Assembly: GCA_947474435.1 (NCBI GenBank)
Contig: CANJII010000001.1
Location: 1 to 64,000, forward strand
Length of the DNA stretch: 64,000 bases
Direction: 5' to 3'
From: Chitinophagaceae bacterium
GTDB taxonomy: Bacteria > Bacteroidota > Bacteroidia > Chitinophagales > UBA10324
The first letter of the stretch is position 1, and each line of letters opens with the position of its first letter. Under the pieces are notes generated by a model that was given only the letters and a program-made list of their open reading frames with translations, ran no database searches and was not told the origin of the DNA. The translations under genes and the position numbers were made by a program. Shown here one piece after another: positions 1 to 64,000 of the stretch.

Positions 1-5
1 ATCAA

Positions 6-311
6 TTAGCCTTTAATGCTTATCTCAACCCCGCTGGGTAATTCCAGTTTACTCAGCGCATCCACTGTTTTGGATGATGAGGTGTAGATGTCTAACAGTC
101 TTTTGTAAGTGCAAATTTGAAATTGGTCGCGTGCCTTTTTGTTCACATGCGGTGAACGGAGAACAGTGATGATCTTCGTTTCGGTAGGTAGCGGAATGGG
201 TCCTGCTACTACTGCGCCGGTGCTGCGAACGGTCTTTACAATCTTCTCGCAGCTTTTATCTACGAGGTTATGGTCGTACGATAACAGCTTGATTCTGATT
301 CTTTGTGACAT
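6..311 (-). CDS. rpsJ: 30S ribosomal protein S10
   Basis: This 101-residue protein is ribosomal protein S10, a component of the 30S head and the NusE transcription factor. It has the usual family length and the conserved core ([14 protein letters not shown] near the start, GPIPLPTE in the middle, and a terminal SGVEISIKG). It starts at an ATG and has its own -7 element (TACTTTTG, minus strand) at 345-352. Downstream genes of the S10 operon would lie beyond position 1. In many Bacteroidota rpsJ follows fusA, but here the next gene upstream is an unrelated ferritin-like protein, so rpsJ looks like the first gene of its transcript. The identification is secure. Confidence 0.97.
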
Positions 312-344
312 GCGATTTCAATGAGCTTTTTTAAAAGAGGACTG

Positions 345-352
345 CAAAAGTA
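345..352 (-). promoter_or_regulatory. -7 element of rpsJ promoter
   Basis: Read on the minus strand this is TACTTTTG, a full match to the Bacteroidota -7 consensus TAnnTTTG. It would start transcription about 26 bp before the rpsJ ATG. No clear -33 TTTG is seen. Confidence 0.5.
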
Positions 353-472
353 ATTTTATCAACCAAATAAACAATAGGTGGTTGAAAAATAATTCAGCAC
401 ATATGGAGAGACGAGGGAAAAGGGGTTTGAGGCTGCTGAGATTTGAAGGGAAAATGCAACTACCAGATACAG

Positions 473-1093
473 TTATTTTCTGCAATACTTCCCTCCTTCT
501 TCTACCGGAAATTTATTATTGAGGTTTACATCATTATCACTTTTCTGAATTCCCCACGAAAAATATTTTTCGAAGTATGGCAGTAGCTTGCTTGATTTTA
601 TTTTCTCTAAGAAAAATACTTCGTGTTCTTTTTCCTTTATTCCCATTTCATATAATACCTGATCGTGTTCCGTAATTCCGAGTTCGTGGAAATAATGAAT
701 CATTAGGAAGTACTCACAAACATTTCCACTCTCTAATTTTCCGGCAAAATAAAAAGGCATGAACCATCCGATTACATAACAACTGTATGAAATTATTTTT
801 CCAATGATGTGAAAACGGATTTCATAAAATTTTGAAACGGGAATATTGTATTGCTTCATCATCATCAAAACTTCTCTTCGGTGCTTCCATTCATCCATTT
901 CAATCTGATGAATAGAAATTTTTTCATCTTTATTTTTTACAGAACCTGCATGACCCTGGTATGCAAAGGCAGCAGCCTTTTCAGCAGAATATGCCATTCG
1001 TAAATGGTTGATTAAAATTTTGTGTTGTAACGGCACTGACAGAAAATAATTTCGTGGTAATAGTAATCTTAATCGGCTTGTCGCTTTGGCCAA
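473..1093 (-). CDS. Ferritin-like di-iron protein (Coq7-like)
   Basis: The protein (206 residues) has the spaced E-x2-H signatures of a carboxylate-bridged di-iron four-helix bundle: an AEKAAAFAYQGH stretch near residue 40, EMDEWKHR near 66, a second Glu-rich helix (NVCEYF..YFHE) near 130, and KEKEHEVFF near 155. This layout is like demethoxyubiquinone hydroxylase (Coq7) and related ferritin-like proteins, which hydroxylate quinone precursors or other lipids at the membrane. A hydrophobic stretch around residues 100-120 would fit membrane association. Bacteroidota use menaquinone, so a true Coq7 role is doubtful and the substrate is unknown. The first 30 residues are basic and poorly conserved in pattern; the ATG at codon 33 is an alternative start. 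Confidence 0.7.
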   Translation of the reverse strand: MAKATSRLRLLLPRNYFLSVPLQHKILINHLRMAYSAEKAAAFAYQGHAGSVKNKDEKISIHQIEMDEWKHRREVLMMMKQYNIPVSKFYEIRFHIIGKIISYSCYVIGWFMPFYFAGKLESGNVCEYFLMIHYFHELGITEHDQVLYEMGIKEKEHEVFFLEKIKSSKLLPYFEKYFSWGIQKSDNDVNLNNKFPVEEGGKYCRK

Positions 1094-1181
1094 AACAAGT
1101 TTAACATCGTGACTGCATCGAAATAAACTCAGAACACAGAGGTAAATAAATTGAGTAATTAGAGAGACGATTCTTTTATTC

Positions 1182-1505
1182 CTACTCAGGAATAGTTAGA
1201 AATAATTTAAAATAGTAAGGAATTTTTTCAATGTCTCCATCACTACTTCTTTCCAATTGATTAACATTGATAATAAAATTTCTATCGAGTTCACGAAAGA
1301 ATAACATAATTTTTTCAGGTATTACTTTACAGGAGAATTGCACCATTTTGGTCGTAATTCTTTTATAATTATTCAATTCACCACAACTATTTATTATCTG
1401 CTCACAAATAGTAATGGCCATCCGTTTGGTCATTTTCATTTTAGGTGAAATGGATATTGTACCTTCGGTTTTCTCTGATTTCAGAATTGAATTTTCATTC
1501 ATCAT
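1182..1505 (-). CDS. Hypothetical protein, 107 aa
   Basis: This is an unrecognised 107-residue open frame between the ferritin-like gene and a divergent small gene. It has no signal peptide or membrane segment. The first 25 residues are Lys/Ser-rich and probably flexible; the rest is mixed alpha/beta in composition with one pair of cysteines. The amino-acid make-up is protein-like (ordered hydrophobic spacing, few rare residues), which is why I keep it and discard the overlapping plus-strand frame. No function can be assigned. Confidence 0.45.
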   Translation of the reverse strand: MMNENSILKSEKTEGTISISPKMKMTKRMAITICEQIINSCGELNNYKRITTKMVQFSCKVIPEKIMLFFRELDRNFIINVNQLERSSDGDIEKIPYYFKLFLTIPE

Positions 1506-1723
1506 ACAAAATTACATTGTAAAAGTATCTGTCTTTTTTCTTACTCCAAATCTATTTTGTAATGGGTCTATAATATTATCTGAATTATTTTTCGATTCAT
1601 CCAATCCAATTTCTGATTTTCAGAATTACAATTCCTCTGCTTATTCACTTATTATTTTCATTCAAATAATTCCTTATAATAATTACTCAACTTATTTCGT
1701 TTCCAATTCATAAAAAAAAATTT

Positions 1724-1948
1724 ATGAAAAAACTGACAACAACCGAACGAAAATGGAGAATTCGGGTTAAACAATTCCTTATAAGGCTTGAACAAGAAAT
1801 AAATATTGCAACACAAATTCAATCGCTTAAAGATTTAGAACTTTCCATCAATCAAAAAGAATTTCAAGAGCAATTAAAAGAAATCGATTCACTGCTGCTT
1901 TCCTGGCTTCGCGATTTAAAATTCTGGGAGAGCATTTATGTTAAATAA
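1724..1948 (+). CDS. Hypothetical small helical protein, 74 aa
   Basis: This short frame (74 residues) is rich in Lys, Glu, Gln and Leu and is likely to be almost entirely helical, with a possible amphipathic or coiled-coil segment around residues 20-60. It ends in an aromatic stretch (WLRDLKFWESIYV). It follows an AT-rich leader and has an ATG start. I do not recognise it; it may be a genuine small gene or a chance frame. Confidence 0.4.
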   Translation: MKKLTTTERKWRIRVKQFLIRLEQEINIATQIQSLKDLELSINQKEFQEQLKEIDSLLLSWLRDLKFWESIYVK

Positions 1949-2015
1949 CTGAAAAACTCGTTCGAATTTGTTTAATAGGCTTAGCCAATATAAAACAGTA
2001 TCTTCCTTTTCTCGT

Positions 2016-2049
2016 CCTCACGCCCTAACCCCTCTCCAAAGGAGAGGGG
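2016..2049. repeat. Dispersed palindromic repeat, copy 1
   Basis: A short palindrome, CCCCTCTCC-AAA-GGAGAGGGG (9-bp perfect arms, 2029-2049), is preceded by a CCTCAC.CCCTAA lead. The same block recurs in opposite orientation at 21401-21433. It sits in a gene-free 400-bp stretch (1949-2347) that otherwise shows only AT-rich sequence. Confidence 0.6.
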
Positions 2050-2347
2050 AGTTTTGGTGTATATTATATTTGCTAATGTTATAACTGTATTCTAAAATTC
2101 TCCATTTATTTTCAAAACTGAAATATTGGAACAACACACCAATTAATTATTTGTTATAAATTGCATGACACAACAAATTTTCAAATAATAATCAGTTAAC
2201 CCTTTGGTTAACTTTATAAAGATTATTTCTGAAGAAGATGCAATTTGAATTTTATTTTAATTCAATTTTCAAAAGAGTAGAATAGGTAAATTTTTAATGC
2301 CATTAATTTTTCGAAATCTATTAGACAGATGATCAACTAATTTTTTA

Positions 2348-3409
2348 TCACGCAATAATCCGCTCCAGCTTTGTTTTGTCCTTTATGCCAATGGTGCTGC
2401 CATGAATTTCAATGGCGCCTTCTTCTTTAAAATCAGAGAGTGTGCGTATTAACGATTCGGTTGCAGTGCCCACCATGTTGGCTAAATCTTCGCGCGTAAA
2501 TGCAATGCTGAATTTTTCTTTCGGGTTGTTCTGATATTTATCCTGCAACTGAATAAGCGCTTCAGCCACACGCTGGCGCACGCTGTTGTAGGCAAGTGCC
2601 AATAATCGTTCTTCTTTTTCTTTAAGATTGTGCGATAGCATGCGAATAAATTTGTGACTTACTTCGGCATTATTATAAACCAGTTTTAAAAATTCCTGCT
2701 TTGGTATAATACTTATTTCAGCATCTTCCAATGTTTCAGCTCCCTCGGTATGAGGAGTGTTTTCAAGAAGCGCTACATAACCTAAAAAATCACCGGCTTT
2801 GTGTAAACCAGTGATATATTCCTTGCCATCGTCGTTGGTTTTATAGGTTTTTACTTTTCCTTTTTGAATGTAGTACAAGCCATTGCTGTGACTTCCTTCG
2901 CTGAACATAATTTCCTTTTTTCTGAATTCTTTTGAGTCAAAATTATTCGACATCTCCTTCAGCTCTTCTAGTTCTTCTTTGTCATTAAAAAAAGAATTGA
3001 AATCATGAAACGATGAATCTTCTTCAGCATGTTTTGTCAGTTCCACTTTTTTCAACCGGAGTTCAACTGCATTCAGCAAATCACTTTCATCAAAAGGTTT
3101 GGTTATATAATCATCAGCACCCAAACTCATTCCTTTTCTGAAATCGGTTTTCTCGGCTTTGGCTGTCAGAAAAATAAATGGTATTCCTGCGGTAACAGAA
3201 TTATTGCTGAGTATGCGCAGCACACTGAATCCGTCGAGCACAGGCATCATTACATCACAAATTATTAAGTCGGGCATTAAAGTTTGAGCTTTTTCCAAAC
3301 CTAATTTTCCATTGGAGGCGGTTTCGGTTTTGTAACCTGCAAGGTCTAACATTTCTGAAATGTTTTCGCGCAGATCACGATTGTCTTCAATGAGCAGAAT
3401 GGTTTTCAT
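2348..3409 (-). CDS. Response regulator with Crp/Fnr-type output
   Basis: This 353-residue protein joins a receiver domain (residues about 1-120; acidic pair E8/D9, phospho-acceptor D52 in DLIICDVMMP, Lys in YITKPFD) to a cyclic-nucleotide-binding-like beta-roll (about 150-270) and a C-terminal winged helix (about 280-353). The beta-roll lacks the Arg-Ser/Thr pair that contacts cAMP in Crp (the matching stretch reads NTPHTEGA), and it has no Fnr-type cysteine set, so phosphorylation is the likely signal. The recognition helix contains E318-S-L-I-R322; E and R in this spacing read the TGA half-site in Crp and Fnr. It starts 4 bp after the stop of the histidine kinase, so the two form an operon. 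It is the best candidate in the window to bind the TGA-N6-TCA boxes listed below. Confidence 0.92.
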   Translation of the reverse strand: MKTILLIEDNRDLRENISEMLDLAGYKTETASNGKLGLEKAQTLMPDLIICDVMMPVLDGFSVLRILSNNSVTAGIPFIFLTAKAEKTDFRKGMSLGADDYITKPFDESDLLNAVELRLKKVELTKHAEEDSSFHDFNSFFNDKEELEELKEMSNNFDSKEFRKKEIMFSEGSHSNGLYYIQKGKVKTYKTNDDGKEYITGLHKAGDFLGYVALLENTPHTEGAETLEDAEISIIPKQEFLKLVYNNAEVSHKFIRMLSHNLKEKEERLLALAYNSVRQRVAEALIQLQDKYQNNPKEKFSIAFTREDLANMVGTATESLIRTLSDFKEEGAIEIHGSTIGIKDKTKLERIIA

Positions 3410-3413
3410 AAAT

Positions 3414-5366
3414 TTAATTTTGATTGGTGGGGAGTTGTATGTAAAAAGATGAACCTTTATTTATTTCGCTTTTAAATGTAATAGTACCTCCTAATAATTC
3501 TAAATATCTTTTAATAATATTCAATCCAAGACCAGTGCCTTGTATATTGATTGAATTATTAGCTCTGAAAAAACGCTCGAATAAATGCACCTGATCTTCT
3601 TTCGGAATTCCAATGCCCTGATCGGTTACTTCAATAATCATTTCAGTTTTTATAATTAATATTTTCAAATCAATCACACTTTCTTCAGGGCTGTATTTTA
3701 TGGCATTGCTCAAAAGGTTAACTAAAATATTCCGCAATAAATTTTTATCGGTAAATATTTTTTCATTTTTTTCCGGCAGTTGAATGTTAATTAGTTGACC
3801 GGGTTTAAGCATGCTGTTCATGGTTTCCAGTACATCATCTATAACAAAATTAATTTCAACCCAATCAGGCTTGCATTGAATTTTTCCCTCTTCTAATTTC
3901 CCCAGAGATAGGAAATCATTTAGTATTTCATTCATGTTTTTAACCGCACCCTTTATGCGGTCAACATGCTTGGTGCGTTTTTCCTGTTGCGCTTCGGTTG
4001 GATATTTTTCAATTAATGTAACTGAAGAAAGTATAGAACTCAGTGGTGTGCGGAATTCATGCGAAGCCATATTCACAAACCGCGATTTCAACTCGTTCAG
4101 TTGTTTTTCTTTTTCCAGCGCATTTTTAATTTCTTCTTCGGCGCGTTTTCTTTCAGTAATATTCAGCAGCACCATCAGTAATTGATTCACATCACCATAC
4201 GAATCAATTAACGGAACGGCATTTATAAAATATGATTCATCGCCTATGGTAATTTCAAACGACTGCTGTTTTTTATCAAGAACGCTTTTTAATTTTTCGG
4301 TAATAAATGATGGGTCAGAAATAGGAATAAGCGAAGTCAGGTTCCGGTTTATTAATTCCGATTGGTTTAATTTCAGTTTTAGTAATTCTTTTCCATCAAT
4401 AAACACCACATTTAATTTTGCATCGAGCAAGGCGATTAATCCGTTTGGAAAGTTGTGTGCCATAGCGCTGTAAATGCGCTGACTTTCTTTGAGTGCCTGT
4501 TCGGCATGTTGCTTTTCTAAAATATTTTCCTGTAAATTTTTATTGGTGCGTTCTAATTTTTTAATGGCCTGACCTAATTCCATTGTGCGGTCTTCAACCA
4601 GTTGTTCCAAATGAGCATTCAGGTTTTGAATTTCTTCCACATGATGTGCAATGGCTCCTTCATCTTTTTTCCGTTCAGTTATGTCAATGATAAATGCAAT
4701 CACAAACATTCCTTCTTCTGTTATAAAACTGCTTAAACTTATTTCAATCGGAAACTCACTTCTGTCTTTTCTCATTCCGAACAATTCAACACCGGAACCC
4801 ATGGAGCGAGAGTGCGGATTCACATAATAAGAATTCCTGTAGTGTGCATGTCCACCTTTAAATCGCGGTGGCATTAATTGTTCAACCGGCATTCCTTTTA
4901 ATTCTTCTCTGGTAAATCCAAATTGTTTAGTGGCCGCCGGGTTTGATAAAACGACCTGACCTTTTGTATCAGTAATTAAAAAACCTTCAGTGGCGTTTTC
5001 GAAAAGTGCATCTAATTTTTCCTGCTCGCGAAATTTTAACCGGTCAGAAAATTTACTTCTGATCACAAACCAAACAGCTATCCAGATTCCGATAATAGAA
5101 AGAAGATGATTGATAAGCTGAAGAAAAAGAACCGGACTTGATTTTATATCGGGATATAAACCAATAATACAAAGTACTGTTACAAAATAACCGGAAAGAA
5201 GGGTGCTGTTTTTACCTTTTAACCAAGTGGTTAATAATACAGGTGCAACAAATAAATAAGAGAAATGAAGCTGTGGACTAAAATACAAATCAAGTGCAAG
5301 CAGTAAAAACCCTGACAGATAAACAGTAATAAGTTGAATGGTTTCTTTGCTGTTATTTTTCGTCAT
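3414..5366 (-). CDS. Membrane PAS-sensor histidine kinase
   Basis: The protein (about 650 residues) has three to four hydrophobic N-terminal helices (within residues 1-110), a PAS domain (about 120-240), a coiled-coil linker, a second PAS-like domain (about 300-410), a HisKA domain with the phospho-acceptor in ASHEFRTPLSS (about 435) and a HATPase domain with N box (LLSNAIKYSPEE), G1 (DQGIGIP) and G2 (GTGLGLNI). The first PAS resembles FixL around its haem: a His in GGHAHY aligns with the FixL proximal His, but the distal Arg position is Val. An ATG at 5381 is also in frame, but a perfect -7 element (5379-5386) overlaps it, so I prefer the ATG at 5366. It is the partner of the Crp-type response regulator. 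Confidence 0.9.
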   Translation of the reverse strand: MTKNNSKETIQLITVYLSGFLLLALDLYFSPQLHFSYLFVAPVLLTTWLKGKNSTLLSGYFVTVLCIIGLYPDIKSSPVLFLQLINHLLSIIGIWIAVWFVIRSKFSDRLKFREQEKLDALFENATEGFLITDTKGQVVLSNPAATKQFGFTREELKGMPVEQLMPPRFKGGHAHYRNSYYVNPHSRSMGSGVELFGMRKDRSEFPIEISLSSFITEEGMFVIAFIIDITERKKDEGAIAHHVEEIQNLNAHLEQLVEDRTMELGQAIKKLERTNKNLQENILEKQHAEQALKESQRIYSAMAHNFPNGLIALLDAKLNVVFIDGKELLKLKLNQSELINRNLTSLIPISDPSFITEKLKSVLDKKQQSFEITIGDESYFINAVPLIDSYGDVNQLLMVLLNITERKRAEEEIKNALEKEKQLNELKSRFVNMASHEFRTPLSSILSSVTLIEKYPTEAQQEKRTKHVDRIKGAVKNMNEILNDFLSLGKLEEGKIQCKPDWVEINFVIDDVLETMNSMLKPGQLINIQLPEKNEKIFTDKNLLRNILVNLLSNAIKYSPEESVIDLKILIIKTEMIIEVTDQGIGIPKEDQVHLFERFFRANNSINIQGTGLGLNIIKRYLELLGGTITFKSEINKGSSFYIQLPTNQN

Positions 5367-5378
5367 AATTAATTGCAG

Positions 5379-5386
5379 CAAATGTA
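5379..5386 (-). promoter_or_regulatory. -7 element of the kinase/regulator operon
   Basis: On the minus strand this reads TACATTTG, a full match to TAnnTTTG. The predicted transcript start is near 5375, which makes the ATG at 5366 the first usable start codon of the kinase. Confidence 0.5.
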
Positions 5387-5408
5387 ATTGTAGGAATATT
5401 TTTTTTGG

Positions 5409-5446
5409 AAAATAAAAAACGGGAAGACCGGTTCAGGATCTTCCCG
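5409..5446 (-). terminator. Rho-independent terminator after the DUF559 gene
   Basis: The minus strand forms a stem of CGGGAAGA with TCTTCCCG (5420-5427 and 5439-5446) followed by a run of T (5410-5419). It would end the transcript of the DUF559-like gene and separates it from the kinase operon. Confidence 0.75.
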
Positions 5447-5450
5447 CATA

Positions 5451-5477
5451 TTGTAATTCATCAATGATGAATTACAA
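5451..5477. repeat. Perfect 12-bp inverted repeat with 3-nt loop
   Basis: TTGTAATTCATC (5451-5462) and its exact reverse complement (5466-5477) are separated by only AAT. It lies directly upstream of the terminator hairpin on the minus strand, in the DUF559 mRNA 3' region. It could be an RNA stability hairpin or a protein-binding palindrome. Confidence 0.7.
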
Positions 5478-5553
5478 CTCCCCGTTGTATCCTTATTTTC
5501 ATAAAGATGATTCAAACATAAATTAACCGGTAAAGATGTAGGGCTGATTTATA

Positions 5554-5931
5554 TCAAGCAGCCGGCTGATTTTTATCAGGTGCACTGTAAATTGTTTGTG
5601 AACTGACTTTAATTTCATTTATCACTGTATCAAGATCATTCAAAACCGAATCGTAATCGAAGCGCAAAACTTTGTAGCCAAGCGATTCGAAATACTGACT
5701 GATAAGTACTTCATTCTGAACAATTATCCCTCGGTGTGAAGGCGAAACTAAAATGATGAGTTTATTTTCAGCAGAGTAAAAATCCACCGTTATACCTTCC
5801 ACCAATTGCTGGCGATTGAATCGGCAATTGTCAATCCGCCTTCCGCTTATTTCTTTCCATAAAATCAAATCCGCTAAAAGAAATTTTTTATTTTTCTGAT
5901 ATTTGATTCGCTCCCTTGATGGTTTTTGCAT
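5554..5931 (-). CDS. DUF559-like endonuclease-fold protein, probably inactive
   Basis: This 125-residue protein matches the DUF559 pattern (VSR/restriction-endonuclease fold): LADLILWKEISGRRI, then FNRQQLVEGITVDFY, then a strand, then a helix and GYKVLRFDYDSVL. In the family, the VDFY Asp is followed by a strand carrying a second acidic residue (usually ELDG). Here that strand reads ILVSPSHRG, so the acidic residue is missing while a His remains. The protein may have lost nuclease activity. It is a single gene with its own terminator. Its cellular role is not known. Confidence 0.75.
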   Translation of the reverse strand: MQKPSRERIKYQKNKKFLLADLILWKEISGRRIDNCRFNRQQLVEGITVDFYSAENKLIILVSPSHRGIIVQNEVLISQYFESLGYKVLRFDYDSVLNDLDTVINEIKVSSQTIYSAPDKNQPAA

Positions 5932-5998
5932 TTTATATATTCCAATGCACGAATATTTATTTTCTTTTCAGTTATGAAACTGATATTTATCAGGAGAT

Positions 5999-6835
5999 TT
6001 ATTTTTTTTCTACCGGAATCATTAACAACGGAACAACTAAATGATAAGCAAGTTTAGCAGCATGACTTGGATTTAATAACTGCTCAATAAAATTTCGGCT
6101 GTGATGTGCCATGGCCAGTAAATCAAATGAACCTTCAATTAAAAATTCATTTATACCATTTACAAAATCAGGCGCATCAATGCAGTTGTACTCCACATTT
6201 TTTATTCTGTATAGCTCGTCAACTTTTTCTTTGAACCGACTGACTACAGTATCTTCAAAGTTGTGACTTAAAATTCCATCTTCAATATGTATTAAGGTTA
6301 ATTTCGAATTGAATTTTTCAATCCATTCAAACATTCGGTTTATGGCGGGCAATTCATCTTCCATACAATCGCTTGCGAATGCAATATTGGTAGCAGGTTT
6401 AAAATTTAGTCCATCAGGAATTGCTAACACAGGGCAATGAGCTTTTGAAATAACCGAAGCAGTATTGCTTCCCATAAATATTTTTTTAAATCCGCTGGCA
6501 CCTTTTGTTCCCATAATAATTATATCAGCACACAAATCACTTGCTGCTGTTACAATTTCGTCTGATGCAAAACCCCAGTTACTTGCGCAACTTATTTTCA
6601 GTTCAGGATGTGTTTTTTTTATTTCGATTGAAAGTTCTTTCAATTTGTTTTCTGAATCGGTTTTTATTGCATGATTCATCACTGCATCAACTGGTATGTC
6701 GGACATATAAACAGGAATAGGATATGAATTAAACAAAATAAGTTCTGCATGAAAAAGAACGGCAACTTCTACGGCATAATTCAACGCATCATTGGCATTT
6801 TTTGAAAAATCAGTCGGGAATAATATGGTCTTCAT
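5999..6835 (-). CDS. Universal stress protein, tandem UspA domains
   Basis: The 278-residue protein has two UspA domains. The first (residues 1-145) starts MKTILFPTDFS and carries the ATP-binding signature (IIMGTKGASGFKKIFMGSNTASVISKAHCPVLAIP region, about 105-140). The second (about 150-278) is degenerate: its terminal motif reads SHAAKLAYHLVVPLLMIP and lacks the Gly-rich loop. Such proteins help survival under energy or oxygen limitation in the cytoplasm. The gene is divergent from the cbb3 oxidase cluster and has a TGA-N6-TCA box centred 33 bp before its -7 element (see 6853-6917), so it is probably co-regulated with the oxidase. Confidence 0.92.
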   Translation of the reverse strand: MKTILFPTDFSKNANDALNYAVEVAVLFHAELILFNSYPIPVYMSDIPVDAVMNHAIKTDSENKLKELSIEIKKTHPELKISCASNWGFASDEIVTAASDLCADIIIMGTKGASGFKKIFMGSNTASVISKAHCPVLAIPDGLNFKPATNIAFASDCMEDELPAINRMFEWIEKFNSKLTLIHIEDGILSHNFEDTVVSRFKEKVDELYRIKNVEYNCIDAPDFVNGINEFLIEGSFDLLAMAHHSRNFIEQLLNPSHAAKLAYHLVVPLLMIPVEKK

Positions 6836-6852
6836 TGCTTAAAAAATTTAAT

Positions 6853-6917
6853 CGAAGGTCTGTTCTTAAAACTCTTCAGGCAATGACTTGCATCACATTG
6901 CATTATGATAAAGCGCA
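6853..6917 (-). promoter_or_regulatory. Usp promoter with tandem Crp/Fnr-like boxes
   Basis: The proximal box TGACTTGCATCA (6884-6895, centre 6889.5) lies 33 bp from the centre of a -7-like element, GACCTTCG on the minus strand (6853-6860). A weaker second box, TGATAAAGCGCA (6906-6917), lies exactly 22 bp further upstream. The predicted start is about 14 bp before the ATG. The second box matches only five of the six core bases. Confidence 0.55.
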
Positions 6918-7092
6918 TAAAAGTTTTTTTGAATTCTGATTTTTCTATTCCCTTATATTTTATTTATCAATTGAAGTTTAAAAAATTGTTGAATCAGGGA
7001 ATCAATAAAAAATATAGTTTATAAAAAAAAGTTGATTCTTTTTTTATAAGATTTTTAAAAACTATCTGAACAATTTCTTTATAATTTATTTA

Positions 7093-7157
7093 TGATAAAA
7101 ATCAGCCACACAACTGAGTGAGGTCATGTATTCTTCTCGTTTGAAAAAAGATTTTTG
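7093..7157 (+). promoter_or_regulatory. cbb3 cluster promoter with tandem Crp/Fnr-like boxes
   Basis: The distal box TGATAAAAATCA (7093-7104) is a perfect TGAT-N4-ATCA repeat. The proximal box TGAGTGAGGTCA (7115-7126) is centred exactly 22 bp downstream of it. The -7 element GATTTTTG (7150-7157) is centred 33 bp further on. The predicted transcript start near 7161 precedes the ccoS start by about 17 bp. The rest of the 342-bp gap between the stress protein and ccoS is AT-rich without other features that I can see. Confidence 0.65.
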
Positions 7158-7177
7158 AGCACTTAAAATCCCCCGGT

Positions 7178-7378
7178 TTGGAAGTAATCATAATTCTCAT
7201 TGGTTTCAGTTTGGTATTTGCAATTGGATTTCTCATTGCATTTTTTATTTCCGTTAAGCGAGGTCAGTTCGATGACACCTATACGCCAGCAGTCCGAATT
7301 CTTTTAGACGACAACCAAATCACAAATAATAAACCTAACACAACCCCCAATCAATCAAATGGAAATGCAAAAGTTTAA
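7178..7378 (+). CDS. ccoS: cbb3 oxidase assembly protein CcoS
   Basis: The 66-residue protein has one N-terminal membrane helix followed by the CcoS signature: a Gly/Phe-rich helix, then GQFDDTYTPAVRILLDD. CcoS is needed to insert haem and copper cofactors into cbb3 oxidase. The frame opens at a TTG (7178); there is no ATG that would keep the first helix. It is the first gene of the oxidase cluster and its last 20 bases overlap ccoNO, which suggests translational coupling. The C-terminal tail is polar and Asn-rich. Confidence 0.9.
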   Translation: MEVIIILIGFSLVFAIGFLIAFFISVKRGQFDDTYTPAVRILLDDNQITNNKPNTTPNQSNGNAKV

Positions 7379-9500
7379 GTACGATAACCGAATCGTACGA
7401 ATGTTTATGATTGCTTCAGTTTTCTGGGGCATCATCGGTATGCTGGTCGGATTATACATCTCACTGGAAATGTTTGCGCCCTCACTGAACTTCGGAATTT
7501 CGTTTCTGACTTTCAGCCACCTTCGCGCACTGCACACGAATGCAGTAATTTTTGCATTCGTTGGAAACGGAATTTTCTTCGGGCTTTATTATTCGTTGCA
7601 GCGATTAACGAAGGCAAGAATGTTCAGCGATTTATTAAGCAACATTCATTTCTGGGGCTGGCAATTAATAATTGTATCAGCCGCAATCACTCTTCCATTC
7701 GGAATTACAACCGGAAAAGAATATGCAGAACTGGAATGGCCAATTGATATTCTCATTGCATTAGTGTGGGTGATTTTCGCCATCAATATGTTTGGTACTA
7801 TTATAAAACGCAGGGAACGGCACATGTATGTTGCTATCTGGTTTTACATAGCCACTGTTATTACAGTTGCCATGTTGCACATTGTAAATTCAATTGAAAT
7901 TCCGGTAAGCTTATTCAAAAGTTATCCGGTTTATGCGGGTGTGCAGGATGCATTGGTTCAGTGGTGGTATGGTCATAATGCAGTCGCATTTTTCTTAACT
8001 ACTCCTTACCTCGGATTGATGTATTACTTCATGCCGAAGGCTGCAGGCCGTCCGGTTTATTCATACAAACTTTCTATCGTTCACTTTTGGGCATTAATAT
8101 TTTTATATATCTGGGCAGGTCCTCACCATTTAATTTATACATCATTGCCTGATTGGGCGCAATCACTTGGAACTGTTTTCTCCATCATGCTCATTGCACC
8201 ATCGTGGGGTGGAATGATAAATGGATTGCTGACTCTTCGTGGCGCTTGGGATAAAGTAAGAGAAGATGTGACTTTGAAATTTATGGTGGTTGCAGTTACT
8301 GCTTATGGAATGGCAACTTTTGAAGGACCTATGCTCTCCATAAAAAGTGTGAATGCTATTTCGCATTTTACCGACTGGACCATTGCGCATGTACACATTG
8401 GTGCATTGGGTTGGAATGGATTTTTAACTTTTGGAATTTTATACTACCTCGTTCCTAAATTATGGAACACGAAAATTTATTCAACACGATTAGGTAATAT
8501 TCATTTCTGGTTAGGTACACTTGGAATTGTATTGTATGCTGTGCCCTTGTACTTCGCTGGCTTTGCTCAAAGTTTAATGTGGAAAGAATTTACACCGGAT
8601 GGAACACTTGCTTATCCGAATTTTCTGAACACTGTTACAAAAATTATTGGCATGTATGAGTTGCGTTCCATTGGCGGAACATTGTATCTCGTTGGAACAT
8701 TGGTGGGTGCTTATAATTTAATGAAGACTGCAGGCAAAGGAAAATTTATTGGTGATGAGGAAGCACAGGCTCCTGCATTGGAAAAAAATTATGAAGCACA
8801 CGGAGGTTCACACTGGCATCGCTGGATTGAACGCCGGCCAATACAATTTACTTTCTGGGCACTTATTGCCGTTGTGATTGGTGGTTTACTCGAAATTGTT
8901 CCAACCTTTTTAATTAAATCAAACATACCAACCATCGCAAGCGTGAAACCCTATACACCACTTGAATTACAGGGACGAGATTTATACATACGCGAAGGTT
9001 GTAGTCTTTGTCACTCGCAAATGGTGCGACCGTTCCGTTCTGAAACTGTGCGCTATGGTGAATATTCTAAGGCAGGAGAATTTATTTACGATCATCCGTT
9101 TCAATGGGGATCAAAACGAACCGGACCTGATTTAGCCAGGGAAGGAAAAGGAAATCAGAATTATAAACCCGACTCGTGGCATTACACTCACTTGTTAGAT
9201 CCGCAAAGTACTTCAACAGGATCCATAATGCCTGCATATACCTGGCTTGGTGAAAATGTTTTAGACAATGAAACACTTCCTGCAAAAATCCGCGCCATGC
9301 AAACACTTGGTGTTCCCTATGGAAAAGGCTACGATAAAATTGCTGTTGATGATTTGAAAAAGCAGGCCACTGTAATTGCAAAAGGATTAAACAAAGAAGG
9401 TTTTGATGTAACTAGCGATAAAGAAATTATTGCTGTGATTGCCTACCTGCAACGATTAGGATCCGATATAAATGTAAAACCCACAACCACCACAAAATGA
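7359..9500 (+). CDS. ccoN: cbb3-type cytochrome c oxidase, fused subunits I and II
   Basis: This 713-residue protein fuses CcoN (about 1-490) to CcoO (about 500-713). It is the catalytic part of the high-affinity proton-pumping cbb3 oxidase, which reduces oxygen at low concentration. CcoN has about twelve membrane helices and the expected metal ligands: His in HLRALHTN, WWYGHNAVAF and GPHHLIYT (CuB), and HVHIGALGWNGF (haems). CcoO has one anchor helix and a c-type haem site, CSLCH, at about 548-552, followed by the typical QMVRPFRSE. The fusion is the usual Bacteroidota arrangement. It starts at the ATG inside the end of ccoS and overlaps the next gene by an ATGA. Confidence 0.97.
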   Translation: MEMQKFKYDNRIVRMFMIASVFWGIIGMLVGLYISLEMFAPSLNFGISFLTFSHLRALHTNAVIFAFVGNGIFFGLYYSLQRLTKARMFSDLLSNIHFWGWQLIIVSAAITLPFGITTGKEYAELEWPIDILIALVWVIFAINMFGTIIKRRERHMYVAIWFYIATVITVAMLHIVNSIEIPVSLFKSYPVYAGVQDALVQWWYGHNAVAFFLTTPYLGLMYYFMPKAAGRPVYSYKLSIVHFWALIFLYIWAGPHHLIYTSLPDWAQSLGTVFSIMLIAPSWGGMINGLLTLRGAWDKVREDVTLKFMVVAVTAYGMATFEGPMLSIKSVNAISHFTDWTIAHVHIGALGWNGFLTFGILYYLVPKLWNTKIYSTRLGNIHFWLGTLGIVLYAVPLYFAGFAQSLMWKEFTPDGTLAYPNFLNTVTKIIGMYELRSIGGTLYLVGTLVGAYNLMKTAGKGKFIGDEEAQAPALEKNYEAHGGSHWHRWIERRPIQFTFWALIAVVIGGLLEIVPTFLIKSNIPTIASVKPYTPLELQGRDLYIREGCSLCHSQMVRPFRSETVRYGEYSKAGEFIYDHPFQWGSKRTGPDLAREGKGNQNYKPDSWHYTHLLDPQSTSTGSIMPAYTWLGENVLDNETLPAKIRAMQTLGVPYGKGYDKIAVDDLKKQATVIAKGLNKEGFDVTSDKEIIAVIAYLQRLGSDINVKPTTTTK

Positions 9501-9691
9501 TAAGCAATAATCTCTCAGCAGTTGAGGTTGCAAGTTTGCTTCAGTCAATTGTGTTCGTACTGTTCTTTATTTTTTTCATTCTCGTTTCATTCTATGCCAT
9601 AACAAGCAGTAAGGAATTCATAAATGAAATGAGTAATCTTCCATTGGAAGATTGTGTGGTAAAACAAACCGATGAAAATTTAAAATCCTGA
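9497..9691 (+). CDS. CcoQ-like small membrane subunit
   Basis: This 64-residue protein has one membrane helix (about 15-38, Val/Phe-rich) and a short acidic cytoplasmic tail. Its position between ccoNO and ccoP and its size match CcoQ, the small stabilising subunit of cbb3 oxidase. The sequence itself is too short for a firm family match. It starts in the ATGA overlap with the ccoNO stop, so the genes are co-translated. Confidence 0.75.
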   Translation: MISNNLSAVEVASLLQSIVFVLFFIFFILVSFYAITSSKEFINEMSNLPLEDCVVKQTDENLKS

Positions 9692-9721
9692 TTCATAAAC
9701 AACCGGAAAAAAAATAATCTC

Positions 9722-10879
9722 ATGAAATCAACATTCATAAAACAAATAATAACTTTTACAGCAGCCATGCTTCCCCTAGCTGTACTTGCACAGGTTCCCG
9801 GCGAGAAAACAACCTTTCCGCTCGAACAATCTTTTGTAGTTGTGGTGGTAGCCGGAAGTTTAATTGTTATAGCAGGCTTCATTTACATACTTGCTAAAAA
9901 CATGTCGGCTTTTTTTAAAATCATTATTGATAAATCAAAAGAAAATAAATTAAAAACAATGCTGGCAATTATAAGCATTGCCACATTGTTGCCGTTGTTT
10001 TCTTCAGCACAAACTGGTGCAACAACAACTGACGCGCCTGCTCCAACTTCGTGGTACAGTACCGGCAACTTAATGTTTATTTTATTAATGGCCGTGTACA
10101 TCACTTTATTAATAATTGTTCTATGGCTCAGTAGTTATTTCATGAAAATGATGAAAGAGCTTTATGCAAAAGAAAAAATAAATGAAACTGGTGCCGATGA
10201 AATAAAAATTGGCTGGTGGGATCGCGTGCTTGATTCATTCAACTCATCGGTTCCGTTGAATAAAGAAAAAGATATAATGCTTGATCATGATTATGATGGC
10301 ATAAGAGAACTAGATAATAGTTTGCCTCCTTGGTGGCTTTATGGTTTTTATGCCTGTATAATTTTTGCTGTGGTTTACATGTTTTATTTCCATTTCGGTG
10401 GTCCAGGTTTATCATCTACCGAAGCGTATGCCGAAGAAATTCGCTTTGCTAAAGATCAGGCAGATATGATGAATAAAAATTCTTCAGCGATAGCAGTAGA
10501 TGAAAGCAATGTTGTTCAGTTAACTGATGAAAAAAGTTTAGGTGATGCAAAATCCTTGTATGCAAATGTATGTGCAGCTTGTCATGGACCCGAAGCACAA
10601 GGTGGTGCCGGCCCCAATCTTACTGACAGATACTGGATTCATGGCGGCGACATTAACAGCATTTACAAAACCATAAAAACAGGAGTGGCCGATAAAGGAA
10701 TGCCACAGTGGGGTGCCATTTACAAACCTGCCGATTTACAAAAGCTGGCGAGTTTTGTTATGACCTTGCAGGTTACCAATCCTCCAAATCCAAAAGCACC
10801 ACAAGGCACATTGTATGAACCATCCGTAATAAAAGATTCCGCTGCCGCTCCCGCTGATACTACTGCTGTAAAAAAATAA
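9722..10879 (+). CDS. ccoP: cbb3 oxidase subunit III, c-type cytochrome CcoP
   Basis: The protein (385 residues) has an extra N-terminal hydrophobic region with two or three helices (about 1-140, including a signal-like start ending LAQVPG). The CcoP core follows: a helix preceded by YDGIRELDNSLPPWWLYG (about 195-215), and a periplasmic cytochrome c domain with one haem site, CAACH, at about 284-288 and a distal Met in KGMPQWG. Proteobacterial CcoP usually has two haems; one is common in Bacteroidota. It passes electrons from soluble cytochromes to CcoO. The C-terminal tail is Ala/Pro-rich. Confidence 0.95.
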   Translation: MKSTFIKQIITFTAAMLPLAVLAQVPGEKTTFPLEQSFVVVVVAGSLIVIAGFIYILAKNMSAFFKIIIDKSKENKLKTMLAIISIATLLPLFSSAQTGATTTDAPAPTSWYSTGNLMFILLMAVYITLLIIVLWLSSYFMKMMKELYAKEKINETGADEIKIGWWDRVLDSFNSSVPLNKEKDIMLDHDYDGIRELDNSLPPWWLYGFYACIIFAVVYMFYFHFGGPGLSSTEAYAEEIRFAKDQADMMNKNSSAIAVDESNVVQLTDEKSLGDAKSLYANVCAACHGPEAQGGAGPNLTDRYWIHGGDINSIYKTIKTGVADKGMPQWGAIYKPADLQKLASFVMTLQVTNPPNPKAPQGTLYEPSVIKDSAAAPADTTAVKK

Positions 10880-10889
10880 ATTGTGATAC

Positions 10890-12299
10890 ATGAGTAACCC
10901 CGTGCTCGAAACACAATCTACCGGTTCCGAATCGTTCAGAGATGCTACTTCCACTATCAGTAAGGGGAAGCGCATGTGGCTGTTCCCGAAAAAACAAACA
11001 GGCAAAATTTTTAAATGGAGAAATTATGTTGCTTATGTCTTATTGGGGTTTTTAATTCTATGGCCATTCGTAAAGTATGATGGTCATCCGTTTTTTTTAT
11101 TCAATGTTTTAGAGCGGAAATTTATTTTTTTCGGAATTCCATTCTGGCCGCAGGATTTTTTTCTATTTGGTTTAACAATGGTCACACTCATTGTGTTTAT
11201 CATTTTCTTCACTTCCATTTTCGGAAGGTGGTGGTGCGGATGGTCATGCCCGCAAACTATTTTCATGGAATTTATTTTCCGGAAAATTGAATACTGGATT
11301 GATGGCGATTCTTCGCAACAACGATTGTTAGCCGAATCAAAATGGACTGCAAGAAAAATTAGACTACGGTTAGCCAAGGTTTTTATTTTTTACATCATTT
11401 CATTTTTCATTGCAAACATTTTTCTCGCCTATGTAATCGGAATTGATGGGTTGTATAAAATTGCAACCGAACCAATCAGTCAGCACTTCGGTGGTTTCAT
11501 TTCAATTATCATTTTCAGTTTTGTTTTCTTTTTTGTTTTCGCTTACATGCGCGAACAGGTTTGCCTGGTTGTGTGTCCCTATGGACGATTGCAGGGAGTA
11601 TTGCTCGATAAAAATTCTATTGTAGTAGCATACGATCATATGCGGGGCGAACCGCGCGGAAAAGTATCAAGCCTTCACGGCGATTGCATTGATTGCAAAT
11701 TGTGTGTGAATGTATGCCCGACAGGAATTGACATTCGTAACGGAACACAACTCGAATGCATTAACTGCGCTGCGTGCATTGATGCCTGCGATAGCATTAT
11801 GACTAAGGTGAATAAACCGGAAGGATTAATCCGTTATTCGTCGTCCGACAGTATTGAAAAACGAAATCCATTTAAGTTCACCACCAGAATGTGGGCTTAT
11901 CTTTTTGTATTCACCTTGTTGTTTTCAATTGTCTCTATATTAATTATTCGCCGGCCCGATGTAGAAGCCACTGTGCTGCGTGCGCCCGGTCAGTTGTTCA
12001 TGAAACAACCAGGAGGAAAAGTCAGCAACCTGTTTACAGTTACATTGGTGAATAAAACTTTTCATGACCAGGAGGTGGAACTGAAACTCATAAACTTCAA
12101 TGCCGAATTAAAATTAATGGGACAACAAACACTTCACATTTTAAAAGACGGATCGCTGAACGAACCGTTTCTGATAATTGCTGATGAACTTTTAATTAAG
12201 AAAAATAAAAACCCGATTACCATTGAAGTTTATTCAAAAGGAAAAATGATTGATGTGGTGAAAACAAATTTTATAGGACCAGTAAAAATTCAGGAATAA
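10890..12299 (+). CDS. ccoG: cbb3 oxidase accessory ferredoxin CcoG (FixG/RdxA)
   Basis: The 469-residue protein is a membrane ferredoxin with about five helices. It has a Cys motif in a periplasm-facing loop (CGWSCPQT, about 110), two [4Fe-4S] sets in a cytoplasmic loop (CIDCKLCVNVCPTG and CINCAACIDACD, about 264-300), and an immunoglobulin-like C-terminal domain (about 370-469). CcoG is reported to reduce copper for delivery to cbb3 oxidase. It follows ccoP by 10 bp and leads into ccoH, in the usual order of the cco accessory cluster. Confidence 0.95.
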   Translation: MSNPVLETQSTGSESFRDATSTISKGKRMWLFPKKQTGKIFKWRNYVAYVLLGFLILWPFVKYDGHPFFLFNVLERKFIFFGIPFWPQDFFLFGLTMVTLIVFIIFFTSIFGRWWCGWSCPQTIFMEFIFRKIEYWIDGDSSQQRLLAESKWTARKIRLRLAKVFIFYIISFFIANIFLAYVIGIDGLYKIATEPISQHFGGFISIIIFSFVFFFVFAYMREQVCLVVCPYGRLQGVLLDKNSIVVAYDHMRGEPRGKVSSLHGDCIDCKLCVNVCPTGIDIRNGTQLECINCAACIDACDSIMTKVNKPEGLIRYSSSDSIEKRNPFKFTTRMWAYLFVFTLLFSIVSILIIRRPDVEATVLRAPGQLFMKQPGGKVSNLFTVTLVNKTFHDQEVELKLINFNAELKLMGQQTLHILKDGSLNEPFLIIADELLIKKNKNPITIEVYSKGKMIDVVKTNFIGPVKIQE

Positions 12300-12338
12300 A
12301 AATCAGGTAATCACAAACCAGAAAAAAATAAAAAAACA

Positions 12339-12797
12339 ATGCGCACACTGAAATTTAACTGGGGTTACGGAATAATGGTGCTGTACATCTCATTTGCGTT
12401 AGCCATTTTATTTCTCGTTTATAAATGCACACAACATCCTGTTGATTTGGTTAGCCCTGATTATTATGACAAGGAAATAAAATTTCAACAGCAATACGAT
12501 AAAGAACAAAACGCAACTGCACTTTCAACTCCATTGCAATTGAATGTGAATGCAGAAAATAAAACGGTTGAACTGAATTTCCCGACAGCAGCAAACTCCA
12601 CTGTTTTAAAAGGAAGCATCTATTTCATGCGACCTGATAATTCAGCTGATGATAAAACCATTGCCATTTCTGCTTATGATGCACACAACCAAACCATAGA
12701 TTACAGCAATTGGAAAAAAGGATTGTACCGTGTGGAAGTAAACTGGAATGATGGAGTTAAGGATTACTACAAACAATCATTTATAAAACTGAACTGA
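12339..12797 (+). CDS. ccoH: FixH-family protein (CcoH)
   Basis: The protein (152 residues) has one N-terminal membrane helix (about 7-27) and a periplasmic FixH-type domain. The SPDYYDKEIKFQQQYDKEQNA segment (about 45-65) is typical of Bacteroidota FixH proteins. CcoH interacts with CcoN and is needed for stable assembly of cbb3 oxidase. It lies between ccoG and the SafE-like gene; only one base separates it from the next start. Confidence 0.88.
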   Translation: MRTLKFNWGYGIMVLYISFALAILFLVYKCTQHPVDLVSPDYYDKEIKFQQQYDKEQNATALSTPLQLNVNAENKTVELNFPTAANSTVLKGSIYFMRPDNSADDKTIAISAYDAHNQTIDYSNWKKGLYRVEVNWNDGVKDYYKQSFIKLN

Positions 12798-12798
12798 T

Positions 12799-13512
12799 AT
12801 GAACTGGTGGGCTCCATTGTTAATGGGTTTTGCCGGAAGCTTTCACTGCATTGGCATGTGTGGTCCTATTGCCATGTATGCAGGTAGCAAAAACAATTCA
12901 CGAAAATTTATTTTCAATCGCCTGCTTTATAATTTCGGAAGAGTAATCACCTATTCAGCACTTGGATTATTACTTGGAATATTTGGCAGTACATTAAACT
13001 TTGCCGGAGCACAACAAGGCATTTCAATTTTCTCCGGTTTGTTTTTATTGTTGTTTGTGCTCACCACTTTTTATTCATCAAAATTTCATTCGATCAATTT
13101 TATTTCAAACAAAGTTTCTGCTGGAATGAAAAAAGTTTTCAGTCAATTAATAAAACAGGAGAGCAGTGCAAAATGGTTGGGACTTGGTTTAGTAAATGGA
13201 GTTTTGCCCTGTGGTTTTGTTTATCTCGCATTGGGAGTTGCCATCTTTCAGGTTGATATTATTCATACTGTTTCGTTCATGGCTTTGTTTGGTGTGGGAA
13301 CCATTCCGGCAATGATTGCTATTACCATCACCTCTCGATTTATCAGCATAAATTGGAAAAACAAACTCGGTCATGTAGCTCCATACTTTGCTTCGCTTGT
13401 TGCGGTGCTATTAATATTGCGTGGTTTAAATCTCGGAATTCCATACATCAGCCCCGAAGTAAATCACAACAGCAACGGTGAAACCAAAATGGAATGTTGC
13501 ATTAAAAAATAA
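12799..13512 (+). CDS. SafE/DsbD-type membrane protein of the cco cluster
   Basis: This 237-residue protein has six predicted membrane helices and the HCIGMCGP motif (about 17-24), with a second conserved region around VNGVLPCGFVYLAL (about 133). This is the sulfite exporter TauE/SafE or DsbD transmembrane family. The variant at the end of cco clusters is thought to act in metal or redox maturation of the oxidase; a copper role is plausible because of the Cys/His/Met motif, but it is not shown. A terminal ECCIKK adds two more cysteines. It is the last gene of the cco cluster. Confidence 0.88.
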   Translation: MNWWAPLLMGFAGSFHCIGMCGPIAMYAGSKNNSRKFIFNRLLYNFGRVITYSALGLLLGIFGSTLNFAGAQQGISIFSGLFLLLFVLTTFYSSKFHSINFISNKVSAGMKKVFSQLIKQESSAKWLGLGLVNGVLPCGFVYLALGVAIFQVDIIHTVSFMALFGVGTIPAMIAITITSRFISINWKNKLGHVAPYFASLVAVLLILRGLNLGIPYISPEVNHNSNGETKMECCIKK

Positions 13513-13538
13513 TGTATTGCCCTTCTCCCCAATTAGAT

Positions 13539-13570
13539 TTTGATTCCTGTATTTCTTTCCATTATAATTG
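13539..13570 (+). promoter_or_regulatory. Promoter of first duplicated lipoprotein gene
   Basis: TTTG (13539-13542) and TATAATTG (13563-13570) are spaced 26 bp centre to centre. The block TTTTGATTCCTGT is shared with the promoter of the second copy at 14155-14186, which has the same spacing, so the duplication included the control region. Confidence 0.55.
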
Positions 13571-13603
13571 CATGGGGATTTTATCCCAGTAAAAAATTAA
13601 TAA

Positions 13604-14020
13604 ATGAAAACAACCATAAAATTTTTCCTTTTTGCTGCACTGATCAGCTTGTTTGCATCATGCGCCAAGAATCCCGGAAATTTGTTGATTAAAAAAGAAG
13701 GTACATGGACCGCTACAACTGTTACAACTATTGACAGTTTCGGAACATTCACTGATGTTTATGAAATGACTTTTTATGAAGGTTCCGCAACACAAAAAGA
13801 TACTGCTGGAAACATCTCTTCTTTCAATTGGTATTATGATAAAAAAGCTGCTCAAATCGTAATTTCACTTTATGATGGTGTTAATACTACTACCATTATT
13901 GAGGAAGTAAGTAATATTGAAACAGATTCAGAAAAATGGACCTATAAATCCCGAACCTATAACGGTATTAAAACCACTCCGGCAGGATATACCCAGGAAA
14001 CTTCGTTAGTGCGTAAGTAA
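13604..14020 (+). CDS. Small lipoprotein, copy 1 of tandem pair
   Basis: The 138-residue protein has a lipoprotein signal peptide with the lipobox LFASC (Cys at about 21). The mature part is beta-rich, Thr-rich and about 115 residues long, with a central W-x-YDKKA turn; it looks like a lipocalin-like or DUF5004-type fold. It is exported and probably attached to the outer membrane. The next gene is a close paralogue of exactly the same length. The function is unknown. Confidence 0.8.
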   Translation: MKTTIKFFLFAALISLFASCAKNPGNLLIKKEGTWTATTVTTIDSFGTFTDVYEMTFYEGSATQKDTAGNISSFNWYYDKKAAQIVISLYDGVNTTTIIEEVSNIETDSEKWTYKSRTYNGIKTTPAGYTQETSLVRK

Positions 14021-14154
14021 TTTTTTGAGTGATTTGTTTATTCTGTCCGGCATTTTTAATAAGTTAAATTGCCTCTATAAAATTTATTTCTATTTCCGAA
14101 AGTAAACTGAAAGATTTTAGAATTAACTTTCTTCTATACTTACTTAAATATTAT

Positions 14155-14186
14155 TTTGATTCCTGTTTCACTTTCGATTATCATTG
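14155..14186 (+). promoter_or_regulatory. Promoter of second duplicated lipoprotein gene
   Basis: TTTG (14155-14158) and TATCATTG (14179-14186) have the same 26-bp spacing and flanking TTTTGATTCCTGT block as the promoter of copy 1. Confidence 0.55.
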
Positions 14187-14222
14187 CAAAAATTTTAATA
14201 ATCATACTAAAAAATTCTAAAA

Positions 14223-14639
14223 ATGAAAACAACAATTAAACTTTTCTTCTTTGCTGCAATGATCAGCTTGTTTGCATCATGTGCAAAAAACCCTGCGAAA
14301 TTACTTGTAAGTAAGGACGGTATCTGGACAGCCACTGCAGTTACGACCATTCCAGGTTTAGGCACTTACACAGATGTTAATGAAATCACCTTTTCTGATG
14401 GCACCGGAACCACAAAGGATGCCCTTGGCGTTACAACTACATTTACTTGGTCATACGATAAAAAGGCTGAGCAGATGACCATTACAACTGTTGAATCAGG
14501 AAACACTACAATAACAATTAATGCTGTTTCTGAAATTGAAAAAGATTCAGAAAAATGGAATTTCGTTTCTGGCACATTGAATGGAGTAACATTTACAACT
14601 GCTGATTTTACTCAAGTAACCACACTGGTTCGTAAATAA
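14223..14639 (+). CDS. Small lipoprotein, copy 2 of tandem pair
   Basis: This is a 138-residue paralogue of the preceding gene. It shares the signal peptide and lipobox (LFASCAKNP), the GxWTAT.VTT segment after the signal, the SYDKKA motif and the C-terminal LVRK. The two differ mainly in the middle strands, so the duplication is not recent, yet the length has not changed. It is likely surface-exposed or periplasmic. A clear terminator follows. Confidence 0.8.
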   Translation: MKTTIKLFFFAAMISLFASCAKNPAKLLVSKDGIWTATAVTTIPGLGTYTDVNEITFSDGTGTTKDALGVTTTFTWSYDKKAEQMTITTVESGNTTITINAVSEIEKDSEKWNFVSGTLNGVTFTTADFTQVTTLVRK

Positions 14640-14661
14640 TAAATCAAAATTATTTTTTGCT

Positions 14662-14699
14662 AAAGCTGCTTTGAAATTATTCAGGGCAGCTTTTTTTTT
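14662..14699 (+). terminator. Rho-independent terminator
   Basis: AAAGCTGC (14662-14669) pairs with GCAGCTTT (14686-14693), and T-rich sequence continues to 14699. It ends the lipoprotein transcript before nuoM. Confidence 0.8.
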
Positions 14700-14853
14700 G
14701 CTTACTGCATTGTTTTTTTTTAAAATTACCCGAAAAATTATTTCGTTCTATCATTGTTAAAAATCAGAAAATACGCACATTACAATTTTATAATACTCAT
14801 TTAATTCTTTAAACTTTCCTATTAGTTTGGCGGCGCGAAAAATAAATCTATAG

Positions 14854-16338
14854 ATGAACCTGTTATTGCTGCTTATTCTTATTCCGGTTGTTGCGCTTCT
14901 GATCAGTGTATTTGTGAATGCTGAAAAAGTGAAGAGTGTAATTCTACTTTGTGCAATTGCTGAATTGATTTTATGTTTTGAATTGCTTCGTGAATTTATG
15001 ATGGAGCGCGCGGCAGGAAATAATTCGCCCTATCTTTTTGAAATAGTTTATCCGTGGTTTAAAACATGGAACATAAATTTTCATGCAGGTGTGGATGGCA
15101 TTTCGGTTTCAATGTTGTTGCTGACCGCGTTAGTAACTGTAGCAGCCATTTTAGTTTCATGGAAAATGGAAGACAAGCCCCGCGAATTTTTTATGATGCT
15201 CATGCTGCTAACACTTGGTGCCATCGGATTTTTTATTTCCATGGATTTAATCATGGCGTTTTTCTTTTTAGAATTATCAGTTGTTCCGAAATTTTTATTG
15301 ATTGCACACTGGGGCAGCGGAAGAAAAGTGTACAGCGCCACCAAACTTGCGTTGATGCTGATGGCAGGTTCAAGTTTAATTTTAGTTGGAACACTTTTAT
15401 TATTTTCTAAAAGCAATGGCAGTTTTGATATCACCGTTTTGCAATCGCTTCACTTAGATGGCGAAACACAGCGACTGATTTTTCCTTTAATGTTTTTAGG
15501 CTTCGGAGTTTTCACTGCGCTGTTTCCTTTTCACATTTGGGTACCTGATGGTCACTCATCTGCACCAACTGCGGGTTCTATGTTTCTCGCAGGTATCAGC
15601 ATGAAGTTGGGTGGTTATGGTTGCATACGATTCGCAGCAATTTTATTACCAGAAGGAACACAGTATTATTCTACAGCAATAATTCTATTGGCTACTATCG
15701 CAATTGTGTATGGTGCTTTTGCCACGCTGATGCAGAAAGATATTAAGTACATCAATGCGTATTCATCAATCAGTCATTGCGGATTTGTTTTGCTCGGAAT
15801 TGGTATGATGAATCAAACTGCACTCACAGGAGCAGTACTTCAAATGATTTCGCACGGATTAATGACCGCCCTTTTCTTCGGTGCTATCGGAATGATTTAT
15901 TCACGGGTACACACCCGTGATGTGCGCGAGTTAGGTGGCTTGCTGAAAATTATGCCCTTCATCGGAAGTGTATATATCATAGTTGGATTGTGTTCACTCG
16001 GCTTACCCGGATTAAGTGGTTTTGTGGCAGAGATGACTGTATTCATGGGCGCATGGCAAATGCCCGGAACTTTTAATAAAGTGGCAACCATACTTGCGTG
16101 TGCTTCGATAGTAGTTACAGCAGTTTACATTTTACAGGCAGTGGCGAAGGTGATGCTTGGTCCGATTAAGGACGAACATTTTTTAACACTGACAGATGCT
16201 GCATGGTACGAGCGTTCAGCTTCATGGCTGCTGATGCTTGCAATAATAATTATGGGTGTACTTCCAATGTGGCTGGCTCAAATGATTTCGCACGACACCG
16301 CACCGATGGCAGTAAAACTTTTAACATTAAATTCTTAA
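14854..16338 (+). CDS. nuoM: NADH-quinone oxidoreductase subunit M
   Basis: The 494-residue protein is a Mrp-type antiporter-like subunit of respiratory complex I, with about fourteen membrane helices. It has the TM5 glutamate in FFFLELSVVPKFLLIAHWG (about 140), the WVPDGHSSAPTAGS loop and the following Lys in GISMKLGGYG (about 230-250), all needed for proton translocation. The length is normal. It is followed by nuoN after 21 bp, but no other complex I gene is present in the window; nuoL would normally precede it. The upstream neighbours are unrelated lipoproteins. Confidence 0.95.
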   Translation: MNLLLLLILIPVVALLISVFVNAEKVKSVILLCAIAELILCFELLREFMMERAAGNNSPYLFEIVYPWFKTWNINFHAGVDGISVSMLLLTALVTVAAILVSWKMEDKPREFFMMLMLLTLGAIGFFISMDLIMAFFFLELSVVPKFLLIAHWGSGRKVYSATKLALMLMAGSSLILVGTLLLFSKSNGSFDITVLQSLHLDGETQRLIFPLMFLGFGVFTALFPFHIWVPDGHSSAPTAGSMFLAGISMKLGGYGCIRFAAILLPEGTQYYSTAIILLATIAIVYGAFATLMQKDIKYINAYSSISHCGFVLLGIGMMNQTALTGAVLQMISHGLMTALFFGAIGMIYSRVHTRDVRELGGLLKIMPFIGSVYIIVGLCSLGLPGLSGFVAEMTVFMGAWQMPGTFNKVATILACASIVVTAVYILQAVAKVMLGPIKDEHFLTLTDAAWYERSASWLLMLAIIIMGVLPMWLAQMISHDTAPMAVKLLTLNS

Positions 16339-16359
16339 ACGAACGATAGCGCAAACAAC

Positions 16360-17766
16360 ATGAACATCAGCGACTGGCTCCCCTTGCGATTCGAAATTGC
16401 GTTAGCAGTTTTTATACTGTTGCAATTGGTGATAAAAATTTTTGACCTTGTTCGCAATAATGAAACCTGGTTGCGATTAAACATTGCGCTAACTTTTTTA
16501 ATTGTACTGCTTGGATTTACCAGTAACGATTCAGGTTCGCCGTTCGGTGGAATGTTTGTTTCAACATCATTCATCATCATAGAAAAAACAATACTTGCAT
16601 TCGCAACAATGTTGGTGTTAATGCAATCATACAACTGGTTGAAACATCATCAGCACGCTCCAGAATTTTTTATGTTGCTTTTAACAGCATTGTTCGGAAT
16701 GTTTTTAATATTATCGGCAAACAACATTTTACTTTTTTATCTCGGGTTGGAAATGGCAACTATACCTGTTGCAGCTCTGGCGAATTTTGATTTAGATAAA
16801 CAGCGCTCATCAGAAGCAGGAATGAAAATGATTTTATCATCTGCCTTCTCCAGCGGAATGTTGCTGTTTGGTATTTCTATTTTTTATGGAATCACCGGAA
16901 CACTCACCATTTCTTCTTGGCAGGAACTATTAAGACCGGGTGGATTAGAAGTGTTAGCATTGATTTTTATAATGGCCGGATTCGGATTTAAAATTTCACT
17001 GGTACCATTTCATTTATGGACAGCCGATGTGTATGAAGGTTCACCTGTTTCCATCACCGCATTTTTATCAGTAGTGTCGAAGGGTGCTGTAAGTTTTGCT
17101 TTGGCGCGATTCCTTTTCAGTGGAGTAATAATGATGCAGGAAGTTTGGATTGAAATTTTATTTCTTCTTTCAATTGTTACAATGACTGTTGGAAATTTAT
17201 TTGCGATACGACAAACGAACATTAAACGATTTCTGGCTTTCTCCACTGTGGCGCAAGCAGGTTATATTTTATTGGGCTTAGCCGGTGATCCTGTGAATGC
17301 GCCAACTTCGGTTGTTTATTTTATTCTGGTATATATGTTCAGCAATCTTGCTGCGCTCGGTGTAGTAGAAGCTGTTTCATTTGCCACCGGAAAAGAAAAC
17401 CTGGATGATTATAAAGGATTATATAATTCAAATAAAAAATTAGCGATAGTGTTGATGCTTGCATTGTTTTCGCTCGCTGGTATCCCACCAACCGCAGGCT
17501 TCTTCGGGAAATTATTTCTGTTCACATCAGGAATTCATTCTGCATCCTTGGTTTGGTTGCTGTTTGCTTCACTTAACTTGGTGGTGTCGTTGTACTACTA
17601 CATGCGGTTAGTGCGCATGATGTTTTCAGAAAAGAATGAACAGCCGCTTGCATCCATTCAATCACCAATGCTTTCACGCATTGCATTAATAATTTGTTCA
17701 GTCGGTATTTTGTTCACTGGAATTTTCGGAGGTTTGTATGATTACTTACATCAACTGGCTAAATAG
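16360..17766 (+). CDS. nuoN: NADH-quinone oxidoreductase subunit N
   Basis: The 468-residue protein is the NuoN antiporter-like subunit of complex I: about fourteen membrane helices, a TM5 Glu in LLFYLGLEMATIPVAAL (about 128), the VPFHLWTADVYEGSP loop (about 220) typical of NuoN, and LASLxxLAGIPPTAGFFGK near residue 380. It forms a two-gene unit with nuoM. The gap after it holds a repeat rather than another nuo gene. Confidence 0.95.
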   Translation: MNISDWLPLRFEIALAVFILLQLVIKIFDLVRNNETWLRLNIALTFLIVLLGFTSNDSGSPFGGMFVSTSFIIIEKTILAFATMLVLMQSYNWLKHHQHAPEFFMLLLTALFGMFLILSANNILLFYLGLEMATIPVAALANFDLDKQRSSEAGMKMILSSAFSSGMLLFGISIFYGITGTLTISSWQELLRPGGLEVLALIFIMAGFGFKISLVPFHLWTADVYEGSPVSITAFLSVVSKGAVSFALARFLFSGVIMMQEVWIEILFLLSIVTMTVGNLFAIRQTNIKRFLAFSTVAQAGYILLGLAGDPVNAPTSVVYFILVYMFSNLAALGVVEAVSFATGKENLDDYKGLYNSNKKLAIVLMLALFSLAGIPPTAGFFGKLFLFTSGIHSASLVWLLFASLNLVVSLYYYMRLVRMMFSEKNEQPLASIQSPMLSRIALIICSVGILFTGIFGGLYDYLHQLAK

Positions 17767-17820
17767 TTTTATTCAAATAAAAAATTCTTGTCCGATTTAG
17801 CGAGAAAGAGTAAAAATTAA

Positions 17821-17885
17821 TAATCAGAAACGCAGAACTAATAACCAAAAACCCGAAACTCAAAACCAATAACCCGAAACTTGAA
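17821..17885. repeat. Short degenerate tandem repeat
   Basis: The region contains several imperfect copies of an AAACCCGAAACT/AATAACC-like unit. Similar low-complexity blocks are frequent between Bacteroidota genes. It lies directly before the following small gene and makes its promoter hard to read. Confidence 0.5.
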
Positions 17886-17890
17886 ATAAA

Positions 17891-18313
17891 ATGTCATTCA
17901 TAGCATCCAACCAGCACGCAATAGAAGAAATAAACGGAACCCGTTGTGGTTTGGTGGAGAAAAATGTTTCTGCTGAGCGTGCTAAGTTTCTGAAAAAAAT
18001 ACTGGAACACAATGGCTATATAGTTGTGATTGGAAATATGCCGCCACCAAAAGTTTCAGCGAAACCTGCTGCTCCGCCTCCGCCTGCTGATGGTTCTGCT
18101 CCTATTGTTGCTGCTCCAATAGTTGAAACTCCACCGCCACCAACATTATTAATGATTGGTGTAACTGATGTAACCTTCAATCCAGTAATGGCAATTTATA
18201 CACGAGCATTGCGGACTGATGATGGGAAAGTTGTTTCGCCTGATTACTGGAATCAGCTGGAAGAAAAAGTTCAGAATGGTGAATGGTACTGGAAGCGAAA
18301 GCCGTTTAATTAA
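17891..18313 (+). CDS. Hypothetical two-part protein with Pro/Ala linker
   Basis: The protein (140 residues) has an N-terminal alpha/beta part (about 1-50; GLVEKNVSAERAKFLKKILEHNGYIVVIG), a Pro/Ala-rich linker (about 50-88) and a C-terminal part (about 88-140) with VTDVTFNPVMAIYTRALRT and a Trp-rich end. There is no signal peptide, so it is cytoplasmic. I do not recognise either part. It starts with ATG after the repeat block and is followed closely by an exported protein. Confidence 0.7.
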   Translation: MSFIASNQHAIEEINGTRCGLVEKNVSAERAKFLKKILEHNGYIVVIGNMPPPKVSAKPAAPPPPADGSAPIVAAPIVETPPPPTLLMIGVTDVTFNPVMAIYTRALRTDDGKVVSPDYWNQLEEKVQNGEWYWKRKPFN

Positions 18314-18319
18314 AGCAAT

Positions 18320-18874
18320 ATGTTTTTGGGGTTTCTTTTTTCGCTACTGACTATTACATCAGCCACTCAGGATTTAAGTTTTGAAGAGCATGTGCTAACT
18401 GGCTATTCCACCAAGCAGAGCTATTATGTTTCGTTGCTTATTCATTCTAAAGAATATACCGGTAAAGCCATCATCCCGAATGGAAAATTATTTATTCACT
18501 GGAAAAATAAAGGCGGGGGCAATCAGTTCAATTACCGGCAGGAATTAAAAACACTGATAAGTACCAATGGTTATTACGAAGTACCTGAAAGCAACATAGC
18601 TGTTTGCGGTTTTATAAAAGTGGAATACGACCCCACCGTTATTGCATTTGCAAACGCAGGCAAATTCCGGTTCTTCAATCATTATTTCAGGGGTCAGGTT
18701 CTGGATGTTGAAGGGTTAAAACATTTTCCGGCCATCACCGAACAATTGTTCAAATGGAAAATTGCAATTCAACGCGATGCAGATACAGGTTGGTTCATTG
18801 CTGATACCGATGTTCAGAAATTTCTGGATATAAAAAATGATATTTCATTTAATGATTTGATTCTGGTGAAATAA
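18320..18874 (+). CDS. Hypothetical exported protein, 184 aa
   Basis: The 184-residue protein begins with a short hydrophobic signal-like segment (MFLGFLFSLLTITSA). The rest is rich in aromatic and beta-forming residues and has a single Cys in AVCGFIKVEYD. No known motif is seen. It starts 6 bp after the previous stop, so the two small genes may be co-transcribed. Confidence 0.65.
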   Translation: MFLGFLFSLLTITSATQDLSFEEHVLTGYSTKQSYYVSLLIHSKEYTGKAIIPNGKLFIHWKNKGGGNQFNYRQELKTLISTNGYYEVPESNIAVCGFIKVEYDPTVIAFANAGKFRFFNHYFRGQVLDVEGLKHFPAITEQLFKWKIAIQRDADTGWFIADTDVQKFLDIKNDISFNDLILVK

Positions 18875-18887
18875 TATTTCTGTTTAG

Positions 18888-18930
18888 TGATTAAAATCAA
18901 TATCAGAAATTAAATCACAAAATAATTTTA
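18888..18930 (+). promoter_or_regulatory. Promoter with single Crp/Fnr-like box (ATL gene)
   Basis: TGATTAAAATCA (18888-18899) is a perfect TGAT-N4-ATCA repeat. Its centre lies exactly 33 bp upstream of the centre of TAATTTTA (18923-18930), a one-mismatch -7 element. The ATG of the ATL-like gene follows at 18946. I see no second box 22 bp upstream. Confidence 0.55.
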
Positions 18931-18945
18931 TCAAAAAATTTAACT

Positions 18946-19440
18946 ATGGCTTATAAAAAAAAATCATGGGTTGAAAAACTGCACGACAGCAAGGATTTAC
19001 CAAAGGTTGTAAAACTCACTGCAGAACAAGCCGAAAAATTCGGAGGAAAAACTTTAGCCATTGCATCTCCAATGGAAGTTTATGATTTAATGAACAGTGT
19101 TCCGAAAGGAAAAGTGACCACCATAAATAATCTTCGTGAAGCAATTGCATTGAAACATCATGCTGATAAAGGATGCCCCATTACCACCGGAATATTTGCA
19201 TGGATAGCTGCCAATGCCGCTAAAGAAATGGCGATGGAAGGAAAGAAAAAAATCGTAGCGTGGTGGCGCACGGTGAAATTGGGTGGAGAATTAAACCCGA
19301 AATATCCGGGTGGTGCAGAAGAACAGGCTCGAAGATTACAAGCAGAAGGAGTTAAAATTTTCAGAACCAAAAACGGAAAATGGAAAGTGCAGAATATGGA
19401 TAAAATTATTTATGAAGTAGCTAATGCTGTTGAAGTTTGA
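18946..19440 (+). CDS. Alkyltransferase-like (ATL/MGMT-family) protein, Trp at catalytic Cys
   Basis: The 164-residue protein carries the DNA-binding domain of the O6-alkylguanine-DNA alkyltransferase family: VPKGKVTTINNLREAIA (about 50-65), the helix region around TTGIFAWIAANAA, and the active-site block. In true alkyltransferases the block is PCHRVV; here it reads AWWRTV (about 104), so Cys is replaced by Trp as in ATL proteins (PWHR type). ATL proteins bind alkylated bases and hand them to nucleotide excision repair. The Lys-rich N-terminus (about 1-30) is extra. The promoter carries a Crp/Fnr-like box. Confidence 0.85.
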   Translation: MAYKKKSWVEKLHDSKDLPKVVKLTAEQAEKFGGKTLAIASPMEVYDLMNSVPKGKVTTINNLREAIALKHHADKGCPITTGIFAWIAANAAKEMAMEGKKKIVAWWRTVKLGGELNPKYPGGAEEQARRLQAEGVKIFRTKNGKWKVQNMDKIIYEVANAVEV

Positions 19441-19502
19441 TGGTATCATTTGGCGGTTTCACCTCTGCTCCTATTTTTGCCGTCATCACAAATAAAAAAT
19501 TC

Positions 19503-19997
19503 ATGAAGAAAATTTTCTTTCCCTTATCACTTACACTTTTATTTTTTGTTTTTGCTTGTACTAATTCTTCTGTAGAAAATGCGGAAGCAACTGCCGGTGC
19601 AATGTGGAGTTCGTTTGGCGATACCATCACTGCCGACAATGCCATTGAAACTGCTGATCTTATTGCAAAATTAGAAGGGCATGATTCGCTCAATGTGAAA
19701 TTGCATGCGAAAGTGGATGAGGTTTGTCAGAAGAAAGGATGCTGGATGAATATTCCGGTTGGTGATAAATCAATGCGCGTTCGTTTTAAAGATTATGGAT
19801 TTTTTATGCCGAAAGATTGCGCAGGAAAAGAAGTTGTATTTGAAGGTAAAGCTTTTTATGATACCACCACTGTAGAAATGCTGAAACATTATGCGCACGA
19901 CGGTGGAAAATCGGAAGAAGAAATTGCAAAAATCACCGCGCCGGAAATTGATTTATCATTTGAAGCACATGGTGTATTATTAAAAGATGGCGAATAA
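19503..19997 (+). CDS. DUF4920-type lipoprotein
   Basis: The protein has a lipoprotein signal (lipobox VFAC, Cys about 18) and a compact domain with the DUF4920 signature: KLHAKVDEVCQKKGCWMNIP, then a strand (MRVRFKDYGFFMP), then GKEVVFEGKAFYDT. The Cys-x4-Cys-W-M motif suggests metal or redox binding in the periplasm. The frame is open back to 19437, but the ATG at 19503 gives a clean signal peptide and the right family length. It overlaps the next gene by 11 bp. The role of DUF4920 is unknown. Confidence 0.82.
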   Translation: MKKIFFPLSLTLLFFVFACTNSSVENAEATAGAMWSSFGDTITADNAIETADLIAKLEGHDSLNVKLHAKVDEVCQKKGCWMNIPVGDKSMRVRFKDYGFFMPKDCAGKEVVFEGKAFYDTTTVEMLKHYAHDGGKSEEEIAKITAPEIDLSFEAHGVLLKDGE

Positions 19998-20451
19998 AAC
20001 ATTTGCGCTTATTTCTTTCTTGTTTGTTTTTATTGCCTGCAATCAGAATAATAAAACAACTACTGAATTAACTGAGCAGAATAAAAAAGATTCACTCGCC
20101 AGTTGCAGCATCAATCCAAACGGACAAAGTGAATTAGCCATTTTAATGCGTGAAATGCAGGGGCATATCAACAGCATTCGTGATATTGCGATTGCCGGAA
20201 AAATGAGTGGGGAAATGCCTGAATTCTTAAACACTATTCATACTGCAAAGCCAACTGATTCTTCAATGGTTGACAGTGAGTTTGATGCAAGAGCTGATGA
20301 ATACCTGGCTGCTGTAAAAGATTTATATCATCGTTATCCGGAAAGTCAGAAAATTGCTTTCAATGCAGTGGTTGCAAAATGTCAGAGTTGTCACGAACAT
20401 TATTGTCCGGGACCCTTAGTGGTTATTAAAAAAATGTATATTCCATTGTAA
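19987..20451 (+). CDS. Lipoprotein cytochrome, c-prime-like, one haem
   Basis: The 154-residue protein has a lipoprotein signal (lipobox FIAC, Cys about 18) and a mostly helical mature part with a C-terminal haem motif, CQSCH (about 134-138), followed by EHYCPGPL. A haem site near the end of a helical bundle is the layout of cytochrome c-prime and cytochrome b562-like proteins, which often bind NO or CO. It is co-translated with the DUF4920 gene (11-bp overlap). It may form one transcript with the ATL-like gene from the boxed promoter at 18888. Confidence 0.75.
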   Translation: MANKTFALISFLFVFIACNQNNKTTTELTEQNKKDSLASCSINPNGQSELAILMREMQGHINSIRDIAIAGKMSGEMPEFLNTIHTAKPTDSSMVDSEFDARADEYLAAVKDLYHRYPESQKIAFNAVVAKCQSCHEHYCPGPLVVIKKMYIPL

Positions 20452-20491
20452 CAATTGTTACGAAACGGTACTAAATTTTTGTTTCTATTTG
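20448..20491 (+). promoter_or_regulatory. Promoter with GTAAC-type palindrome
   Basis: GTAACAATTGTTAC (20448-20461) is a perfect 14-bp palindrome that overlaps the stop codon of the cytochrome gene. Its centre lies 33 bp from the centre of TCTATTTG (20484-20491), a -7-like element before the rhodanese-thioredoxin gene. The spacing equals that of the TGA-N6-TCA boxes, but the half-site differs, as for another Crp/Fnr-family regulator. Confidence 0.5.
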
Positions 20492-20509
20492 CACTTCAAA
20501 TAATTTAGT

Positions 20510-21262
20510 ATGAAAAAAATTCTCACTCCATTCATTTCGCTGTTCATTCTTTTCAGCGGATGCAGCAATGGTCAGCAAAATACTTCAACACAAAATTCTG
20601 ATAAACCGGTTGTTGAAAATGTTGACACCAAAACTTTTCAGGAATTGATTTCAAAAAATCCGGAAGGTATTGTGTTGGATGTTCGCACACCTGAAGAAGT
20701 AGCGAATGGTCACCTCGCAAATGCTTCCACCATTAATTTTTATGACGAAGATTTTCAGAAGAAAGTCAGCATGATTCGAAAAGACCAACCTGTATTTGTT
20801 TACTGTGCAGCCGGAAGCCGCAGTGCGAAAGCTGCTGAGCAAATGAGTCAGATGGGTTTTACAAAAATTTACAATCTGGAAAGCGGATTCAATGGTTGGA
20901 TAAATGCTGGATTTGAAATTGTAAAAGATGCAAATGCCCTTACAACTAAAGCAGAAACTTTCACTGCTGAACAAATTCAAACTTTAGTTGCTTCAAACAA
21001 ATTGGTGCTGCTCGATTTTCATACACAATGGTGCATCCCATGCAAAAAAATGATTCCGGTAATAGATGAATTGAAAAAAGATTTTGATGGGAAAATTATT
21101 TTCCAAACACTCGATGCAGATGCGAACAAATCCATTGCAGAGAATTATAAAGTTGTAAGCGTTCCGACTTATCTCTTATTGAAAGATGGAAAAGAAATTT
21201 ATCGTAAAACCGGTTTGACTCCGAAAGAAGTAATGACTACAGCTTTTAATAAAGCGTTATAA
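20510..21262 (+). CDS. Rhodanese-thioredoxin fusion lipoprotein
   Basis: The 250-residue protein has a lipoprotein signal (lipobox FSGC, Cys about 19), a rhodanese domain (about 40-135) with the active loop CAAGSRSAK, and a thioredoxin domain (about 145-250) with WCIPC (about 175) and the cis-Pro in SVPTYLL. It can move sulfane sulfur and reduce disulfides or persulfides in the periplasm. The fusion makes sense for persulfide release. Its promoter has a distinctive palindrome at -41. Confidence 0.93.
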   Translation: MKKILTPFISLFILFSGCSNGQQNTSTQNSDKPVVENVDTKTFQELISKNPEGIVLDVRTPEEVANGHLANASTINFYDEDFQKKVSMIRKDQPVFVYCAAGSRSAKAAEQMSQMGFTKIYNLESGFNGWINAGFEIVKDANALTTKAETFTAEQIQTLVASNKLVLLDFHTQWCIPCKKMIPVIDELKKDFDGKIIFQTLDADANKSIAENYKVVSVPTYLLLKDGKEIYRKTGLTPKEVMTTAFNKAL

Positions 21263-21400
21263 AAAAGAAAAGGCCGCACGAAGCAACCGTTTTCTACGGA
21301 GCAACCAACCTCACCAAAACAGCTTTCAGAAAAAGTTGTATTCCGGTTTATTAACTAATACATATTCAGATTTTACAGAAGCAAAATTTTCGCATCCATT

Positions 21401-21433
21401 CCCCTCACCTTAGGAAAGGGGTTAGGGGTGAGG
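21401..21433. repeat. Dispersed palindromic repeat, copy 2
   Basis: CCCCTCACC...GGGGTTAGGGGTGAGG is the reverse-complement version of the block at 2016-2049, with a few changes. It lies between two convergent genes, in a 175-bp gap that also holds an unusual GC-richer stretch (21275-21330) without recognisable function. Confidence 0.6.
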
Positions 21434-21437
21434 CTTT

Positions 21438-21878
21438 TTATTCCGTTATTTTTATTGATGCAATGAATGCATTCATATTCTGCATTACCTGATTATATTT
21501 TTCGCTGTCAGCTCCCTTCATTTTTTGTTTGTCAGTCAGCATCATAAAATAAATCATTCCGCTTTTGTTATCGAGAACCTTTGCATTTGCCATTTGCGAT
21601 TGCAAATTCATCCAATCGGCAGCAGCAATTTTATTTACCGAGAAAAGGAAACTGGTAGTTCCATCTTCCTTTTTGAAATTAAAATTCACAGCAGTTTCAG
21701 TTTCTTCACGGACAATGGATGTGCTGAGTGTTTCAGGAATTGCAATTGAAAACTGAACAGTAGCAGTGGTAACAACAGGTTTTGCATTTGCAATTGCATT
21801 TACTTGCGCTGCAAAAATCAAAACAGTGAACAACAGAAAAAGAGAAGGAATAGTGGATTTGAGAAAATCTTTTTTCAT
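21438..21878 (-). CDS. Hypothetical exported protein, 146 aa
   Basis: The protein (146 residues) has a signal peptide (about 1-28, ending VNAIANA). The mature part is Ala/Met/Lys-rich and carries no recognised motif; a beta-strand region (VNFNFKKEDGTTSFLFSVNK) is followed by a helical C-terminus. It is divergent from the MocR-type regulator and shares a 106-bp control region with it, so it may be the regulator's target. Confidence 0.7.
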   Translation of the reverse strand: MKKDFLKSTIPSLFLLFTVLIFAAQVNAIANAKPVVTTATVQFSIAIPETLSTSIVREETETAVNFNFKKEDGTTSFLFSVNKIAAADWMNLQSQMANAKVLDNKSGMIYFMMLTDKQKMKGADSEKYNQVMQNMNAFIASIKITE

Positions 21879-21939
21879 GATTTAAAATTTATTTGTTGAT
21901 TAATTTATTTTTTTCACGGCTCAAAAGTATCAGCAGGTT

Positions 21940-21980
21940 GGACTATCATTGTCATCCACTTTAAACTAACAAAGTAGTCC
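21940..21980 (+). promoter_or_regulatory. Possible MocR operator (inverted GGACTA/TAGTCC)
   Basis: GGACTA (21940-21945) and TAGTCC (21975-21980) form a 6-bp inverted repeat in the divergent gap, 35 bp apart. MocR regulators often bind paired sites next to their own gene. The arms are short, so it could be chance. Confidence 0.3.
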
Positions 21981-21984
21981 GGAC

Positions 21985-23451
21985 ATGTTACCCTGGAAAT
22001 CCATCATAAAAATTCAGAAGCAATCTGACCTCGCAGTTTACCTGCAAATCTCCAATAGCATCATTAAAGAAATAAAGCGTGGCGCCATAAAACCAGGAGC
22101 TAAAATGCCCGGAACAAGAATCATGGCGGAGTTGCTTGTAGTCCACCGAAAAACAATGGTGAATGCATATGACGAACTGTTAGCACAGGGCTGGCTTTCA
22201 TCTCAGCCTTCGAAAGGAACTTTTGTGAGCGAACATCTTCCCGAAATTCATCCCATAAAATTATCGAATGCAAAAAAGGAAATTAATAAATCCGACACCG
22301 CCGGATTTTCTATAAAAATTAATTCATCCATTCATACTCCATATCCAACGCTCAGGGGGATTCAGGGATTTCATGATGGACCGGATGTGCGTTTGGTGCC
22401 TGTGATGGAATTGAATAAAGCCATGCGCAGTGTAATGAATCGAAAATCATCGCTCATCAATTTTTCTTATGTGGATGGTGAAGGAAAATTTCAACTTCGA
22501 AAAGTTTTATCAGATTACCTGAATGATACGCGAGGATTGCAAACAACTTATGAAAATATCTTTATCACACGCGGAAGTCAGATGGGAATTTACATGCTGA
22601 CGGCTGTGCTTCTCAATAAAGATGACATTGTGATTGTGGGTGAATCAAATTATTTCTATGCCGATATAACTTTTCAAAACAAGGGAGCAAAACTGCAAAG
22701 GGTGCCGGTTGATGAAAATGGAATTGATGTGCATGCGATTGAAGCCATCTGTAAAAGAAAAAAAATCAGAGCAGTTTATGTTACACCGCATCATCACTAT
22801 CCGACCACTGTTACACTGAGTGCTGCGCGAAGAATGAAACTGCTTTCACTTGCTGAACAATATGGTTTCATCATTCTCGAAGATGATTATGATTATGATT
22901 TTCATTATCAAAGCAGTCCTATACTTCCATTGGCAAGCGTTGACCGTAAAGGAATGGTGGTTTATGTGGGCACATTGAGCAAGAACATTGCACCGTCGTT
23001 GCGCATCGGATATGTTGTGGCTCCGAAAAATTTAATTCTCGAATTATCAAAATATCGTCAGTTGATAGATGTGCAGGGCGATCCGTTCATGGAACAAACA
23101 GTTGCCGAATTATTTTTAGAAGGAGAAATCCGAAGGCACATGAAAAAAGTTTTGAAAGAATATCACGAGCGCCGTGATTTTATGTGCAGATTAATGAAAG
23201 ATAAACTGGGTGATGTAATTGACTTTAAAATTCCAGATGGCGGATTATCCATCTGGGCGAAGTTTGATAAAAAAATTTCCGTTCCTGATTTGGCGGCTAA
23301 GTTGCGTGCAAAAGATTTAATTATTTCGTCAGGAAAAATTCATGACATTGATGGAAAGATTTTGAACAGCACGCGAATGGGATTTGCATGGATGAATAAA
23401 AAAGAAGCAGAAAAAGCTGTAAAACTGTTACACGATACCATCAGAAAATAA
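21985..23451 (+). CDS. MocR-family (GntR/aminotransferase) regulator
   Basis: The 488-residue protein has an N-terminal GntR winged helix (about 12-80; LQISNSIIKEIKRGAIKPG, then MAELLVVHRKTMVNAYDEL) and a fold-type I aminotransferase domain (about 110-488). The PLP lysine is in GTLSKNIAPSLRIGY (about 333) and the ring-stacking Asp in LEDDYDYDF. MocR/PdxR proteins control pyridoxal phosphate, GABA or amino-acid genes. The target is not evident; the divergent exported protein is the only candidate nearby. A small Smr gene follows after 11 bp. Confidence 0.93.
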   Translation: MLPWKSIIKIQKQSDLAVYLQISNSIIKEIKRGAIKPGAKMPGTRIMAELLVVHRKTMVNAYDELLAQGWLSSQPSKGTFVSEHLPEIHPIKLSNAKKEINKSDTAGFSIKINSSIHTPYPTLRGIQGFHDGPDVRLVPVMELNKAMRSVMNRKSSLINFSYVDGEGKFQLRKVLSDYLNDTRGLQTTYENIFITRGSQMGIYMLTAVLLNKDDIVIVGESNYFYADITFQNKGAKLQRVPVDENGIDVHAIEAICKRKKIRAVYVTPHHHYPTTVTLSAARRMKLLSLAEQYGFIILEDDYDYDFHYQSSPILPLASVDRKGMVVYVGTLSKNIAPSLRIGYVVAPKNLILELSKYRQLIDVQGDPFMEQTVAELFLEGEIRRHMKKVLKEYHERRDFMCRLMKDKLGDVIDFKIPDGGLSIWAKFDKKISVPDLAAKLRAKDLIISSGKIHDIDGKILNSTRMGFAWMNKKEAEKAVKLLHDTIRK

Positions 23452-23462
23452 ACTGAACCAAC

Positions 23463-23717
23463 ATGGCAAAAATAAAAGTTGACCTTCACGATATATACAA
23501 CAACAGCAAAGCAATTGACAAAGCACTGTTGCAGGCATTTGAAGATGCGATCAGTAAAAAAATAAAAGAAGTAGAAATCATTCCCGGAAAAGGAAGCGGA
23601 CAGTTAAAGAAAAAAGTGCAGCGCTTTTTGCAACAGCCGGAAATTAAAAAGCAGTTTCACCGGATGGAAAACGACAGTAAAAATTTCGGACGGTTGTTTG
23701 TTTATTTTAAGTTTTAA
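23463..23717 (+). CDS. Smr-domain protein, 84 aa
   Basis: This stand-alone Smr domain (84 residues) has the LDLH-type start (VDLHDIYNN), a helix, and the conserved GKGSGQLKKKV loop. Smr domains are nucleases or RNA/DNA-binding modules; the HGxG motif is here PGKGSG. It lies 11 bp after the MocR gene and is likely co-transcribed with it. Confidence 0.85.
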   Translation: MAKIKVDLHDIYNNSKAIDKALLQAFEDAISKKIKEVEIIPGKGSGQLKKKVQRFLQQPEIKKQFHRMENDSKNFGRLFVYFKF

Positions 23718-23735
23718 AATTTTTCTTAAAAATAT

Positions 23736-26135
23736 TTATTGAACAATTAACTTTTTAATTGATCTGTTTTCTTTTGAAACAACTTTAATAAAATAAATTC
23801 CAGCGGTTAAATTGGTGGCATCCATTTCAACTTCCTTTGCCTGATTGCCAATGCAAACTGATTGAATTATTCTTCCGCTTAAATCCGCTAATTCAATTTT
23901 ATCTCCATCATAAAATTTTAAACTTTGAATTTTAAATTTTCCACTTACAGGATTCGGATAAATTGAAAATGAAAAATCAGAATTCAGCAGCTGTGATACC
24001 GAATTAATTTTAGCAGTATCAACAACTGTAAATAAATCGAGCCCGCCTTCAACCAAATGACCACTTGTGTTTAAGTCGGCAGTGCGAATTATCAATTGCA
24101 TGGTTGCGGATGGTTCTACAAAATCTTTTATTCTGAAATCGCTGAACGACCACTGGCTCATTTGTGTTGAATCAGCTATTAAAAATTCCACAAGTTTTAC
24201 AGAGTCTCCGTTGCTGATAAAAACTTTTAGTGAATCATTCGGATTTCCGTTTCCGCCACCATCATAAAACCAACGGTAATAATTTATTCGAGGATCAAAA
24301 CTTCCCTGCAAATCAAAGACAGGTGAAGTCAGTATAGCTGTACCACCATCTACATCATCATCACCTGCATTTCCGCCACCATTTCCGGTTACAAAACATT
24401 CCAGACCAAAATCGTTTGTTACATCAACATCTGCATTACAAACATCATTTCCATTTAATGTTCCATTTGGAACTCCGCGCTCCCAATCGCCGGTTGAGTT
24501 GGTACCCGAAGCAGTCCATCCGAAATCAAAAAAGAAATCATCATAATATCCTTTTGGCAATTCCATTGTTAAGCCTGTAGTAGTTGGGTTCAATGGCTGT
24601 GAAATTTTCAATCGTGTTTTATAACTCCAGTTACCTGCATAAATGGAATAAGTACCGGTATAAATCTGATTCATTGCAACTACACCCGCAGCATCAGCAG
24701 TGAAACTGAAATTGTATTGAAAATTATCAGTAATAAAAACATGTGCGTTTGGTATTGGATTTCCTGTTGTTGAATCCACCACGGTCATTGAAATATCAAA
24801 CGGTACATCAGGCACCAGTTCGGCATTCAGTATAACTGTAAGTGCACTATCCAATTGAACATTGTAAATCACTTTTGTAAAATATCCCTGCTTGGTAAAT
24901 TGAACATCATACAATCCGGCATTTAAAATTCCTGTTTGATATAGACCCAGATAATTTGTTGAATCAATAACAGCGGGTTGCAGTAATTCCACATTTACTC
25001 CGTTTAATAATGCGTTGGTAAAAGTATCGGTCACAGTGCCCTTAATGCGACACGCCTTTTGATAATTCGGACTGAACACAAACAATCCCCCCTGCATATC
25101 TGATACAATAATATTTTTTGAAGGGAGATAAGGATACACTCCCCAATCACCGTTATAAGTAAATCCTGAAAGAGGTGAAGTGTCATAGCTTCCAACTTTA
25201 ATCATGTTATCAGGTTGCGATACATCAAATATCACCACACCATCACTGTAGTAACTGGTCACCGCAAAATCATCATTGTATAAATGCACATTATGAACCA
25301 CGGAATGTGAACCTGGTGTTGCCTGTACCTGATCCAACTCAGTTATATTTTGTGTTGATGAAACATCGTAGGCAGTGAGTGATGAATTTTCAAGTTCATC
25401 AGTCGTAAAAACATAATGATTATCGGAAGTAGGCCATGAGTTATGTGCAAACGCAAGAGGTGTAGTTACCTGACCAAGTGTTATAAAATTTGTTTTATCC
25501 GTTACATCATAAATTACCAATTTTCCCTGATACACTTCACTTGCCCATAAAGTATCACCGCGCACCATTCCATCATGAATATAAGCTCCATTAAATTGTG
25601 CTATGTATTGCGGATTGTTGGGATCAGCATTTAAATCAAACATCAATGCGCCTCTCTGTGCCTGGGGTAAACCGGTGTAAGTGTTATAACCAAACACATA
25701 TAAAATTCCGTTTTCATCCACCCAGCAGGTATGTGCTTTCTTTAAACCATTACTAAATACATGGTGATAGGTGATATTGTTGTTCGGCAAATCTGTTAAA
25801 TCAATTATCAGCAATCCGCTATCCTGTTCATTGGTTACATAAGCGTGATGATTGAAAGTTTTTATTTCGCGCCAAACTATAGCCCCACCGGTTGGCTGGG
25901 CAGATGGAACATCAAAAACCGTAACCGGATTATCAGGGTCAGTTACATTTATAATTGAAACCCCTTGCCAGGTTCCTATCAATGCATATTCATTTCCGGA
26001 ATCATCCACATAACCATACAAACTTGAATAGGCATTGGTGAAATCCATTTGACTTCGAAATGTGAGATTTATATTTTGCGAATAAGAAATCTGCCAAAGC
26101 ATTAGCAGCAACGAAAGCGAAATTATTTTTTTCAT
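23736..26135 (-). CDS. T9SS-exported LVIVD/choice-of-anchor-B protein
   Basis: The protein (799 residues) has a signal peptide (about 1-19, ending ISYSQ), then a beta-propeller of LVIVD-type repeats (about 25-360; repeated patterns such as GVSIINVTDPDNPV and GLLIIDLTD), two carboxypeptidase-regulatory-like domains (about 365-445 and 450-535), a jelly-roll-like region (about 560-715) and a type A T9SS sorting domain (about 725-799; FSIYPNPVSGK ... LTAGIYFIKVV). It is secreted or surface-anchored. It follows the periplasmic-binding lipoprotein gene by 18 bp. Confidence 0.9.
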   Translation of the reverse strand: MKKIISLSLLLMLWQISYSQNINLTFRSQMDFTNAYSSLYGYVDDSGNEYALIGTWQGVSIINVTDPDNPVTVFDVPSAQPTGGAIVWREIKTFNHHAYVTNEQDSGLLIIDLTDLPNNNITYHHVFSNGLKKAHTCWVDENGILYVFGYNTYTGLPQAQRGALMFDLNADPNNPQYIAQFNGAYIHDGMVRGDTLWASEVYQGKLVIYDVTDKTNFITLGQVTTPLAFAHNSWPTSDNHYVFTTDELENSSLTAYDVSSTQNITELDQVQATPGSHSVVHNVHLYNDDFAVTSYYSDGVVIFDVSQPDNMIKVGSYDTSPLSGFTYNGDWGVYPYLPSKNIIVSDMQGGLFVFSPNYQKACRIKGTVTDTFTNALLNGVNVELLQPAVIDSTNYLGLYQTGILNAGLYDVQFTKQGYFTKVIYNVQLDSALTVILNAELVPDVPFDISMTVVDSTTGNPIPNAHVFITDNFQYNFSFTADAAGVVAMNQIYTGTYSIYAGNWSYKTRLKISQPLNPTTTGLTMELPKGYYDDFFFDFGWTASGTNSTGDWERGVPNGTLNGNDVCNADVDVTNDFGLECFVTGNGGGNAGDDDVDGGTAILTSPVFDLQGSFDPRINYYRWFYDGGGNGNPNDSLKVFISNGDSVKLVEFLIADSTQMSQWSFSDFRIKDFVEPSATMQLIIRTADLNTSGHLVEGGLDLFTVVDTAKINSVSQLLNSDFSFSIYPNPVSGKFKIQSLKFYDGDKIELADLSGRIIQSVCIGNQAKEVEMDATNLTAGIYFIKVVSKENRSIKKLIVQ

Positions 26136-26153
26136 GAAAGTTGATTGTGAATT

Positions 26154-27395
26154 TTATTTTTCCCGGAACAATTTATTATTCCTGAACGAAAGAATGTAAA
26201 CATGTTTGTTCTCAAGAAAATCGGTTGATGAATTATTTTCCAATGATACCGATTGAAAATTATAATCAACTCCCAATGCTGTTATCGGTTGCTGCAGGTG
26301 TTCAAACCATTTGTCGCCGTATTGTTTCCATAAATTTCCAATGGTTAAAATCAAACTGTATCCCTGATAACTATACTCATTGGGTAGCGAAAAATATTTT
26401 CTTTTAAATTCATTTCGGAAGAGGTTAAATTTTTTCAATGAATCATCAGCATAAAAAGAACCGGTGATATGCGTATTTAACTTTTGTAAATAATCCAAAC
26501 GCAAGGTTTCCATCTCTGTCCATGTTGGCATACCGACCAAAGTGATTTTATAATTATCGGTTAATTCAAATAATTTTTTTGAAAGCAGATTCACAAACTC
26601 TTCATCAAAACTCGGAATAATAATGATGTTGTTGTCAATGGCTGTTAAAAAATTATCGACTTTATAAAAACTGCTGTCAGATTTTTCTGTGAGCTCAATT
26701 GGTTTTGTTTTTAAAATAGATTTGAAATAGGTTGTATATTCTGATTCGCCTTCGTTGCGACGGTAAAGCATCAGAATTTTTTTTCCCGGATATTTTGCAT
26801 TGATGAATGCAGCTAACTGTTCACAGTGAGTTTTTAATCCGGCATTGGCTAAAACAAAATTCGGATTTGCTGTGGCTAAATTTTGTGATGAAGAAAGCGG
26901 AGAGAAGAGTACCTGGTGTTTCTGATCAATTAATTTTCCGGCGAGTGAAACCTGAAAGTTATTTACCGGACCAATAAACACATCGGCATTTTTTGCTGCT
27001 TCAGTATTCATAAAACCACGAACACGGTCTGTGTCTTTTTGCGAATCAAAAATATTCAGTTCCAATTTAACACCTGCACGATCCAATGAATCCAATGCCA
27101 ACTGAACACCATGCAAATATTGAATAGCCAGATTTGATTTGTCAGTAATTGAAACTATTTCTATACCGAGTGAATCAAATTCAATTTCGTTAGTAAAAAA
27201 AGGCAGCAGAAGTGCAACATGCATTTCTTTTTTTTCTGTTGGTTTTGGAGCAACTACATTTTCTGTTGAGATTTTTTTTACCGTATCAGAAATCACAACA
27301 TGATTATCATTCGGCCATACATGCGGAGTTTTGGAAGTAGTTGAACAACCAAGCACGGAAGAAATAAATAAAAAATTTAAGATTGCTTTTAGCAT
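26154..27395 (-). CDS. Periplasmic-binding-fold lipoprotein
   Basis: The 413-residue protein has a lipoprotein signal (lipobox VLGC, Cys about 17), a short linker, and a type I periplasmic-binding fold (about 55-413): HVALLLPFF, LDSLDRAGVKLELNIFDSQ, ADVFIGPVNN, LFSPLSSS and KILMLYRRN are the strand-turn motifs of the leucine-binding (Peripla_BP_6) family. No transporter genes are near. In Bacteroidota such proteins often lie downstream of guaA, as here, and may be cell-envelope proteins (LpoA-like) rather than transporters. Confidence 0.8.
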   Translation of the reverse strand: MLKAILNFLFISSVLGCSTTSKTPHVWPNDNHVVISDTVKKISTENVVAPKPTEKKEMHVALLLPFFTNEIEFDSLGIEIVSITDKSNLAIQYLHGVQLALDSLDRAGVKLELNIFDSQKDTDRVRGFMNTEAAKNADVFIGPVNNFQVSLAGKLIDQKHQVLFSPLSSSQNLATANPNFVLANAGLKTHCEQLAAFINAKYPGKKILMLYRRNEGESEYTTYFKSILKTKPIELTEKSDSSFYKVDNFLTAIDNNIIIIPSFDEEFVNLLSKKLFELTDNYKITLVGMPTWTEMETLRLDYLQKLNTHITGSFYADDSLKKFNLFRNEFKRKYFSLPNEYSYQGYSLILTIGNLWKQYGDKWFEHLQQPITALGVDYNFQSVSLENNSSTDFLENKHVYILSFRNNKLFREK

Positions 27396-27402
27396 TTTGA
27401 CT

Positions 27403-27433
27403 TTAGCTGTTAGCGATTAGCATTTAGCGATTA
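27403..27433. repeat. Short TTAGC-type tandem repeat
   Basis: The stretch has repeated TTAGC/GATTAGC/ATTTAGC units upstream of the periplasmic-binding gene. Such blocks are common in Bacteroidota intergenic DNA. Confidence 0.5.
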
Positions 27434-27482
27434 CGAAAAAAATTATTAACTTAAAAAAATTACTGAAATTCAAAAGTCGCAA

Positions 27483-27517
27483 ACTCTGCCTACTGCGTAC
27501 TGAAAACTGCCTACTGA
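27483..27517. repeat. CTGCCTACTGA repeat, copy A
   Basis: CTGCCTACTG and CTGCCTACTGA units are separated by ACTGAAAA. The same family flanks the queD gene at 33091-33122 and 33485-33516. It sits right after the guaA stop. Confidence 0.65.
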
Positions 27518-27519
27518 AA

Positions 27520-29082
27520 TTACTCCCACTCAATAGTAGCCGGCGGTTTACTCGAAATATCATAAACCACACGGTTAATTCCTTTCACACTGTTTATGAT
27601 GTCGTTACTCACTCTTGCTAAAAATTCGTATGGCAAATGACACCAATCTGCAGTCATTCCATCAGTAGATTCAACCGCACGAAGGGCGATTACATTTTCG
27701 TAAGTGCGCTCATCACCCATCACACCAACCGATTGCACCGGCAACAAAATAACTCCGGCTTGCCACACTTTGTCGTACAGATTTTCCTTCTTCAGCATTT
27801 CAATAAAAATATTATCTGCTTCCTGAAGAATGCGAACTTTCTCAGGAGTAATGTCACTGATAATTCGTATTGCCAAACCCGGCCCCGGAAACGGATGGCG
27901 CTTAATAATATCATCAGGCAATTTTAATTCGCGGCCAACTCTGCGTACTTCATCTTTAAATAATAAACGCAATGGTTCCAACACTTGCATATTCATTTCA
28001 GCAGGCAAACCACCAACATTGTGATGCGATTTTATAGTAACAGAAGGACCATGAACCGATACCGATTCAATCACATCAGGATAAATTGTTCCTTGCGCCA
28101 GCCATTTTATTTTTAATCCGATATCAGGTCGCGCTTTCAGGCGATGCGCTTCTTCATCAAACACTTCAATAAATAACCGACCGATAATTTTTCGTTTTGT
28201 TTCGGGGTCAACCACATCTTTCAGCTCACGAATAAATCGTTCTGATGCATCTACACCTTTTATGTTCAGGCCCATTCCTTCATAGGCTTTCAATACTTTT
28301 TCAAATTCATTTTTCCGCAACAAACCATTGTTCACAAAAATGCAATGCAGATTTTTCCCAATAGCGTTGTGAATTAATCCTGCTGCAACAGTGCTATCCA
28401 CTCCACCTGATAAAGCAAGAATCACTTCATCGTTACCAACTTTATTTTTTATTTGTTCAACCGTTGAATGAACAAACGATGCCGGTGTCCATGATTGATG
28501 GCAACCGCAAATGCTCACGCAAAAATTTTCAATAATTTTTTTTCCCTCAATCGTATGAGTAACTTCAGGATGAAACTGAATTCCGTAAACAGGATAAGCA
28601 TAAGTGTCATCATTATTTCTGAAAGCGGCTACAGGAATGCTGTCGGTTTTGGCAATGAGTTCAAAGTGTTCCGGGATTTTTGCAATAGTATCAGCATGGC
28701 TCATCCAAACCTGACTGTCGTGTACTACATTTTTCAACAGCACATCGTCCTCCACTAATTGATTCAGGTGCGCTCGGCCATATTCGCGCTTGTTGCTTTT
28801 CACTACTTGTCCGCCACCGAGTTCCGCAATCAATTGAGCACCATAACAAATTCCAAGCACCGGTTTTTTGCCAAGCAGTTCACTCAGATTTACGGAAGGA
28901 AAATCTTTGTCATGAACTGAACACGGACTGCCGCTGAGAATAATTCCCTTCACACTTTCATCAATAACAACTGCGTGGTGGTACGGATAAATTTCACAGT
29001 AAATATTCAGCTCGCGAATTCTTCGTGCAATCAATTGAGTGTATTGCGAACCGAAATCAAGAATCAGGATTTTTTCTTCCAT
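27520..29082 (-). CDS. guaA: GMP synthase (glutamine-hydrolysing)
   Basis: The 520-residue enzyme converts XMP to GMP with glutamine and ATP. It has the class I glutaminase domain (about 1-195; nucleophile in GICYGAQ at about 80 and HPEVTHT near 172), the ATP pyrophosphatase domain with the P-loop [11 protein letters not shown] (about 222) and the C-terminal dimerisation domain ending KPPATIEWE. The length is normal. A -7-like element (TATTTTCG, minus strand) lies at 29090-29097. It is followed by repeat DNA and a lipoprotein gene. Confidence 0.97.
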
Positions 29083-29145
29083 GAGGCTGCGAAAATAATC
29101 GGAAAGAGTGATGGGTTAGTGAAGAATATAAATTGTGAATAAAAA

Positions 29146-29214
29146 TTTCGCACAAAGGCACAGAGAATAGAGAAAAAAATATAAAAGCAAAACCTCCGTG
29201 AACTCCGTGCGAAA
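29146..29214. repeat. Dispersed inverted-repeat element (TTTCGCAC ends)
   Basis: TTTCGCAC (29146-29153) and GTGCGAAA (29207-29214) bound a 69-bp unit containing CACAAAGGCACAGAG and CCTCCGTGAACTCCG. Elements of this kind are dispersed through many Bacteroidota genomes. It lies in the divergent gap between guaA and a PH-domain gene. Confidence 0.55.
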
Positions 29215-29269
29215 CAGCGAAGACAAACTTTTCTTAAAAGATTAAAAATTCATTTTTCACATTTGCATC

Positions 29270-29872
29270 GTGAGCAATTCAGCAATCAGTCGGTTATTTA
29301 GTTCAAAATTAAAAGAGAACGAAAAAATTCTGTGGAGCGGAACACCACGACAAAAAATATTATTGCGCGATGTAGATATGATTCTCGTTCCCATCAGCAT
29401 CATTGCCATTGGCTTCGGATTGTTTTTCAATTTCGCGATATTTTATTACCAGCAATTTTTCTTTTTACCAATATCAATCAGCATTGTGCTGGCAGGTTTT
29501 TACATCGGCATTTTTCGTTTCTTCATTGATTCGAAAAGAAGAAAATCAATCTGGTATTGTGTAACTGATAAAAGAATATTGATGCTCTCCAAAAAAAATC
29601 AAACTGTTTTTCAAACACTTCCGCTAAAAGATATTGAGCAACTGGATTTTTCGGAAGAGAAAGATGGAAGCGGATTTATTTTATTCGGAAATACCAATCC
29701 GATATGGCCGTGGTTGTTTGGAAAATTCTTTTTCACCCGCGGCAACATTCCCGGTTTTGAATTAATACCCGAAGTGCAGAAAGTTGACTTAATAATTAAG
29801 GAAGCAATCGGCAATTATGTTGACCCGTTTGTATTGGATAAAGTAAAGCCGGATGCGAAGAGTTTGAATTAA
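29270..29872 (+). CDS. Bacterial PH-domain membrane protein
   Basis: The 200-residue protein has two membrane helices (about 40-85) between an N-terminal SKLKENEKILWSGTPR motif and a C-terminal bacterial PH domain (about 95-180; WYCVTDKRILML, then LPLKDIEQLDF). This is the usual PH-like membrane protein of unknown role. The frame opens at a GTG, and the next Met falls in the first helix. A -7-like CACATTTG (29258-29265) is so close that the transcript would start at or next to the GTG, so the mRNA may be leaderless. Confidence 0.8.
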   Translation: MSNSAISRLFSSKLKENEKILWSGTPRQKILLRDVDMILVPISIIAIGFGLFFNFAIFYYQQFFFLPISISIVLAGFYIGIFRFFIDSKRRKSIWYCVTDKRILMLSKKNQTVFQTLPLKDIEQLDFSEEKDGSGFILFGNTNPIWPWLFGKFFFTRGNIPGFELIPEVQKVDLIIKEAIGNYVDPFVLDKVKPDAKSLN

Positions 29873-29900
29873 TTTTTTCTGAATACTATAAAAGAAGCAA

Positions 29901-29966
29901 TGTCATGCTGAGGCACGAAGCATCTTTCAACTGTAATTAAGAGATTCCTCCTTCGTCGGAATGACA
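29901..29966. repeat. Dispersed repeat TGTCAT...ATGACA
   Basis: TGTCATGCTGAGGCACGAAGCATCT and AGATTCCTCCTTCGTCGGAATGACA, separated by 16 bp, form an imperfect inverted repeat. This sequence type is widely dispersed between bacterial genes. It lies between two convergent genes and could act as a bidirectional terminator. Confidence 0.55.
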
Positions 29967-29968
29967 GC

Positions 29969-32518
29969 CTATTCCTTCACAAACTTTTTCACCTGAATAC
30001 TGCCATCCTGCAATTGAGCTTTTATAAAATAAACTCCTGAAGCAAAAGATTTCAGATTGATGATTGAAGTTTTCTGATTCGGCTTTTCCGCATAAATATT
30101 TCTTCCAAGCACATCAGTAATTTCAATTGAATTCATATTCAAATTCATGCTGTGAATTGTCAACTGACTCTCTGCTGGGTTTGGAAAAACTGTTACATCA
30201 TTCACTGAATTTATTTCATGAATGCCTGAAATAAAATTATTGGTTGTTGTATTTGTGAAAACAGGTGTATTGTAATCAAAATAAATTGATGCAGAGTTTT
30301 CAATCAACGCGCCATTCGGAAGATTTTGTTTCACTTTTACTTTGAATTGCACAAATCCTTTACTCATTGCTTCATTGCTTGCACTGTCAGGGAGAAACAG
30401 CGGATTAAAAATCCAGGTTAAAATTCCACTACCAGAAATAGTAAAATCAAACTGAGCACTCGCTGTAATATTTTCTACAGTTGCCGGATTAAGATATTGC
30501 GAAAGCGTATCTTTCAGAATTACAAAATGCGTGGTATCGTTTCCGGTGTTTTGAAAATGAATGGTGTAAGTGAGAATGGAATCTGCTGAAGATAAATTTC
30601 CTTGCGGAAAAACCGCTTTTGAGTTGGGGTCGAAAGAACTGGTGATGGGTTCATCAAATACCACTAAATTGTTTGAAGTATCGCAATCGATCACAGTGGG
30701 TGTTACCAAAAATTCTGAATGAATCAGATAAGTTAGTGGCATGGAAGCAGGTACATTAAAATGGCAATCGAAATATCCATTGAGATTAACATCTACAACT
30801 TTCCATGTTAAGGTATGATTGATTGTGTCAACTATTGGTTGTGCACCTGAACTATAGTTATAAATCAAGGCAGTATCATAAAAAAAAGTTGTAGTTACTG
30901 TATCAATATAGTAAGGATAAGAATTATCCCACGCATACAGATAGTAATACTTATCGAATCCTGGATTGCCTGAATAACAGAATGGAAAAATTTCAAAATC
31001 ATAAGCGGCTAAACCAGCAAAAACAAAATCAACATTTGTAATTGAATCGCATGTGGCAGGAAAATAAATACTACCCGCATAACAACTTGAATAAATTCCA
31101 CAATTTGGAGAAGTATAAATATTTACAGTATAGCTTCCGGTATCAGAAACTAAAATCAAATACATTCCATTCGAATCAGTTGAAGCATACAAAGTATTCC
31201 AAAAATTCGCGCTTGAAACTTCAATGTCAGCGCCTTGAATGACTGTATCTCCTGCATCGTAAATGCAATTTCCATTCAAATCATTAAACACTCTGCCTTC
31301 AATCACATTTGCTGAATTGGTTAAAGGCAATGAATAATAAGGAACTGAGGTACTACAACCTAAATTATCTGTAACGGTGAGAGTATAAATTCCGGATGCA
31401 AGATTTGAAATTGTTTGGGTGGTTCCGCCATTGCTCCAGATAAAATTATAAGGTGGCTGCCCCCCATACATTATTGCAGTTAGTACTCCATTGTTTGAGC
31501 AATTTGGATTAACGAATGAAATGTATGGGTAGTAGGCATATGACGAATCTACAATAGTTACAATTAAAAAATTGTTGCACCCTGATTGATCTACAACAGT
31601 TACTGAATAATTTCCACCACCAATATTTAATAAATCTTGGGTTGTTGCTCCGTTGCTCCACAAATAAGTATAAGGTAGTGTGCCTCCTGATACTGTCAAG
31701 TCAATGGTACCATTTGCAGCTGTACAGGTTGAATTTGTATGTGTTTGGGTCAACACCGGCCCATTTGAATTTAAAATTGTAACAGTCTGATATAAAAAAC
31801 AACCAAAGGTATCGGTAGTTGTAACATAATAAATTCCAGCAGATAAATTATTTAAATCTTCAGTTGTTTCACCGTTACTCCAATTATAAGTTGAAGGTGT
31901 TGAAGGCATTACTGTTAAATCAATTGATCCATCATTATTTCCACAAGTAGCACTCGTATGAATTTCGGATAATAAAAATAAACAAGGTGAAAAAGTATAA
32001 AGACTTGTACAAGCCATCGCATTTACCGGAGCACAGTAAACAGTAATCGGGAGTCCTGGCATTAACCCTGAAATAGGATAAACTCCTGACCAATTTGTGC
32101 TTGCACTACCTATTGCGGCACCGCTCCAAGAAAAACTATAACTATTTGTCGGACTTCCTCCCAAAGCTAAATGCAGGATATTGCCATTAATACTTGAGCC
32201 ATCAAGTATTATTACATAATGAAATTGAATAAACACACTATTACTATAGGTTGTATTTCCCATTGAAGAAACTCCGGCTCGGTAATAGGTTGGAACAATT
32301 AAAGATGGTGTTGTATAAAAACTATCAACACCGGTTACAGGAATCCAATTGTTATTGTTTATTGACATTTCCCAATTAATTGTATCTCCATTTGCTCCAC
32401 TTAATGTGAGCAATAATGAATCTCCCAAACAAATATTACCCATTGCAGGTGAAAGTGTTTGTGCAAACGAAAACAAAGGAGTGATAAAAAGTAAAATGAT
32501 AAGTAGATATTTTTTCAT
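29969..32518 (-). CDS. T9SS-exported SprB-repeat surface protein
   Basis: The 849-residue protein has a signal peptide (about 1-19), an Ig-like region, three SprB-type repeats (about 180-390; each with YNWSNGETTEDLNNLSAG-like and Y.VTVTD..GC motifs), an SdrD-B-like domain (about 410-490; FNDLNGNCIYDAGDT), a DUF11/DUF7619-like domain (about 640-760; ILTYTIHFQNTGND) and a type A T9SS domain (about 775-849; VTVFPNPAESQL). SprB repeats occur in gliding adhesins. A -7 element TACTTTTA (minus strand) lies at 32538-32545. Confidence 0.9.
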   Translation of the reverse strand: MKKYLLIILLFITPLFSFAQTLSPAMGNICLGDSLLLTLSGANGDTINWEMSINNNNWIPVTGVDSFYTTPSLIVPTYYRAGVSSMGNTTYSNSVFIQFHYVIILDGSSINGNILHLALGGSPTNSYSFSWSGAAIGSASTNWSGVYPISGLMPGLPITVYCAPVNAMACTSLYTFSPCLFLLSEIHTSATCGNNDGSIDLTVMPSTPSTYNWSNGETTEDLNNLSAGIYYVTTTDTFGCFLYQTVTILNSNGPVLTQTHTNSTCTAANGTIDLTVSGGTLPYTYLWSNGATTQDLLNIGGGNYSVTVVDQSGCNNFLIVTIVDSSYAYYPYISFVNPNCSNNGVLTAIMYGGQPPYNFIWSNGGTTQTISNLASGIYTLTVTDNLGCSTSVPYYSLPLTNSANVIEGRVFNDLNGNCIYDAGDTVIQGADIEVSSANFWNTLYASTDSNGMYLILVSDTGSYTVNIYTSPNCGIYSSCYAGSIYFPATCDSITNVDFVFAGLAAYDFEIFPFCYSGNPGFDKYYYLYAWDNSYPYYIDTVTTTFFYDTALIYNYSSGAQPIVDTINHTLTWKVVDVNLNGYFDCHFNVPASMPLTYLIHSEFLVTPTVIDCDTSNNLVVFDEPITSSFDPNSKAVFPQGNLSSADSILTYTIHFQNTGNDTTHFVILKDTLSQYLNPATVENITASAQFDFTISGSGILTWIFNPLFLPDSASNEAMSKGFVQFKVKVKQNLPNGALIENSASIYFDYNTPVFTNTTTNNFISGIHEINSVNDVTVFPNPAESQLTIHSMNLNMNSIEITDVLGRNIYAEKPNQKTSIINLKSFASGVYFIKAQLQDGSIQVKKFVKE

Positions 32519-32579
32519 GATTAAAATTATTTGCTTCTAAAAGTATATAGAATACTTAAGAGAAGAAATAATTTTCTTG

Positions 32580-33050
32580 TCAAACCCCAAACTGCACAAA
32601 GTGATAATCACAGTGCACATAAACCCAACGACCCCATTGAGTTTTATTCATGCGGCCGAATAAAGGATGCTTATCTGGAAAAGAATTTGTGTTGAGCAGT
32701 TGATTTAATTTTTGAAGGAAGAATTCTTTTTCTCTTTCAAAACTTTCGACAGATAATTTATTCCGCACAATATCCATTTCCTTAAAAGTGCGGATAGGTT
32801 TTTTCTTTAGTCGTTCTATTGAAGGCCGCATATTTAAAAAAGTCATCCACCGAAAAACGGTGCGCGATAAAAACCGGCTTTTGTCAGGAAGAATAATTTC
32901 TCCCAATGCCAATTGATTTGCCATTGTTAAATGATGAAGCATTTGCGATGGATTCATCACACCAAATAATCCAACTGAATCAGTAGATAACAGATTTAAT
33001 CGGTTCAATATTTCTTCCTTCGCAACGGAATCAAAAATTGTTTTCATCAA
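32580..33050 (-). CDS. DUF1569 (DinB-like) protein
   Basis: The 156-residue protein matches the DUF1569 branch of the DinB four-helix fold: MNPSQMLHHLTMANQLALGE (about 32-50) and the C-terminal HPLFGRMNKTQWGRWVYVHCDYHFVQFG, which supply the three His ligands of a metal site. Relatives include bacillithiol or thiol transferases and stress proteins. It is cytoplasmic. The exact reaction is unknown. It is followed by the repeat-flanked queD gene on the same strand. Confidence 0.85.
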   Translation of the reverse strand: MMKTIFDSVAKEEILNRLNLLSTDSVGLFGVMNPSQMLHHLTMANQLALGEIILPDKSRFLSRTVFRWMTFLNMRPSIERLKKKPIRTFKEMDIVRNKLSVESFEREKEFFLQKLNQLLNTNSFPDKHPLFGRMNKTQWGRWVYVHCDYHFVQFGV

Positions 33051-33090
33051 AAAATATTTTTCAAGATAAAAAATTTACATGATGGCAAAT

Positions 33091-33122
33091 CTGCATTCTG
33101 CCTACAGAATACTGCCTACTGA
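33091..33122. repeat. CTGCCTACTGA repeat, copy B
   Basis: CTGCATTCTGCCTACAGAA and TACTGCCTACTGA units lie just after the queD stop. It is in opposite orientation to copy C (33485-33516), so queD sits between inverted copies. Confidence 0.65.
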
Positions 33123-33124
33123 TT

Positions 33125-33481
33125 TTAACTTCCATCATAAACCGCCCCCGAAGTTGGCGTTTCATTCAACTCTAATTTCTTCAGCATTGGCAATTGTGGT
33201 TTTATCTGATCCCACAACCAAATGGTTATTTTTTCGCAAGTCGGGTTTTCCAATCCGAGAATATTATTTAATAATTTATGGTCTATGCTGTCAATGATCG
33301 GCGCAATCACTTTTTTTATTTCCGAAAAATCCATCACCCATTCCAACTCAGGAACAGGATTTCCTTCCAGGTAAACTACCAGCCGATAAGTATGCCCGTG
33401 AATTTCTCGACACTTATGTTCAGGTGGAACTTTAGGAAGAAAGTGAGCGGAGTCGAAAGTGAATTGTTTAAAAATCAACAT
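33125..33481 (-). CDS. queD: 6-carboxytetrahydropterin synthase QueD / PTPS family
   Basis: The 118-residue enzyme has the PTPS fold: FDSAHFLP (first zinc His), then HKCREIHGHTYRL (catalytic Cys and the HGH zinc pair), then WVMDFSEIK and the C-terminal ELNETPTSG substrate Glu. QueD makes 6-carboxy-tetrahydropterin from dihydroneopterin triphosphate for queuosine. The length is normal for QueD. No other queuosine gene is near. It is flanked on both sides by inverted copies of the CTGCCTACTGA repeat. Confidence 0.93.
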   Translation of the reverse strand: MLIFKQFTFDSAHFLPKVPPEHKCREIHGHTYRLVVYLEGNPVPELEWVMDFSEIKKVIAPIIDSIDHKLLNNILGLENPTCEKITIWLWDQIKPQLPMLKKLELNETPTSGAVYDGS

Positions 33482-33484
33482 GAG

Positions 33485-33516
33485 TCAGTAGGCAGTTTTC
33501 AGTAGGCAGTTTGCAG
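33485..33516. repeat. CTGCCTACTGA repeat, copy C (inverted)
   Basis: TCAGTAGGCAGTTTTCAGTAGGCAG is the reverse complement of two CTGCCTACTGA units. It lies between queD and the PIN-domain gene. Confidence 0.65.
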
Positions 33517-33545
33517 GAATTTTCTCTAATTAAATATTCGTTGAA

Positions 33546-33914
33546 TTAAATTTCTATTAGCAGAGAATTAATTTCTTTTAATGCACATAATCTTTTGTCG
33601 GCAGAAATTAATGGTACATCTAAGTATATTGAAGTCGCTGCAATAATTGCATCAGGTAACCTGATTTTGTTTTTCTGCTTTAACTCAATAGCAATTTCTT
33701 TTATTGCCGGAATTAAGCCAATTATAAAACTTTCATTTAGTAATCCTCTTATCAGAGTGGATTCGTTTTTACTTATTTTATAATTTCCAAGTAATTCAAT
33801 TTCAGAAATTACAGAAACAGCAATGCTGCTCGACTCTAAAAATTTAAGAGCAGGTTTTCCTTCCAATAAATAAATTAAAATATTCGTGTCGGCAAGGAAA
33901 TCAATTCCACTCAT
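33546..33914 (-). CDS. PIN-domain toxin, VapC-like
   Basis: The protein (122 residues from the ATG at 33914) has the PIN-domain acid residues: LADTNILIYLLEG at the start, an E in ISEIELLG, and DAIIAATSIYLDVPLISADKRL with two Asp near the end. VapC-type toxins cleave tRNA or rRNA and are kept in check by a cognate antitoxin. The frame extends to 33947, but the ATG at 33914 overlaps the stop of the upstream 56-residue antitoxin-like gene by 14 bp, a common arrangement. No other toxin genes are seen. Confidence 0.85.
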   Translation of the reverse strand: MSGIDFLADTNILIYLLEGKPALKFLESSSIAVSVISEIELLGNYKISKNESTLIRGLLNESFIIGLIPAIKEIAIELKQKNKIRLPDAIIAATSIYLDVPLISADKRLCALKEINSLLIEI

Positions 33915-34071
33915 TGCGAACTTCGTTTTGATATTCCATTCCATCAAGTCCGCGTTTCAGCGCACCGAAATATTTTCCGATACCCGATTTGGATTGTTTC
34001 TTTCTCTTCAATTTTCTTTTTGCCATTGCAATTTGTTTAGAAGAAAAATTCTTTCTTAGAACAACAGTCAT
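33901..34071 (-). CDS. Small antitoxin-like gene of the VapBC pair
   Basis: This 56-residue frame encodes a very basic protein (MTVVLRKNFSSKQIAMAKRK, then KLKRKKQSKSGIGKYFGALK and an acidic tail). Its position just upstream of the PIN gene and the 14-bp overlap suggest it is the antitoxin, although it lacks an obvious AbrB, CopG or RHH signature by eye. The C-terminal part (GLDGMEYQNEVRNEWN) is where VapB proteins usually meet VapC. It was missed by length cut-offs. Confidence 0.65.
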   Translation of the reverse strand: MTVVLRKNFSSKQIAMAKRKLKRKKQSKSGIGKYFGALKRGLDGMEYQNEVRNEWN

Positions 34072-34130
34072 AATGAATAAGATTATTTATTTCAAATCTA
34101 CAATTTCAATAATTAACCTTTCAAAAAATT

Positions 34131-34541
34131 TTATGCCAGACTTGCTTCCAAAGTAACCTCGCAAGAAAGAGATTTGCTTATCGGGCAGGTTGCTCTTGCT
34201 TCTTCTGCTATAGCTGAAAATTGTTCAGGTGTGCATCCTGCAATTTTGGCTTTCACCACTAAATGAGAATTGATGATTGCTCCGTTTTCTAAATTAACAT
34301 TACAGGTGGTTTCAATTGAATCAGATTTCAACCCGGCTTTCTCTGTCAGGAAACTCAGCTTCATGGAATAACATCCTGCATGAGCCGCAGCAATTAATTC
34401 TTCCGGATTTGAACCGGCAGCATTTTCAAATCGTGTTGCCCAGGTGTATGGTAAATTTTTTACCAGATTACTTTGAGTGGTTAAACTTCCTGTTCCTTCT
34501 TTTCCTGTTCCTGTCCAAAGGGCTGTTGCGTTTCTTTTCAT
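34131..34541 (-). CDS. OsmC-family peroxiredoxin
   Basis: The 136-residue protein has the OsmC layout: WTGTGKEGTGSLTTQS at the N-terminus, PEELIAAAHAGCYSMKLSF with the peroxidatic Cys (about 58), and the resolving Cys in ATCPISKSLSCEV (about 119-125). It reduces organic hydroperoxides. A perfect -7 element (TATGTTTG, minus strand) lies at 34618-34625, divergent from rpsO. Confidence 0.92.
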   Translation of the reverse strand: MKRNATALWTGTGKEGTGSLTTQSNLVKNLPYTWATRFENAAGSNPEELIAAAHAGCYSMKLSFLTEKAGLKSDSIETTCNVNLENGAIINSHLVVKAKIAGCTPEQFSAIAEEARATCPISKSLSCEVTLEASLA

Positions 34542-34617
34542 TGGTTATTTTAGTTTGATTGATTAGTTAATTGATTTTTCAGAATACAATGGATTCTAAC
34601 CGATCGATTTCGGGGCG

Positions 34618-34625
34618 CAAACATA
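34618..34625 (-). promoter_or_regulatory. -7 element of the OsmC gene
   Basis: Minus strand TATGTTTG matches TAnnTTTG fully; the start codon is about 75 bp downstream. Confidence 0.45.
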
Positions 34626-34661
34626 ATTATTCTCGTTGCTTTTTTATCCGCTCTTTTCGTT

Positions 34662-34669
34662 TACATTTG
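34662..34669 (+). promoter_or_regulatory. -7 element of rpsO promoter
   Basis: TACATTTG matches TAnnTTTG fully; a TTGC (34636-34639) lies near the expected -33 position. The ATG of rpsO is at 34701. Confidence 0.5.
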
Positions 34670-34700
34670 CCACTCCAAAAAAAGTAAAGACGCATTAAAA

Positions 34701-34970
34701 ATGAAATTGACGAAAGAAACAAGACAGGAAATTGTAACCAAGTTTGGCGGAAACGCTAAAAACACAGGCGCTGCCGAAGTTCAGGTTGCATTATTAACAG
34801 AGCGCATTCAGCATATCACAGGTCACTTAGGCGGACAAAAGAATGATGTAAACTCAGCTCGCGGATTAATGAGATTGGTTAGCCAACGCAAAAGATTGTT
34901 GCATCACCTTTCTGAAACCAATCTTACTTCTTATCGCCAGTTGATTAAGGACTTAAATCTTCGTAAGTAA
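34701..34970 (+). CDS. rpsO: 30S ribosomal protein S15
   Basis: The 89-residue protein is S15, with the conserved helices and the GDTGSAEVQVALLTERI-like motif (here NTGAAEVQVALLTERI, about 24-40), HxxDxxSxRGLMRLVSQRKRLL and the terminal YRQLIKDLNLRK. It binds 16S rRNA in the platform. It is followed by pnp, the order found in many bacteria, with a hairpin between. Confidence 0.97.
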   Translation: MKLTKETRQEIVTKFGGNAKNTGAAEVQVALLTERIQHITGHLGGQKNDVNSARGLMRLVSQRKRLLHHLSETNLTSYRQLIKDLNLRK

Positions 34971-35015
34971 TTCATTGAATTATTTACAACATAAATATTT
35001 TTTCAAAACATTTTG

Positions 35016-35065
35016 AAGAGTCGAAATAAGGTGCCCCAAAGCTTCTGTTCGACTCTTTGCTTTTT
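35016..35065 (+). terminator. Hairpin between rpsO and pnp
   Basis: AAGAGTCGA (35016-35024) pairs with TCGACTCTT (35049-35057), followed by TGCTTTTT. It can act as a terminator or as an RNA-processing site upstream of pnp, as is known for the rpsO-pnp region in E. coli. Confidence 0.6.
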
Positions 35066-35082
35066 AAATTAATAAGATTCTC

Positions 35083-37218
35083 ATGGGAAATAAAATCGGA
35101 ATTAATCACACATTTGATAGTGGCGATGGTCGCACTATAACCATTGAAACCGGAAAACTCGCCGCACAGGCACATGGTTCAGTGGTGGTTCGTCAGGGCG
35201 ATTGCATGTTGCTTGCCACTGTTGTTGCAAGTTCAGAATTAAAAGAAGGGCAGGATTTCTTTCCGCTCTCAGTTGATTACCAGGAAAAATTTGCTTCTGC
35301 CGGTCGTATTCCCGGTGGATTTTTCAAAAGAGAAAGACAACTTTCTGAATATGAAATTTTAATCTGCAGAATTGTTGACCGTGTGCTGCGTCCGCTTTTC
35401 AACGAAGATTATTTGTGCGATACACAGGTAATGATTCAAATGATTTCATCTGACCCAACCATTGCTCCCGATTCATTGGCAGCACTGGCTGCATCGGCTG
35501 CGCTTTCAGTTTCTGATATTCCGTTTAACGGACCAATTTCTGAAGTTCGTGTTTGCAAGATTGATGGAAAGTTTGTGGTGAATCCGCTTCGCTCTGATAT
35601 TGAAAGAGCTGAGTTGGATATATTAGTTGGTGCATCTGCAACCAGTGTGGTGATGGTAGAAGGCGAAGCGAAAGAAGTTTCAGAAGCAGATTTTTTAGAA
35701 GCAATTAAAATAGGTCATGAAGCAGTAAAACTTCATTGCAAAGCGCAGTTGGAGTTGAGAGCAAAAGTGGGTGTAACAACCATTCGCGAATATCAAAAGC
35801 CGGCTGTTGACGAAGAATTGAAAAAGAAAATTTATGCTGAATATCGTACTGAAGTTTATGCAGTAGCAGCTTCAGGAGTAAGTAAGGATAAACGCAAAGT
35901 TGGTTTCACTGCCATTAAGGATAAAATAAAAGCACAGTATGCCGAGGCGGAAGACGGACAATTAAAACTTGCCAAAAAATATTACAGCGAACTGGAATAT
36001 GATGTAATGCGCGATATGATTCTCGACGACAGCAAACGATTAGACGGACGGAAGATGGATGAAATTCGTCCGATATGGATTGAGCCCGATTACATTCCAT
36101 CAGCTCACGGGTCAGCAGTTTTTACCCGTGGCGAAACACAATCATTAACCACTGTTACATTGGGAACTAAACTCGATGAGCAGATGCTTGATAAGGCAAT
36201 GGAAATGCTTTATTCAAAATTTATGTTGCATTATAATTTCCCGGGGTTCAGCACAGGTGAAGTAAAACCAAATCGTGGAACAAGCCGTCGTGAAGTTGGA
36301 CATGGTAATCTGGCTATGCGTTCATTAAAAAATCAATTGCCGCAGGGCGAAGAAAATCCTTATACCATTCGTGTGGTTTCTGATATTCTGGAATCGAATG
36401 GTTCATCGTCAATGGCCACTGTTTGTGCAGGTTCTATTGCGTTGCATGATGCAGGAGTGAAAATGAAAAACCATGTTTCAGGAATTGCAATGGGATTAAT
36501 TACCGGAGCGAACGGAAAATTTGCAGTGCTGTCAGATATTCTTGGCGATGAAGATCACCTGGGTGATATGGACTTTAAAGTAACCGGAACCAAGAATGGA
36601 ATTTGCGGATGCCAGATGGATATTAAAGTGCAGGGATTAAGTTTTGAAATTATGGCGAAGGCATTGGAGCAGGCGCGTCAGGGTCGCTTGCACATTTTGA
36701 ATCTGATGTACGAAGCACAACCTGCTGCGCGCGAAGATTTAAAACCATTTACTCCGCGCATGGTGAAATTATATGTGCCGCAGGATATGATCGGACCAAT
36801 CATTGGCCCGGGTGGAAAAAACATTCAGGAATTACAGCGCACAACCGGAACCATTGTAACCATTGAAGACAAGGACGGAAGAGGCGAAGTGGTTATATCA
36901 TCAACCAACAAGGAAGGTTTGGATGCTGCTGTTGCACGCATCAAGGGTTTAACTACCCTGCCGGAAGTTGGAGCCATTTACGAAGGCAAAGTAAAAAGCA
37001 TAAAAGAGTTCGGAGCCTTTGTAGAGATTCTTCCCGGTAAGGAAGGTCTGCTGCACATTTCTGAAGTAAGCCACAAGCGATTGGATAGTTTGGATGGTGT
37101 ATTGAAAGTAGGAGAAATGGTGAAAGTGAAACTGCTCGACATTGATGCGAAAACCGGCAAGTACAAACTCAGCCGCAAAGTATTGATGGAAAAAACTGAG
37201 GGTGCTTTGAGAAATTAA
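35083..37218 (+). CDS. pnp: Polyribonucleotide nucleotidyltransferase
   Basis: The 711-residue enzyme degrades RNA from the 3' end with phosphate. It has two RNase PH domains (about 10-225 and 320-545; FFKRERQLSEYEIL and FSTGEVKPNRGTSRREVGHG), a KH domain (about 560-615; IIGPGGKNIQELQ) and an S1 domain (about 625-695; YEGKVKSIKEFGAFVEILPGKEGLLHISE). The length is normal. It follows rpsO after a hairpin. The gene after it looks N-terminally truncated. Confidence 0.97.
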   Translation: MGNKIGINHTFDSGDGRTITIETGKLAAQAHGSVVVRQGDCMLLATVVASSELKEGQDFFPLSVDYQEKFASAGRIPGGFFKRERQLSEYEILICRIVDRVLRPLFNEDYLCDTQVMIQMISSDPTIAPDSLAALAASAALSVSDIPFNGPISEVRVCKIDGKFVVNPLRSDIERAELDILVGASATSVVMVEGEAKEVSEADFLEAIKIGHEAVKLHCKAQLELRAKVGVTTIREYQKPAVDEELKKKIYAEYRTEVYAVAASGVSKDKRKVGFTAIKDKIKAQYAEAEDGQLKLAKKYYSELEYDVMRDMILDDSKRLDGRKMDEIRPIWIEPDYIPSAHGSAVFTRGETQSLTTVTLGTKLDEQMLDKAMEMLYSKFMLHYNFPGFSTGEVKPNRGTSRREVGHGNLAMRSLKNQLPQGEENPYTIRVVSDILESNGSSSMATVCAGSIALHDAGVKMKNHVSGIAMGLITGANGKFAVLSDILGDEDHLGDMDFKVTGTKNGICGCQMDIKVQGLSFEIMAKALEQARQGRLHILNLMYEAQPAAREDLKPFTPRMVKLYVPQDMIGPIIGPGGKNIQELQRTTGTIVTIEDKDGRGEVVISSTNKEGLDAAVARIKGLTTLPEVGAIYEGKVKSIKEFGAFVEILPGKEGLLHISEVSHKRLDSLDGVLKVGEMVKVKLLDIDAKTGKYKLSRKVLMEKTEGALRN

Positions 37219-37244
37219 AATTTATAAAAACCACGCCGGGTCCG

Positions 37245-38243
37245 GTGTTTCAGAATTTCGGAACCTCTACTCATTACAAAAAATCAAATCAGTTTTGGTT
37301 CAGCAATAAACACGATGAAGGAAACAAGGAAGACCAATCGATAAAAATCCGTTTCAACGATGGCGGTCATGCGCAGATTTCGGGTTCGGTGCGATGGTAC
37401 ATGCCAGGTGATGCAAAAGCAATTTTAAAACTCCATACCGATTTCTGTTCGCAAGCAGCAATTGAACAACAACTCATTCGTCAGGTCGTAACCAAGGCGG
37501 TTTACATGACCGGTCCATTGATGTCATCAAAAGAATCGTCGGCCGAAAAAAGAAATGATTTGCTTTCGTACATCGAAGACCAATCAATCAACGGAGTGTA
37601 TCGCACCAAGCAGGAAGATATAAAAGTGCACGACGATTTAATGAATACTGATAAGACGGTAACAGTAGTGAGAATAGTTGAAAAAAATAATGTTCCCCTG
37701 CGGCAGGAAGTTTCGGCAGTAAAAATTTACAGTGTGAATTTGCAGGGCTTAGCGTTGAATTCAATAGACTATGATGTGGAAGTTGAAAATCAAATTAAAG
37801 TGCAACAACAAGCTTACATGCAGGTTCAAACGGCTATAGCCAATTCGAAAAAAGCAGAACAGGATGCAATCACCACCGAACTGCAGGGGAAAGCAGCGGC
37901 AGCAAAAGCGAAGTGGGAACAAGAGGTTATAAAAGCGCAGGCAGTTACTCAGGCGCAACAGGAAAAAGAAGTGGCAGAACTGGAAGCGCAAACCGCTTTG
38001 TTAGTGGCGCAAAAAGTAAAGACCGATGCCGATGCAAAATCATATGCAAATGCAAAACTGGTTTCGGCAGGATTAACCCCGCAGGAAAAAGCCAAGTTTG
38101 AAATGGATACAAAAATTGGTGTGGCCGATGCTTTATCGAAACTGGTTTTACCTACAACTTATATGAACGGAAACAACGGCGGCAAGGATGCTTCAATGCT
38201 GGAAAGTATATTGGGAATTAAATTGCTGAACCCTGATAAGTAA
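37245..38243 (+). CDS. SPFH/band-7-like protein, probably missing its N-terminus
   Basis: This 332-residue frame starts at GTG with no membrane segment. It has a band-7-like domain (about 15-190; SIKIRFNDGGHAQISGSVRWYMP, then AIEQQLIRQVVTKAVYM) and a long Ala/Gln/Lys coiled coil (about 185-270), the layout of stomatin/flotillin-type membrane scaffold proteins. Those normally begin with a membrane anchor. In this frame the preceding codons up to the in-frame stop at 37197 read KLKFIKTTPGP but include no ATG, GTG or TTG. The N-terminal anchor seems lost at the pnp junction. It may be a 5'-truncated gene or may use a non-standard start. Confidence 0.6.
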   Translation: MFQNFGTSTHYKKSNQFWFSNKHDEGNKEDQSIKIRFNDGGHAQISGSVRWYMPGDAKAILKLHTDFCSQAAIEQQLIRQVVTKAVYMTGPLMSSKESSAEKRNDLLSYIEDQSINGVYRTKQEDIKVHDDLMNTDKTVTVVRIVEKNNVPLRQEVSAVKIYSVNLQGLALNSIDYDVEVENQIKVQQQAYMQVQTAIANSKKAEQDAITTELQGKAAAAKAKWEQEVIKAQAVTQAQQEKEVAELEAQTALLVAQKVKTDADAKSYANAKLVSAGLTPQEKAKFEMDTKIGVADALSKLVLPTTYMNGNNGGKDASMLESILGIKLLNPDK

Positions 38244-38256
38244 CATCTGAACATCT

Positions 38257-38751
38257 CTAAAGGTGATTGGTTATGCTATCTGGTTTCGGAGTATTGTTGC
38301 CACCGTCTAAAACATATTTCCAAGAACCATCCATTTGTTTTTTCCAGATGGTTACATAGTTGCCATAATAAATTGTATCTCTTTCCAAAGTTCGTGTTTT
38401 ATATTCCCAGTTCCCAAAACTATATCCAAAATCACAGGAGTTACTTACGGTTATTTTAAGGGGTTTCCAGGAAATAACACTTTCATCTTTTTCGCGTCCG
38501 GCTAATTTTGATTTAAGTTTTTCAATTCCGATAACAGGAAACTCTCCATCATTCAATTTAATAACTTCAGAATCTGCAAATTCAATTAAAGCATAACTGA
38601 ATCCCTTTTCAATCGATCTAATACAAAATGATGAGTCTGTTTTTCTGATTTCAGATTTTGCATTTTCAATTTCAGATTGAACAGACAATTTTTCATTGCA
38701 ACTGATATAAAATGGTAACCCCAGAATAAAAATTTTGATTAGTATTTTCAT
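38257..38751 (-). CDS. SnoaL/DUF4440-like lipoprotein
   Basis: The 164-residue protein has a lipoprotein signal (lipobox YISC, Cys about 18) and a cystatin-like fold of the SnoaL/DUF4440 type: an initial helix pair (IRKTDSSFCIRSIEKGFSYALIEFA), then strands with YGNYVTIWKKQMDGSWKYVLDGG near the end. Such proteins are often small-ligand binders in the envelope. No partner genes are evident; it is convergent with the SPFH-like gene. Confidence 0.75.
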   Translation of the reverse strand: MKILIKIFILGLPFYISCNEKLSVQSEIENAKSEIRKTDSSFCIRSIEKGFSYALIEFADSEVIKLNDGEFPVIGIEKLKSKLAGREKDESVISWKPLKITVSNSCDFGYSFGNWEYKTRTLERDTIYYGNYVTIWKKQMDGSWKYVLDGGNNTPKPDSITNHL

Positions 38752-38914
38752 TAAATAAAAATAGCCAAAGAGTTGAAATAAAATCTACAAACTTGATTTA
38801 ATAATGAAAACTTAGCGGAAAATCAAATGCTTAGTTTTTTATTAAAATTACAATTCTATATTACTGATTAACTTTTTTTTCTAATCCAAAATATTAAAAA
38901 CTGAATTCAGCTAT

Positions 38915-38922
38915 TAAGTTTG
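38915..38922 (+). promoter_or_regulatory. -7 element of purC promoter
   Basis: TAAGTTTG matches TAnnTTTG; purC starts 20 bp further on. Confidence 0.45.
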
Positions 38923-38941
38923 CCCCATTAAAATTTTTTTC

Positions 38942-39889
38942 ATGGGTGCTATTTATCAAACCAATTTTCAGTTTCCGAAACAAACAAAATTTTATCGTGG
39001 CAAGGTTCGCGATGTATATACCATCGATAATAAATTTCTTGTGATGGTGGCCAGTGATCGCATCAGTGCGTTTGATGTTATTCTGCCCAAACCAATTCCA
39101 TGTAAAGGACAAGTTTTGAATCAGGTTGCAACTCATTTTTTAAATCTTACAAAAGATATTGTACCGAATTGGTTGCTTGCCAATCCGGATGCAAATGTGG
39201 CAATCGGAAAAATGTGTGAACCATTTAAAGTGGAGATGGTGATTCGCGGATATGTAACAGGTCATGCAGCTCGTGAATACAAATCAGGAAAACGCATGAT
39301 TTGCGGAGTGCCTATGCCCGAAGGGTTGAAAGAGAATGATAAATTTCCTGAACCTATCCTTACTCCAACCACTAAAGCCGATGAAGGCCATGACCTTGAT
39401 ATTTCAAGAGAAGAAATAATAAGCAGCGGATTAGTAAATGAAAGTGAATATGTTCAATTGGAAAATTACACTCGCGCACTTTTTAAATTCGGAAGTGAAG
39501 AAGCAAAACGCAGAGGCTTGATACTGGTTGATACAAAATATGAATTCGGAAAGGCCGATGGGAAAATTTATTTGATTGATGAAATTCATACTCCCGACAG
39601 CAGTCGCTATTTTTATTCAGAAGGTTATGAAGAAAAACAAAGCAAGGGCGAACCACAAAAACAATTGTCAAAAGAGTTTGTTCGCGAATGGCTGATTGCA
39701 AATAATTTTATGGGGAAAGAAGGACAACAAATTCCGGATATGCCCGAAGAGTTTGTACAAACTGTTACCAATCGTTACATCGAATTGTTTGAAAAGATTA
39801 CAGGAAAGAAATTTCAACCTGACACTTCATCGAATCCTGATGATAGAATCAAAAAAAACATTTCAGATTGGATTGAGCAAAATGCTTAA
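38942..39889 (+). CDS. purC: SAICAR synthase (phosphoribosylaminoimidazole-succinocarboxamide synthase)
   Basis: The 315-residue enzyme joins aspartate to CAIR in purine synthesis. Conserved stretches are [12 protein letters not shown] (about 18), [51 protein letters not shown] and [12 protein letters not shown] followed by [13 protein letters not shown]. It has the longer form (over 300 residues) common in Bacteroidota. It stands alone here, with no other pur gene in the window. Confidence 0.96.
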
Positions 39890-39921
39890 CTCTTTTGCAA
39901 ATAATTATTTCAACTTATAAC

Positions 39922-42309
39922 TTACCTTAACAAAGAAACATTTCCGGAGTTTGATTCTTGTTCGCCATTAATGAATGTTGCACTCATGAAATAAACATAC
40001 ACTCCGATTTCTGCATCCTCACCATTTATTTTTCCATCCCATCCATAATTTATGCTTGGTGCATTTATTTCAAAAATTATTCCTCCCCATCTATCAAAAA
40101 TGGTCATAGTATAATTAGTGATTCTGAAACCACGAGGTCTGAAAATATCGTTGAAACCATCACCGTTCGGCGAAAAAGCAGAAGGCATAATTACATCACA
40201 ATTAATTTCAGCAAGCAAAGTATCATACCCCAGGCAACCGAAATTATTAACGATTACAGAATAATAAGTGTCAAAATCAGCCATTGGCGGGGTAATGACT
40301 TGCGTAGTTTCACCAGTTGACCACAAATAAGTTGTACCCGGATAATCAGCATCCAAATACAGCAGTTCATACTTACAAAGTGAAGTATCGTTTCCGATAA
40401 AAACATCAGGAACGAAATGAATGATTATGGGAAGCGTTTTCGTATCAGTACCACATAAACTATCTGTAACAGTAAGTGAAACTGTGTACTGCCCATCAGC
40501 TCCAAACGCATGAAAAGTATTTTCAGTATTATCAGTCTGCTGATCACCATAATTCCAATCCCAGGCAATAGGAAATAAATTTGACTTATCTGTAAATGAA
40601 ATGAACTCACCAACACAACCTTCTATCGGTTCAAATGAAAAATCGGCAATAATATTCGGAAGCACCGAAATTGAGGTGGTGGCAGTATCAATGCAACCAA
40701 TGTTATTACTGATAATTAATACAACATTATAATTCCCTGCTGGAGTATAAACATGATTGGCACTTGCCGTTGTGGCACCACTACCATCGCCAAAAGACCA
40801 AGCATAATTATCTATAGCTCCAATTGAAGTGTTACTAAAGTTAACCGGTTTTTCATCGCAAAGCGGTGCTGCAGAAACTGTAAATGCAGCAGTAAATGGA
40901 TTGGCTTGAATGGTAAAAGTGTGAGAAACCGTACAGCCAAAGCTATTTGTAAGTACCAATGTATACTGCCCAACACTCATGTTAAATAAAGTATCTGCAT
41001 TTTGGTTTACACTTCCGTAAGATAGAATATTATTTTGAGCATCAGTCCAAACATAAGCCCATGTTGAGGTATCCTGCGGAGTGAAAATTGCAAAGCCATC
41101 GCTCGTTTGTAAACAAGAAGAATTACCTTGCGAATACTGAACGGTCGCATTAAAATTAGCGCTTAGAATATTGAAATTATTTGTAATAGCGCATCCTTCG
41201 ATATTTAATAATGTTAGGGTATATTGACCAGCAAGTATATTAAATAATGTGTCCGAAGCCACACTAATAGTTCCCGAGTCAATTAAAGTACCTGAAGCGT
41301 TTGTCCATTCATAATGCCATACAGAAGAATCTTGTGGAATGAATGCTGCATATCCATCTGTTGACTGTGGACAGGTGGTATTTCCTTGAGCAAATAGCGC
41401 AGAACCTGACGCAACTGTTACTGTAACTGTATCGTGAAAAGTAAGTCCATTGCAGACTTCAACTACAGCAATATAGGAAGTGGTTATTGTGGGAGAAACA
41501 AAAAAATCTTGACTGGTGCTTAATTGAACTCCATTAATATCTGTCCATTGAATACCGCCTAACATTGGAATAGGTGCAAATGGAATTGTACTAACTGTAT
41601 AAGTGCTAAATGTAGCATCTGGAGTAAATCGCATTCCTTCATTGGATGTCGTCCATTGAGTTGGATAATTTCTGCCGGCCACAACAGTAGCTGAAGCCCC
41701 GCCTGCGCTTTGCAATCCGTGAATTGCTGCTCCGCTATTCCAGGAAGTACAAAGGACTTTATCAGTTATATGGGTTTCAATAATATTAGACCCCTCATAG
41801 ATTATTGTCTGACCGGTGAATAGTAAATTTGTACAATCGAACATTGGAGAATTGCAAAAATTAAATATAAAAAATCTATTTGGTGCAATACCAGATGTTC
41901 CATAACTCATAATCCCCCCAATTCCAGGCAATACATCATGCCATGGACCAAGGATTGAATTGTAAGTTGAGGTCACTCCATTGTTCGGAATTGGACCGCC
42001 AATCGGCCAAGTTGATGTTCCATTCGCATTAGAAAGATCAAAAGTGATTTGGACATTTGTTGACAATACACACTGAGTATAAACATTGCCATAATAATTA
42101 AATGAAAAACCAATATCCACAATGCCACTGAAAATATCATCAGCAATATTAAAAAACTGCGTTATATTACTTGCAGTATCTGAACTGGAGTGCAAGGTAA
42201 CTGAATTCCCCTGACAAATTGTTGTATCATTCCCTGCGTTTACCTGAGCTTTCGTATTGAGAAAAAATCCCATCAATAAAATTAATACTGTTATTTTTTT
42301 CTTATTCAC
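39922..42309 (-). CDS. PKD-domain surface protein with type B T9SS domain
   Basis: The protein (about 795 residues) has a signal peptide, a large beta region with an initial VNAGNDTTICQGNSVTLH motif, two repeats of the form SSCLQTSDGFAIFTPQD (about 320-480), two PKD domains (about 490-660; YAWSFGDGSGATTA and IAWDWNYGDQQTDN), and a type B T9SS domain (about 720-806; FSPNGDGFNDIFRPRGF ... YVYFMSATF). The open frame begins at 42342, but a perfect -7 element (TACTTTTG, 42326-42333) places the transcript start near 42322, so I prefer the GTG at 42309, which gives a normal signal peptide (NKKKITVLILLMGFFLNTKAQ). Confidence 0.85.
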   Translation of the reverse strand: MNKKKITVLILLMGFFLNTKAQVNAGNDTTICQGNSVTLHSSSDTASNITQFFNIADDIFSGIVDIGFSFNYYGNVYTQCVLSTNVQITFDLSNANGTSTWPIGGPIPNNGVTSTYNSILGPWHDVLPGIGGIMSYGTSGIAPNRFFIFNFCNSPMFDCTNLLFTGQTIIYEGSNIIETHITDKVLCTSWNSGAAIHGLQSAGGASATVVAGRNYPTQWTTSNEGMRFTPDATFSTYTVSTIPFAPIPMLGGIQWTDINGVQLSTSQDFFVSPTITTSYIAVVEVCNGLTFHDTVTVTVASGSALFAQGNTTCPQSTDGYAAFIPQDSSVWHYEWTNASGTLIDSGTISVASDTLFNILAGQYTLTLLNIEGCAITNNFNILSANFNATVQYSQGNSSCLQTSDGFAIFTPQDTSTWAYVWTDAQNNILSYGSVNQNADTLFNMSVGQYTLVLTNSFGCTVSHTFTIQANPFTAAFTVSAAPLCDEKPVNFSNTSIGAIDNYAWSFGDGSGATTASANHVYTPAGNYNVVLIISNNIGCIDTATTSISVLPNIIADFSFEPIEGCVGEFISFTDKSNLFPIAWDWNYGDQQTDNTENTFHAFGADGQYTVSLTVTDSLCGTDTKTLPIIIHFVPDVFIGNDTSLCKYELLYLDADYPGTTYLWSTGETTQVITPPMADFDTYYSVIVNNFGCLGYDTLLAEINCDVIMPSAFSPNGDGFNDIFRPRGFRITNYTMTIFDRWGGIIFEINAPSINYGWDGKINGEDAEIGVYVYFMSATFINGEQESNSGNVSLLR

Positions 42310-42325
42310 TTCAATTAATTTTTTC

Positions 42326-42333
42326 CAAAAGTA
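42326..42333 (-). promoter_or_regulatory. -7 element of the PKD-protein gene
   Basis: Minus strand TACTTTTG is a full match to the consensus. It lies inside the longest open frame and argues for the downstream GTG start. Confidence 0.5.
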
Positions 42334-42564
42334 ATCAACCACATTGGAGAGTAAACAATTTAATAAAAAATATTTTTTTGCTTAACAGGTAAGAAATTCT
42401 TTTAAAAAAAATATCAAATTTTATAAGCGGTAGTTACTCACAACTTCAGGCTTAAATAAATTTAATTTTTACCCATCTGAAAATCCACGAAGTTAATTTC
42501 AGGAATATCCATTTTACTTGTCTTATATCTATCAGGATTTACTTCATTCACAATCACTTGATTT

Positions 42565-42572
42565 TATATTTG
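42565..42572 (+). promoter_or_regulatory. -7 element of the S9 peptidase gene
   Basis: TATATTTG matches TAnnTTTG fully, 20 bp before the ATG. Confidence 0.5.
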
Positions 42573-42591
42573 TTGAGAAAAGAAATTAATC

Positions 42592-44796
42592 ATGCAAAAA
42601 AAAATTGCTTCCACTCTTCTCCCCTTTTTATTTTTAGTTGTTATTCTGACTGGCAAAAATGCATTCGCTCAAAAGCAAATTACCATTCCTGATATTTGGC
42701 AGAACTCCCGTTTTGTTCCGGAGAGTGTTGATGGGTTTACTCCGTTGAATGATGGTGAACATTATGCGAGTGTTGATGCAGATGTATATGGCAAACAGGC
42801 CATTTATGTTTATGATTATAAAACCGCTGCGAAGACTGATTCCATTTTTACAGTCAGTCGTGATGTGGCGGCTGATTCAGTCAGGAATTTTTCATTGGGA
42901 AGTTTTTCGTTCGATAAAAACCAGGAGCACATTATGATTCCAACACGAAGTGATAAAATATATCGCCGGAGTTCAACTGCGCTCTATTACATTTTTGATA
43001 TAAAAAAGAAAACACTTAATGCACTCAGTGCAAACGGAAAACAAAGCAGTCCTGCCTTTTCTCCTGATGGAAAAAAAGTGGCCTTCGTTCGCGACAATAA
43101 TTTATTTATAAAAGATTTTGAATCCGGAATTGAAAAACAAGTGACTACTGATGGAAGAAAGAATTTCATCATCAATGGTATATGTGATTGGGTGTATGAA
43201 GAAGAATTTGGTTTTGTTCAGGCTTTTCAATGGAGTCCTGATGGAAACACTTTGGCATTTTATCAATTTGATGAAAGCATGGTTCCGGAATACACGGTTC
43301 AGTTTTTTAATGATTTGTATCCTGAAAATTATACTTACAAGTATCCGAAAGCAGGAGAAAAAAATTCAGTAGTTGAAATTTATTTATACAATGTTCAGTC
43401 TGGTGCAACTGTGAAAGCAGATGTTGGTGCTGAACAAGACCAATACATTCCACGAATTAAGTGGACGAATGATGCGAAGGCTCTTTGCATATTCAGAATG
43501 AATAGACTTCAGAATAAATTGGAATTATTGTTAGCTGATGCTTCAACAGGAAACACATCTGTGTTGATGACTGAAGAGAATAAAAAATACATTAACATTA
43601 ATGACAACCTCACTTTTTTAAACGGCAATAAACAATTTATATGGACATCGCAGCAAGATGGTTACAATCATATTTACATCTATGGATTTGATGGAAAAAT
43701 AAAAACACAAGTAACTGCGGGCAAGTGGGATGTAACTGCTTTTTATGGAGTGGATGAAAAAAACGGATTAATTTATTATCAGAGCGCCGAAGAATCTCCA
43801 ATGAGAAGATATGTGTATTCAATAAAATTGGATGGAGCAGATAAAATGAAATTAACTCGCGATGCAGGAACCAACAATGCATCGTTCAACAGCACATTCA
43901 CTTATTTTCTGCGCAATCACAGTGATGCGAACGCTGCTCCTGATTATGCTATATGTAAAGCTGATGGAGGCGTGGTGAAAATATTGGAAGACAATTCAGC
44001 TTTCAAAAAAATGATTGCAGATTATCAGTTGAGTAAAAAAGAATTTTTCACTTTCAAATTAGATGATGGAACAGAGTTGAACGGATGGATGATTAAACCG
44101 GCAGGATTTAAAGCCAATAAAAAATATCCGGTTTTCATGACTTGTTATGGCGGACCGGGAAGCCAGCAAGTGCTTGACTCTTATGACCCGAACAATTACA
44201 TGAACTTCAATTACCTCGCGCAACACGGATACATTGTTACATGCGTTGATAATAGAGGAACAGGTGCGCGTGGAGAAGATTTTGAAAAAATCACTTACCT
44301 GCAATTAGGAAAATTTGAAACAATGGATCAGGCAGCATCGGCAAAATATTTAGGAACACTTCCATACATTGATGCTACGCGGATAGGAATGATGGGATGG
44401 AGTTATGGAGGATTTATGGCACTGATGTGTATCAGCAATTATCCCGATGTATTTAAATCAGCAGTATCGGTTGCACCGGTTACCAACTGGAAATTTTATG
44501 ATAGCATTTATACCGAACGATACATGCGAACACCAAAAGAAAATAAAGATGGTTATGATAAAATTGCCCCGTTGAGTTCCGCTTCCAACATTCGCGGTAA
44601 ACTTTTGTTGGTAGCAGGTTTGGCTGATGACAATGTGCATTATCAGAACACCGCAGAAATGTTAAAGGCATTGTATAAAAATAATGTAGTGTTTACTCAA
44701 ATGACTTTTCCCGATAAGAACCATGGCATCAGTGGTGGAAACACACGGTCGTATTTGTTTAAACAAATGTATGATTGGACATTTAATAATCTGTAA
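42592..44796 (+). CDS. S9 family prolyl dipeptidyl peptidase (DPP-IV type)
   Basis: The 734-residue protein has a signal peptide (about 1-26, ending NAFAQ), an eight-bladed propeller (about 40-480; double-Glu motif WVYEEEF at about 202) and an alpha/beta-hydrolase domain with the Ser in GWSYGGFMAL (about 603), Asp in GLADDNVHY (about 679) and His in DKNHGISGG (about 710). It cleaves X-Pro dipeptides from peptides in the periplasm. The next gene is a POT-family peptide importer, so the pair can produce and import dipeptides. Confidence 0.95.
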   Translation: MQKKIASTLLPFLFLVVILTGKNAFAQKQITIPDIWQNSRFVPESVDGFTPLNDGEHYASVDADVYGKQAIYVYDYKTAAKTDSIFTVSRDVAADSVRNFSLGSFSFDKNQEHIMIPTRSDKIYRRSSTALYYIFDIKKKTLNALSANGKQSSPAFSPDGKKVAFVRDNNLFIKDFESGIEKQVTTDGRKNFIINGICDWVYEEEFGFVQAFQWSPDGNTLAFYQFDESMVPEYTVQFFNDLYPENYTYKYPKAGEKNSVVEIYLYNVQSGATVKADVGAEQDQYIPRIKWTNDAKALCIFRMNRLQNKLELLLADASTGNTSVLMTEENKKYININDNLTFLNGNKQFIWTSQQDGYNHIYIYGFDGKIKTQVTAGKWDVTAFYGVDEKNGLIYYQSAEESPMRRYVYSIKLDGADKMKLTRDAGTNNASFNSTFTYFLRNHSDANAAPDYAICKADGGVVKILEDNSAFKKMIADYQLSKKEFFTFKLDDGTELNGWMIKPAGFKANKKYPVFMTCYGGPGSQQVLDSYDPNNYMNFNYLAQHGYIVTCVDNRGTGARGEDFEKITYLQLGKFETMDQAASAKYLGTLPYIDATRIGMMGWSYGGFMALMCISNYPDVFKSAVSVAPVTNWKFYDSIYTERYMRTPKENKDGYDKIAPLSSASNIRGKLLLVAGLADDNVHYQNTAEMLKALYKNNVVFTQMTFPDKNHGISGGNTRSYLFKQMYDWTFNNL

Positions 44797-44879
44797 ATAT
44801 CTATTTACGATTAGGAAGGCTGAATACTTTTTTTACTTTTAACACCATCCAAAAAACTAAAACCACCACTCATTAAATT

Positions 44880-46652
44880 ATGAGCAACACAACATCAAAT
44901 TCTCACCCACGCGGATTGTACTTATTGTTCTTCACCGAAATGTGGGAACGATTCAGTTACTACGGAATGCGCGCAATTTTCATTCTGTTTATGACCAAGG
45001 CCTTATTTATTGACAAGGCACTGGCATCAAATATTTATGGCAGTTACACAGGATTGGTTTACCTCACGCCATTATTGGGTGGATACATTGCCGATAAATT
45101 CTGGGGAAACAGAAGAAGTATTCTGGTTGGTGGAATATTAATGGCTTGCGGACAGTTTATGATGTTCATGAGTGGCAGCGCGGTTATTGAAGGATCGCAA
45201 AGTGCATCGGCCATGTCGTTCATGTGGGCGGGTTTAACATTGCTGATTATCGGTAATGGATTTTTCAAGCCAAATATTTCGACCATGGTTGGTCAGTTGT
45301 ATCCGAAAGGCGATTCAAGAATTGATGGCGCATTCACCATTTTTTACATGGGAATAAATATGGGCGCTTTCTTTTCTCCATTGATTTGCGGAACTCTGGC
45401 TGAACCATTAGGCGGTTCCATTCACGATTATCGTTTTGGATTTCTTGCTGCTGCAATCGGAATGGTGGTGAGTACTATTTCATTTGAAATACTTAAAAAC
45501 AAACATCTGAAAGATCCGGATGGCACTCCGATTGGAATGCCGAAAGCTCCAATGGATATGAAAACCTACGGAGTAATAATTGGGTCCATCGTTTTCATTT
45601 TCGGGTTGCTGAATTTTAAAATGATAGTGTCAACCATTTTTGGCGCTGCCGCAGTTGCTGATATTTCTTCGGTTGCACATACTATTTCAGAACTCGACCC
45701 GATTGCTTACCTGATTTATGCTTCAATGGTAATTATGCCATTTATATTGCTCAGTAATAAATCGCTGACCAAGGATGAACGGGAACGGATTATTGTAATT
45801 TTTATTCTTGCATTTTTCGTCATCTTTTTTTGGGCGTGTTTCGAACAGGCTGGAGCATCGCTCACACTTTTTGCAGATTCGCAAGTTGATCGCGCAGTGA
45901 GTTTAACAGTAAATAAATATTTTATTCTGGGAGCTGCTGCGCTGTTGTTGTTCTTTTTAGGAAAAGCCTTCGGTTGGTTTTTCGAATGGAGCAAAACAAT
46001 GATTATGGGTGTGCAGGGAATTACCATTGCAATAGTTGCTGCACTTACATTCATGGGGAAAATAAATGATTTTCATATTGATGAATTTCCGGCTTCCTGG
46101 TTTCAATCTATAAATCCGTTAGCCATTATTTTATTGGCTCCTGTGTTTACGGTGATTTGGGGTAAGCTTGCAAAAGTGAATATGGAACCATCGTCGCCAA
46201 TAAAAATGGCAATGGGTTTAGCATTAGTTGCTTTAGGATATGTGATCATTGCTTATGCTGTTCATGGAGTGGATTCGCAAACCAAGATTGCAATGTTCTG
46301 GTTGTTTGCTTTATACATTGTGCATACCATGGGAGAACTTTGTTTATCGCCAATTGGGTTGAGCATGGTAAGTAAGTTAGCTCCTATTCGTTTATCATCT
46401 TTGTTGATGGGCACTTGGTTTTTGGCCAATGCCGCAGCAAATAAATTTACCGGAACACTTTCAGCTTTGATTCCTCCGGGTGCAGGTGATGCTCCGGCTG
46501 AAGCAGGTGCAAAAATTCCATCGTTCCTTGGGGTAGAAATAAATAACTTATTTATTTTCTTCTGTGTGTTTATTGTTTTGAGTGGAACTGCATCTATCAT
46601 TCTCTTGTCAATTTACAGATGGTTGGTGAAGAGAATGCATGGCATAAAATAA
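44880..46652 (+). CDS. POT-family proton-coupled peptide transporter
   Basis: The 590-residue membrane protein has about fourteen helices and the POT signatures: FTEMWERFSYYGMRAIF (ExxER-type motif, about 20), LGGYIADKFWGNRR (about 62-75), and FTIFYMGINMGAFFSPLICG (about 155-175). The C-terminal half has an extra loop around GDAPAEAGAKIPSF. It takes up di- and tripeptides with protons. It follows the DPP-IV-type peptidase by 83 bp. Confidence 0.95.
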   Translation: MSNTTSNSHPRGLYLLFFTEMWERFSYYGMRAIFILFMTKALFIDKALASNIYGSYTGLVYLTPLLGGYIADKFWGNRRSILVGGILMACGQFMMFMSGSAVIEGSQSASAMSFMWAGLTLLIIGNGFFKPNISTMVGQLYPKGDSRIDGAFTIFYMGINMGAFFSPLICGTLAEPLGGSIHDYRFGFLAAAIGMVVSTISFEILKNKHLKDPDGTPIGMPKAPMDMKTYGVIIGSIVFIFGLLNFKMIVSTIFGAAAVADISSVAHTISELDPIAYLIYASMVIMPFILLSNKSLTKDERERIIVIFILAFFVIFFWACFEQAGASLTLFADSQVDRAVSLTVNKYFILGAAALLLFFLGKAFGWFFEWSKTMIMGVQGITIAIVAALTFMGKINDFHIDEFPASWFQSINPLAIILLAPVFTVIWGKLAKVNMEPSSPIKMAMGLALVALGYVIIAYAVHGVDSQTKIAMFWLFALYIVHTMGELCLSPIGLSMVSKLAPIRLSSLLMGTWFLANAAANKFTGTLSALIPPGAGDAPAEAGAKIPSFLGVEINNLFIFFCVFIVLSGTASIILLSIYRWLVKRMHGIK

Positions 46653-46672
46653 ATTTTTAAAAATAATATTTC

Positions 46673-46704
46673 AAAGCTCTCAGGTTTTCCGGAGAGCTTT
46701 TTTT
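46673..46704 (+). terminator. Rho-independent terminator after the POT gene
   Basis: AAAGCTCTC (46673-46681) pairs with GAGAGCTTT (46692-46700), followed by T residues. Confidence 0.8.
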
Positions 46705-46730
46705 CATATTCAAACCACATGAATTGCTGT

Positions 46731-46738
46731 TAACTTTG
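46731..46738 (+). promoter_or_regulatory. -7 element of the SpoIIE-type regulator
   Basis: TAACTTTG matches TAnnTTTG; the predicted transcript start is near 46742 and the preferred ATG is at 46766. Confidence 0.45.
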
Positions 46739-46765
46739 TCAGATTAATAGTTGACTCAGAAAAAA

Positions 46766-48115
46766 ATGTTAAACAAAATTTTAGTTGTTGATGATGAACC
46801 GGATGTGGAGAGTTTATTCCGTCAGTTTTTTCGTGCGCAAATAAAAAAAGGCGAATTAACTTTTGTGTTTGCCGAAAATGGAAGTGTGGCGCTCGACAAA
46901 TTAAAATCGGATTCGGAAATTGATGTGGTGTTCACAGATATTAATATGCCGGTTATGGATGGGTTAACTTTTCTGGAAAAGAAAAAAGAAAATAACCTGC
47001 TGCATAAAACGGTTGTGATTTCGGCTTACGGCGATATGCAAAACATTCGCACTGCAATGAATCGTGGCGCGTTTGATTTTATTACCAAGCCCATCACATT
47101 TGAAGATTTACAGCTTACACTTATAAAGTCCATTGAAGAAATGGAATTATTAAAAAAAGGAATTGAGGCGCAGAAGAATCTGATTCAAACTCAGCACGAA
47201 AAAGAAATTGCACTGATTGAAAAAGCCGAAGCACAACAACAAGCCTTACAGAGTTTGCAGGAAAAAGAAAAATTAATTCTGTACCAAAACGAATTGCTGG
47301 AATCACAGGTAACAGAAAGAACCAAGGAAGTATTGTATCAGAAAGAATTATTGGAAATAAAAAATAAAGAGATTCTTGATTCCATTCATTATGCAAAAAG
47401 TTTGCAGGAAGCCATTCTTCCTCCTGAAAATCAATTGCAGAATGTGTTGCCGCAAAGTTTTATTTATTTTTTGCCGAAGGATATTATTTCAGGAGATTTT
47501 TATTGGTTCGAATCCACTGATGATAAAATTATTATTGTCGCTGCTGATTGCACGGGTCATGGTGTAGCAGGTGCGTTAATGAGTGTGCTTGGAACTTCAT
47601 TGTTAAATCAGATAGTGAATGAAAAAAAAATTCACACACCATCGCTGATTTTAAAACAGCTGAACAGTTCAGTAATCAGTTCGCTAAATAAATCTGATAC
47701 TGATTCGCATGCAGGAATGGACATTGCCATTTGCTCCATAGACTTAAAAAATAATGTGATTGAATTTGCCGGCGCCAAGCGGCCAATCTGGATAATAAGA
47801 AACGGAGAATTGCTGATTACCTCCGGTGATAAATTTTCAATCGGAAGTCAGTACTGGGATAATGAAAAATTTGCCAATCACTTCATTCCGATTTCAGAGC
47901 ACGATGCTGTTTATCTTTTTTCAGATGGTTATGTTGATCAGTTCGGTGGCGAAACCGGAAAAAAATTAATGACCAATAATTTTAAAGAATTATTGATTTC
48001 TATTCAAAATAAAAACATGAACGAACAGCGGCTTTTAATAAGCGGATATTTTGAAAAATGGAAAGACGGTAAAGAACAAGTAGATGATGTTATGGTTATT
48101 GGTATAAAAATTTAA
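46766..48115 (+). CDS. Response regulator with SpoIIE/PP2C phosphatase output
   Basis: The protein (about 449 residues) has a receiver domain (about 1-125; VVDDEPD, then VVFTDINMPVMDG, then FITKPI), a long coiled coil (about 125-215; Gln/Glu/Lys-rich) and a SpoIIE-type PP2C domain (about 215-450; SGDFYWF, AADCTGHGVAGALMSVLG, DVMVIGIKI). Such proteins control anti-sigma-factor antagonists or other phosphoproteins. A TTG at 46751 is also in frame, but the ATG at 46766 begins at a normal receiver start. No kinase is adjacent. Confidence 0.92.
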   Translation: MLNKILVVDDEPDVESLFRQFFRAQIKKGELTFVFAENGSVALDKLKSDSEIDVVFTDINMPVMDGLTFLEKKKENNLLHKTVVISAYGDMQNIRTAMNRGAFDFITKPITFEDLQLTLIKSIEEMELLKKGIEAQKNLIQTQHEKEIALIEKAEAQQQALQSLQEKEKLILYQNELLESQVTERTKEVLYQKELLEIKNKEILDSIHYAKSLQEAILPPENQLQNVLPQSFIYFLPKDIISGDFYWFESTDDKIIIVAADCTGHGVAGALMSVLGTSLLNQIVNEKKIHTPSLILKQLNSSVISSLNKSDTDSHAGMDIAICSIDLKNNVIEFAGAKRPIWIIRNGELLITSGDKFSIGSQYWDNEKFANHFIPISEHDAVYLFSDGYVDQFGGETGKKLMTNNFKELLISIQNKNMNEQRLLISGYFEKWKDGKEQVDDVMVIGIKI

Positions 48116-48248
48116 TGCCCCTGTTTATCACCTTTGTACAGATATTTCAAAGAAGAAATAATTCTTAATTCAGTTCTGAATTAATTTTTCATCACTTCAT
48201 TTTATTTTTTCATTGAGAAATATTCTTTTCTCTATTACCATGTTGTTA

Positions 48249-48312
48249 TGACAATAGTCAGTTTTGTTTTTGACTTAAATCATTTATACCTAAAACAGGC
48301 ATCCCAACTTTG
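48249..48312 (+). promoter_or_regulatory. Ferredoxin/NrfD operon promoter with tandem Crp/Fnr-like boxes
   Basis: TGACAATAGTCA (48249-48260) and TGACTTAAATCA (48271-48282) are centred exactly 22 bp apart. The proximal one (with flanks TTGACTTAAATCAT) is close to the Fnr/Anr consensus. The -7-like element CAACTTTG (48305-48312) is centred 32 bp downstream of the proximal box. The first gene starts at 48353. Confidence 0.65.
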
Positions 48313-48352
48313 CAAAGTCAATTTTATTCATCATTAAAAAAATAAATTAAAA

Positions 48353-48604
48353 ATGAACGAAAATAAAAACGATGAACGAAGAGGTTTTATAAAAACTCTT
48401 TTAACTGGTGGAATGGCATTGAGCGTGTTTTCACTTTTCACAAAAAAAGCAAGTGCATCATCAGTCGAAAAAATAAAAATGCTGACTGCCGATGGAAAGC
48501 TGGTAGAGATTGATCAATCGGTATTGAAAAAAAATACATCGGACAAACCAGTTTCAAATGTTGAAGTGGTTTCGTGGATGAACAGTAACAAGAAAAAAAT
48601 ATAA
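48353..48604 (+). CDS. Small Tat-signal protein, relative of the next gene's N-terminus
   Basis: The 83-residue protein has a twin-arginine-like signal (ERRGFIKTLLTGG, hydrophobic to about 33) and a short mature part with EKIKMLTADGKLVEIDQSVL. The next gene has the same layout: Tat signal, then EKIKLLSPDGKIVEVDSSLI. So this is a stand-alone version of that leader plus module, without the ferredoxin domain. It is probably exported and part of the same complex. The genes are 5 bp apart. It may be a chaperone-like or structural subunit; the function is unknown. Confidence 0.75.
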   Translation: MNENKNDERRGFIKTLLTGGMALSVFSLFTKKASASSVEKIKMLTADGKLVEIDQSVLKKNTSDKPVSNVEVVSWMNSNKKKI

Positions 48605-48609
48605 CGATC

Positions 48610-49527
48610 ATGGAAGACGCAAATAATAATTCGAGAAGAAATTTTTTGAAGGCGGGTTTAGTTGTTGGAGGAACAGCAGTTGTGGGGCTTGGTGCATTTG
48701 AAGCTCTATCTGATGACTCCATTCCGAAAACCGGAGAAAAAATAAAACTGCTTTCACCTGATGGAAAAATTGTGGAAGTTGATTCTTCGCTCATTAATCC
48801 TGCTATGCTGCCCGATATGAAATTCAGCGAGCACAATGTGCGTGAAGGGGTTCCGAATAAAAAATTTGTGATGGTGATTGATTTATCCCGTTGCAAAAAT
48901 GCAGGCAAGTGTCGCAAGGCATGTTCTAAAATGCACTATCTCCCCGAAGAAAGAAGTTTTATTAAAGTAGAGAAAATGCAGGATGCAGAAACTACTGCAC
49001 CTTACTGGATGCCGACTCCGTGTTTCCATTGCGACAATCCGCCTTGCGTTAAGGTATGTCCTGTTGGGGCCACTTTTAAATTATCTGATGGAATAGTGGG
49101 CATTGATAATCAGCGTTGCATTGGTTGTCGTTTTTGTATGGTGGCTTGTCCGTATTCAGCTCGCGTATTTAATTGGGGTGAAGAGTTAAATAAAATGCCA
49201 GAGACTGAATTCAAAAAAATTGAAAGTCACGATGCCTGTTGTTCTCATGTAACCGGCACTGTTGAAAAATGTGATTTCTGTCCAAGCAAAACACAGAACA
49301 ACGAAATACCTGATTGTGTGTCTGCTTGTCCGAATGGTGTTTTCTTTTTCGGTAATGAATTGGATGATACCGTTACCAATGGCGACGAAACTGTTCGATT
49401 GAGTCAGTTATTAATCGACAAAGCCGGTTATCGTTATCTCGAAGATTTAGGAACCAAACCCAGAGTTTATTATTTACCTCCAGTTGACAGACAGTTTCCT
49501 TTTAAAGAACCTACTAAACAAAGTTGA
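48610..49527 (+). CDS. Tat-exported four-cluster ferredoxin (NrfC/DmsB type)
   Basis: The 305-residue protein has a Tat signal (SRRNFLKAG), the DGKIVEVD module (about 45-60), and a ferredoxin domain with four Cys sets: CKNAGKCRKACSK (about 97), CFHCDNPPCVKVCP (about 141), CIGCRFCMVACP (about 172) and CDFCPSK...CVSACP (about 222-245). This is the electron-transfer subunit type of molybdopterin enzymes and of Nrf/Hmc/Act complexes. It passes electrons between the NrfD membrane protein and a partner. No molybdopterin subunit is in the window. Confidence 0.93.
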   Translation: MEDANNNSRRNFLKAGLVVGGTAVVGLGAFEALSDDSIPKTGEKIKLLSPDGKIVEVDSSLINPAMLPDMKFSEHNVREGVPNKKFVMVIDLSRCKNAGKCRKACSKMHYLPEERSFIKVEKMQDAETTAPYWMPTPCFHCDNPPCVKVCPVGATFKLSDGIVGIDNQRCIGCRFCMVACPYSARVFNWGEELNKMPETEFKKIESHDACCSHVTGTVEKCDFCPSKTQNNEIPDCVSACPNGVFFFGNELDDTVTNGDETVRLSQLLIDKAGYRYLEDLGTKPRVYYLPPVDRQFPFKEPTKQS

Positions 49528-49530
49528 TTT

Positions 49531-50901
49531 ATGAACAAGATTATAGAAATTAAGGAAGTTCAAGCTGAAAAAACTTCGAAAGAGAAAATGGATGAGTTGG
49601 TGAAAGATCTCATGCCACGAAAATTTGGTACTGTTGGAAAAATATGGACATGGGGATTAATCATTATGGTGCTGGTTGGACTATATAATTACATACAACA
49701 ACTGCGTTATGGTTTAATAGTAACCGACATGCGCGATTTTACATCGTGGGGAATTTACATTTCGAACTTTGTATTTTTTGTTGCCATCAGTTTGGTTGGT
49801 TCGCTGGTAAGCGCCATTTTAAAACTAAACAATGTTCATTGGAGAACACCATTGGTTCGTATCGCCGAAATCATTGCCGTAGCAGCCATCACTTTTGCTG
49901 CACTCATTATTATAGTTGACATGGGAAGACCGGAAAGATTCTGGCACTTGTTTGTTTATGGAAGAATTCAATCACCGATAATGTGGGATGTGATTGTCAT
50001 CTCCACTTATTTCACCATCAGTTTATTGTTGTTATACATTCCAACATTACCTGATATTGCTTTAATGCGCGACCGTTTGGTTGATATACCAAAATGGCGC
50101 AAATTTTTATATCGGTTTTTAGCATTGAATTGGCGGGGAACCAAGCAGCAATATAAAATTATGAATCGCATGGTTGCCATTCTTGCGGTATTAATAATTC
50201 CACTTGCATTATCCATTCACACTGTCACCTCATGGCTATTTGCTACAACTTTCCGCGCTGGTTGGGACAGTACTAACTTCGGTCCGTACTTCGTGTCAGG
50301 TGCTTTTATGGTTGGAGCCGCAGCTGTTATTGCAGTGATGTATGTGTTGCGCGATCATTATCATTTACAGAAATACATTACCACAAAACATTTTGATAAC
50401 ATGGGAAAATTATTGGTGCTGTTATCTTTTGTTTACCTGTATTTCAACATCAATGAATACTTAGTATCAGGTTATAAAATGAAAGTAGCAGAAGGCGCTC
50501 AGTTGTTCGATTTATTTGTTGGCCGCTTTGCACCCATGTTCTGGTTTGTACAAATAGGTGGAATGATAATTCCAATCATCGTTTTACTTTTTAAAAGAGG
50601 AAGAAAACCGGTTCCGATTTTTATTATCGCATTGATGGTAGTAGTTGGTGCATGGTTCAAACGGTTTTTAATTGTTACACCAACTTTATTGCATCCGTTT
50701 ATTCCAATTCAAAATGTTCCTGAATCATGGATGCATTACAATCCAACATTTGCCGAATGGTCTATCACCGCAGCATCATTGGCAGGTGCATTATTAATTA
50801 TCACTTGGTTTGTTCGTTTGTTTCCTGCAGTTCCTATTTGGGAAATGGCCGAAGAAGCAAAAATTGAACATGAGTTAAACATAAAAGATTCTGTAAAATG
50901 A
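49531..50901 (+). CDS. NrfD/PsrC-family membrane quinone-interacting protein
   Basis: The 456-residue protein has about ten membrane helices. It shows NrfD/ActC-type motifs: DMGRPERFWHLFVYGRIQSPIMWD (about 130-155), and LSIHTVTSWLFATTFRAGWDS followed by PYFVSGAFMVG (about 227-260). NrfD proteins exchange electrons between quinone and an external ferredoxin. The gene starts 3 bp after the ferredoxin stop and overlaps the following gene by an ATGA. With the ferredoxin and the cytochrome c it could form a quinol-cytochrome c oxidoreductase. Confidence 0.92.
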   Translation: MNKIIEIKEVQAEKTSKEKMDELVKDLMPRKFGTVGKIWTWGLIIMVLVGLYNYIQQLRYGLIVTDMRDFTSWGIYISNFVFFVAISLVGSLVSAILKLNNVHWRTPLVRIAEIIAVAAITFAALIIIVDMGRPERFWHLFVYGRIQSPIMWDVIVISTYFTISLLLLYIPTLPDIALMRDRLVDIPKWRKFLYRFLALNWRGTKQQYKIMNRMVAILAVLIIPLALSIHTVTSWLFATTFRAGWDSTNFGPYFVSGAFMVGAAAVIAVMYVLRDHYHLQKYITTKHFDNMGKLLVLLSFVYLYFNINEYLVSGYKMKVAEGAQLFDLFVGRFAPMFWFVQIGGMIIPIIVLLFKRGRKPVPIFIIALMVVVGAWFKRFLIVTPTLLHPFIPIQNVPESWMHYNPTFAEWSITAASLAGALLIITWFVRLFPAVPIWEMAEEAKIEHELNIKDSVK

Positions 50902-51485
50902 AAAAGATAAAATTTATTCAATCATTAATGCTGATTGCAGTAATACTGTTTTCACAACTGATTTTGGTTTCAAAATTGAAAGCGCAGGATGGAATTGATA
51001 CCGGTAAAGCAAAAATCGCTATCACATTTTTTTCGGAAGACAGTGTGAAACAAGTGAAAGCAACACTGACAAAAACAGGAGCCGATGGAAAGGAAATTCC
51101 AATTCCTGAAATTGATATTCATTTTTATGCTCAACGCGATTTTGGATTGCTGCCATTGGAAGGAGATAATAAAACAACCGATGAAAGCGGAGTAGCGTTT
51201 ATTGATTTCCCAACTGATTTACCAGGCGATAGTGCAGGAAATGTTAAAGTTATTGCACGACTGGAGGAAGACGAAGTGTATGGTGAATTGGCAGATGCAA
51301 AAAATATTAATTGGGGTAAAAAATTGATAAAAGAAGAATCATCTTTGCGAACCATGTGGGCTTCGGGAATAAATGCCCCGTGGAGTTTAGTGATTGTGGT
51401 TACAGGTATGATTGTTGGCGTATGGTTTGTTATTCTTTATGTGATAATTCAAATGTTCAAAATAAATAAATTAGGTAAACTATGA
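50898..51485 (+). CDS. Exported protein with C-terminal membrane anchor
   Basis: The 195-residue protein has a signal peptide (about 1-30, ending KAQDG), a beta-rich extracytoplasmic domain (about 35-140; Ig/CNA-B-like, with TDESGVAFIDFPTDLPGDSAG) and a C-terminal membrane helix (about 160-185). I do not recognise the family. It is translationally coupled to NrfD (ATGA overlap) and to the following cytochrome (overlap of 4 bp), so it is almost surely a subunit of the same complex. Confidence 0.8.
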   Translation: MKKIKFIQSLMLIAVILFSQLILVSKLKAQDGIDTGKAKIAITFFSEDSVKQVKATLTKTGADGKEIPIPEIDIHFYAQRDFGLLPLEGDNKTTDESGVAFIDFPTDLPGDSAGNVKVIARLEEDEVYGELADAKNINWGKKLIKEESSLRTMWASGINAPWSLVIVVTGMIVGVWFVILYVIIQMFKINKLGKL

Positions 51486-51913
51486 AAGCAAAAAACAATT
51501 TTAAAATCGGCCTCAGGTTAGGCGCGATGTTAATGATCTCAGGTATTATTTTCTTCAGTTCATTTTCTGTTCGTCAGGATGGAGATAAATGGGTTGCACC
51601 TGAATCAGCTAAAAAAGTAAAGAACCCTGTGGTGTCTGATGCCGCAAGCATTGCCGAAGGCAAAGTGCTGTATGCACAGTTCTGTAAATCATGTCATGGT
51701 GTTAAAGGCTTAGGCGATGGAACCAAAGCTGCCACGCTCGATAAAAAATGCGGCGATTTCAGCAGCAAGGCATACCAGGCACAAACAGATGGTGAATTGT
51801 ATTGGAAAACTACCGAAGGAAAAGATCCGATGCCAACTTTCGAAAAGAAAATTCCGGATGCAACCGACCGTTGGAAAATTATCATTTACACAAGAACCTT
51901 AGCAGCCAAGTAA
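51482..51913 (+). CDS. Monohaem cytochrome c
   Basis: The 143-residue protein has an N-terminal signal or anchor (about 10-30), and a class I cytochrome c domain with CKSCH (about 68-72) and the axial Met in DPMPTFEKKI (about 119). It is periplasmic, possibly membrane-tethered. As the last gene of the ferredoxin/NrfD unit it is a likely electron acceptor that could feed the cbb3 oxidase. A strong terminator follows. Confidence 0.93.
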   Translation: MKAKNNFKIGLRLGAMLMISGIIFFSSFSVRQDGDKWVAPESAKKVKNPVVSDAASIAEGKVLYAQFCKSCHGVKGLGDGTKAATLDKKCGDFSSKAYQAQTDGELYWKTTEGKDPMPTFEKKIPDATDRWKIIIYTRTLAAK

Positions 51914-51938
51914 ATTATTTTCGTTAAATCAATAATAG

Positions 51939-51971
51939 CCCGTACAACCAAAATTGTACGGGTTTTTTTTT
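51939..51971 (+). terminator. Rho-independent terminator after the cytochrome gene
   Basis: CCCGTACAA (51939-51947) pairs with TTGTACGGG (51954-51962), followed by eight or more T. It closes the ferredoxin/NrfD operon. The rest of the 51914-52240 gap is AT-rich and carries the box promoter of the next gene. Confidence 0.9.
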
Positions 51972-52169
51972 GGATTACTTACAGTCAAATCGGTTTGTTG
52001 AAGTGAATTGTTAGAGCATAGGTTTGTCTTTCACATCTTTAACTTGCATGCAGAATCTATTCATAATTATACTTTTTTAACAATTTCATTTTAAAAAAAA
52101 TTAACCCAACCAATAGTAAAACCAACGGGTAACTATTCAAATGAATTACCATTCGAATATGTGTTTAAT

Positions 52170-52213
52170 TGATTTAAATCAGTATTTCATAATTGATTGG
52201 TGATAGAACTTTG
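52170..52213 (+). promoter_or_regulatory. Promoter with single Crp/Fnr-like box (kelch gene)
   Basis: TGATTTAAATCA (52170-52181; with flanks TTGATTTAAATCAG) is close to the full Fnr consensus. Its centre is 34 bp before the centre of GAACTTTG (52206-52213). No second box lies 22 bp upstream; a separate ATTCGAAT palindrome (52151-52158) is near that position. Confidence 0.6.
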
Positions 52214-52240
52214 TAGAACAATAAATAAAATTAAAACCTC

Positions 52241-53737
52241 ATGAAAAAAATTCTGATTGTAGCAGTTTATTGTTTACTGAATGCACAAACAATTTCAGCA
52301 CAATGGACAGTTGATTCGTTGGCACAAAACCGTTATGGAATGATTAGCGCAGTGGTAGGGTCAAAAGCTGTATTTACAAACGGGAGTGCTTATGACATCT
52401 ATAATTTTGCAACGGCCCAATGGTCGTCGGGTAATTTGCTTTTACAATGTATTAATACACAAATTGCAACTGCAGGCGATAAGGTATACATAGCAGGTGG
52501 AAGAATAGGACCTTATACCGACCCGGTTTCGGTTAACTATGTAAATGTATATAACAGTACAACCAACACATGGAATAAACTTCCGAAACTTTCGCAGGCC
52601 AGAAGTGTAGGCGCTGCAGCATCGGTTGGAACAAAAGTGATTTTTGCGGGTGGTATTGTAGTGCTTAGTTATTCAAAGCGGGTTGATATGTTTGATGTTA
52701 ACACAGGTGTGCGCACTACTTCAAACCTGTCGCAGGCAAGGCATTCAATTTCAGTTGCAACATCAGAAACCAAAGTGGTTTTTGCAGGTGGCGAATATGG
52801 CACTATCGGAAGTCCGGTTTCATCAAACAAAGTTGATATATACGACGATGCCACCGGATTGTGGAGTACAGCTTTACTTTCAGTTAAACGACAATACATG
52901 GGTGCAGCAGCAGTAGGAAATAAAATTCTTTTTGCAGGTGGATTAAGAAATACTGCAATTGGAGGATATACTTCAAATCGGGTTGACATTTATGATGTAA
53001 CATCGGGCACTTGGAGTATTGCCAGTTTATCGCAGGCAAAATACAGCATGGCTGTGGCTGTATCAGGAAGCAAAGCCTATTTCGCAGGAGGTGTAATGAC
53101 CAACGGAACATTATCAAACAGAGTAGATATATATGATGCGTTAACCAACACATGGAGTTATGTAACTCTTTCAAGTCCACACATGGGCATGGCAGTAGGA
53201 ATTACACCCGGACGGATTTTGTTTGCTGGCGGAACTACTTTTTGGGGAAATACCGGAACCAAAAGAGTGGATGCATTAAACTTAAATACCAATACCTGGT
53301 ATGTTGATAGTTTATCGCAACCGAGATTAGGAATTGGTTCAGCATCGTATGGCAATCAGTGTGTATTTATGGGTGGAAATGTAGTATCCAGTTGGTATCC
53401 GATTTATACCATTCCAAGTAAGCGAATTGATTTATGGACTGATATTTTCCCACGAACAGAATTCAATACTGATGTTGTAATAAATAGTTTTCTGATTTAT
53501 CCAAATCCGGCAAATGCAAATTCAATTAATATTCATTTTGCAAATCCACTTTTTAATACTTCAGAAATGTTTATTTATGATTTGGGAGGAAATTTAGTTT
53601 TAACAAAAACACTGGAACAAAATTCTGACAGGGTTGAAGGAATTGATATTTCAGATTTATCAAATGGAGAATACCTGATAATTATTGAAACTGAAAACAA
53701 CGGACCAATTACAGGCAGGTTTTTGATTCAGAAATAA
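52241..53737 (+). CDS. Kelch-repeat T9SS-exported protein
   Basis: The 498-residue protein has a signal peptide (about 1-20), six kelch repeats forming a propeller (about 25-395; recurring KVVFAGG / NRVDIYD..T..WS..SLSQAR) and a type A T9SS domain (about 420-498; FLIYPNPANANSIN ... LSNGEYLIIIE). It is exported to the surface or medium. Its promoter carries a near-consensus Fnr-like box, so it is likely expressed together with the respiratory genes around it. The role is unknown. Confidence 0.9.
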   Translation: MKKILIVAVYCLLNAQTISAQWTVDSLAQNRYGMISAVVGSKAVFTNGSAYDIYNFATAQWSSGNLLLQCINTQIATAGDKVYIAGGRIGPYTDPVSVNYVNVYNSTTNTWNKLPKLSQARSVGAAASVGTKVIFAGGIVVLSYSKRVDMFDVNTGVRTTSNLSQARHSISVATSETKVVFAGGEYGTIGSPVSSNKVDIYDDATGLWSTALLSVKRQYMGAAAVGNKILFAGGLRNTAIGGYTSNRVDIYDVTSGTWSIASLSQAKYSMAVAVSGSKAYFAGGVMTNGTLSNRVDIYDALTNTWSYVTLSSPHMGMAVGITPGRILFAGGTTFWGNTGTKRVDALNLNTNTWYVDSLSQPRLGIGSASYGNQCVFMGGNVVSSWYPIYTIPSKRIDLWTDIFPRTEFNTDVVINSFLIYPNPANANSINIHFANPLFNTSEMFIYDLGGNLVLTKTLEQNSDRVEGIDISDLSNGEYLIIIETENNGPITGRFLIQK

Positions 53738-53806
53738 GTGCAAGAAACCAGTAAGGAAATCTGAGTTCTGAATATTTATATCTTAAATTGATTAATGAAA
53801 AAAAAC

Positions 53807-53844
53807 GAGGCTGTCTCAAAAGTCGAGAGCAGCCTCTTTTTTTT
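53807..53844 (+). terminator. Rho-independent terminator after the kelch gene
   Basis: GAGGCTGTCTC (53807-53817) pairs with GAGAGCAGCCTC (one bulged base), followed by nine T. Confidence 0.8.
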
Positions 53845-53945
53845 TGATACCTGTCTGAATCAATTTTTGTTTCGACGGGGTTGTGAAGCAACCCACCTGA
53901 GACTTCACGAAATATCCAATTGCAATTCATTTAATTTTTGTATAC

Positions 53946-53988
53946 TGACCATAATCATAATTAAACAATAGTTATTCAATCAATTTTA
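53946..53988 (+). promoter_or_regulatory. Promoter with single Crp/Fnr-like box (b/c cytochrome pair)
   Basis: TGACCATAATCA (53946-53957) has its centre exactly 33 bp before the centre of CAATTTTA (53981-53988). The GTG of the membrane cytochrome gene follows at 54003. Confidence 0.55.
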
Positions 53989-54002
53989 TAAAAAGTTAAA
54001 AG

Positions 54003-54575
54003 GTGAAGTCATCATTGTTCGTAAAATATTTTCTACCCTTTATTCAGTGGTATGGGTTAATGATTTTTATTGCGCTTGCCATTGATTATTTTCTTCATCG
54101 GATGAACCTCGTTTATGTCGGTCGCTATCTTGGTTTTGTTGGAACGCTGGTAATCATTGTTTCATTTATCTATTCATTACGCAAGAGAAAAATTATTGAG
54201 TCGGGTTCGCCAAAACAATTGTTGCTGTTACATGAATACCTGGCTTGGGCAGGTTCTGTTCTTATTCTTATTCATGCAGGAATACATTTCAATGCACTGT
54301 TGCCCTGGCTGGCAATAGTACTGTTGCTGATTGCTGTGGCAAGCGGATTGGTCGGAAAATTTTTATTGAAGAAAGCAAATGAATCACTGAAAGAAAAGAG
54401 AACCGAACTGGAGAAACAGGGAGTGACTGTTGTTGAGGTTGACAAAAAACTTTTTTTTGATTCCATCACAGTTGATTTAATGAAAAAATGGAGAGTGGTT
54501 CACCTGCCCATCACATTCTTGCTTGGCATTCTTTCCTTATTGCACATCATTTCAATAATTATGTTTTCGACATGA
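54003..54575 (+). CDS. Bis-His diheme b-type membrane cytochrome, probable
   Basis: The 190-residue protein has five or so membrane helices. Two of them carry His pairs with the same spacing: H-x13-H in LLLHEYLAW...LILIH (about 77-91) and again H-x13-H in VVHLPITF...SLLH (about 166-180). This is the haem-binding pattern of ferric-reductase-like and cytochrome b561-like proteins, which carry electrons across the membrane. An amphipathic charged region (about 120-150) lies between. The frame starts at GTG. Its stop overlaps the start of the ten-haem cytochrome (ATGA), so the two form a unit. Confidence 0.75.
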   Translation: MKSSLFVKYFLPFIQWYGLMIFIALAIDYFLHRMNLVYVGRYLGFVGTLVIIVSFIYSLRKRKIIESGSPKQLLLLHEYLAWAGSVLILIHAGIHFNALLPWLAIVLLLIAVASGLVGKFLLKKANESLKEKRTELEKQGVTVVEVDKKLFFDSITVDLMKKWRVVHLPITFLLGILSLLHIISIIMFST

Positions 54576-55501
54576 AAAAATTATTGATTCTTGCTATTAC
54601 TGTCATACTCATCTGGTTGATGTCATCATATCCGCATATAATGCTTAATCCCGGCGAGTTGGTGCAAGCACATCAGCAATTAAATAACAAATGTCTTTCG
54701 TGTCACAATCCGTTTTGGGGTATTGATAACAGTAAGTGCATTTCGTGTCATAAACTTTCAGAAATAGGAATTGATTCAGCAATGAATGCCGACACTGTTG
54801 TTCAAAAAAATAAAATACTTTTTCATGAGCACTTCACTAAGCAGGAATGTATTTCATGCCACACTGATCATTTAGGAATAAATGCGAATATTATTTTATC
54901 CGATTTTAATCATGACCTGCTTGGTTCAACATTAATCAGTAATTGCAGCAGCTGTCATGCAAAGCCAATTGATAAACTGCACAAGCAGCTATCGACATCA
55001 TGCAACAGTTGTCATAATACAGCAGGTTGGAAATCCGATGTGATTTTTAACCATGATTTATTACAGGGTATTGAGAAAAACAATTGTACTTCCTGCCATC
55101 AAATGCCTGCCGATAATTATCACGCCTCATTCAATGATAACTGCAATAAATGCCACAACACTTTAAAATGGATTCCTTCAACATTCAATCATTCAAATTA
55201 TTTTCTGCTTGATAAACATCATAATTCAAAGTGCATTACATGTCACAACAATAATAATTTCAGTTCCTACACCTGTTTCGGTTGTCACGAACATTCACAA
55301 AGCAATATTTTTTCAGAACACACCGAAGAAGGAATTTCAAACATTAACGACTGCGCAGCGTGTCATAAAAGTGGTAATGAACACGATATAATTAAAGAAG
55401 GAAACCGTCGTAACAATTTAAACCCACAGGATATTAATTCCATTGAGCAATACATAAAGCCGGAAGAAAAAACAGATAAGAAAGAAAACGATGATGATTG
55501 A
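54572..55501 (+). CDS. Ten-haem cytochrome c
   Basis: From the ATG at 54572 the protein has about 309 residues: an N-terminal membrane anchor or signal (about 3-20), then ten CxxCH motifs (CLSCH, CISCH, CISCH, CSSCH, CNSCH, CTSCH, CNKCH, CITCH, CFGCH, CAACH) spread over about residues 45-260, with repeated xxFNHD/FNHS motifs that supply distal His ligands. The C-terminus is charged. The open frame extends upstream to 54488, but the ATG in the overlap gives a normal signal. It is a periplasmic multi-haem wire, coupled to the b-type cytochrome. Confidence 0.92.
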   Translation: MKKLLILAITVILIWLMSSYPHIMLNPGELVQAHQQLNNKCLSCHNPFWGIDNSKCISCHKLSEIGIDSAMNADTVVQKNKILFHEHFTKQECISCHTDHLGINANIILSDFNHDLLGSTLISNCSSCHAKPIDKLHKQLSTSCNSCHNTAGWKSDVIFNHDLLQGIEKNNCTSCHQMPADNYHASFNDNCNKCHNTLKWIPSTFNHSNYFLLDKHHNSKCITCHNNNNFSSYTCFGCHEHSQSNIFSEHTEEGISNINDCAACHKSGNEHDIIKEGNRRNNLNPQDINSIEQYIKPEEKTDKKENDDD

Positions 55502-55546
55502 AGTTTATTCCAACAGGTTTATCGCAATCAGAGACCTTGTGTTGTC

Positions 55547-55999
55547 TTAATTTTTCAATTTAAATATCTCCTTCACCCCAACAATAAAAAGCAATGCACT
55601 AACAATAAGTGTGTGATACATTCCAATGCCAAACGAATGTATTGATTGCACCATAGTTTCCATTGTTCCCATTGAAGTTATCTTGTAGGCAAAATACAGG
55701 GTTGGCAGCAACTGAATAATTTTAAGTGATGGAACAATTATATTGATGATGGAAGTGCTGAATGCGCCGAGGAAAAGAATAAGCAATGCACAAACCGGAT
55801 ACAGATAAACAATGTAAGCAATGTAATCGCTCACACCAGCTTCTCTCACTTGCATGAGTGGCAATCTGAAACCTGATACTCCAATGGCAGGGTCCATCCA
55901 CGGAATCATAACACCTGGATAAACCCATGGCATAAAAAAAGCATCAATCAAAATATAACAGAGTATGGCGGTGAAACTGTAATAGAATTTTTTATTCAT
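55547..55999 (-). CDS. Hypothetical four-helix membrane protein
   Basis: The 150-residue protein has four predicted membrane helices (about 7-22, 60-80, 85-105 and 125-145) and a conserved-looking Trp/Pro/Met-rich loop (FFMPWVYPGVMIPWMDPAIGV, about 21-41). I do not recognise it. A perfect -7 element (TAAGTTTG, minus strand) lies at 56030-56037. It is convergent with the ten-haem cytochrome. Confidence 0.7.
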   Translation of the reverse strand: MNKKFYYSFTAILCYILIDAFFMPWVYPGVMIPWMDPAIGVSGFRLPLMQVREAGVSDYIAYIVYLYPVCALLILFLGAFSTSIINIIVPSLKIIQLLPTLYFAYKITSMGTMETMVQSIHSFGIGMYHTLIVSALLFIVGVKEIFKLKN

Positions 56000-56029
56000 G
56001 CTTTTGATTCATTAATTTTTTTCAGCATT

Positions 56030-56037
56030 CAAACTTA
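56030..56037 (-). promoter_or_regulatory. -7 element of the four-helix membrane protein gene
   Basis: Minus strand TAAGTTTG matches TAnnTTTG fully; no Crp/Fnr-like box lies upstream. Confidence 0.45.
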
Positions 56038-56099
56038 ACTGAGTTATCTGCAATTTTTTTTGTTTGCGTAGCGCAGGTATTCATGCACCTGAAATTTCC

Positions 56100-57035
56100 T
56101 CATTCAATTTTAGCAATGCTTTCATCTATCACACTCAATGCAATGGTTTTAAAAATGCCATGAAATTTTTCGTCAGCAATTTTTTGTTTTTCTATTGCAG
56201 CGGTTGAATTAATTGTTGTGGGATCCAAACCCTTTTCAACCCGTTGCGCATACAAATCGTTGATGTATAATTTTATAAAACGGAAATAAGCCGGGCTGTT
56301 CAGAGCGAGTGAATCTTCAATTGCAACATTTTTCAAAAACAGATATGCATCAGTTGAATCTGTCATTCGCTGGTTTCTCATTCGGCGTTTCCATCGCAGC
56401 ATCAGGTTGTCGTTGTAATATTCATATTGAATTTCAGATAACATGAAATCAGAAAACACTTTATCCGGTTTTGGATTTTTAAAATATGAATTGAAAAAAT
56501 CTGTTTCATCAGTCATTCTTTTTGAAGTGTATTTTTCATAATCAGCCAGATTTAAATAATTACTCTCTACATAATAGAAATGTTTTACTTCATCCGACTG
56601 AAAAAAATGTTCGATAAACTGTAAAAGAAATTTATTGCAATAACCCGCCACAGTTGCATCGTTTATTTCAGTTTTGTTTTCAGCTCCGTTGAAATTGATA
56701 ATCAAATTATCACCCGGCTGGAGAAATAAATTTGTACGCAGAATGTTATCACCGCATTTCAAATCATAAAAATTCGGAGTGTTGGCAGCTAATGAAATTA
56801 TATAATTTCCATCGCTGGCAATTTCGCTTGAATCAATAATAGATTTTTGATTATTGTATTTATCAATTTCATTTTTATAAGAAAAAAGATACAGTTTATT
56901 TACTGCAAAAGAATCAACCTGACCTGCAATTGTAATAAATGAATCACTCTTGTTGTTGTTACAGGAAAAAAATGATAATAAAACTGGCAGGCATAAAAAA
57001 GAAAAAGCCAAGGAAAGGATCGTTGGCTTTTTCAT
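56100..57035 (-). CDS. DUF4369-like lipoprotein without thioredoxin domain
   Basis: From the ATG at 57035 the protein has about 311 residues: a lipoprotein signal (lipobox FFSC, Cys about 25), a DUF4369-like beta domain (about 30-130; ITIAGQVDSFAVNKLYLF) and a helical region (about 130-311). In Bacteroidota such N-terminal parts usually precede a TlpA-type thioredoxin domain, but here no CxxC is present and the protein ends after the helices. It is the last gene of the YceI/cytochrome operon; its upstream start at 57065 overlaps the previous gene. Confidence 0.75.
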   Translation of the reverse strand: MKKPTILSLAFSFLCLPVLLSFFSCNNNKSDSFITIAGQVDSFAVNKLYLFSYKNEIDKYNNQKSIIDSSEIASDGNYIISLAANTPNFYDLKCGDNILRTNLFLQPGDNLIINFNGAENKTEINDATVAGYCNKFLLQFIEHFFQSDEVKHFYYVESNYLNLADYEKYTSKRMTDETDFFNSYFKNPKPDKVFSDFMLSEIQYEYYNDNLMLRWKRRMRNQRMTDSTDAYLFLKNVAIEDSLALNSPAYFRFIKLYINDLYAQRVEKGLDPTTINSTAAIEKQKIADEKFHGIFKTIALSVIDESIAKIE

Positions 57036-57052
57036 GTAAAAAAAATTGTGAA

Positions 57053-57937
57053 TCAGAATGCCCAATTGCGTGTAATGTTAAACCCGATTAAGAACTGTGC
57101 TTTCGTAAAATCATTTTGATTGTACATCATAATCTGCGCATTGTTAATGGCATCGGCAGTACAAACAAATACCTGGAACTGGTGAGTTCCGGTTGATACT
57201 TCGTATCCGATTCCGAGATTTGGTTTCTGCACATAATCAGTATGCGGTGTCAACAGGTAATCAAATTCCACCATCAGCGATGATTGTGCTGAAAATTTAA
57301 ATCGTCCGGCAAAAGAAATTCCAATCACATCGTTGCGCATTAAGGTGTCAACAATGTTCAGGTGCGAATAAGTGCCGGCCAGTTGCAACGAAATTTTCTT
57401 GTTTAATTTTTTTGCAATCATCAGTTCATGAAAGTACGAGAAGCGGTTGGCACCAACATATTCATTTTCCTGATTTTTAAAATTGGCAGTATCAACTGCA
57501 CTGCGCGATGCATTGCCGTAATATGCAACCGACACCGGTGAGCCGCCGTTCTTGGTTTGCTTCAGCAATAAATATTTCCAGTTTAAATCATACAGTCTTT
57601 TATTTTTTGTAACGCCTATGCCAACATTCAGCCGATTAGTGATTCCATAATCAAAACCAAAACGAATATTGGATGGAGCAAACAATCCAAATAAATCAGA
57701 GCTGGTTTCCACAATTCCGAAGCGGTGCTGTATCATCATTTCCAGCTTTTTTTTATTTAATACTGTAACTGTTTGATTGTTTATCAGTGTTCCGGTTTCA
57801 AAAGTTGATTTAACCGGTGCCTTGGGTTTGCTCTCGGTAGTAACTACCTTGGTTGAATCCTGCGCCATTATTACGCCCGAAGTAAAAAGCATAATCAGCA
57901 ATCCGCTGATGATGAAATAATTTTTTTTAGTTTTCAT
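57053..57937 (-). CDS. DUF5777-type outer-membrane beta-barrel protein
   Basis: From the ATG at 57937 the protein has about 294 residues with a signal peptide (about 1-25, ending VIMAQ). The mature part has alternating aromatic/polar strands (LEMMIQHRFGIVETSS, IRFGFDYGITNRLNVGIG, KKISLQLAGTYSHL) ending in an aromatic residue (NWAF), as in outer-membrane barrels. DUF5777 proteins often sit beside YceI and c-type cytochrome genes in this phylum. A polar segment (about 28-45) precedes the barrel. It may form a pore for the operon's substrate. Confidence 0.85.
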   Translation of the reverse strand: MKTKKNYFIISGLLIMLFTSGVIMAQDSTKVVTTESKPKAPVKSTFETGTLINNQTVTVLNKKKLEMMIQHRFGIVETSSDLFGLFAPSNIRFGFDYGITNRLNVGIGVTKNKRLYDLNWKYLLLKQTKNGGSPVSVAYYGNASRSAVDTANFKNQENEYVGANRFSYFHELMIAKKLNKKISLQLAGTYSHLNIVDTLMRNDVIGISFAGRFKFSAQSSLMVEFDYLLTPHTDYVQKPNLGIGYEVSTGTHQFQVFVCTADAINNAQIMMYNQNDFTKAQFLIGFNITRNWAF

Positions 57938-57950
57938 TTTGTTATTGCTT

Positions 57951-58367
57951 TTAATTGTTAAGAGCACCTTGTTTTATCCACGCAAGAATTTTTCCGATTT
58001 TATCTGCACCCATTTTTCCATCAGGTGGCATTGGGCTGCTGCTTGAATTTATGGCTTTATACAATGCACTTTCTTCAGCTTTTGCAGTATCAGTTTCCAC
58101 ATATCCTAAGTTCATCAGATTGTTGTATGCATTTTCTGCAGTCAGTTCGGGGGTTTGCTCTCCTGAGCCATGACAATTATTTACGCTTGAACATTCAACA
58201 GTAAAAATTGGAATCAGATCGGCAGCAAAATACACGGTGTCTTTTAAATCAACTTCAGCAACAGGTAAATAATAATCCTTTCGGCACGAATTAAAAATGA
58301 AGCCGACAATCAACAGAAGAAAAATAATTTTTACGAAATGCCTGTAAATAAGATGGAGCTGTTTCAT
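57951..58367 (-). CDS. Cytochrome-c-like lipoprotein with CX5CH motif
   Basis: The 138-residue protein has a lipoprotein signal (lipobox FNSC, Cys about 27) and a compact cytochrome c-type domain. The haem motif reads C-SSVNN-CH (about 54-61), that is five residues between the cysteines instead of two. The rest fits the family: a helical middle and an axial-Met segment MPPDGKMGADKIGKILAWIKQG at the end. It follows the haem-binding dehydrogenase-type protein by 10 bp. Haem attachment at such a motif is uncertain. Confidence 0.75.
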   Translation of the reverse strand: MKQLHLIYRHFVKIIFLLLIVGFIFNSCRKDYYLPVAEVDLKDTVYFAADLIPIFTVECSSVNNCHGSGEQTPELTAENAYNNLMNLGYVETDTAKAEESALYKAINSSSSPMPPDGKMGADKIGKILAWIKQGALNN

Positions 58368-58377
58368 GGTTTTCAGT

Positions 58378-59757
58378 TTATTTAAAAGTTAGTGTTTCCA
58401 ATATTGAACCCACATGATTACGGCTGTCGTTATCCATAATTGCAACACCAAACTGATAAGTGTTTCCGCTCACTGCTTCGAATTGCACATCATCAACATT
58501 ATTTGTATTTAATTTCCGGATAATCATTACCTGGTACTTGGTGTGTTGATTGGTGGATGGAAGCATGGCATTTTTTACATCCACCGGAGTAACATTCGAA
58601 ACGGCTTGTATATCAGCACTGCTTCCATCAGGCATGGTTACAATATACCCGGGCACACCGGCTAACCCTCTCAGGTAAGCAACTATATCATTTTTTTCAC
58701 TTGCTGTAAATGGCTGCCAGTAGTTAGTCATATCGGCGGCATTATTCATGTTATCAATAAGCGTGGTTCTGTTTTTTTTATTCAGCGAAATAATATTTAC
58801 CGCACCCTCAGTTGCACCTTCTCCGTTTTCGCCATGGCACGAAGCACAATGGCCGGGCTGATTAAGTATTTCGCGGTGATACAATGAATCACCATGTTCA
58901 ATGTTTCCGGTGAAGGGAGTTTTATTCATCAGAAAAAATCCGGGGTCTAAAATTCCTTCCTGCCCATTTGGTAATGTTATGTTTTGTGAAGTTCCGTCCC
59001 ATTCAAATTCAGGACCTGAACGATCAGTAGTTCCGATATTATTTCTGGTAAACATTTGCTGACCTGCATCATTTACCAATCCATTCTGATCAGCAATCAT
59101 ATCGTGAGCATACCCAATGGGGAAACTGTGTGCAAGAGTCCAATTCCATATATCCACTTTCCCATTTGTAGGATTCATGGAGGAAGCAACTCCTATGTTG
59201 TGACACGATGCCTGACAACCAACAGATGAAAATGAACCGAATGCAGATGATGCATTATCGATTTCAAAAGCAAAAGATAATTTATCATTGTTTCGTTGCG
59301 AAGTCCATCCGGCATTTGATTCCGATAATTTTAAAACATCTACTGAACCATTCCACAACCAGCTTGCATCCGAAATATTAATTTTTGAATCATACCATTC
59401 AGCTAAAATGTAAATGTTATCGTTATCATAAGCAGCTTTTAAAACCAATCCGGAATCTTTACCGCTGAAAGAATTTATGCCTCCGAATAAACCGGTCATA
59501 TTTAATAGACCATCGCCAAACAAAAAACCAGTTGATACATTTTGTAAATCAACTTTCAGATAGTCGGCGGTTTTCCAATAGGCAGATGATACTTTATCAG
59601 GAGCTGTTGAAACAAACGATGCTTCTAAAGTTGCCGTTGGTTTCGAAACTTTAGGTGGTGGAGGAACCATGAAATGATCTTTTCGGCATGACCCTAAAAT
59701 AAAAATAATAAAGCCTGACAATAATAAAATCCTGAATGCTATTCGAAAATTTTTCAT
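58378..59757 (-). CDS. Ethylbenzene-dehydrogenase-like haem protein fused to cytochrome c
   Basis: The 459-residue protein has a lipoprotein signal (Cys about 24, GSCRKD), an ethylbenzene dehydrogenase/DMSO-reductase-gamma-like haem-binding domain split around the middle (about 40-265 and 370-459; ILAEWYDSKINISDASWLWNG, LSFAFEIDN) and a cytochrome c insert with CASCH (about 301-305). A second site reads CQASCH (C-x3-CH, about 182). Such gamma-type domains bind haem b in periplasmic respiratory enzymes. No molybdopterin subunit is present, so the domain probably works alone. A -7-like TAAATTTG (59795-59802) suggests an extra promoter. Confidence 0.8.
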   Translation of the reverse strand: MKNFRIAFRILLLSGFIIFILGSCRKDHFMVPPPPKVSKPTATLEASFVSTAPDKVSSAYWKTADYLKVDLQNVSTGFLFGDGLLNMTGLFGGINSFSGKDSGLVLKAAYDNDNIYILAEWYDSKINISDASWLWNGSVDVLKLSESNAGWTSQRNNDKLSFAFEIDNASSAFGSFSSVGCQASCHNIGVASSMNPTNGKVDIWNWTLAHSFPIGYAHDMIADQNGLVNDAGQQMFTRNNIGTTDRSGPEFEWDGTSQNITLPNGQEGILDPGFFLMNKTPFTGNIEHGDSLYHREILNQPGHCASCHGENGEGATEGAVNIISLNKKNRTTLIDNMNNAADMTNYWQPFTASEKNDIVAYLRGLAGVPGYIVTMPDGSSADIQAVSNVTPVDVKNAMLPSTNQHTKYQVMIIRKLNTNNVDDVQFEAVSGNTYQFGVAIMDNDSRNHVGSILETLTFK

Positions 59758-59794
59758 AATGATTTTAAAATTTCTACAATGAAAATAACGGGAA

Positions 59795-59802
59795 CAAATT
59801 TA
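59795..59802 (-). promoter_or_regulatory. Possible internal promoter -7 element
   Basis: Minus strand TAAATTTG matches TAnnTTTG. It lies just after the terminator-like hairpin and may start transcription of the four downstream genes. No box is found at -41. Confidence 0.4.
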
Positions 59803-59886
59803 TTCATAAAAAAAACAGCAGACTATCTCAACTTTTCAAAACACCTATTCATGATTTCAAAAGTCAATTGATAACAGTCTGCTGTT
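59803..59886 (-). terminator. Long-loop hairpin/terminator inside the YceI operon
   Basis: AGTCTGCTGTT (59876-59886) and AACAGCAGACT (59814-59824) form an 11-bp perfect stem with a 51-nt loop that can pair further; a T-run follows on the minus strand. It would reduce read-through from the two lipoprotein genes into the cytochrome genes. Confidence 0.6.
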
Positions 59887-59899
59887 TATGAAAACAAAA

Positions 59900-60283
59900 C
59901 TATTGAAGAGTAATATCCAATGTTAAAGCTGCCTTCGGATCTCCGATGGTTAAACTGTATCCTGCGGTTGTGTAATAAACGCCGTTGCCATCAGTGTATT
60001 CTGCGGTAATGAAGTAATCACCTTTAGCCAATCCTTTTATTAAATACTTACCATCAGTGCCGGAAGCAACTGTTTGATCATAAGTTGTGGTAGCATCTTT
60101 AGTTCCGAAGGCAATATGAATCAACGCATTTGCGGCTGCATCATTGGTTCCAGTAGCTCCGTTTTTATAAGTAACTGTTCCGGTAATTTCCTTTTTACCT
60201 ATCATGCCTGCATCTTTTTTGCAGGATGTGAATGATACAAGACTGATCGCAAGCATCATTGTTATTATTTTAAAAGTTTTCAT
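59900..60283 (-). CDS. Small lipoprotein with carboxypeptidase-regulatory-like fold
   Basis: The 127-residue protein has a lipoprotein signal (lipobox FTSC, Cys about 21) and one transthyretin-like beta-sandwich (about 33-127; ITGTVTYKNGATGTNDAAANALIHIAFG, then GTDGKYLIKGLAKGDYFITAEY). Such domains act in surface display or as binding modules. It lies between the YceI-like gene and the haem protein gene, 44 bp after the former. Confidence 0.8.
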   Translation of the reverse strand: MKTFKIITMMLAISLVSFTSCKKDAGMIGKKEITGTVTYKNGATGTNDAAANALIHIAFGTKDATTTYDQTVASGTDGKYLIKGLAKGDYFITAEYTDGNGVYYTTAGYSLTIGDPKAALTLDITLQ

Positions 60284-60327
60284 AGTTTAATTTTTTTTGA
60301 GTTTAGAATTTTAAAACTGTTTTGTGA

Positions 60328-61194
60328 TTAGTGTTTTTTATACATTTCAACATTAATAGTAATATCCATTTGATCTGCCACTGAAGTTGACCATACACCA
60401 TAAGTAGTATTGTTTGCAGTTGAAGTAGCATTACCCGGATAGAATGGGAAGTAAGCAGTAGTAGAATTCTGATCCATAAAATCGGAACGGTTAAAACTGA
60501 ATTTACCTGTGAAGCCATTATATAGTTTGTCGTTTGTTCCATCATTATTTGAATCATAATCGAAGGTTCCATTATAAGTAAGATACATTGTTACAGGCTT
60601 GGTAATCGGAGCTTTGTCAGCATTGCCGCTTGCAGGGCGATAGTGATTGAAAGTTAAATTTCCTTTTACCACATATGTTGCAGGAAATCCATCAGCAGGA
60701 ATAGTTCCGATCTGTGTAAATGAAGTACTGTTAAACCATGCTGTATCTAATGTTGCATCAACTGTTGTTTTTGCTGAATCGGTAAAGAATACACCAAGGT
60801 AACCTGGACCACAACCAGAATATTTATCACGACCAACTTCGCCTGTATTATTGGTAGAACATTTTACCCAAGCATTAAGTGAACATTTTGACATATCAGT
60901 TTGATCGAAAGCAAAAGTTTGATGCTTATGACCAATTGCATCGGGTGCTGATAAAGTAAAGTAGAAATCGTTAAAACGACCTGTCAACATGGTTTCAGAA
61001 TAATCGTGATAGCGGGTTTGCCATCCCACATTGCTGTGCGATTTTTCAAACGACCAGCTGGTGTCAATTTTTAAAGAGCCCAAAACAGGGGTGCCTGTAA
61101 GCGGTGTTATTGTATCATCTTTTTTGCAATACATTAACACAAGACTGCTCATCAGAAAGAGAGCGATTGTCATTAATTTTGTTTTTGTTTTCAT
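60328..61194 (-). CDS. YceI-like lipoprotein
   Basis: The 288-residue protein has a lipoprotein signal (lipobox LMYC, Cys about 23) and a YceI-type lipocalin fold: W-SFEKSHSNVGWQTRYHDYSETMLTGRFNDFYF (about 47-80), then a GRDKY element, then YVVKGNLTFNHYR and the terminal FNRSDFM. YceI proteins bind isoprenoid or other amphipathic molecules in the envelope. It is the first gene of the operon, whose promoter carries tandem Crp/Fnr-like boxes. Two cysteines (CSTNN..CGPG) in the insert are unusual. Confidence 0.82.
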   Translation of the reverse strand: MKTKTKLMTIALFLMSSLVLMYCKKDDTITPLTGTPVLGSLKIDTSWSFEKSHSNVGWQTRYHDYSETMLTGRFNDFYFTLSAPDAIGHKHQTFAFDQTDMSKCSLNAWVKCSTNNTGEVGRDKYSGCGPGYLGVFFTDSAKTTVDATLDTAWFNSTSFTQIGTIPADGFPATYVVKGNLTFNHYRPASGNADKAPITKPVTMYLTYNGTFDYDSNNDGTNDKLYNGFTGKFSFNRSDFMDQNSTTAYFPFYPGNATSTANNTTYGVWSTSVADQMDITINVEMYKKH

Positions 61195-61237
61195 AACTTT
61201 TGTTTTTATGATTAATTAATTTGATTTTATTTCGATG

Positions 61238-61302
61238 CAAATTTCCAATAGGAATCATTCGTACTTCATGACTATAGTCAAATTAGCATATGATTTATCT
61301 CA
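61238..61302 (-). promoter_or_regulatory. YceI/cytochrome operon promoter with tandem Crp/Fnr-like boxes
   Basis: TGACTATAGTCA (61269-61280) is a perfect inverted repeat centred 33 bp from GAAATTTG (minus strand, 61238-61245). A second box, TGAGATAAATCA on the minus strand (61291-61302), is centred exactly 22 bp further upstream. The predicted transcript start lies about 40 bp before the YceI ATG. Confidence 0.65.
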
Positions 61303-61456
61303 GGTATAGAATCTTAATAAGATGATTGCCCTGTAAGTATTTTAAAATAAAAATTCAAACAATACAAATATTAGAGATGAACGAAATCATGAATAAAAAA
61401 AATAATATTATTCTTCAGATAAAAAGAAGTTGAAAAAATTTATGATCGTAAGTAAA

Positions 61457-61555
61457 TTATCGCACTCTTTTCTGAGCCTTTATCATAACAGTAGTAATAA
61501 TTAAAACCAATGCGGAGAGTGTAAAAACTGCTGTTGCCATAAAAAAAGTTTTCAC
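61457..61555 (-). CDS. Possible 32-aa single-helix membrane peptide
   Basis: A short frame (GTG start) encodes a peptide with one hydrophobic helix (FFMATAVFTLSALVLIITTVM) and a basic end (KAQKRVR). The open frame continues upstream without a start, so it could also be the remnant of a longer membrane protein. The rest of the gap 61195-61687 holds the box promoter and AT-rich DNA. Confidence 0.25.
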   Translation of the reverse strand: MKTFFMATAVFTLSALVLIITTVMIKAQKRVR

Positions 61556-61687
61556 AAAAGTATTGTTATCACCTGCTTTGAGCCGTTAATAAAACAACTG
61601 TTTCAAACAGAGCAATTTTTTTTGTATCGTATAAAATACAAGCAGCTATCAATCATTTCATTTGTTAGGTTTGAAAAAAAATATTTT

Positions 61688-62674
61688 ATGAAGTACAGAC
61701 GATTAGGAAAATCAGGATTGCAGGTAAGCGAATTGTCATACGGATCGTGGTTGAATTTTGCAAAGCTTGGTTCAAACGATTCAATGGAAAAATGCATGAA
61801 GTATGCTTATGATAATGGTGTGAATTTTTTTGATAACGCTGAAGGATATGTATATGGAAAGTCGGAAGAACTGATGGGAAAAATTCTGCAGAAGATGAAA
61901 TGGTCACGCGACAGCTATCTTGTAAGCAGCAAAGTTTTTTTCGGCACTGGTGGTAAACTTCCCAATCAAACCGGACTCAGTCGCAAGCATGTATCAGAAG
62001 CCTGCCATGCAGCATTAAAAAGATTGAAGGTTGATTACCTCGATTTATATTTCTGTCACCGCCCTGATGTGAATACGCCGATTGAAGAAACTGTCTGGAC
62101 AATGAATCAACTCGCCTTGCAGGGAAAAATATTATACTGGGGAACAAGTGAGTGGAGCGCAAAACAAATTACTGAAGCACACACTGTGGCCAAACAATTA
62201 AATCTGTTGCCGCCAACAATGGAGCAACCGCAATACAATCTGTTTCATCGCGAACGGTTTGAAAAAGAATACGAGAAATTATATTCTGATTTCGGAATGG
62301 GAACCACCATATGGTCGCCCCTTGCCTCAGGTGTGTTAACAGGAAAATACATGGGTGGAGTTCCGAAAAATTCGCGACTCGGATTAAAGGGGTTAGAATG
62401 GTTACGCGAAAGTGCATTGGGTGATAAAGAGAAATTGGAAAAAGTAAAAAAATTATTTGCGCTTGCTGAAAAATTGGAAATTCCATTGAGCAGACTTTCT
62501 TTAGCGTGGTGCCTGAAAAATCCAAATGTGAGTACGGTAATTATTGGTGCAACAAAACTGGAACAGTTAAAAGAAAATTTAAAATCAACAGATGCTGTTG
62601 AAATTTTAACAGATGATGTGATGAAGGAAATTGAAAAAATACTTGGGAATAAGCCAAAGCTTAGTGCAGCATAA
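61688..62674 (+). CDS. Aldo/keto reductase (Kv-beta type)
   Basis: From the ATG at 61688 the protein has about 328 residues and the AKR barrel motifs: MKYRRLGKSGLQVSELSYGSW, FFDNAEGYVYGKSEELMG (Asp, Tyr), YLVSSKVFF (Lys) and LDLYFCHRPD (His), with the NADP site LKNPNVSTVIIGATKLEQLKEN near the end. It is of the Kv-beta/YghZ class that reduces methylglyoxal and other aldehydes. The frame extends to 61622 but the earlier part is not family-like. Confidence 0.93.
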   Translation: MKYRRLGKSGLQVSELSYGSWLNFAKLGSNDSMEKCMKYAYDNGVNFFDNAEGYVYGKSEELMGKILQKMKWSRDSYLVSSKVFFGTGGKLPNQTGLSRKHVSEACHAALKRLKVDYLDLYFCHRPDVNTPIEETVWTMNQLALQGKILYWGTSEWSAKQITEAHTVAKQLNLLPPTMEQPQYNLFHRERFEKEYEKLYSDFGMGTTIWSPLASGVLTGKYMGGVPKNSRLGLKGLEWLRESALGDKEKLEKVKKLFALAEKLEIPLSRLSLAWCLKNPNVSTVIIGATKLEQLKENLKSTDAVEILTDDVMKEIEKILGNKPKLSAA

Positions 62675-62849
62675 TTTTAAACTTGATATAAGAAAATCAA
62701 GTCTTCTTATAAAATAGGCAATGCTCCTCACCTTTTCTGATATAATTCAAGTGGATCATACAGTACATAAATTTGAAAGTTCAGTGATGATTAAAAAAAC
62801 ATACCATCTTATATTGAGAATGGGAATTTAAACCAACCTGAAATAATTT

Positions 62850-63416
62850 TTATTTCTGTGTATTGTAAATATTCATGGAGCGTTCCAACCCGATACCGAT
62901 TATGCTTTTTATTGCTTCGGCAGATACTTTAATTCGTTCTGCAAGAATTTTCTTTTCATCTACATTCCATTCTCCCAATACATAATTCACCTGCGAACCT
63001 TTTCGGAATTCACTGCCGATTCCAAATCGCAATCGAGGATATATTGTGGTGTTTAAATTCTGCTGCACACTTGTTAAACCATTGTGTCCACCATCACTTC
63101 CCTTGCTGCGCAATCGTATTTGTCCGAATGGAATTGCCAAATCATCCAACACAACAATCAATCGCTCAACAGGTATATCCAATTCATTCATCCAGTAACG
63201 AATTGCTTTTCCGCTTTCATTCATGTAAGTTGTTGGCTTAATCAAATGAACTGATTTTCCTTTCCATTTGTATGAAGCATGAAAAGCTAACCGCTCTAAA
63301 ATAAAAGAAGCACCTGCTTCTTCAGCAAGTGCTTCCACTATTTTAAATCCGATGTTGTGTCTGGTGTTGGTGTATTCGTCACCAATATTTCCGAGACCTG
63401 CTATCAGGTATTTCAC
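62850..63416 (-). CDS. pth: Peptidyl-tRNA hydrolase
   Basis: The 188-residue enzyme recycles tRNA from stalled peptides. It has the N-terminal GLGNIGDEYTNTRHNIGF (catalytic His20), KPTTYMNESGKAIRYW, the Asp in VVLDDLAIPFGQIRLR and KGSDGGHNGL. The length is normal. It starts 7 bp after the rplY stop; rplY-pth is a common pair. Confidence 0.97.
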   Translation of the reverse strand: MKYLIAGLGNIGDEYTNTRHNIGFKIVEALAEEAGASFILERLAFHASYKWKGKSVHLIKPTTYMNESGKAIRYWMNELDIPVERLIVVLDDLAIPFGQIRLRSKGSDGGHNGLTSVQQNLNTTIYPRLRFGIGSEFRKGSQVNYVLGEWNVDEKKILAERIKVSAEAIKSIIGIGLERSMNIYNTQK

Positions 63417-63423
63417 TTAAAAA

Positions 63424-64000
63424 TTATTTCTTTTTTGCAGCAGGTTTAGCAGCGGCGGCAGGAGCAGCAGCGCCAGCAGCAGGTACGGCAGCTGCAGCGG
63501 CAACAGGTGCAGCAGCAGTTGGAGTTTCTTCTTTAATTGCACGAGGAATTAATACAGAAACAACAGGGAATTGTAGTGGATTTAAAATTTCCATTCCATC
63601 CAATTTCAAATCAATCACGCGTATTGATTTTCCCAATTCAATGTTTTCAATATTGATTTGAATTCTTTCAACTAATTTTTCAGGAGTGGTTTTTACTCTC
63701 AGTTTTTTAATGCGCTGTGTAATTTTCCCACCATCTTTTGCTCCTTTCGGAGTACCATTTAACTGCAATGGAATTTCAACAATTAATTTTTTACCCGGAA
63801 CCAATTCCAGAAAATCAATGTGAACGAGTTCATCAGTTACCGGATGAAACTGCAATTCCTGAATCACACAATTCACTTCTTTATCACCCAACTTAATGGT
63901 TGCCGTTTTAAAATTAGGTGTGTAAACCAGGTGTTTAAATGATTTTACCGGAGCTGAGAAACTGAAATTTTCAACTCCATTGATATTACATGGAACTTCT
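63424..64000 (-). CDS. rplY: 50S ribosomal protein L25/general stress protein Ctc, partial
   Basis: The gene runs off the window: its reading frame continues to position 64000, encoding EVPCNINGVENFSFS and KSFKHLVYTPNF before the visible GDKEVNCVIQELQFHPVTDE. This is the long TL5/Ctc form of L25, which binds 5S rRNA: N-terminal L25 barrel, then the Ctc beta domain (VDFLELVPGKKLIVEIP region), then a low-complexity Ala/Pro tail of about 35 residues ending KKK, typical of this phylum. The true start is outside the window. Confidence 0.93.
   Translation of the reverse strand, partial: EVPCNINGVENFSFSAPVKSFKHLVYTPNFKTATIKLGDKEVNCVIQELQFHPVTDELVHIDFLELVPGKKLIVEIPLQLNGTPKGAKDGGKITQRIKKLRVKTTPEKLVERIQINIENIELGKSIRVIDLKLDGMEILNPLQFPVVSVLIPRAIKEETPTAAAPVAAAAAVPAAGAAAPAAAAKPAAKKK

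Follow-up and report, generated by a model that had tools for sequence, protein, structure and literature searches.

How is the transcription of two divergently oriented genes, one encoding a universal stress protein (usp) and the other opening a cbb3 oxidase gene cluster (ccoS-ccoNO), controlled from the single intergenic region that separates them? We approached this question for a Chitinophagaceae bacterium within a window of 64,000 nucleotides (contig CANJII010000001.1, positions 1 to 64,000), the whole stretch of DNA that was analysed. A first-pass annotation had claimed that both promoters share one control geometry, in which a TGA-N6-TCA box is centred 33 bp from a -7-like element and a second box is centred 22 bp further upstream. 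The region contains the following features.

5999-6835, minus strand: universal stress protein gene usp (Pfam Usp, 4.8e-32)
6853-6860, minus strand: weak -7-like element of usp, GACCTTCG
6884-6895, minus strand: usp proximal box, TGATGCAAGTCA, perfect; centre 33 bp from the -7 centre
6906-6917, minus strand: usp distal box, TGCGCTTTATCA, one half-site mismatch (TGC)
7093-7104, plus strand: ccoS distal box, TGATAAAAATCA, perfect TGA-N6-TCA by motif match
7115-7126, plus strand: ccoS proximal box, TGAGTGAGGTCA, perfect; 22-bp step from the distal box, predicted centre about -40
7150-7157, plus strand: ccoS -7-like element, GATTTTTG
7178-7378, plus strand: ccoS (FixS; Pfam FixS, 3.8e-20; TTG start assumed)
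7359-9500, plus strand: ccoNO fusion, cbb3 oxidase subunits I and II (Pfam COX1 and FixO; NCBIfam PRK14485)

The ccoS promoter conforms fully to the proposed geometry: both boxes are perfect, they are spaced by 22 bp, and the centres of the proximal box (7120.5) and of the -7 element (7153.5) lie 33 bp apart. In the usp direction the proximal box is likewise perfect and correctly placed at 33 bp; the distal box, however, carries one mismatch and the -7 element matches the consensus at only 4 of 6 positions. The usp promoter is a weaker, imperfect copy of the pair.

Paired boxes at a 22-bp step in the window and the genome

The window contains 36 single TGA-N6-TCA boxes versus 29.8 expected, which is no enrichment, and the canonical FNR box TTGA-N6-TCAA, which we considered as an alternative motif, was rejected, as it has one match there, fewer than expected. 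All four perfect close pairs of the window have the 22-bp step. Besides ccoS, they precede the operon for a sensor kinase and its regulator, an operon for FeS, NrfD and cytochrome c proteins, and a YceI-like/EB_dh/cytochrome c cluster.

5513-5520, minus strand: kinase-regulator operon, -7 element TATGTTTG, 34 bp from the proximal box centre
5545-5556, minus strand: kinase-regulator operon, proximal box of a perfect pair
5567-5578, minus strand: kinase-regulator operon, distal box of the same pair
48249-48260, plus strand: FeS/NrfD/cytochrome c operon, distal box of a perfect pair
48271-48282, plus strand: FeS/NrfD/cytochrome c operon, proximal box of the same pair
48305-48312, plus strand: FeS/NrfD/cytochrome c operon, -7 element CAACTTTG
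48610-51913, plus strand: target operon (TAT 4Fe-4S protein, NrfD, unknown protein, cytochrome c)
61238-61245, minus strand: YceI-like/EB_dh/cytochrome c cluster, -7 element GAAATTTG
61269-61280, minus strand: YceI-like/EB_dh/cytochrome c cluster, proximal box of a perfect pair
61291-61302, minus strand: YceI-like/EB_dh/cytochrome c cluster, distal box of the same pair

Across the genome, 29 pairs are separated by gaps of 0-30 bp; 11 of them have the 10-bp gap that corresponds to the 22-bp step, as against 18 distributed over the other 30 gaps (Poisson P about 5e-11), and a control search with the reversed pattern at this step found no pair genome-wide. Nine of the 11 pairs are intergenic. The two located inside open reading frames (contigs C4 and C81) have no -7 element and were set aside as chance matches.

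The paired element in other Bacteroidota

Among 61 relatives of the same order, 43 genomes possess at least one pair, some of them 18, with controls near zero. A collection of 133 distinct pairs was assembled, 126 of which lie outside open reading frames. When TAnnTTTG was scored at every offset from these pairs, a single peak emerged at a first-base offset of 29, equivalent to an element centre at 33 bp; 53 of 138 gene-facing orientations have the element there, versus 0-9 at any other offset. The 33-bp distance that had been proposed from the two local promoters is hence exactly the one recovered from the collection. A second set, which partly overlaps the first (G002 is the same genome as L248), comprised 80 Bacteroidota contigs or loci selected on the sole criterion that they encode an orthologue of the 2348-3409 protein. 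It yielded 59 step-22 pairs versus 0.9 per other step (control 0), and 57 matches to TAnnTTTG at offset 29, about one per pair, with at most 6 elsewhere. The counts derive from simple ORF calls, some loci on short contigs and several incomplete relatives. A strict search for the full element in 296 genomes of the phylum, in which the spacer was left free between 20 and 24 bp, found 23 matches, 21 of them with a spacer of 23 bp, and none in the reversed control.

These numbers bear directly on the notion that AT-rich intergenic DNA simply yields such pairs as matches due to chance or low complexity. Single boxes are indeed frequent, and the window has no excess of them, but neither an exact step combined with an exact -7 offset in many lineages nor controls near zero would be expected from such matches. 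We therefore assign this explanation a negligible probability; the full set of pairs refutes it, and the usp copy taken alone is the weaker case.

Most such promoters have the outer box but not all of them do, because an outer box matching at 5-6 of 6 positions is found at step 22 in 70 of the 108 boxes that have a -7 element at offset 29; about one third of the boxes with a correctly placed -7 element are thus without it. Two loci (G035:C2:2518584-2518639 and G033:C9:96410-96465) contain three boxes in a row at successive steps of 22 bp, as if three dimers could align. The paired architecture as such is common but not universal in Bacteroidota, since the flanks that were read contain no exact pair at 46 of the 80 regulator loci, and three genomes encoding the regulator (G028, G036 and G046) are without an exact pair. 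Conversely, G005 has two pairs and neither of the regulator types discussed below.

The sequence logo of the paired promoters reads TGAYAAAARTCA-N10-TGAYNNNNRTCAT-N22-TAnnTTTG, the -7 columns of which are not independent evidence, as the sequences were selected on their -7 score. No -33 element is visible in it. This feature matters for the question of whether the element might repress rather than activate, with dimers near -40 and -62 blocking RNA polymerase until a signal relieves the repression. The inner box does adjoin the -33 region, as repression would have it; yet the missing -33 element and the fixed register to the -7 element are what one would expect of an activator-dependent promoter, and FNR and FixK activate low-oxygen genes of the kind found among the targets. 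We consider repression very improbable and favor activation.

Conservation at orthologous promoters

An alignment of the usp-ccoS intergenic region across congeners proved too diverged to be of use, and the sites were compared individually. In congener G003, the pair and an identical GATTTTTG are kept upstream of ccoNO. In congener G004, the usp pair is kept with the same TGC deviation in its distal box and the same GACCTTCG, and the pair of the kinase promoter is kept together with TATGTTTG; no pair within one mismatch was found at usp of G003. The boxes upstream of both genes are accordingly not peculiar to this genome, and the lack of conservation in relatives that the first-pass annotation had named as a refutation was not observed. 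The shared control geometry claimed for usp and ccoS stands in so far as the 22/33 arrangement is rigid and kept at orthologous promoters; it is not, however, local to these two genes but common to a whole regulon.

Genes downstream of the pairs

The first genes downstream of the pairs include ccoN or ccoNO (19), Usp (24), histidine kinases (about 20) and CcoI-type P-type ATPases (11), along with cytochromes c, YceI, Hsp20, N2O reductase, hemerythrin and a RIC-like domain. In the genome under study, the targets further include Hsp20, a pyruvate-phosphate-dikinase-like (PPDK-like) enzyme, rubrerythrin and a cytochrome c. Judged by its gene content, the gene set behind the paired boxes is a putative low-oxygen regulon. 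The ORF list of the window holds no catalytic molybdopterin subunit for the 48610-51913 operon with its TAT-exported 4Fe-4S protein. The kinase gene is preceded by a pair and TATGTTTG, an arrangement that G004 retains, and histidine kinases occur among the targets; from this we infer that the kinase-regulator operon is autoregulated.

Three further observations concern other sequences. A one-mismatch pair at L016:8549-8582, just downstream of a second REC-Crp gene, is not followed by a clear protein gene and could drive a small RNA. Within the window, 13604-14020 and 14223-14639 are adjacent, similar genes for 138-aa lipoprotein-like proteins, apparently a tandem duplication, and 473-1093 encodes a 206-aa protein that looks ferritin-like or COQ7-like and has no Pfam match.

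The candidate regulator

The first-pass annotation had pointed to the protein encoded at 2348-3409 as the regulator of both promoters. It is encoded next to a sensor kinase.

2348-3409, minus strand: REC-cNMP_binding-HTH_Crp response regulator (Pfam domains; Response_reg 2.7e-28), proposed activator
3414-5381, minus strand: sensor histidine kinase with a TM region, PAS domains, HisKA and HATPase; first PAS domain (4659-5024) FixL-like, proximal haem His position kept

The protein has the attributes of a two-component response regulator, namely a phosphoacceptor Asp, an acidic pocket, the Lys residue and an adjacent kinase gene; D52 and K104 of the receiver are invariant, and E8/D9 are conserved to at least 90%. 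By sequence, FNR is the nearest solved structure to its output domain, but it possesses one cysteine and no CxxC..C motif, and hence no Fe-S cysteine cluster of the FNR type. Control by cAMP in the manner of CRP was rejected by inspection, as GDFLGYVALLENTPHTEGAET lacks the Arg-Ser/Thr phosphate-binding cassette. An AlphaFold model (mean pLDDT 77.8, pTM 0.39) has the expected domains in an unreliable arrangement and was not used as evidence.

Physical linkage and co-occurrence both connect this protein family to the pairs, which gives the earlier proposal a comparative footing. Of 118 pairs, 23 lie within 5 kb of the REC-Crp gene versus 0.41 expected. Pairs are commoner in genomes with a REC-Crp gene than in those with neither regulator type (P 2.5e-5), and the median number of pairs in nearly complete genomes is 3.5 with REC-Crp, 1.5 with only the standalone Cys-rich relative, and 0 with neither. 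The 2348-3409 protein is, on these grounds, most likely the activator that would read the paired boxes.

Two other readers have to be weighed, as the genome also encodes further Crp/Fnr proteins besides two REC-Crp proteins, and these could share sites. One is the second REC-Crp paralogue (G000:C7:68665-69720, corresponding to L016:8657-9721), which is 64% identical to the 2348-3409 protein; the boxes might be read by it, or by both, and not mainly by 2348-3409. Its recognition helix is nearly the same and pairs for Hsp20 and the PPDK-like gene lie nearby, but one residue of the acidic pocket is missing from its receiver (EGN in place of EDN), and G003 and G004 have pairs with a single REC-Crp gene. 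We judge this reading unlikely. Still less probable in our assessment is that a standalone Fe-S FNR-like protein reads the boxes and the REC-Crp gene is a mere neighbor. A Cys-rich standalone Crp/Fnr protein (CxxC..C) does occur beside pairs in G043, G055, G051 and G033, and pairs are more numerous in genomes that have this type alone than in those without either (P 0.0014). G004, G006, G012, G044 and G056, however, have pairs with REC-Crp as the sole FNR-like candidate type found. In the genome under study the only Cys-rich candidate, G000:C16:25625-26332, has the recognition helix EQVSK instead of ExxxR, and the best match among the 15 relatives compared shares only 34% identity with it; the candidate was rejected as the regulator on its recognition helix and distribution. 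We thus retain the 2348-3409 protein as the principal candidate.

The standalone CxxC..C proteins adjoining pairs in those four genomes have a recognition helix very similar to that of REC-Crp. This similarity suggests that input domains were exchanged on a single operator.

The kinase and its putative signal

The best characterised matches of the first PAS domain of the kinase are FixL (4.2e-12) and DosP, and the proximal haem His of FixL is aligned, so that by sequence this is a FixL-type PAS domain. None of the 19 kinases examined, which either precede such regulators or carry the pair, deviates at this His. A haem is not assured by this residue alone, because it also occurs in a PAS domain of unstated ligand in the top PDB match, the multi-sensor kinase 10jx. 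That the kinase senses oxygen through haem is in our view the likeliest reading, though we hold it with some reservation.

A model for the paired promoters

The geometry, enrichment, conservation, target list and linkage to the regulator gene, all of them computed, lend themselves to a coherent regulatory model. A composite activator promoter, TGAYNNNNRTCA-N10-TGAYNNNNRTCA-about 23 bp-TAnnTTTG, would be present in two copies in the usp-ccoS region. The palindromic TGA-N6-TCA operator is of the type found in Crp/Fnr class II activator promoters. Two Crp/Fnr-type activator dimers would lie next to each other, at about -62 and -40; since two helical turns span close to 22 bp, they would sit nearly on one face of the DNA. 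The inner dimer may contact RNA polymerase in a class II-like manner and thereby replace the missing -33 element, and the outer dimer would stabilise the inner one. A class II-like position had been proposed for the local boxes; the fixed 22/33 geometry of the comparative set predicts about -40 from the -7 element, versus -41.5 for class II.

Under low oxygen, the kinase would phosphorylate REC-Crp, which would then bind and induce the cbb3 oxidase, Usp and redox genes as well as its own operon. Binding, phosphorylation, the haem, the oxygen signal, the transcript starts and the direction of regulation are what we infer here. We consider the composite operator together with the REC-Crp model, as formulated, probable, with the oxygen step as its least certain part.

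Comparison with known systems

The DosS/DosT-DosR system of Mycobacterium combines haem-sensor kinases and two-component control with Hsp20 and Usp targets. The arrangement predicted here resembles it in the two-component control, the Hsp20 and Usp targets and the putative haem sensor; DosR, however, is a NarL/LuxR-type regulator, and its box differs from the TGA-N6-TCA pairs. With FNR/Anr class II promoters, our system has in common the TGA-N6-TCA boxes, at a predicted position near -41, an output domain to which FNR is the nearest solved structure, and an overlapping target list (cbb3, Usp and cytochromes c). It differs in that 2348-3409 has no Fe-S cysteines, the boxes are paired at a fixed 22-bp step, and the flanking T/A of TTGA-N6-TCAA is not required. 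More than one activator dimer per promoter is also a trait of the tandem-site (class III) promoters of E. coli CRP, for which positions of -41.5, -61.5 and -93.5 are quoted (PMC5957442); in the promoters considered here, by contrast, 22 bp separate the two sites, and both lie close to the core promoter.

Crp/Fnr homologues of Flavobacteriales and Saprospiraceae have been assigned to MalR-like carbon sensing (PMC8510549), and a term search of that text found no paired element. We found no earlier description of it in the open-access papers that we searched, which is weak evidence of novelty.

Closest in its overall layout is the rhizobial FixL-FixJ-FixK2 cascade, which targets cbb3 oxidase and redox genes (PMC4999443). 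Both combine a kinase with a FixL-like PAS domain and a regulator that carries a receiver domain, both employ a Crp/Fnr output, and the genes for cbb3 oxidase and redox functions are targets of the one and predicted targets of the other. In contrast to the rhizobial cascade, receiver and Crp/Fnr output are united here in one REC-cNMP-HTH_Crp protein, with no separate FixJ, and the promoters, in another phylum, have two adjacent boxes and a Bacteroidota -7 element. Viewed as a whole, this may be a widespread oxygen regulon of Bacteroidota in which one protein merges the roles of FixJ and FixK and occupies a double operator of 34 bp as two touching dimers, and in which evolution exchanged one input domain for another, Cys-rich FNR type or receiver, with operator and recognition helix unchanged; for this broad reading our belief and our doubt are evenly balanced. 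If it holds true, a low-oxygen circuit of the Bacteroidota can be predicted, its operator read and its targets listed from sequence alone. It also raises the questions of why two dimers should be set 22 bp apart, how a regulator family could switch its input from a Cys-rich FNR-type sensor to phosphorylation, or the reverse, on an unchanged operator, and whether REC-Crp is a one-step version of FixL-FixJ-FixK.
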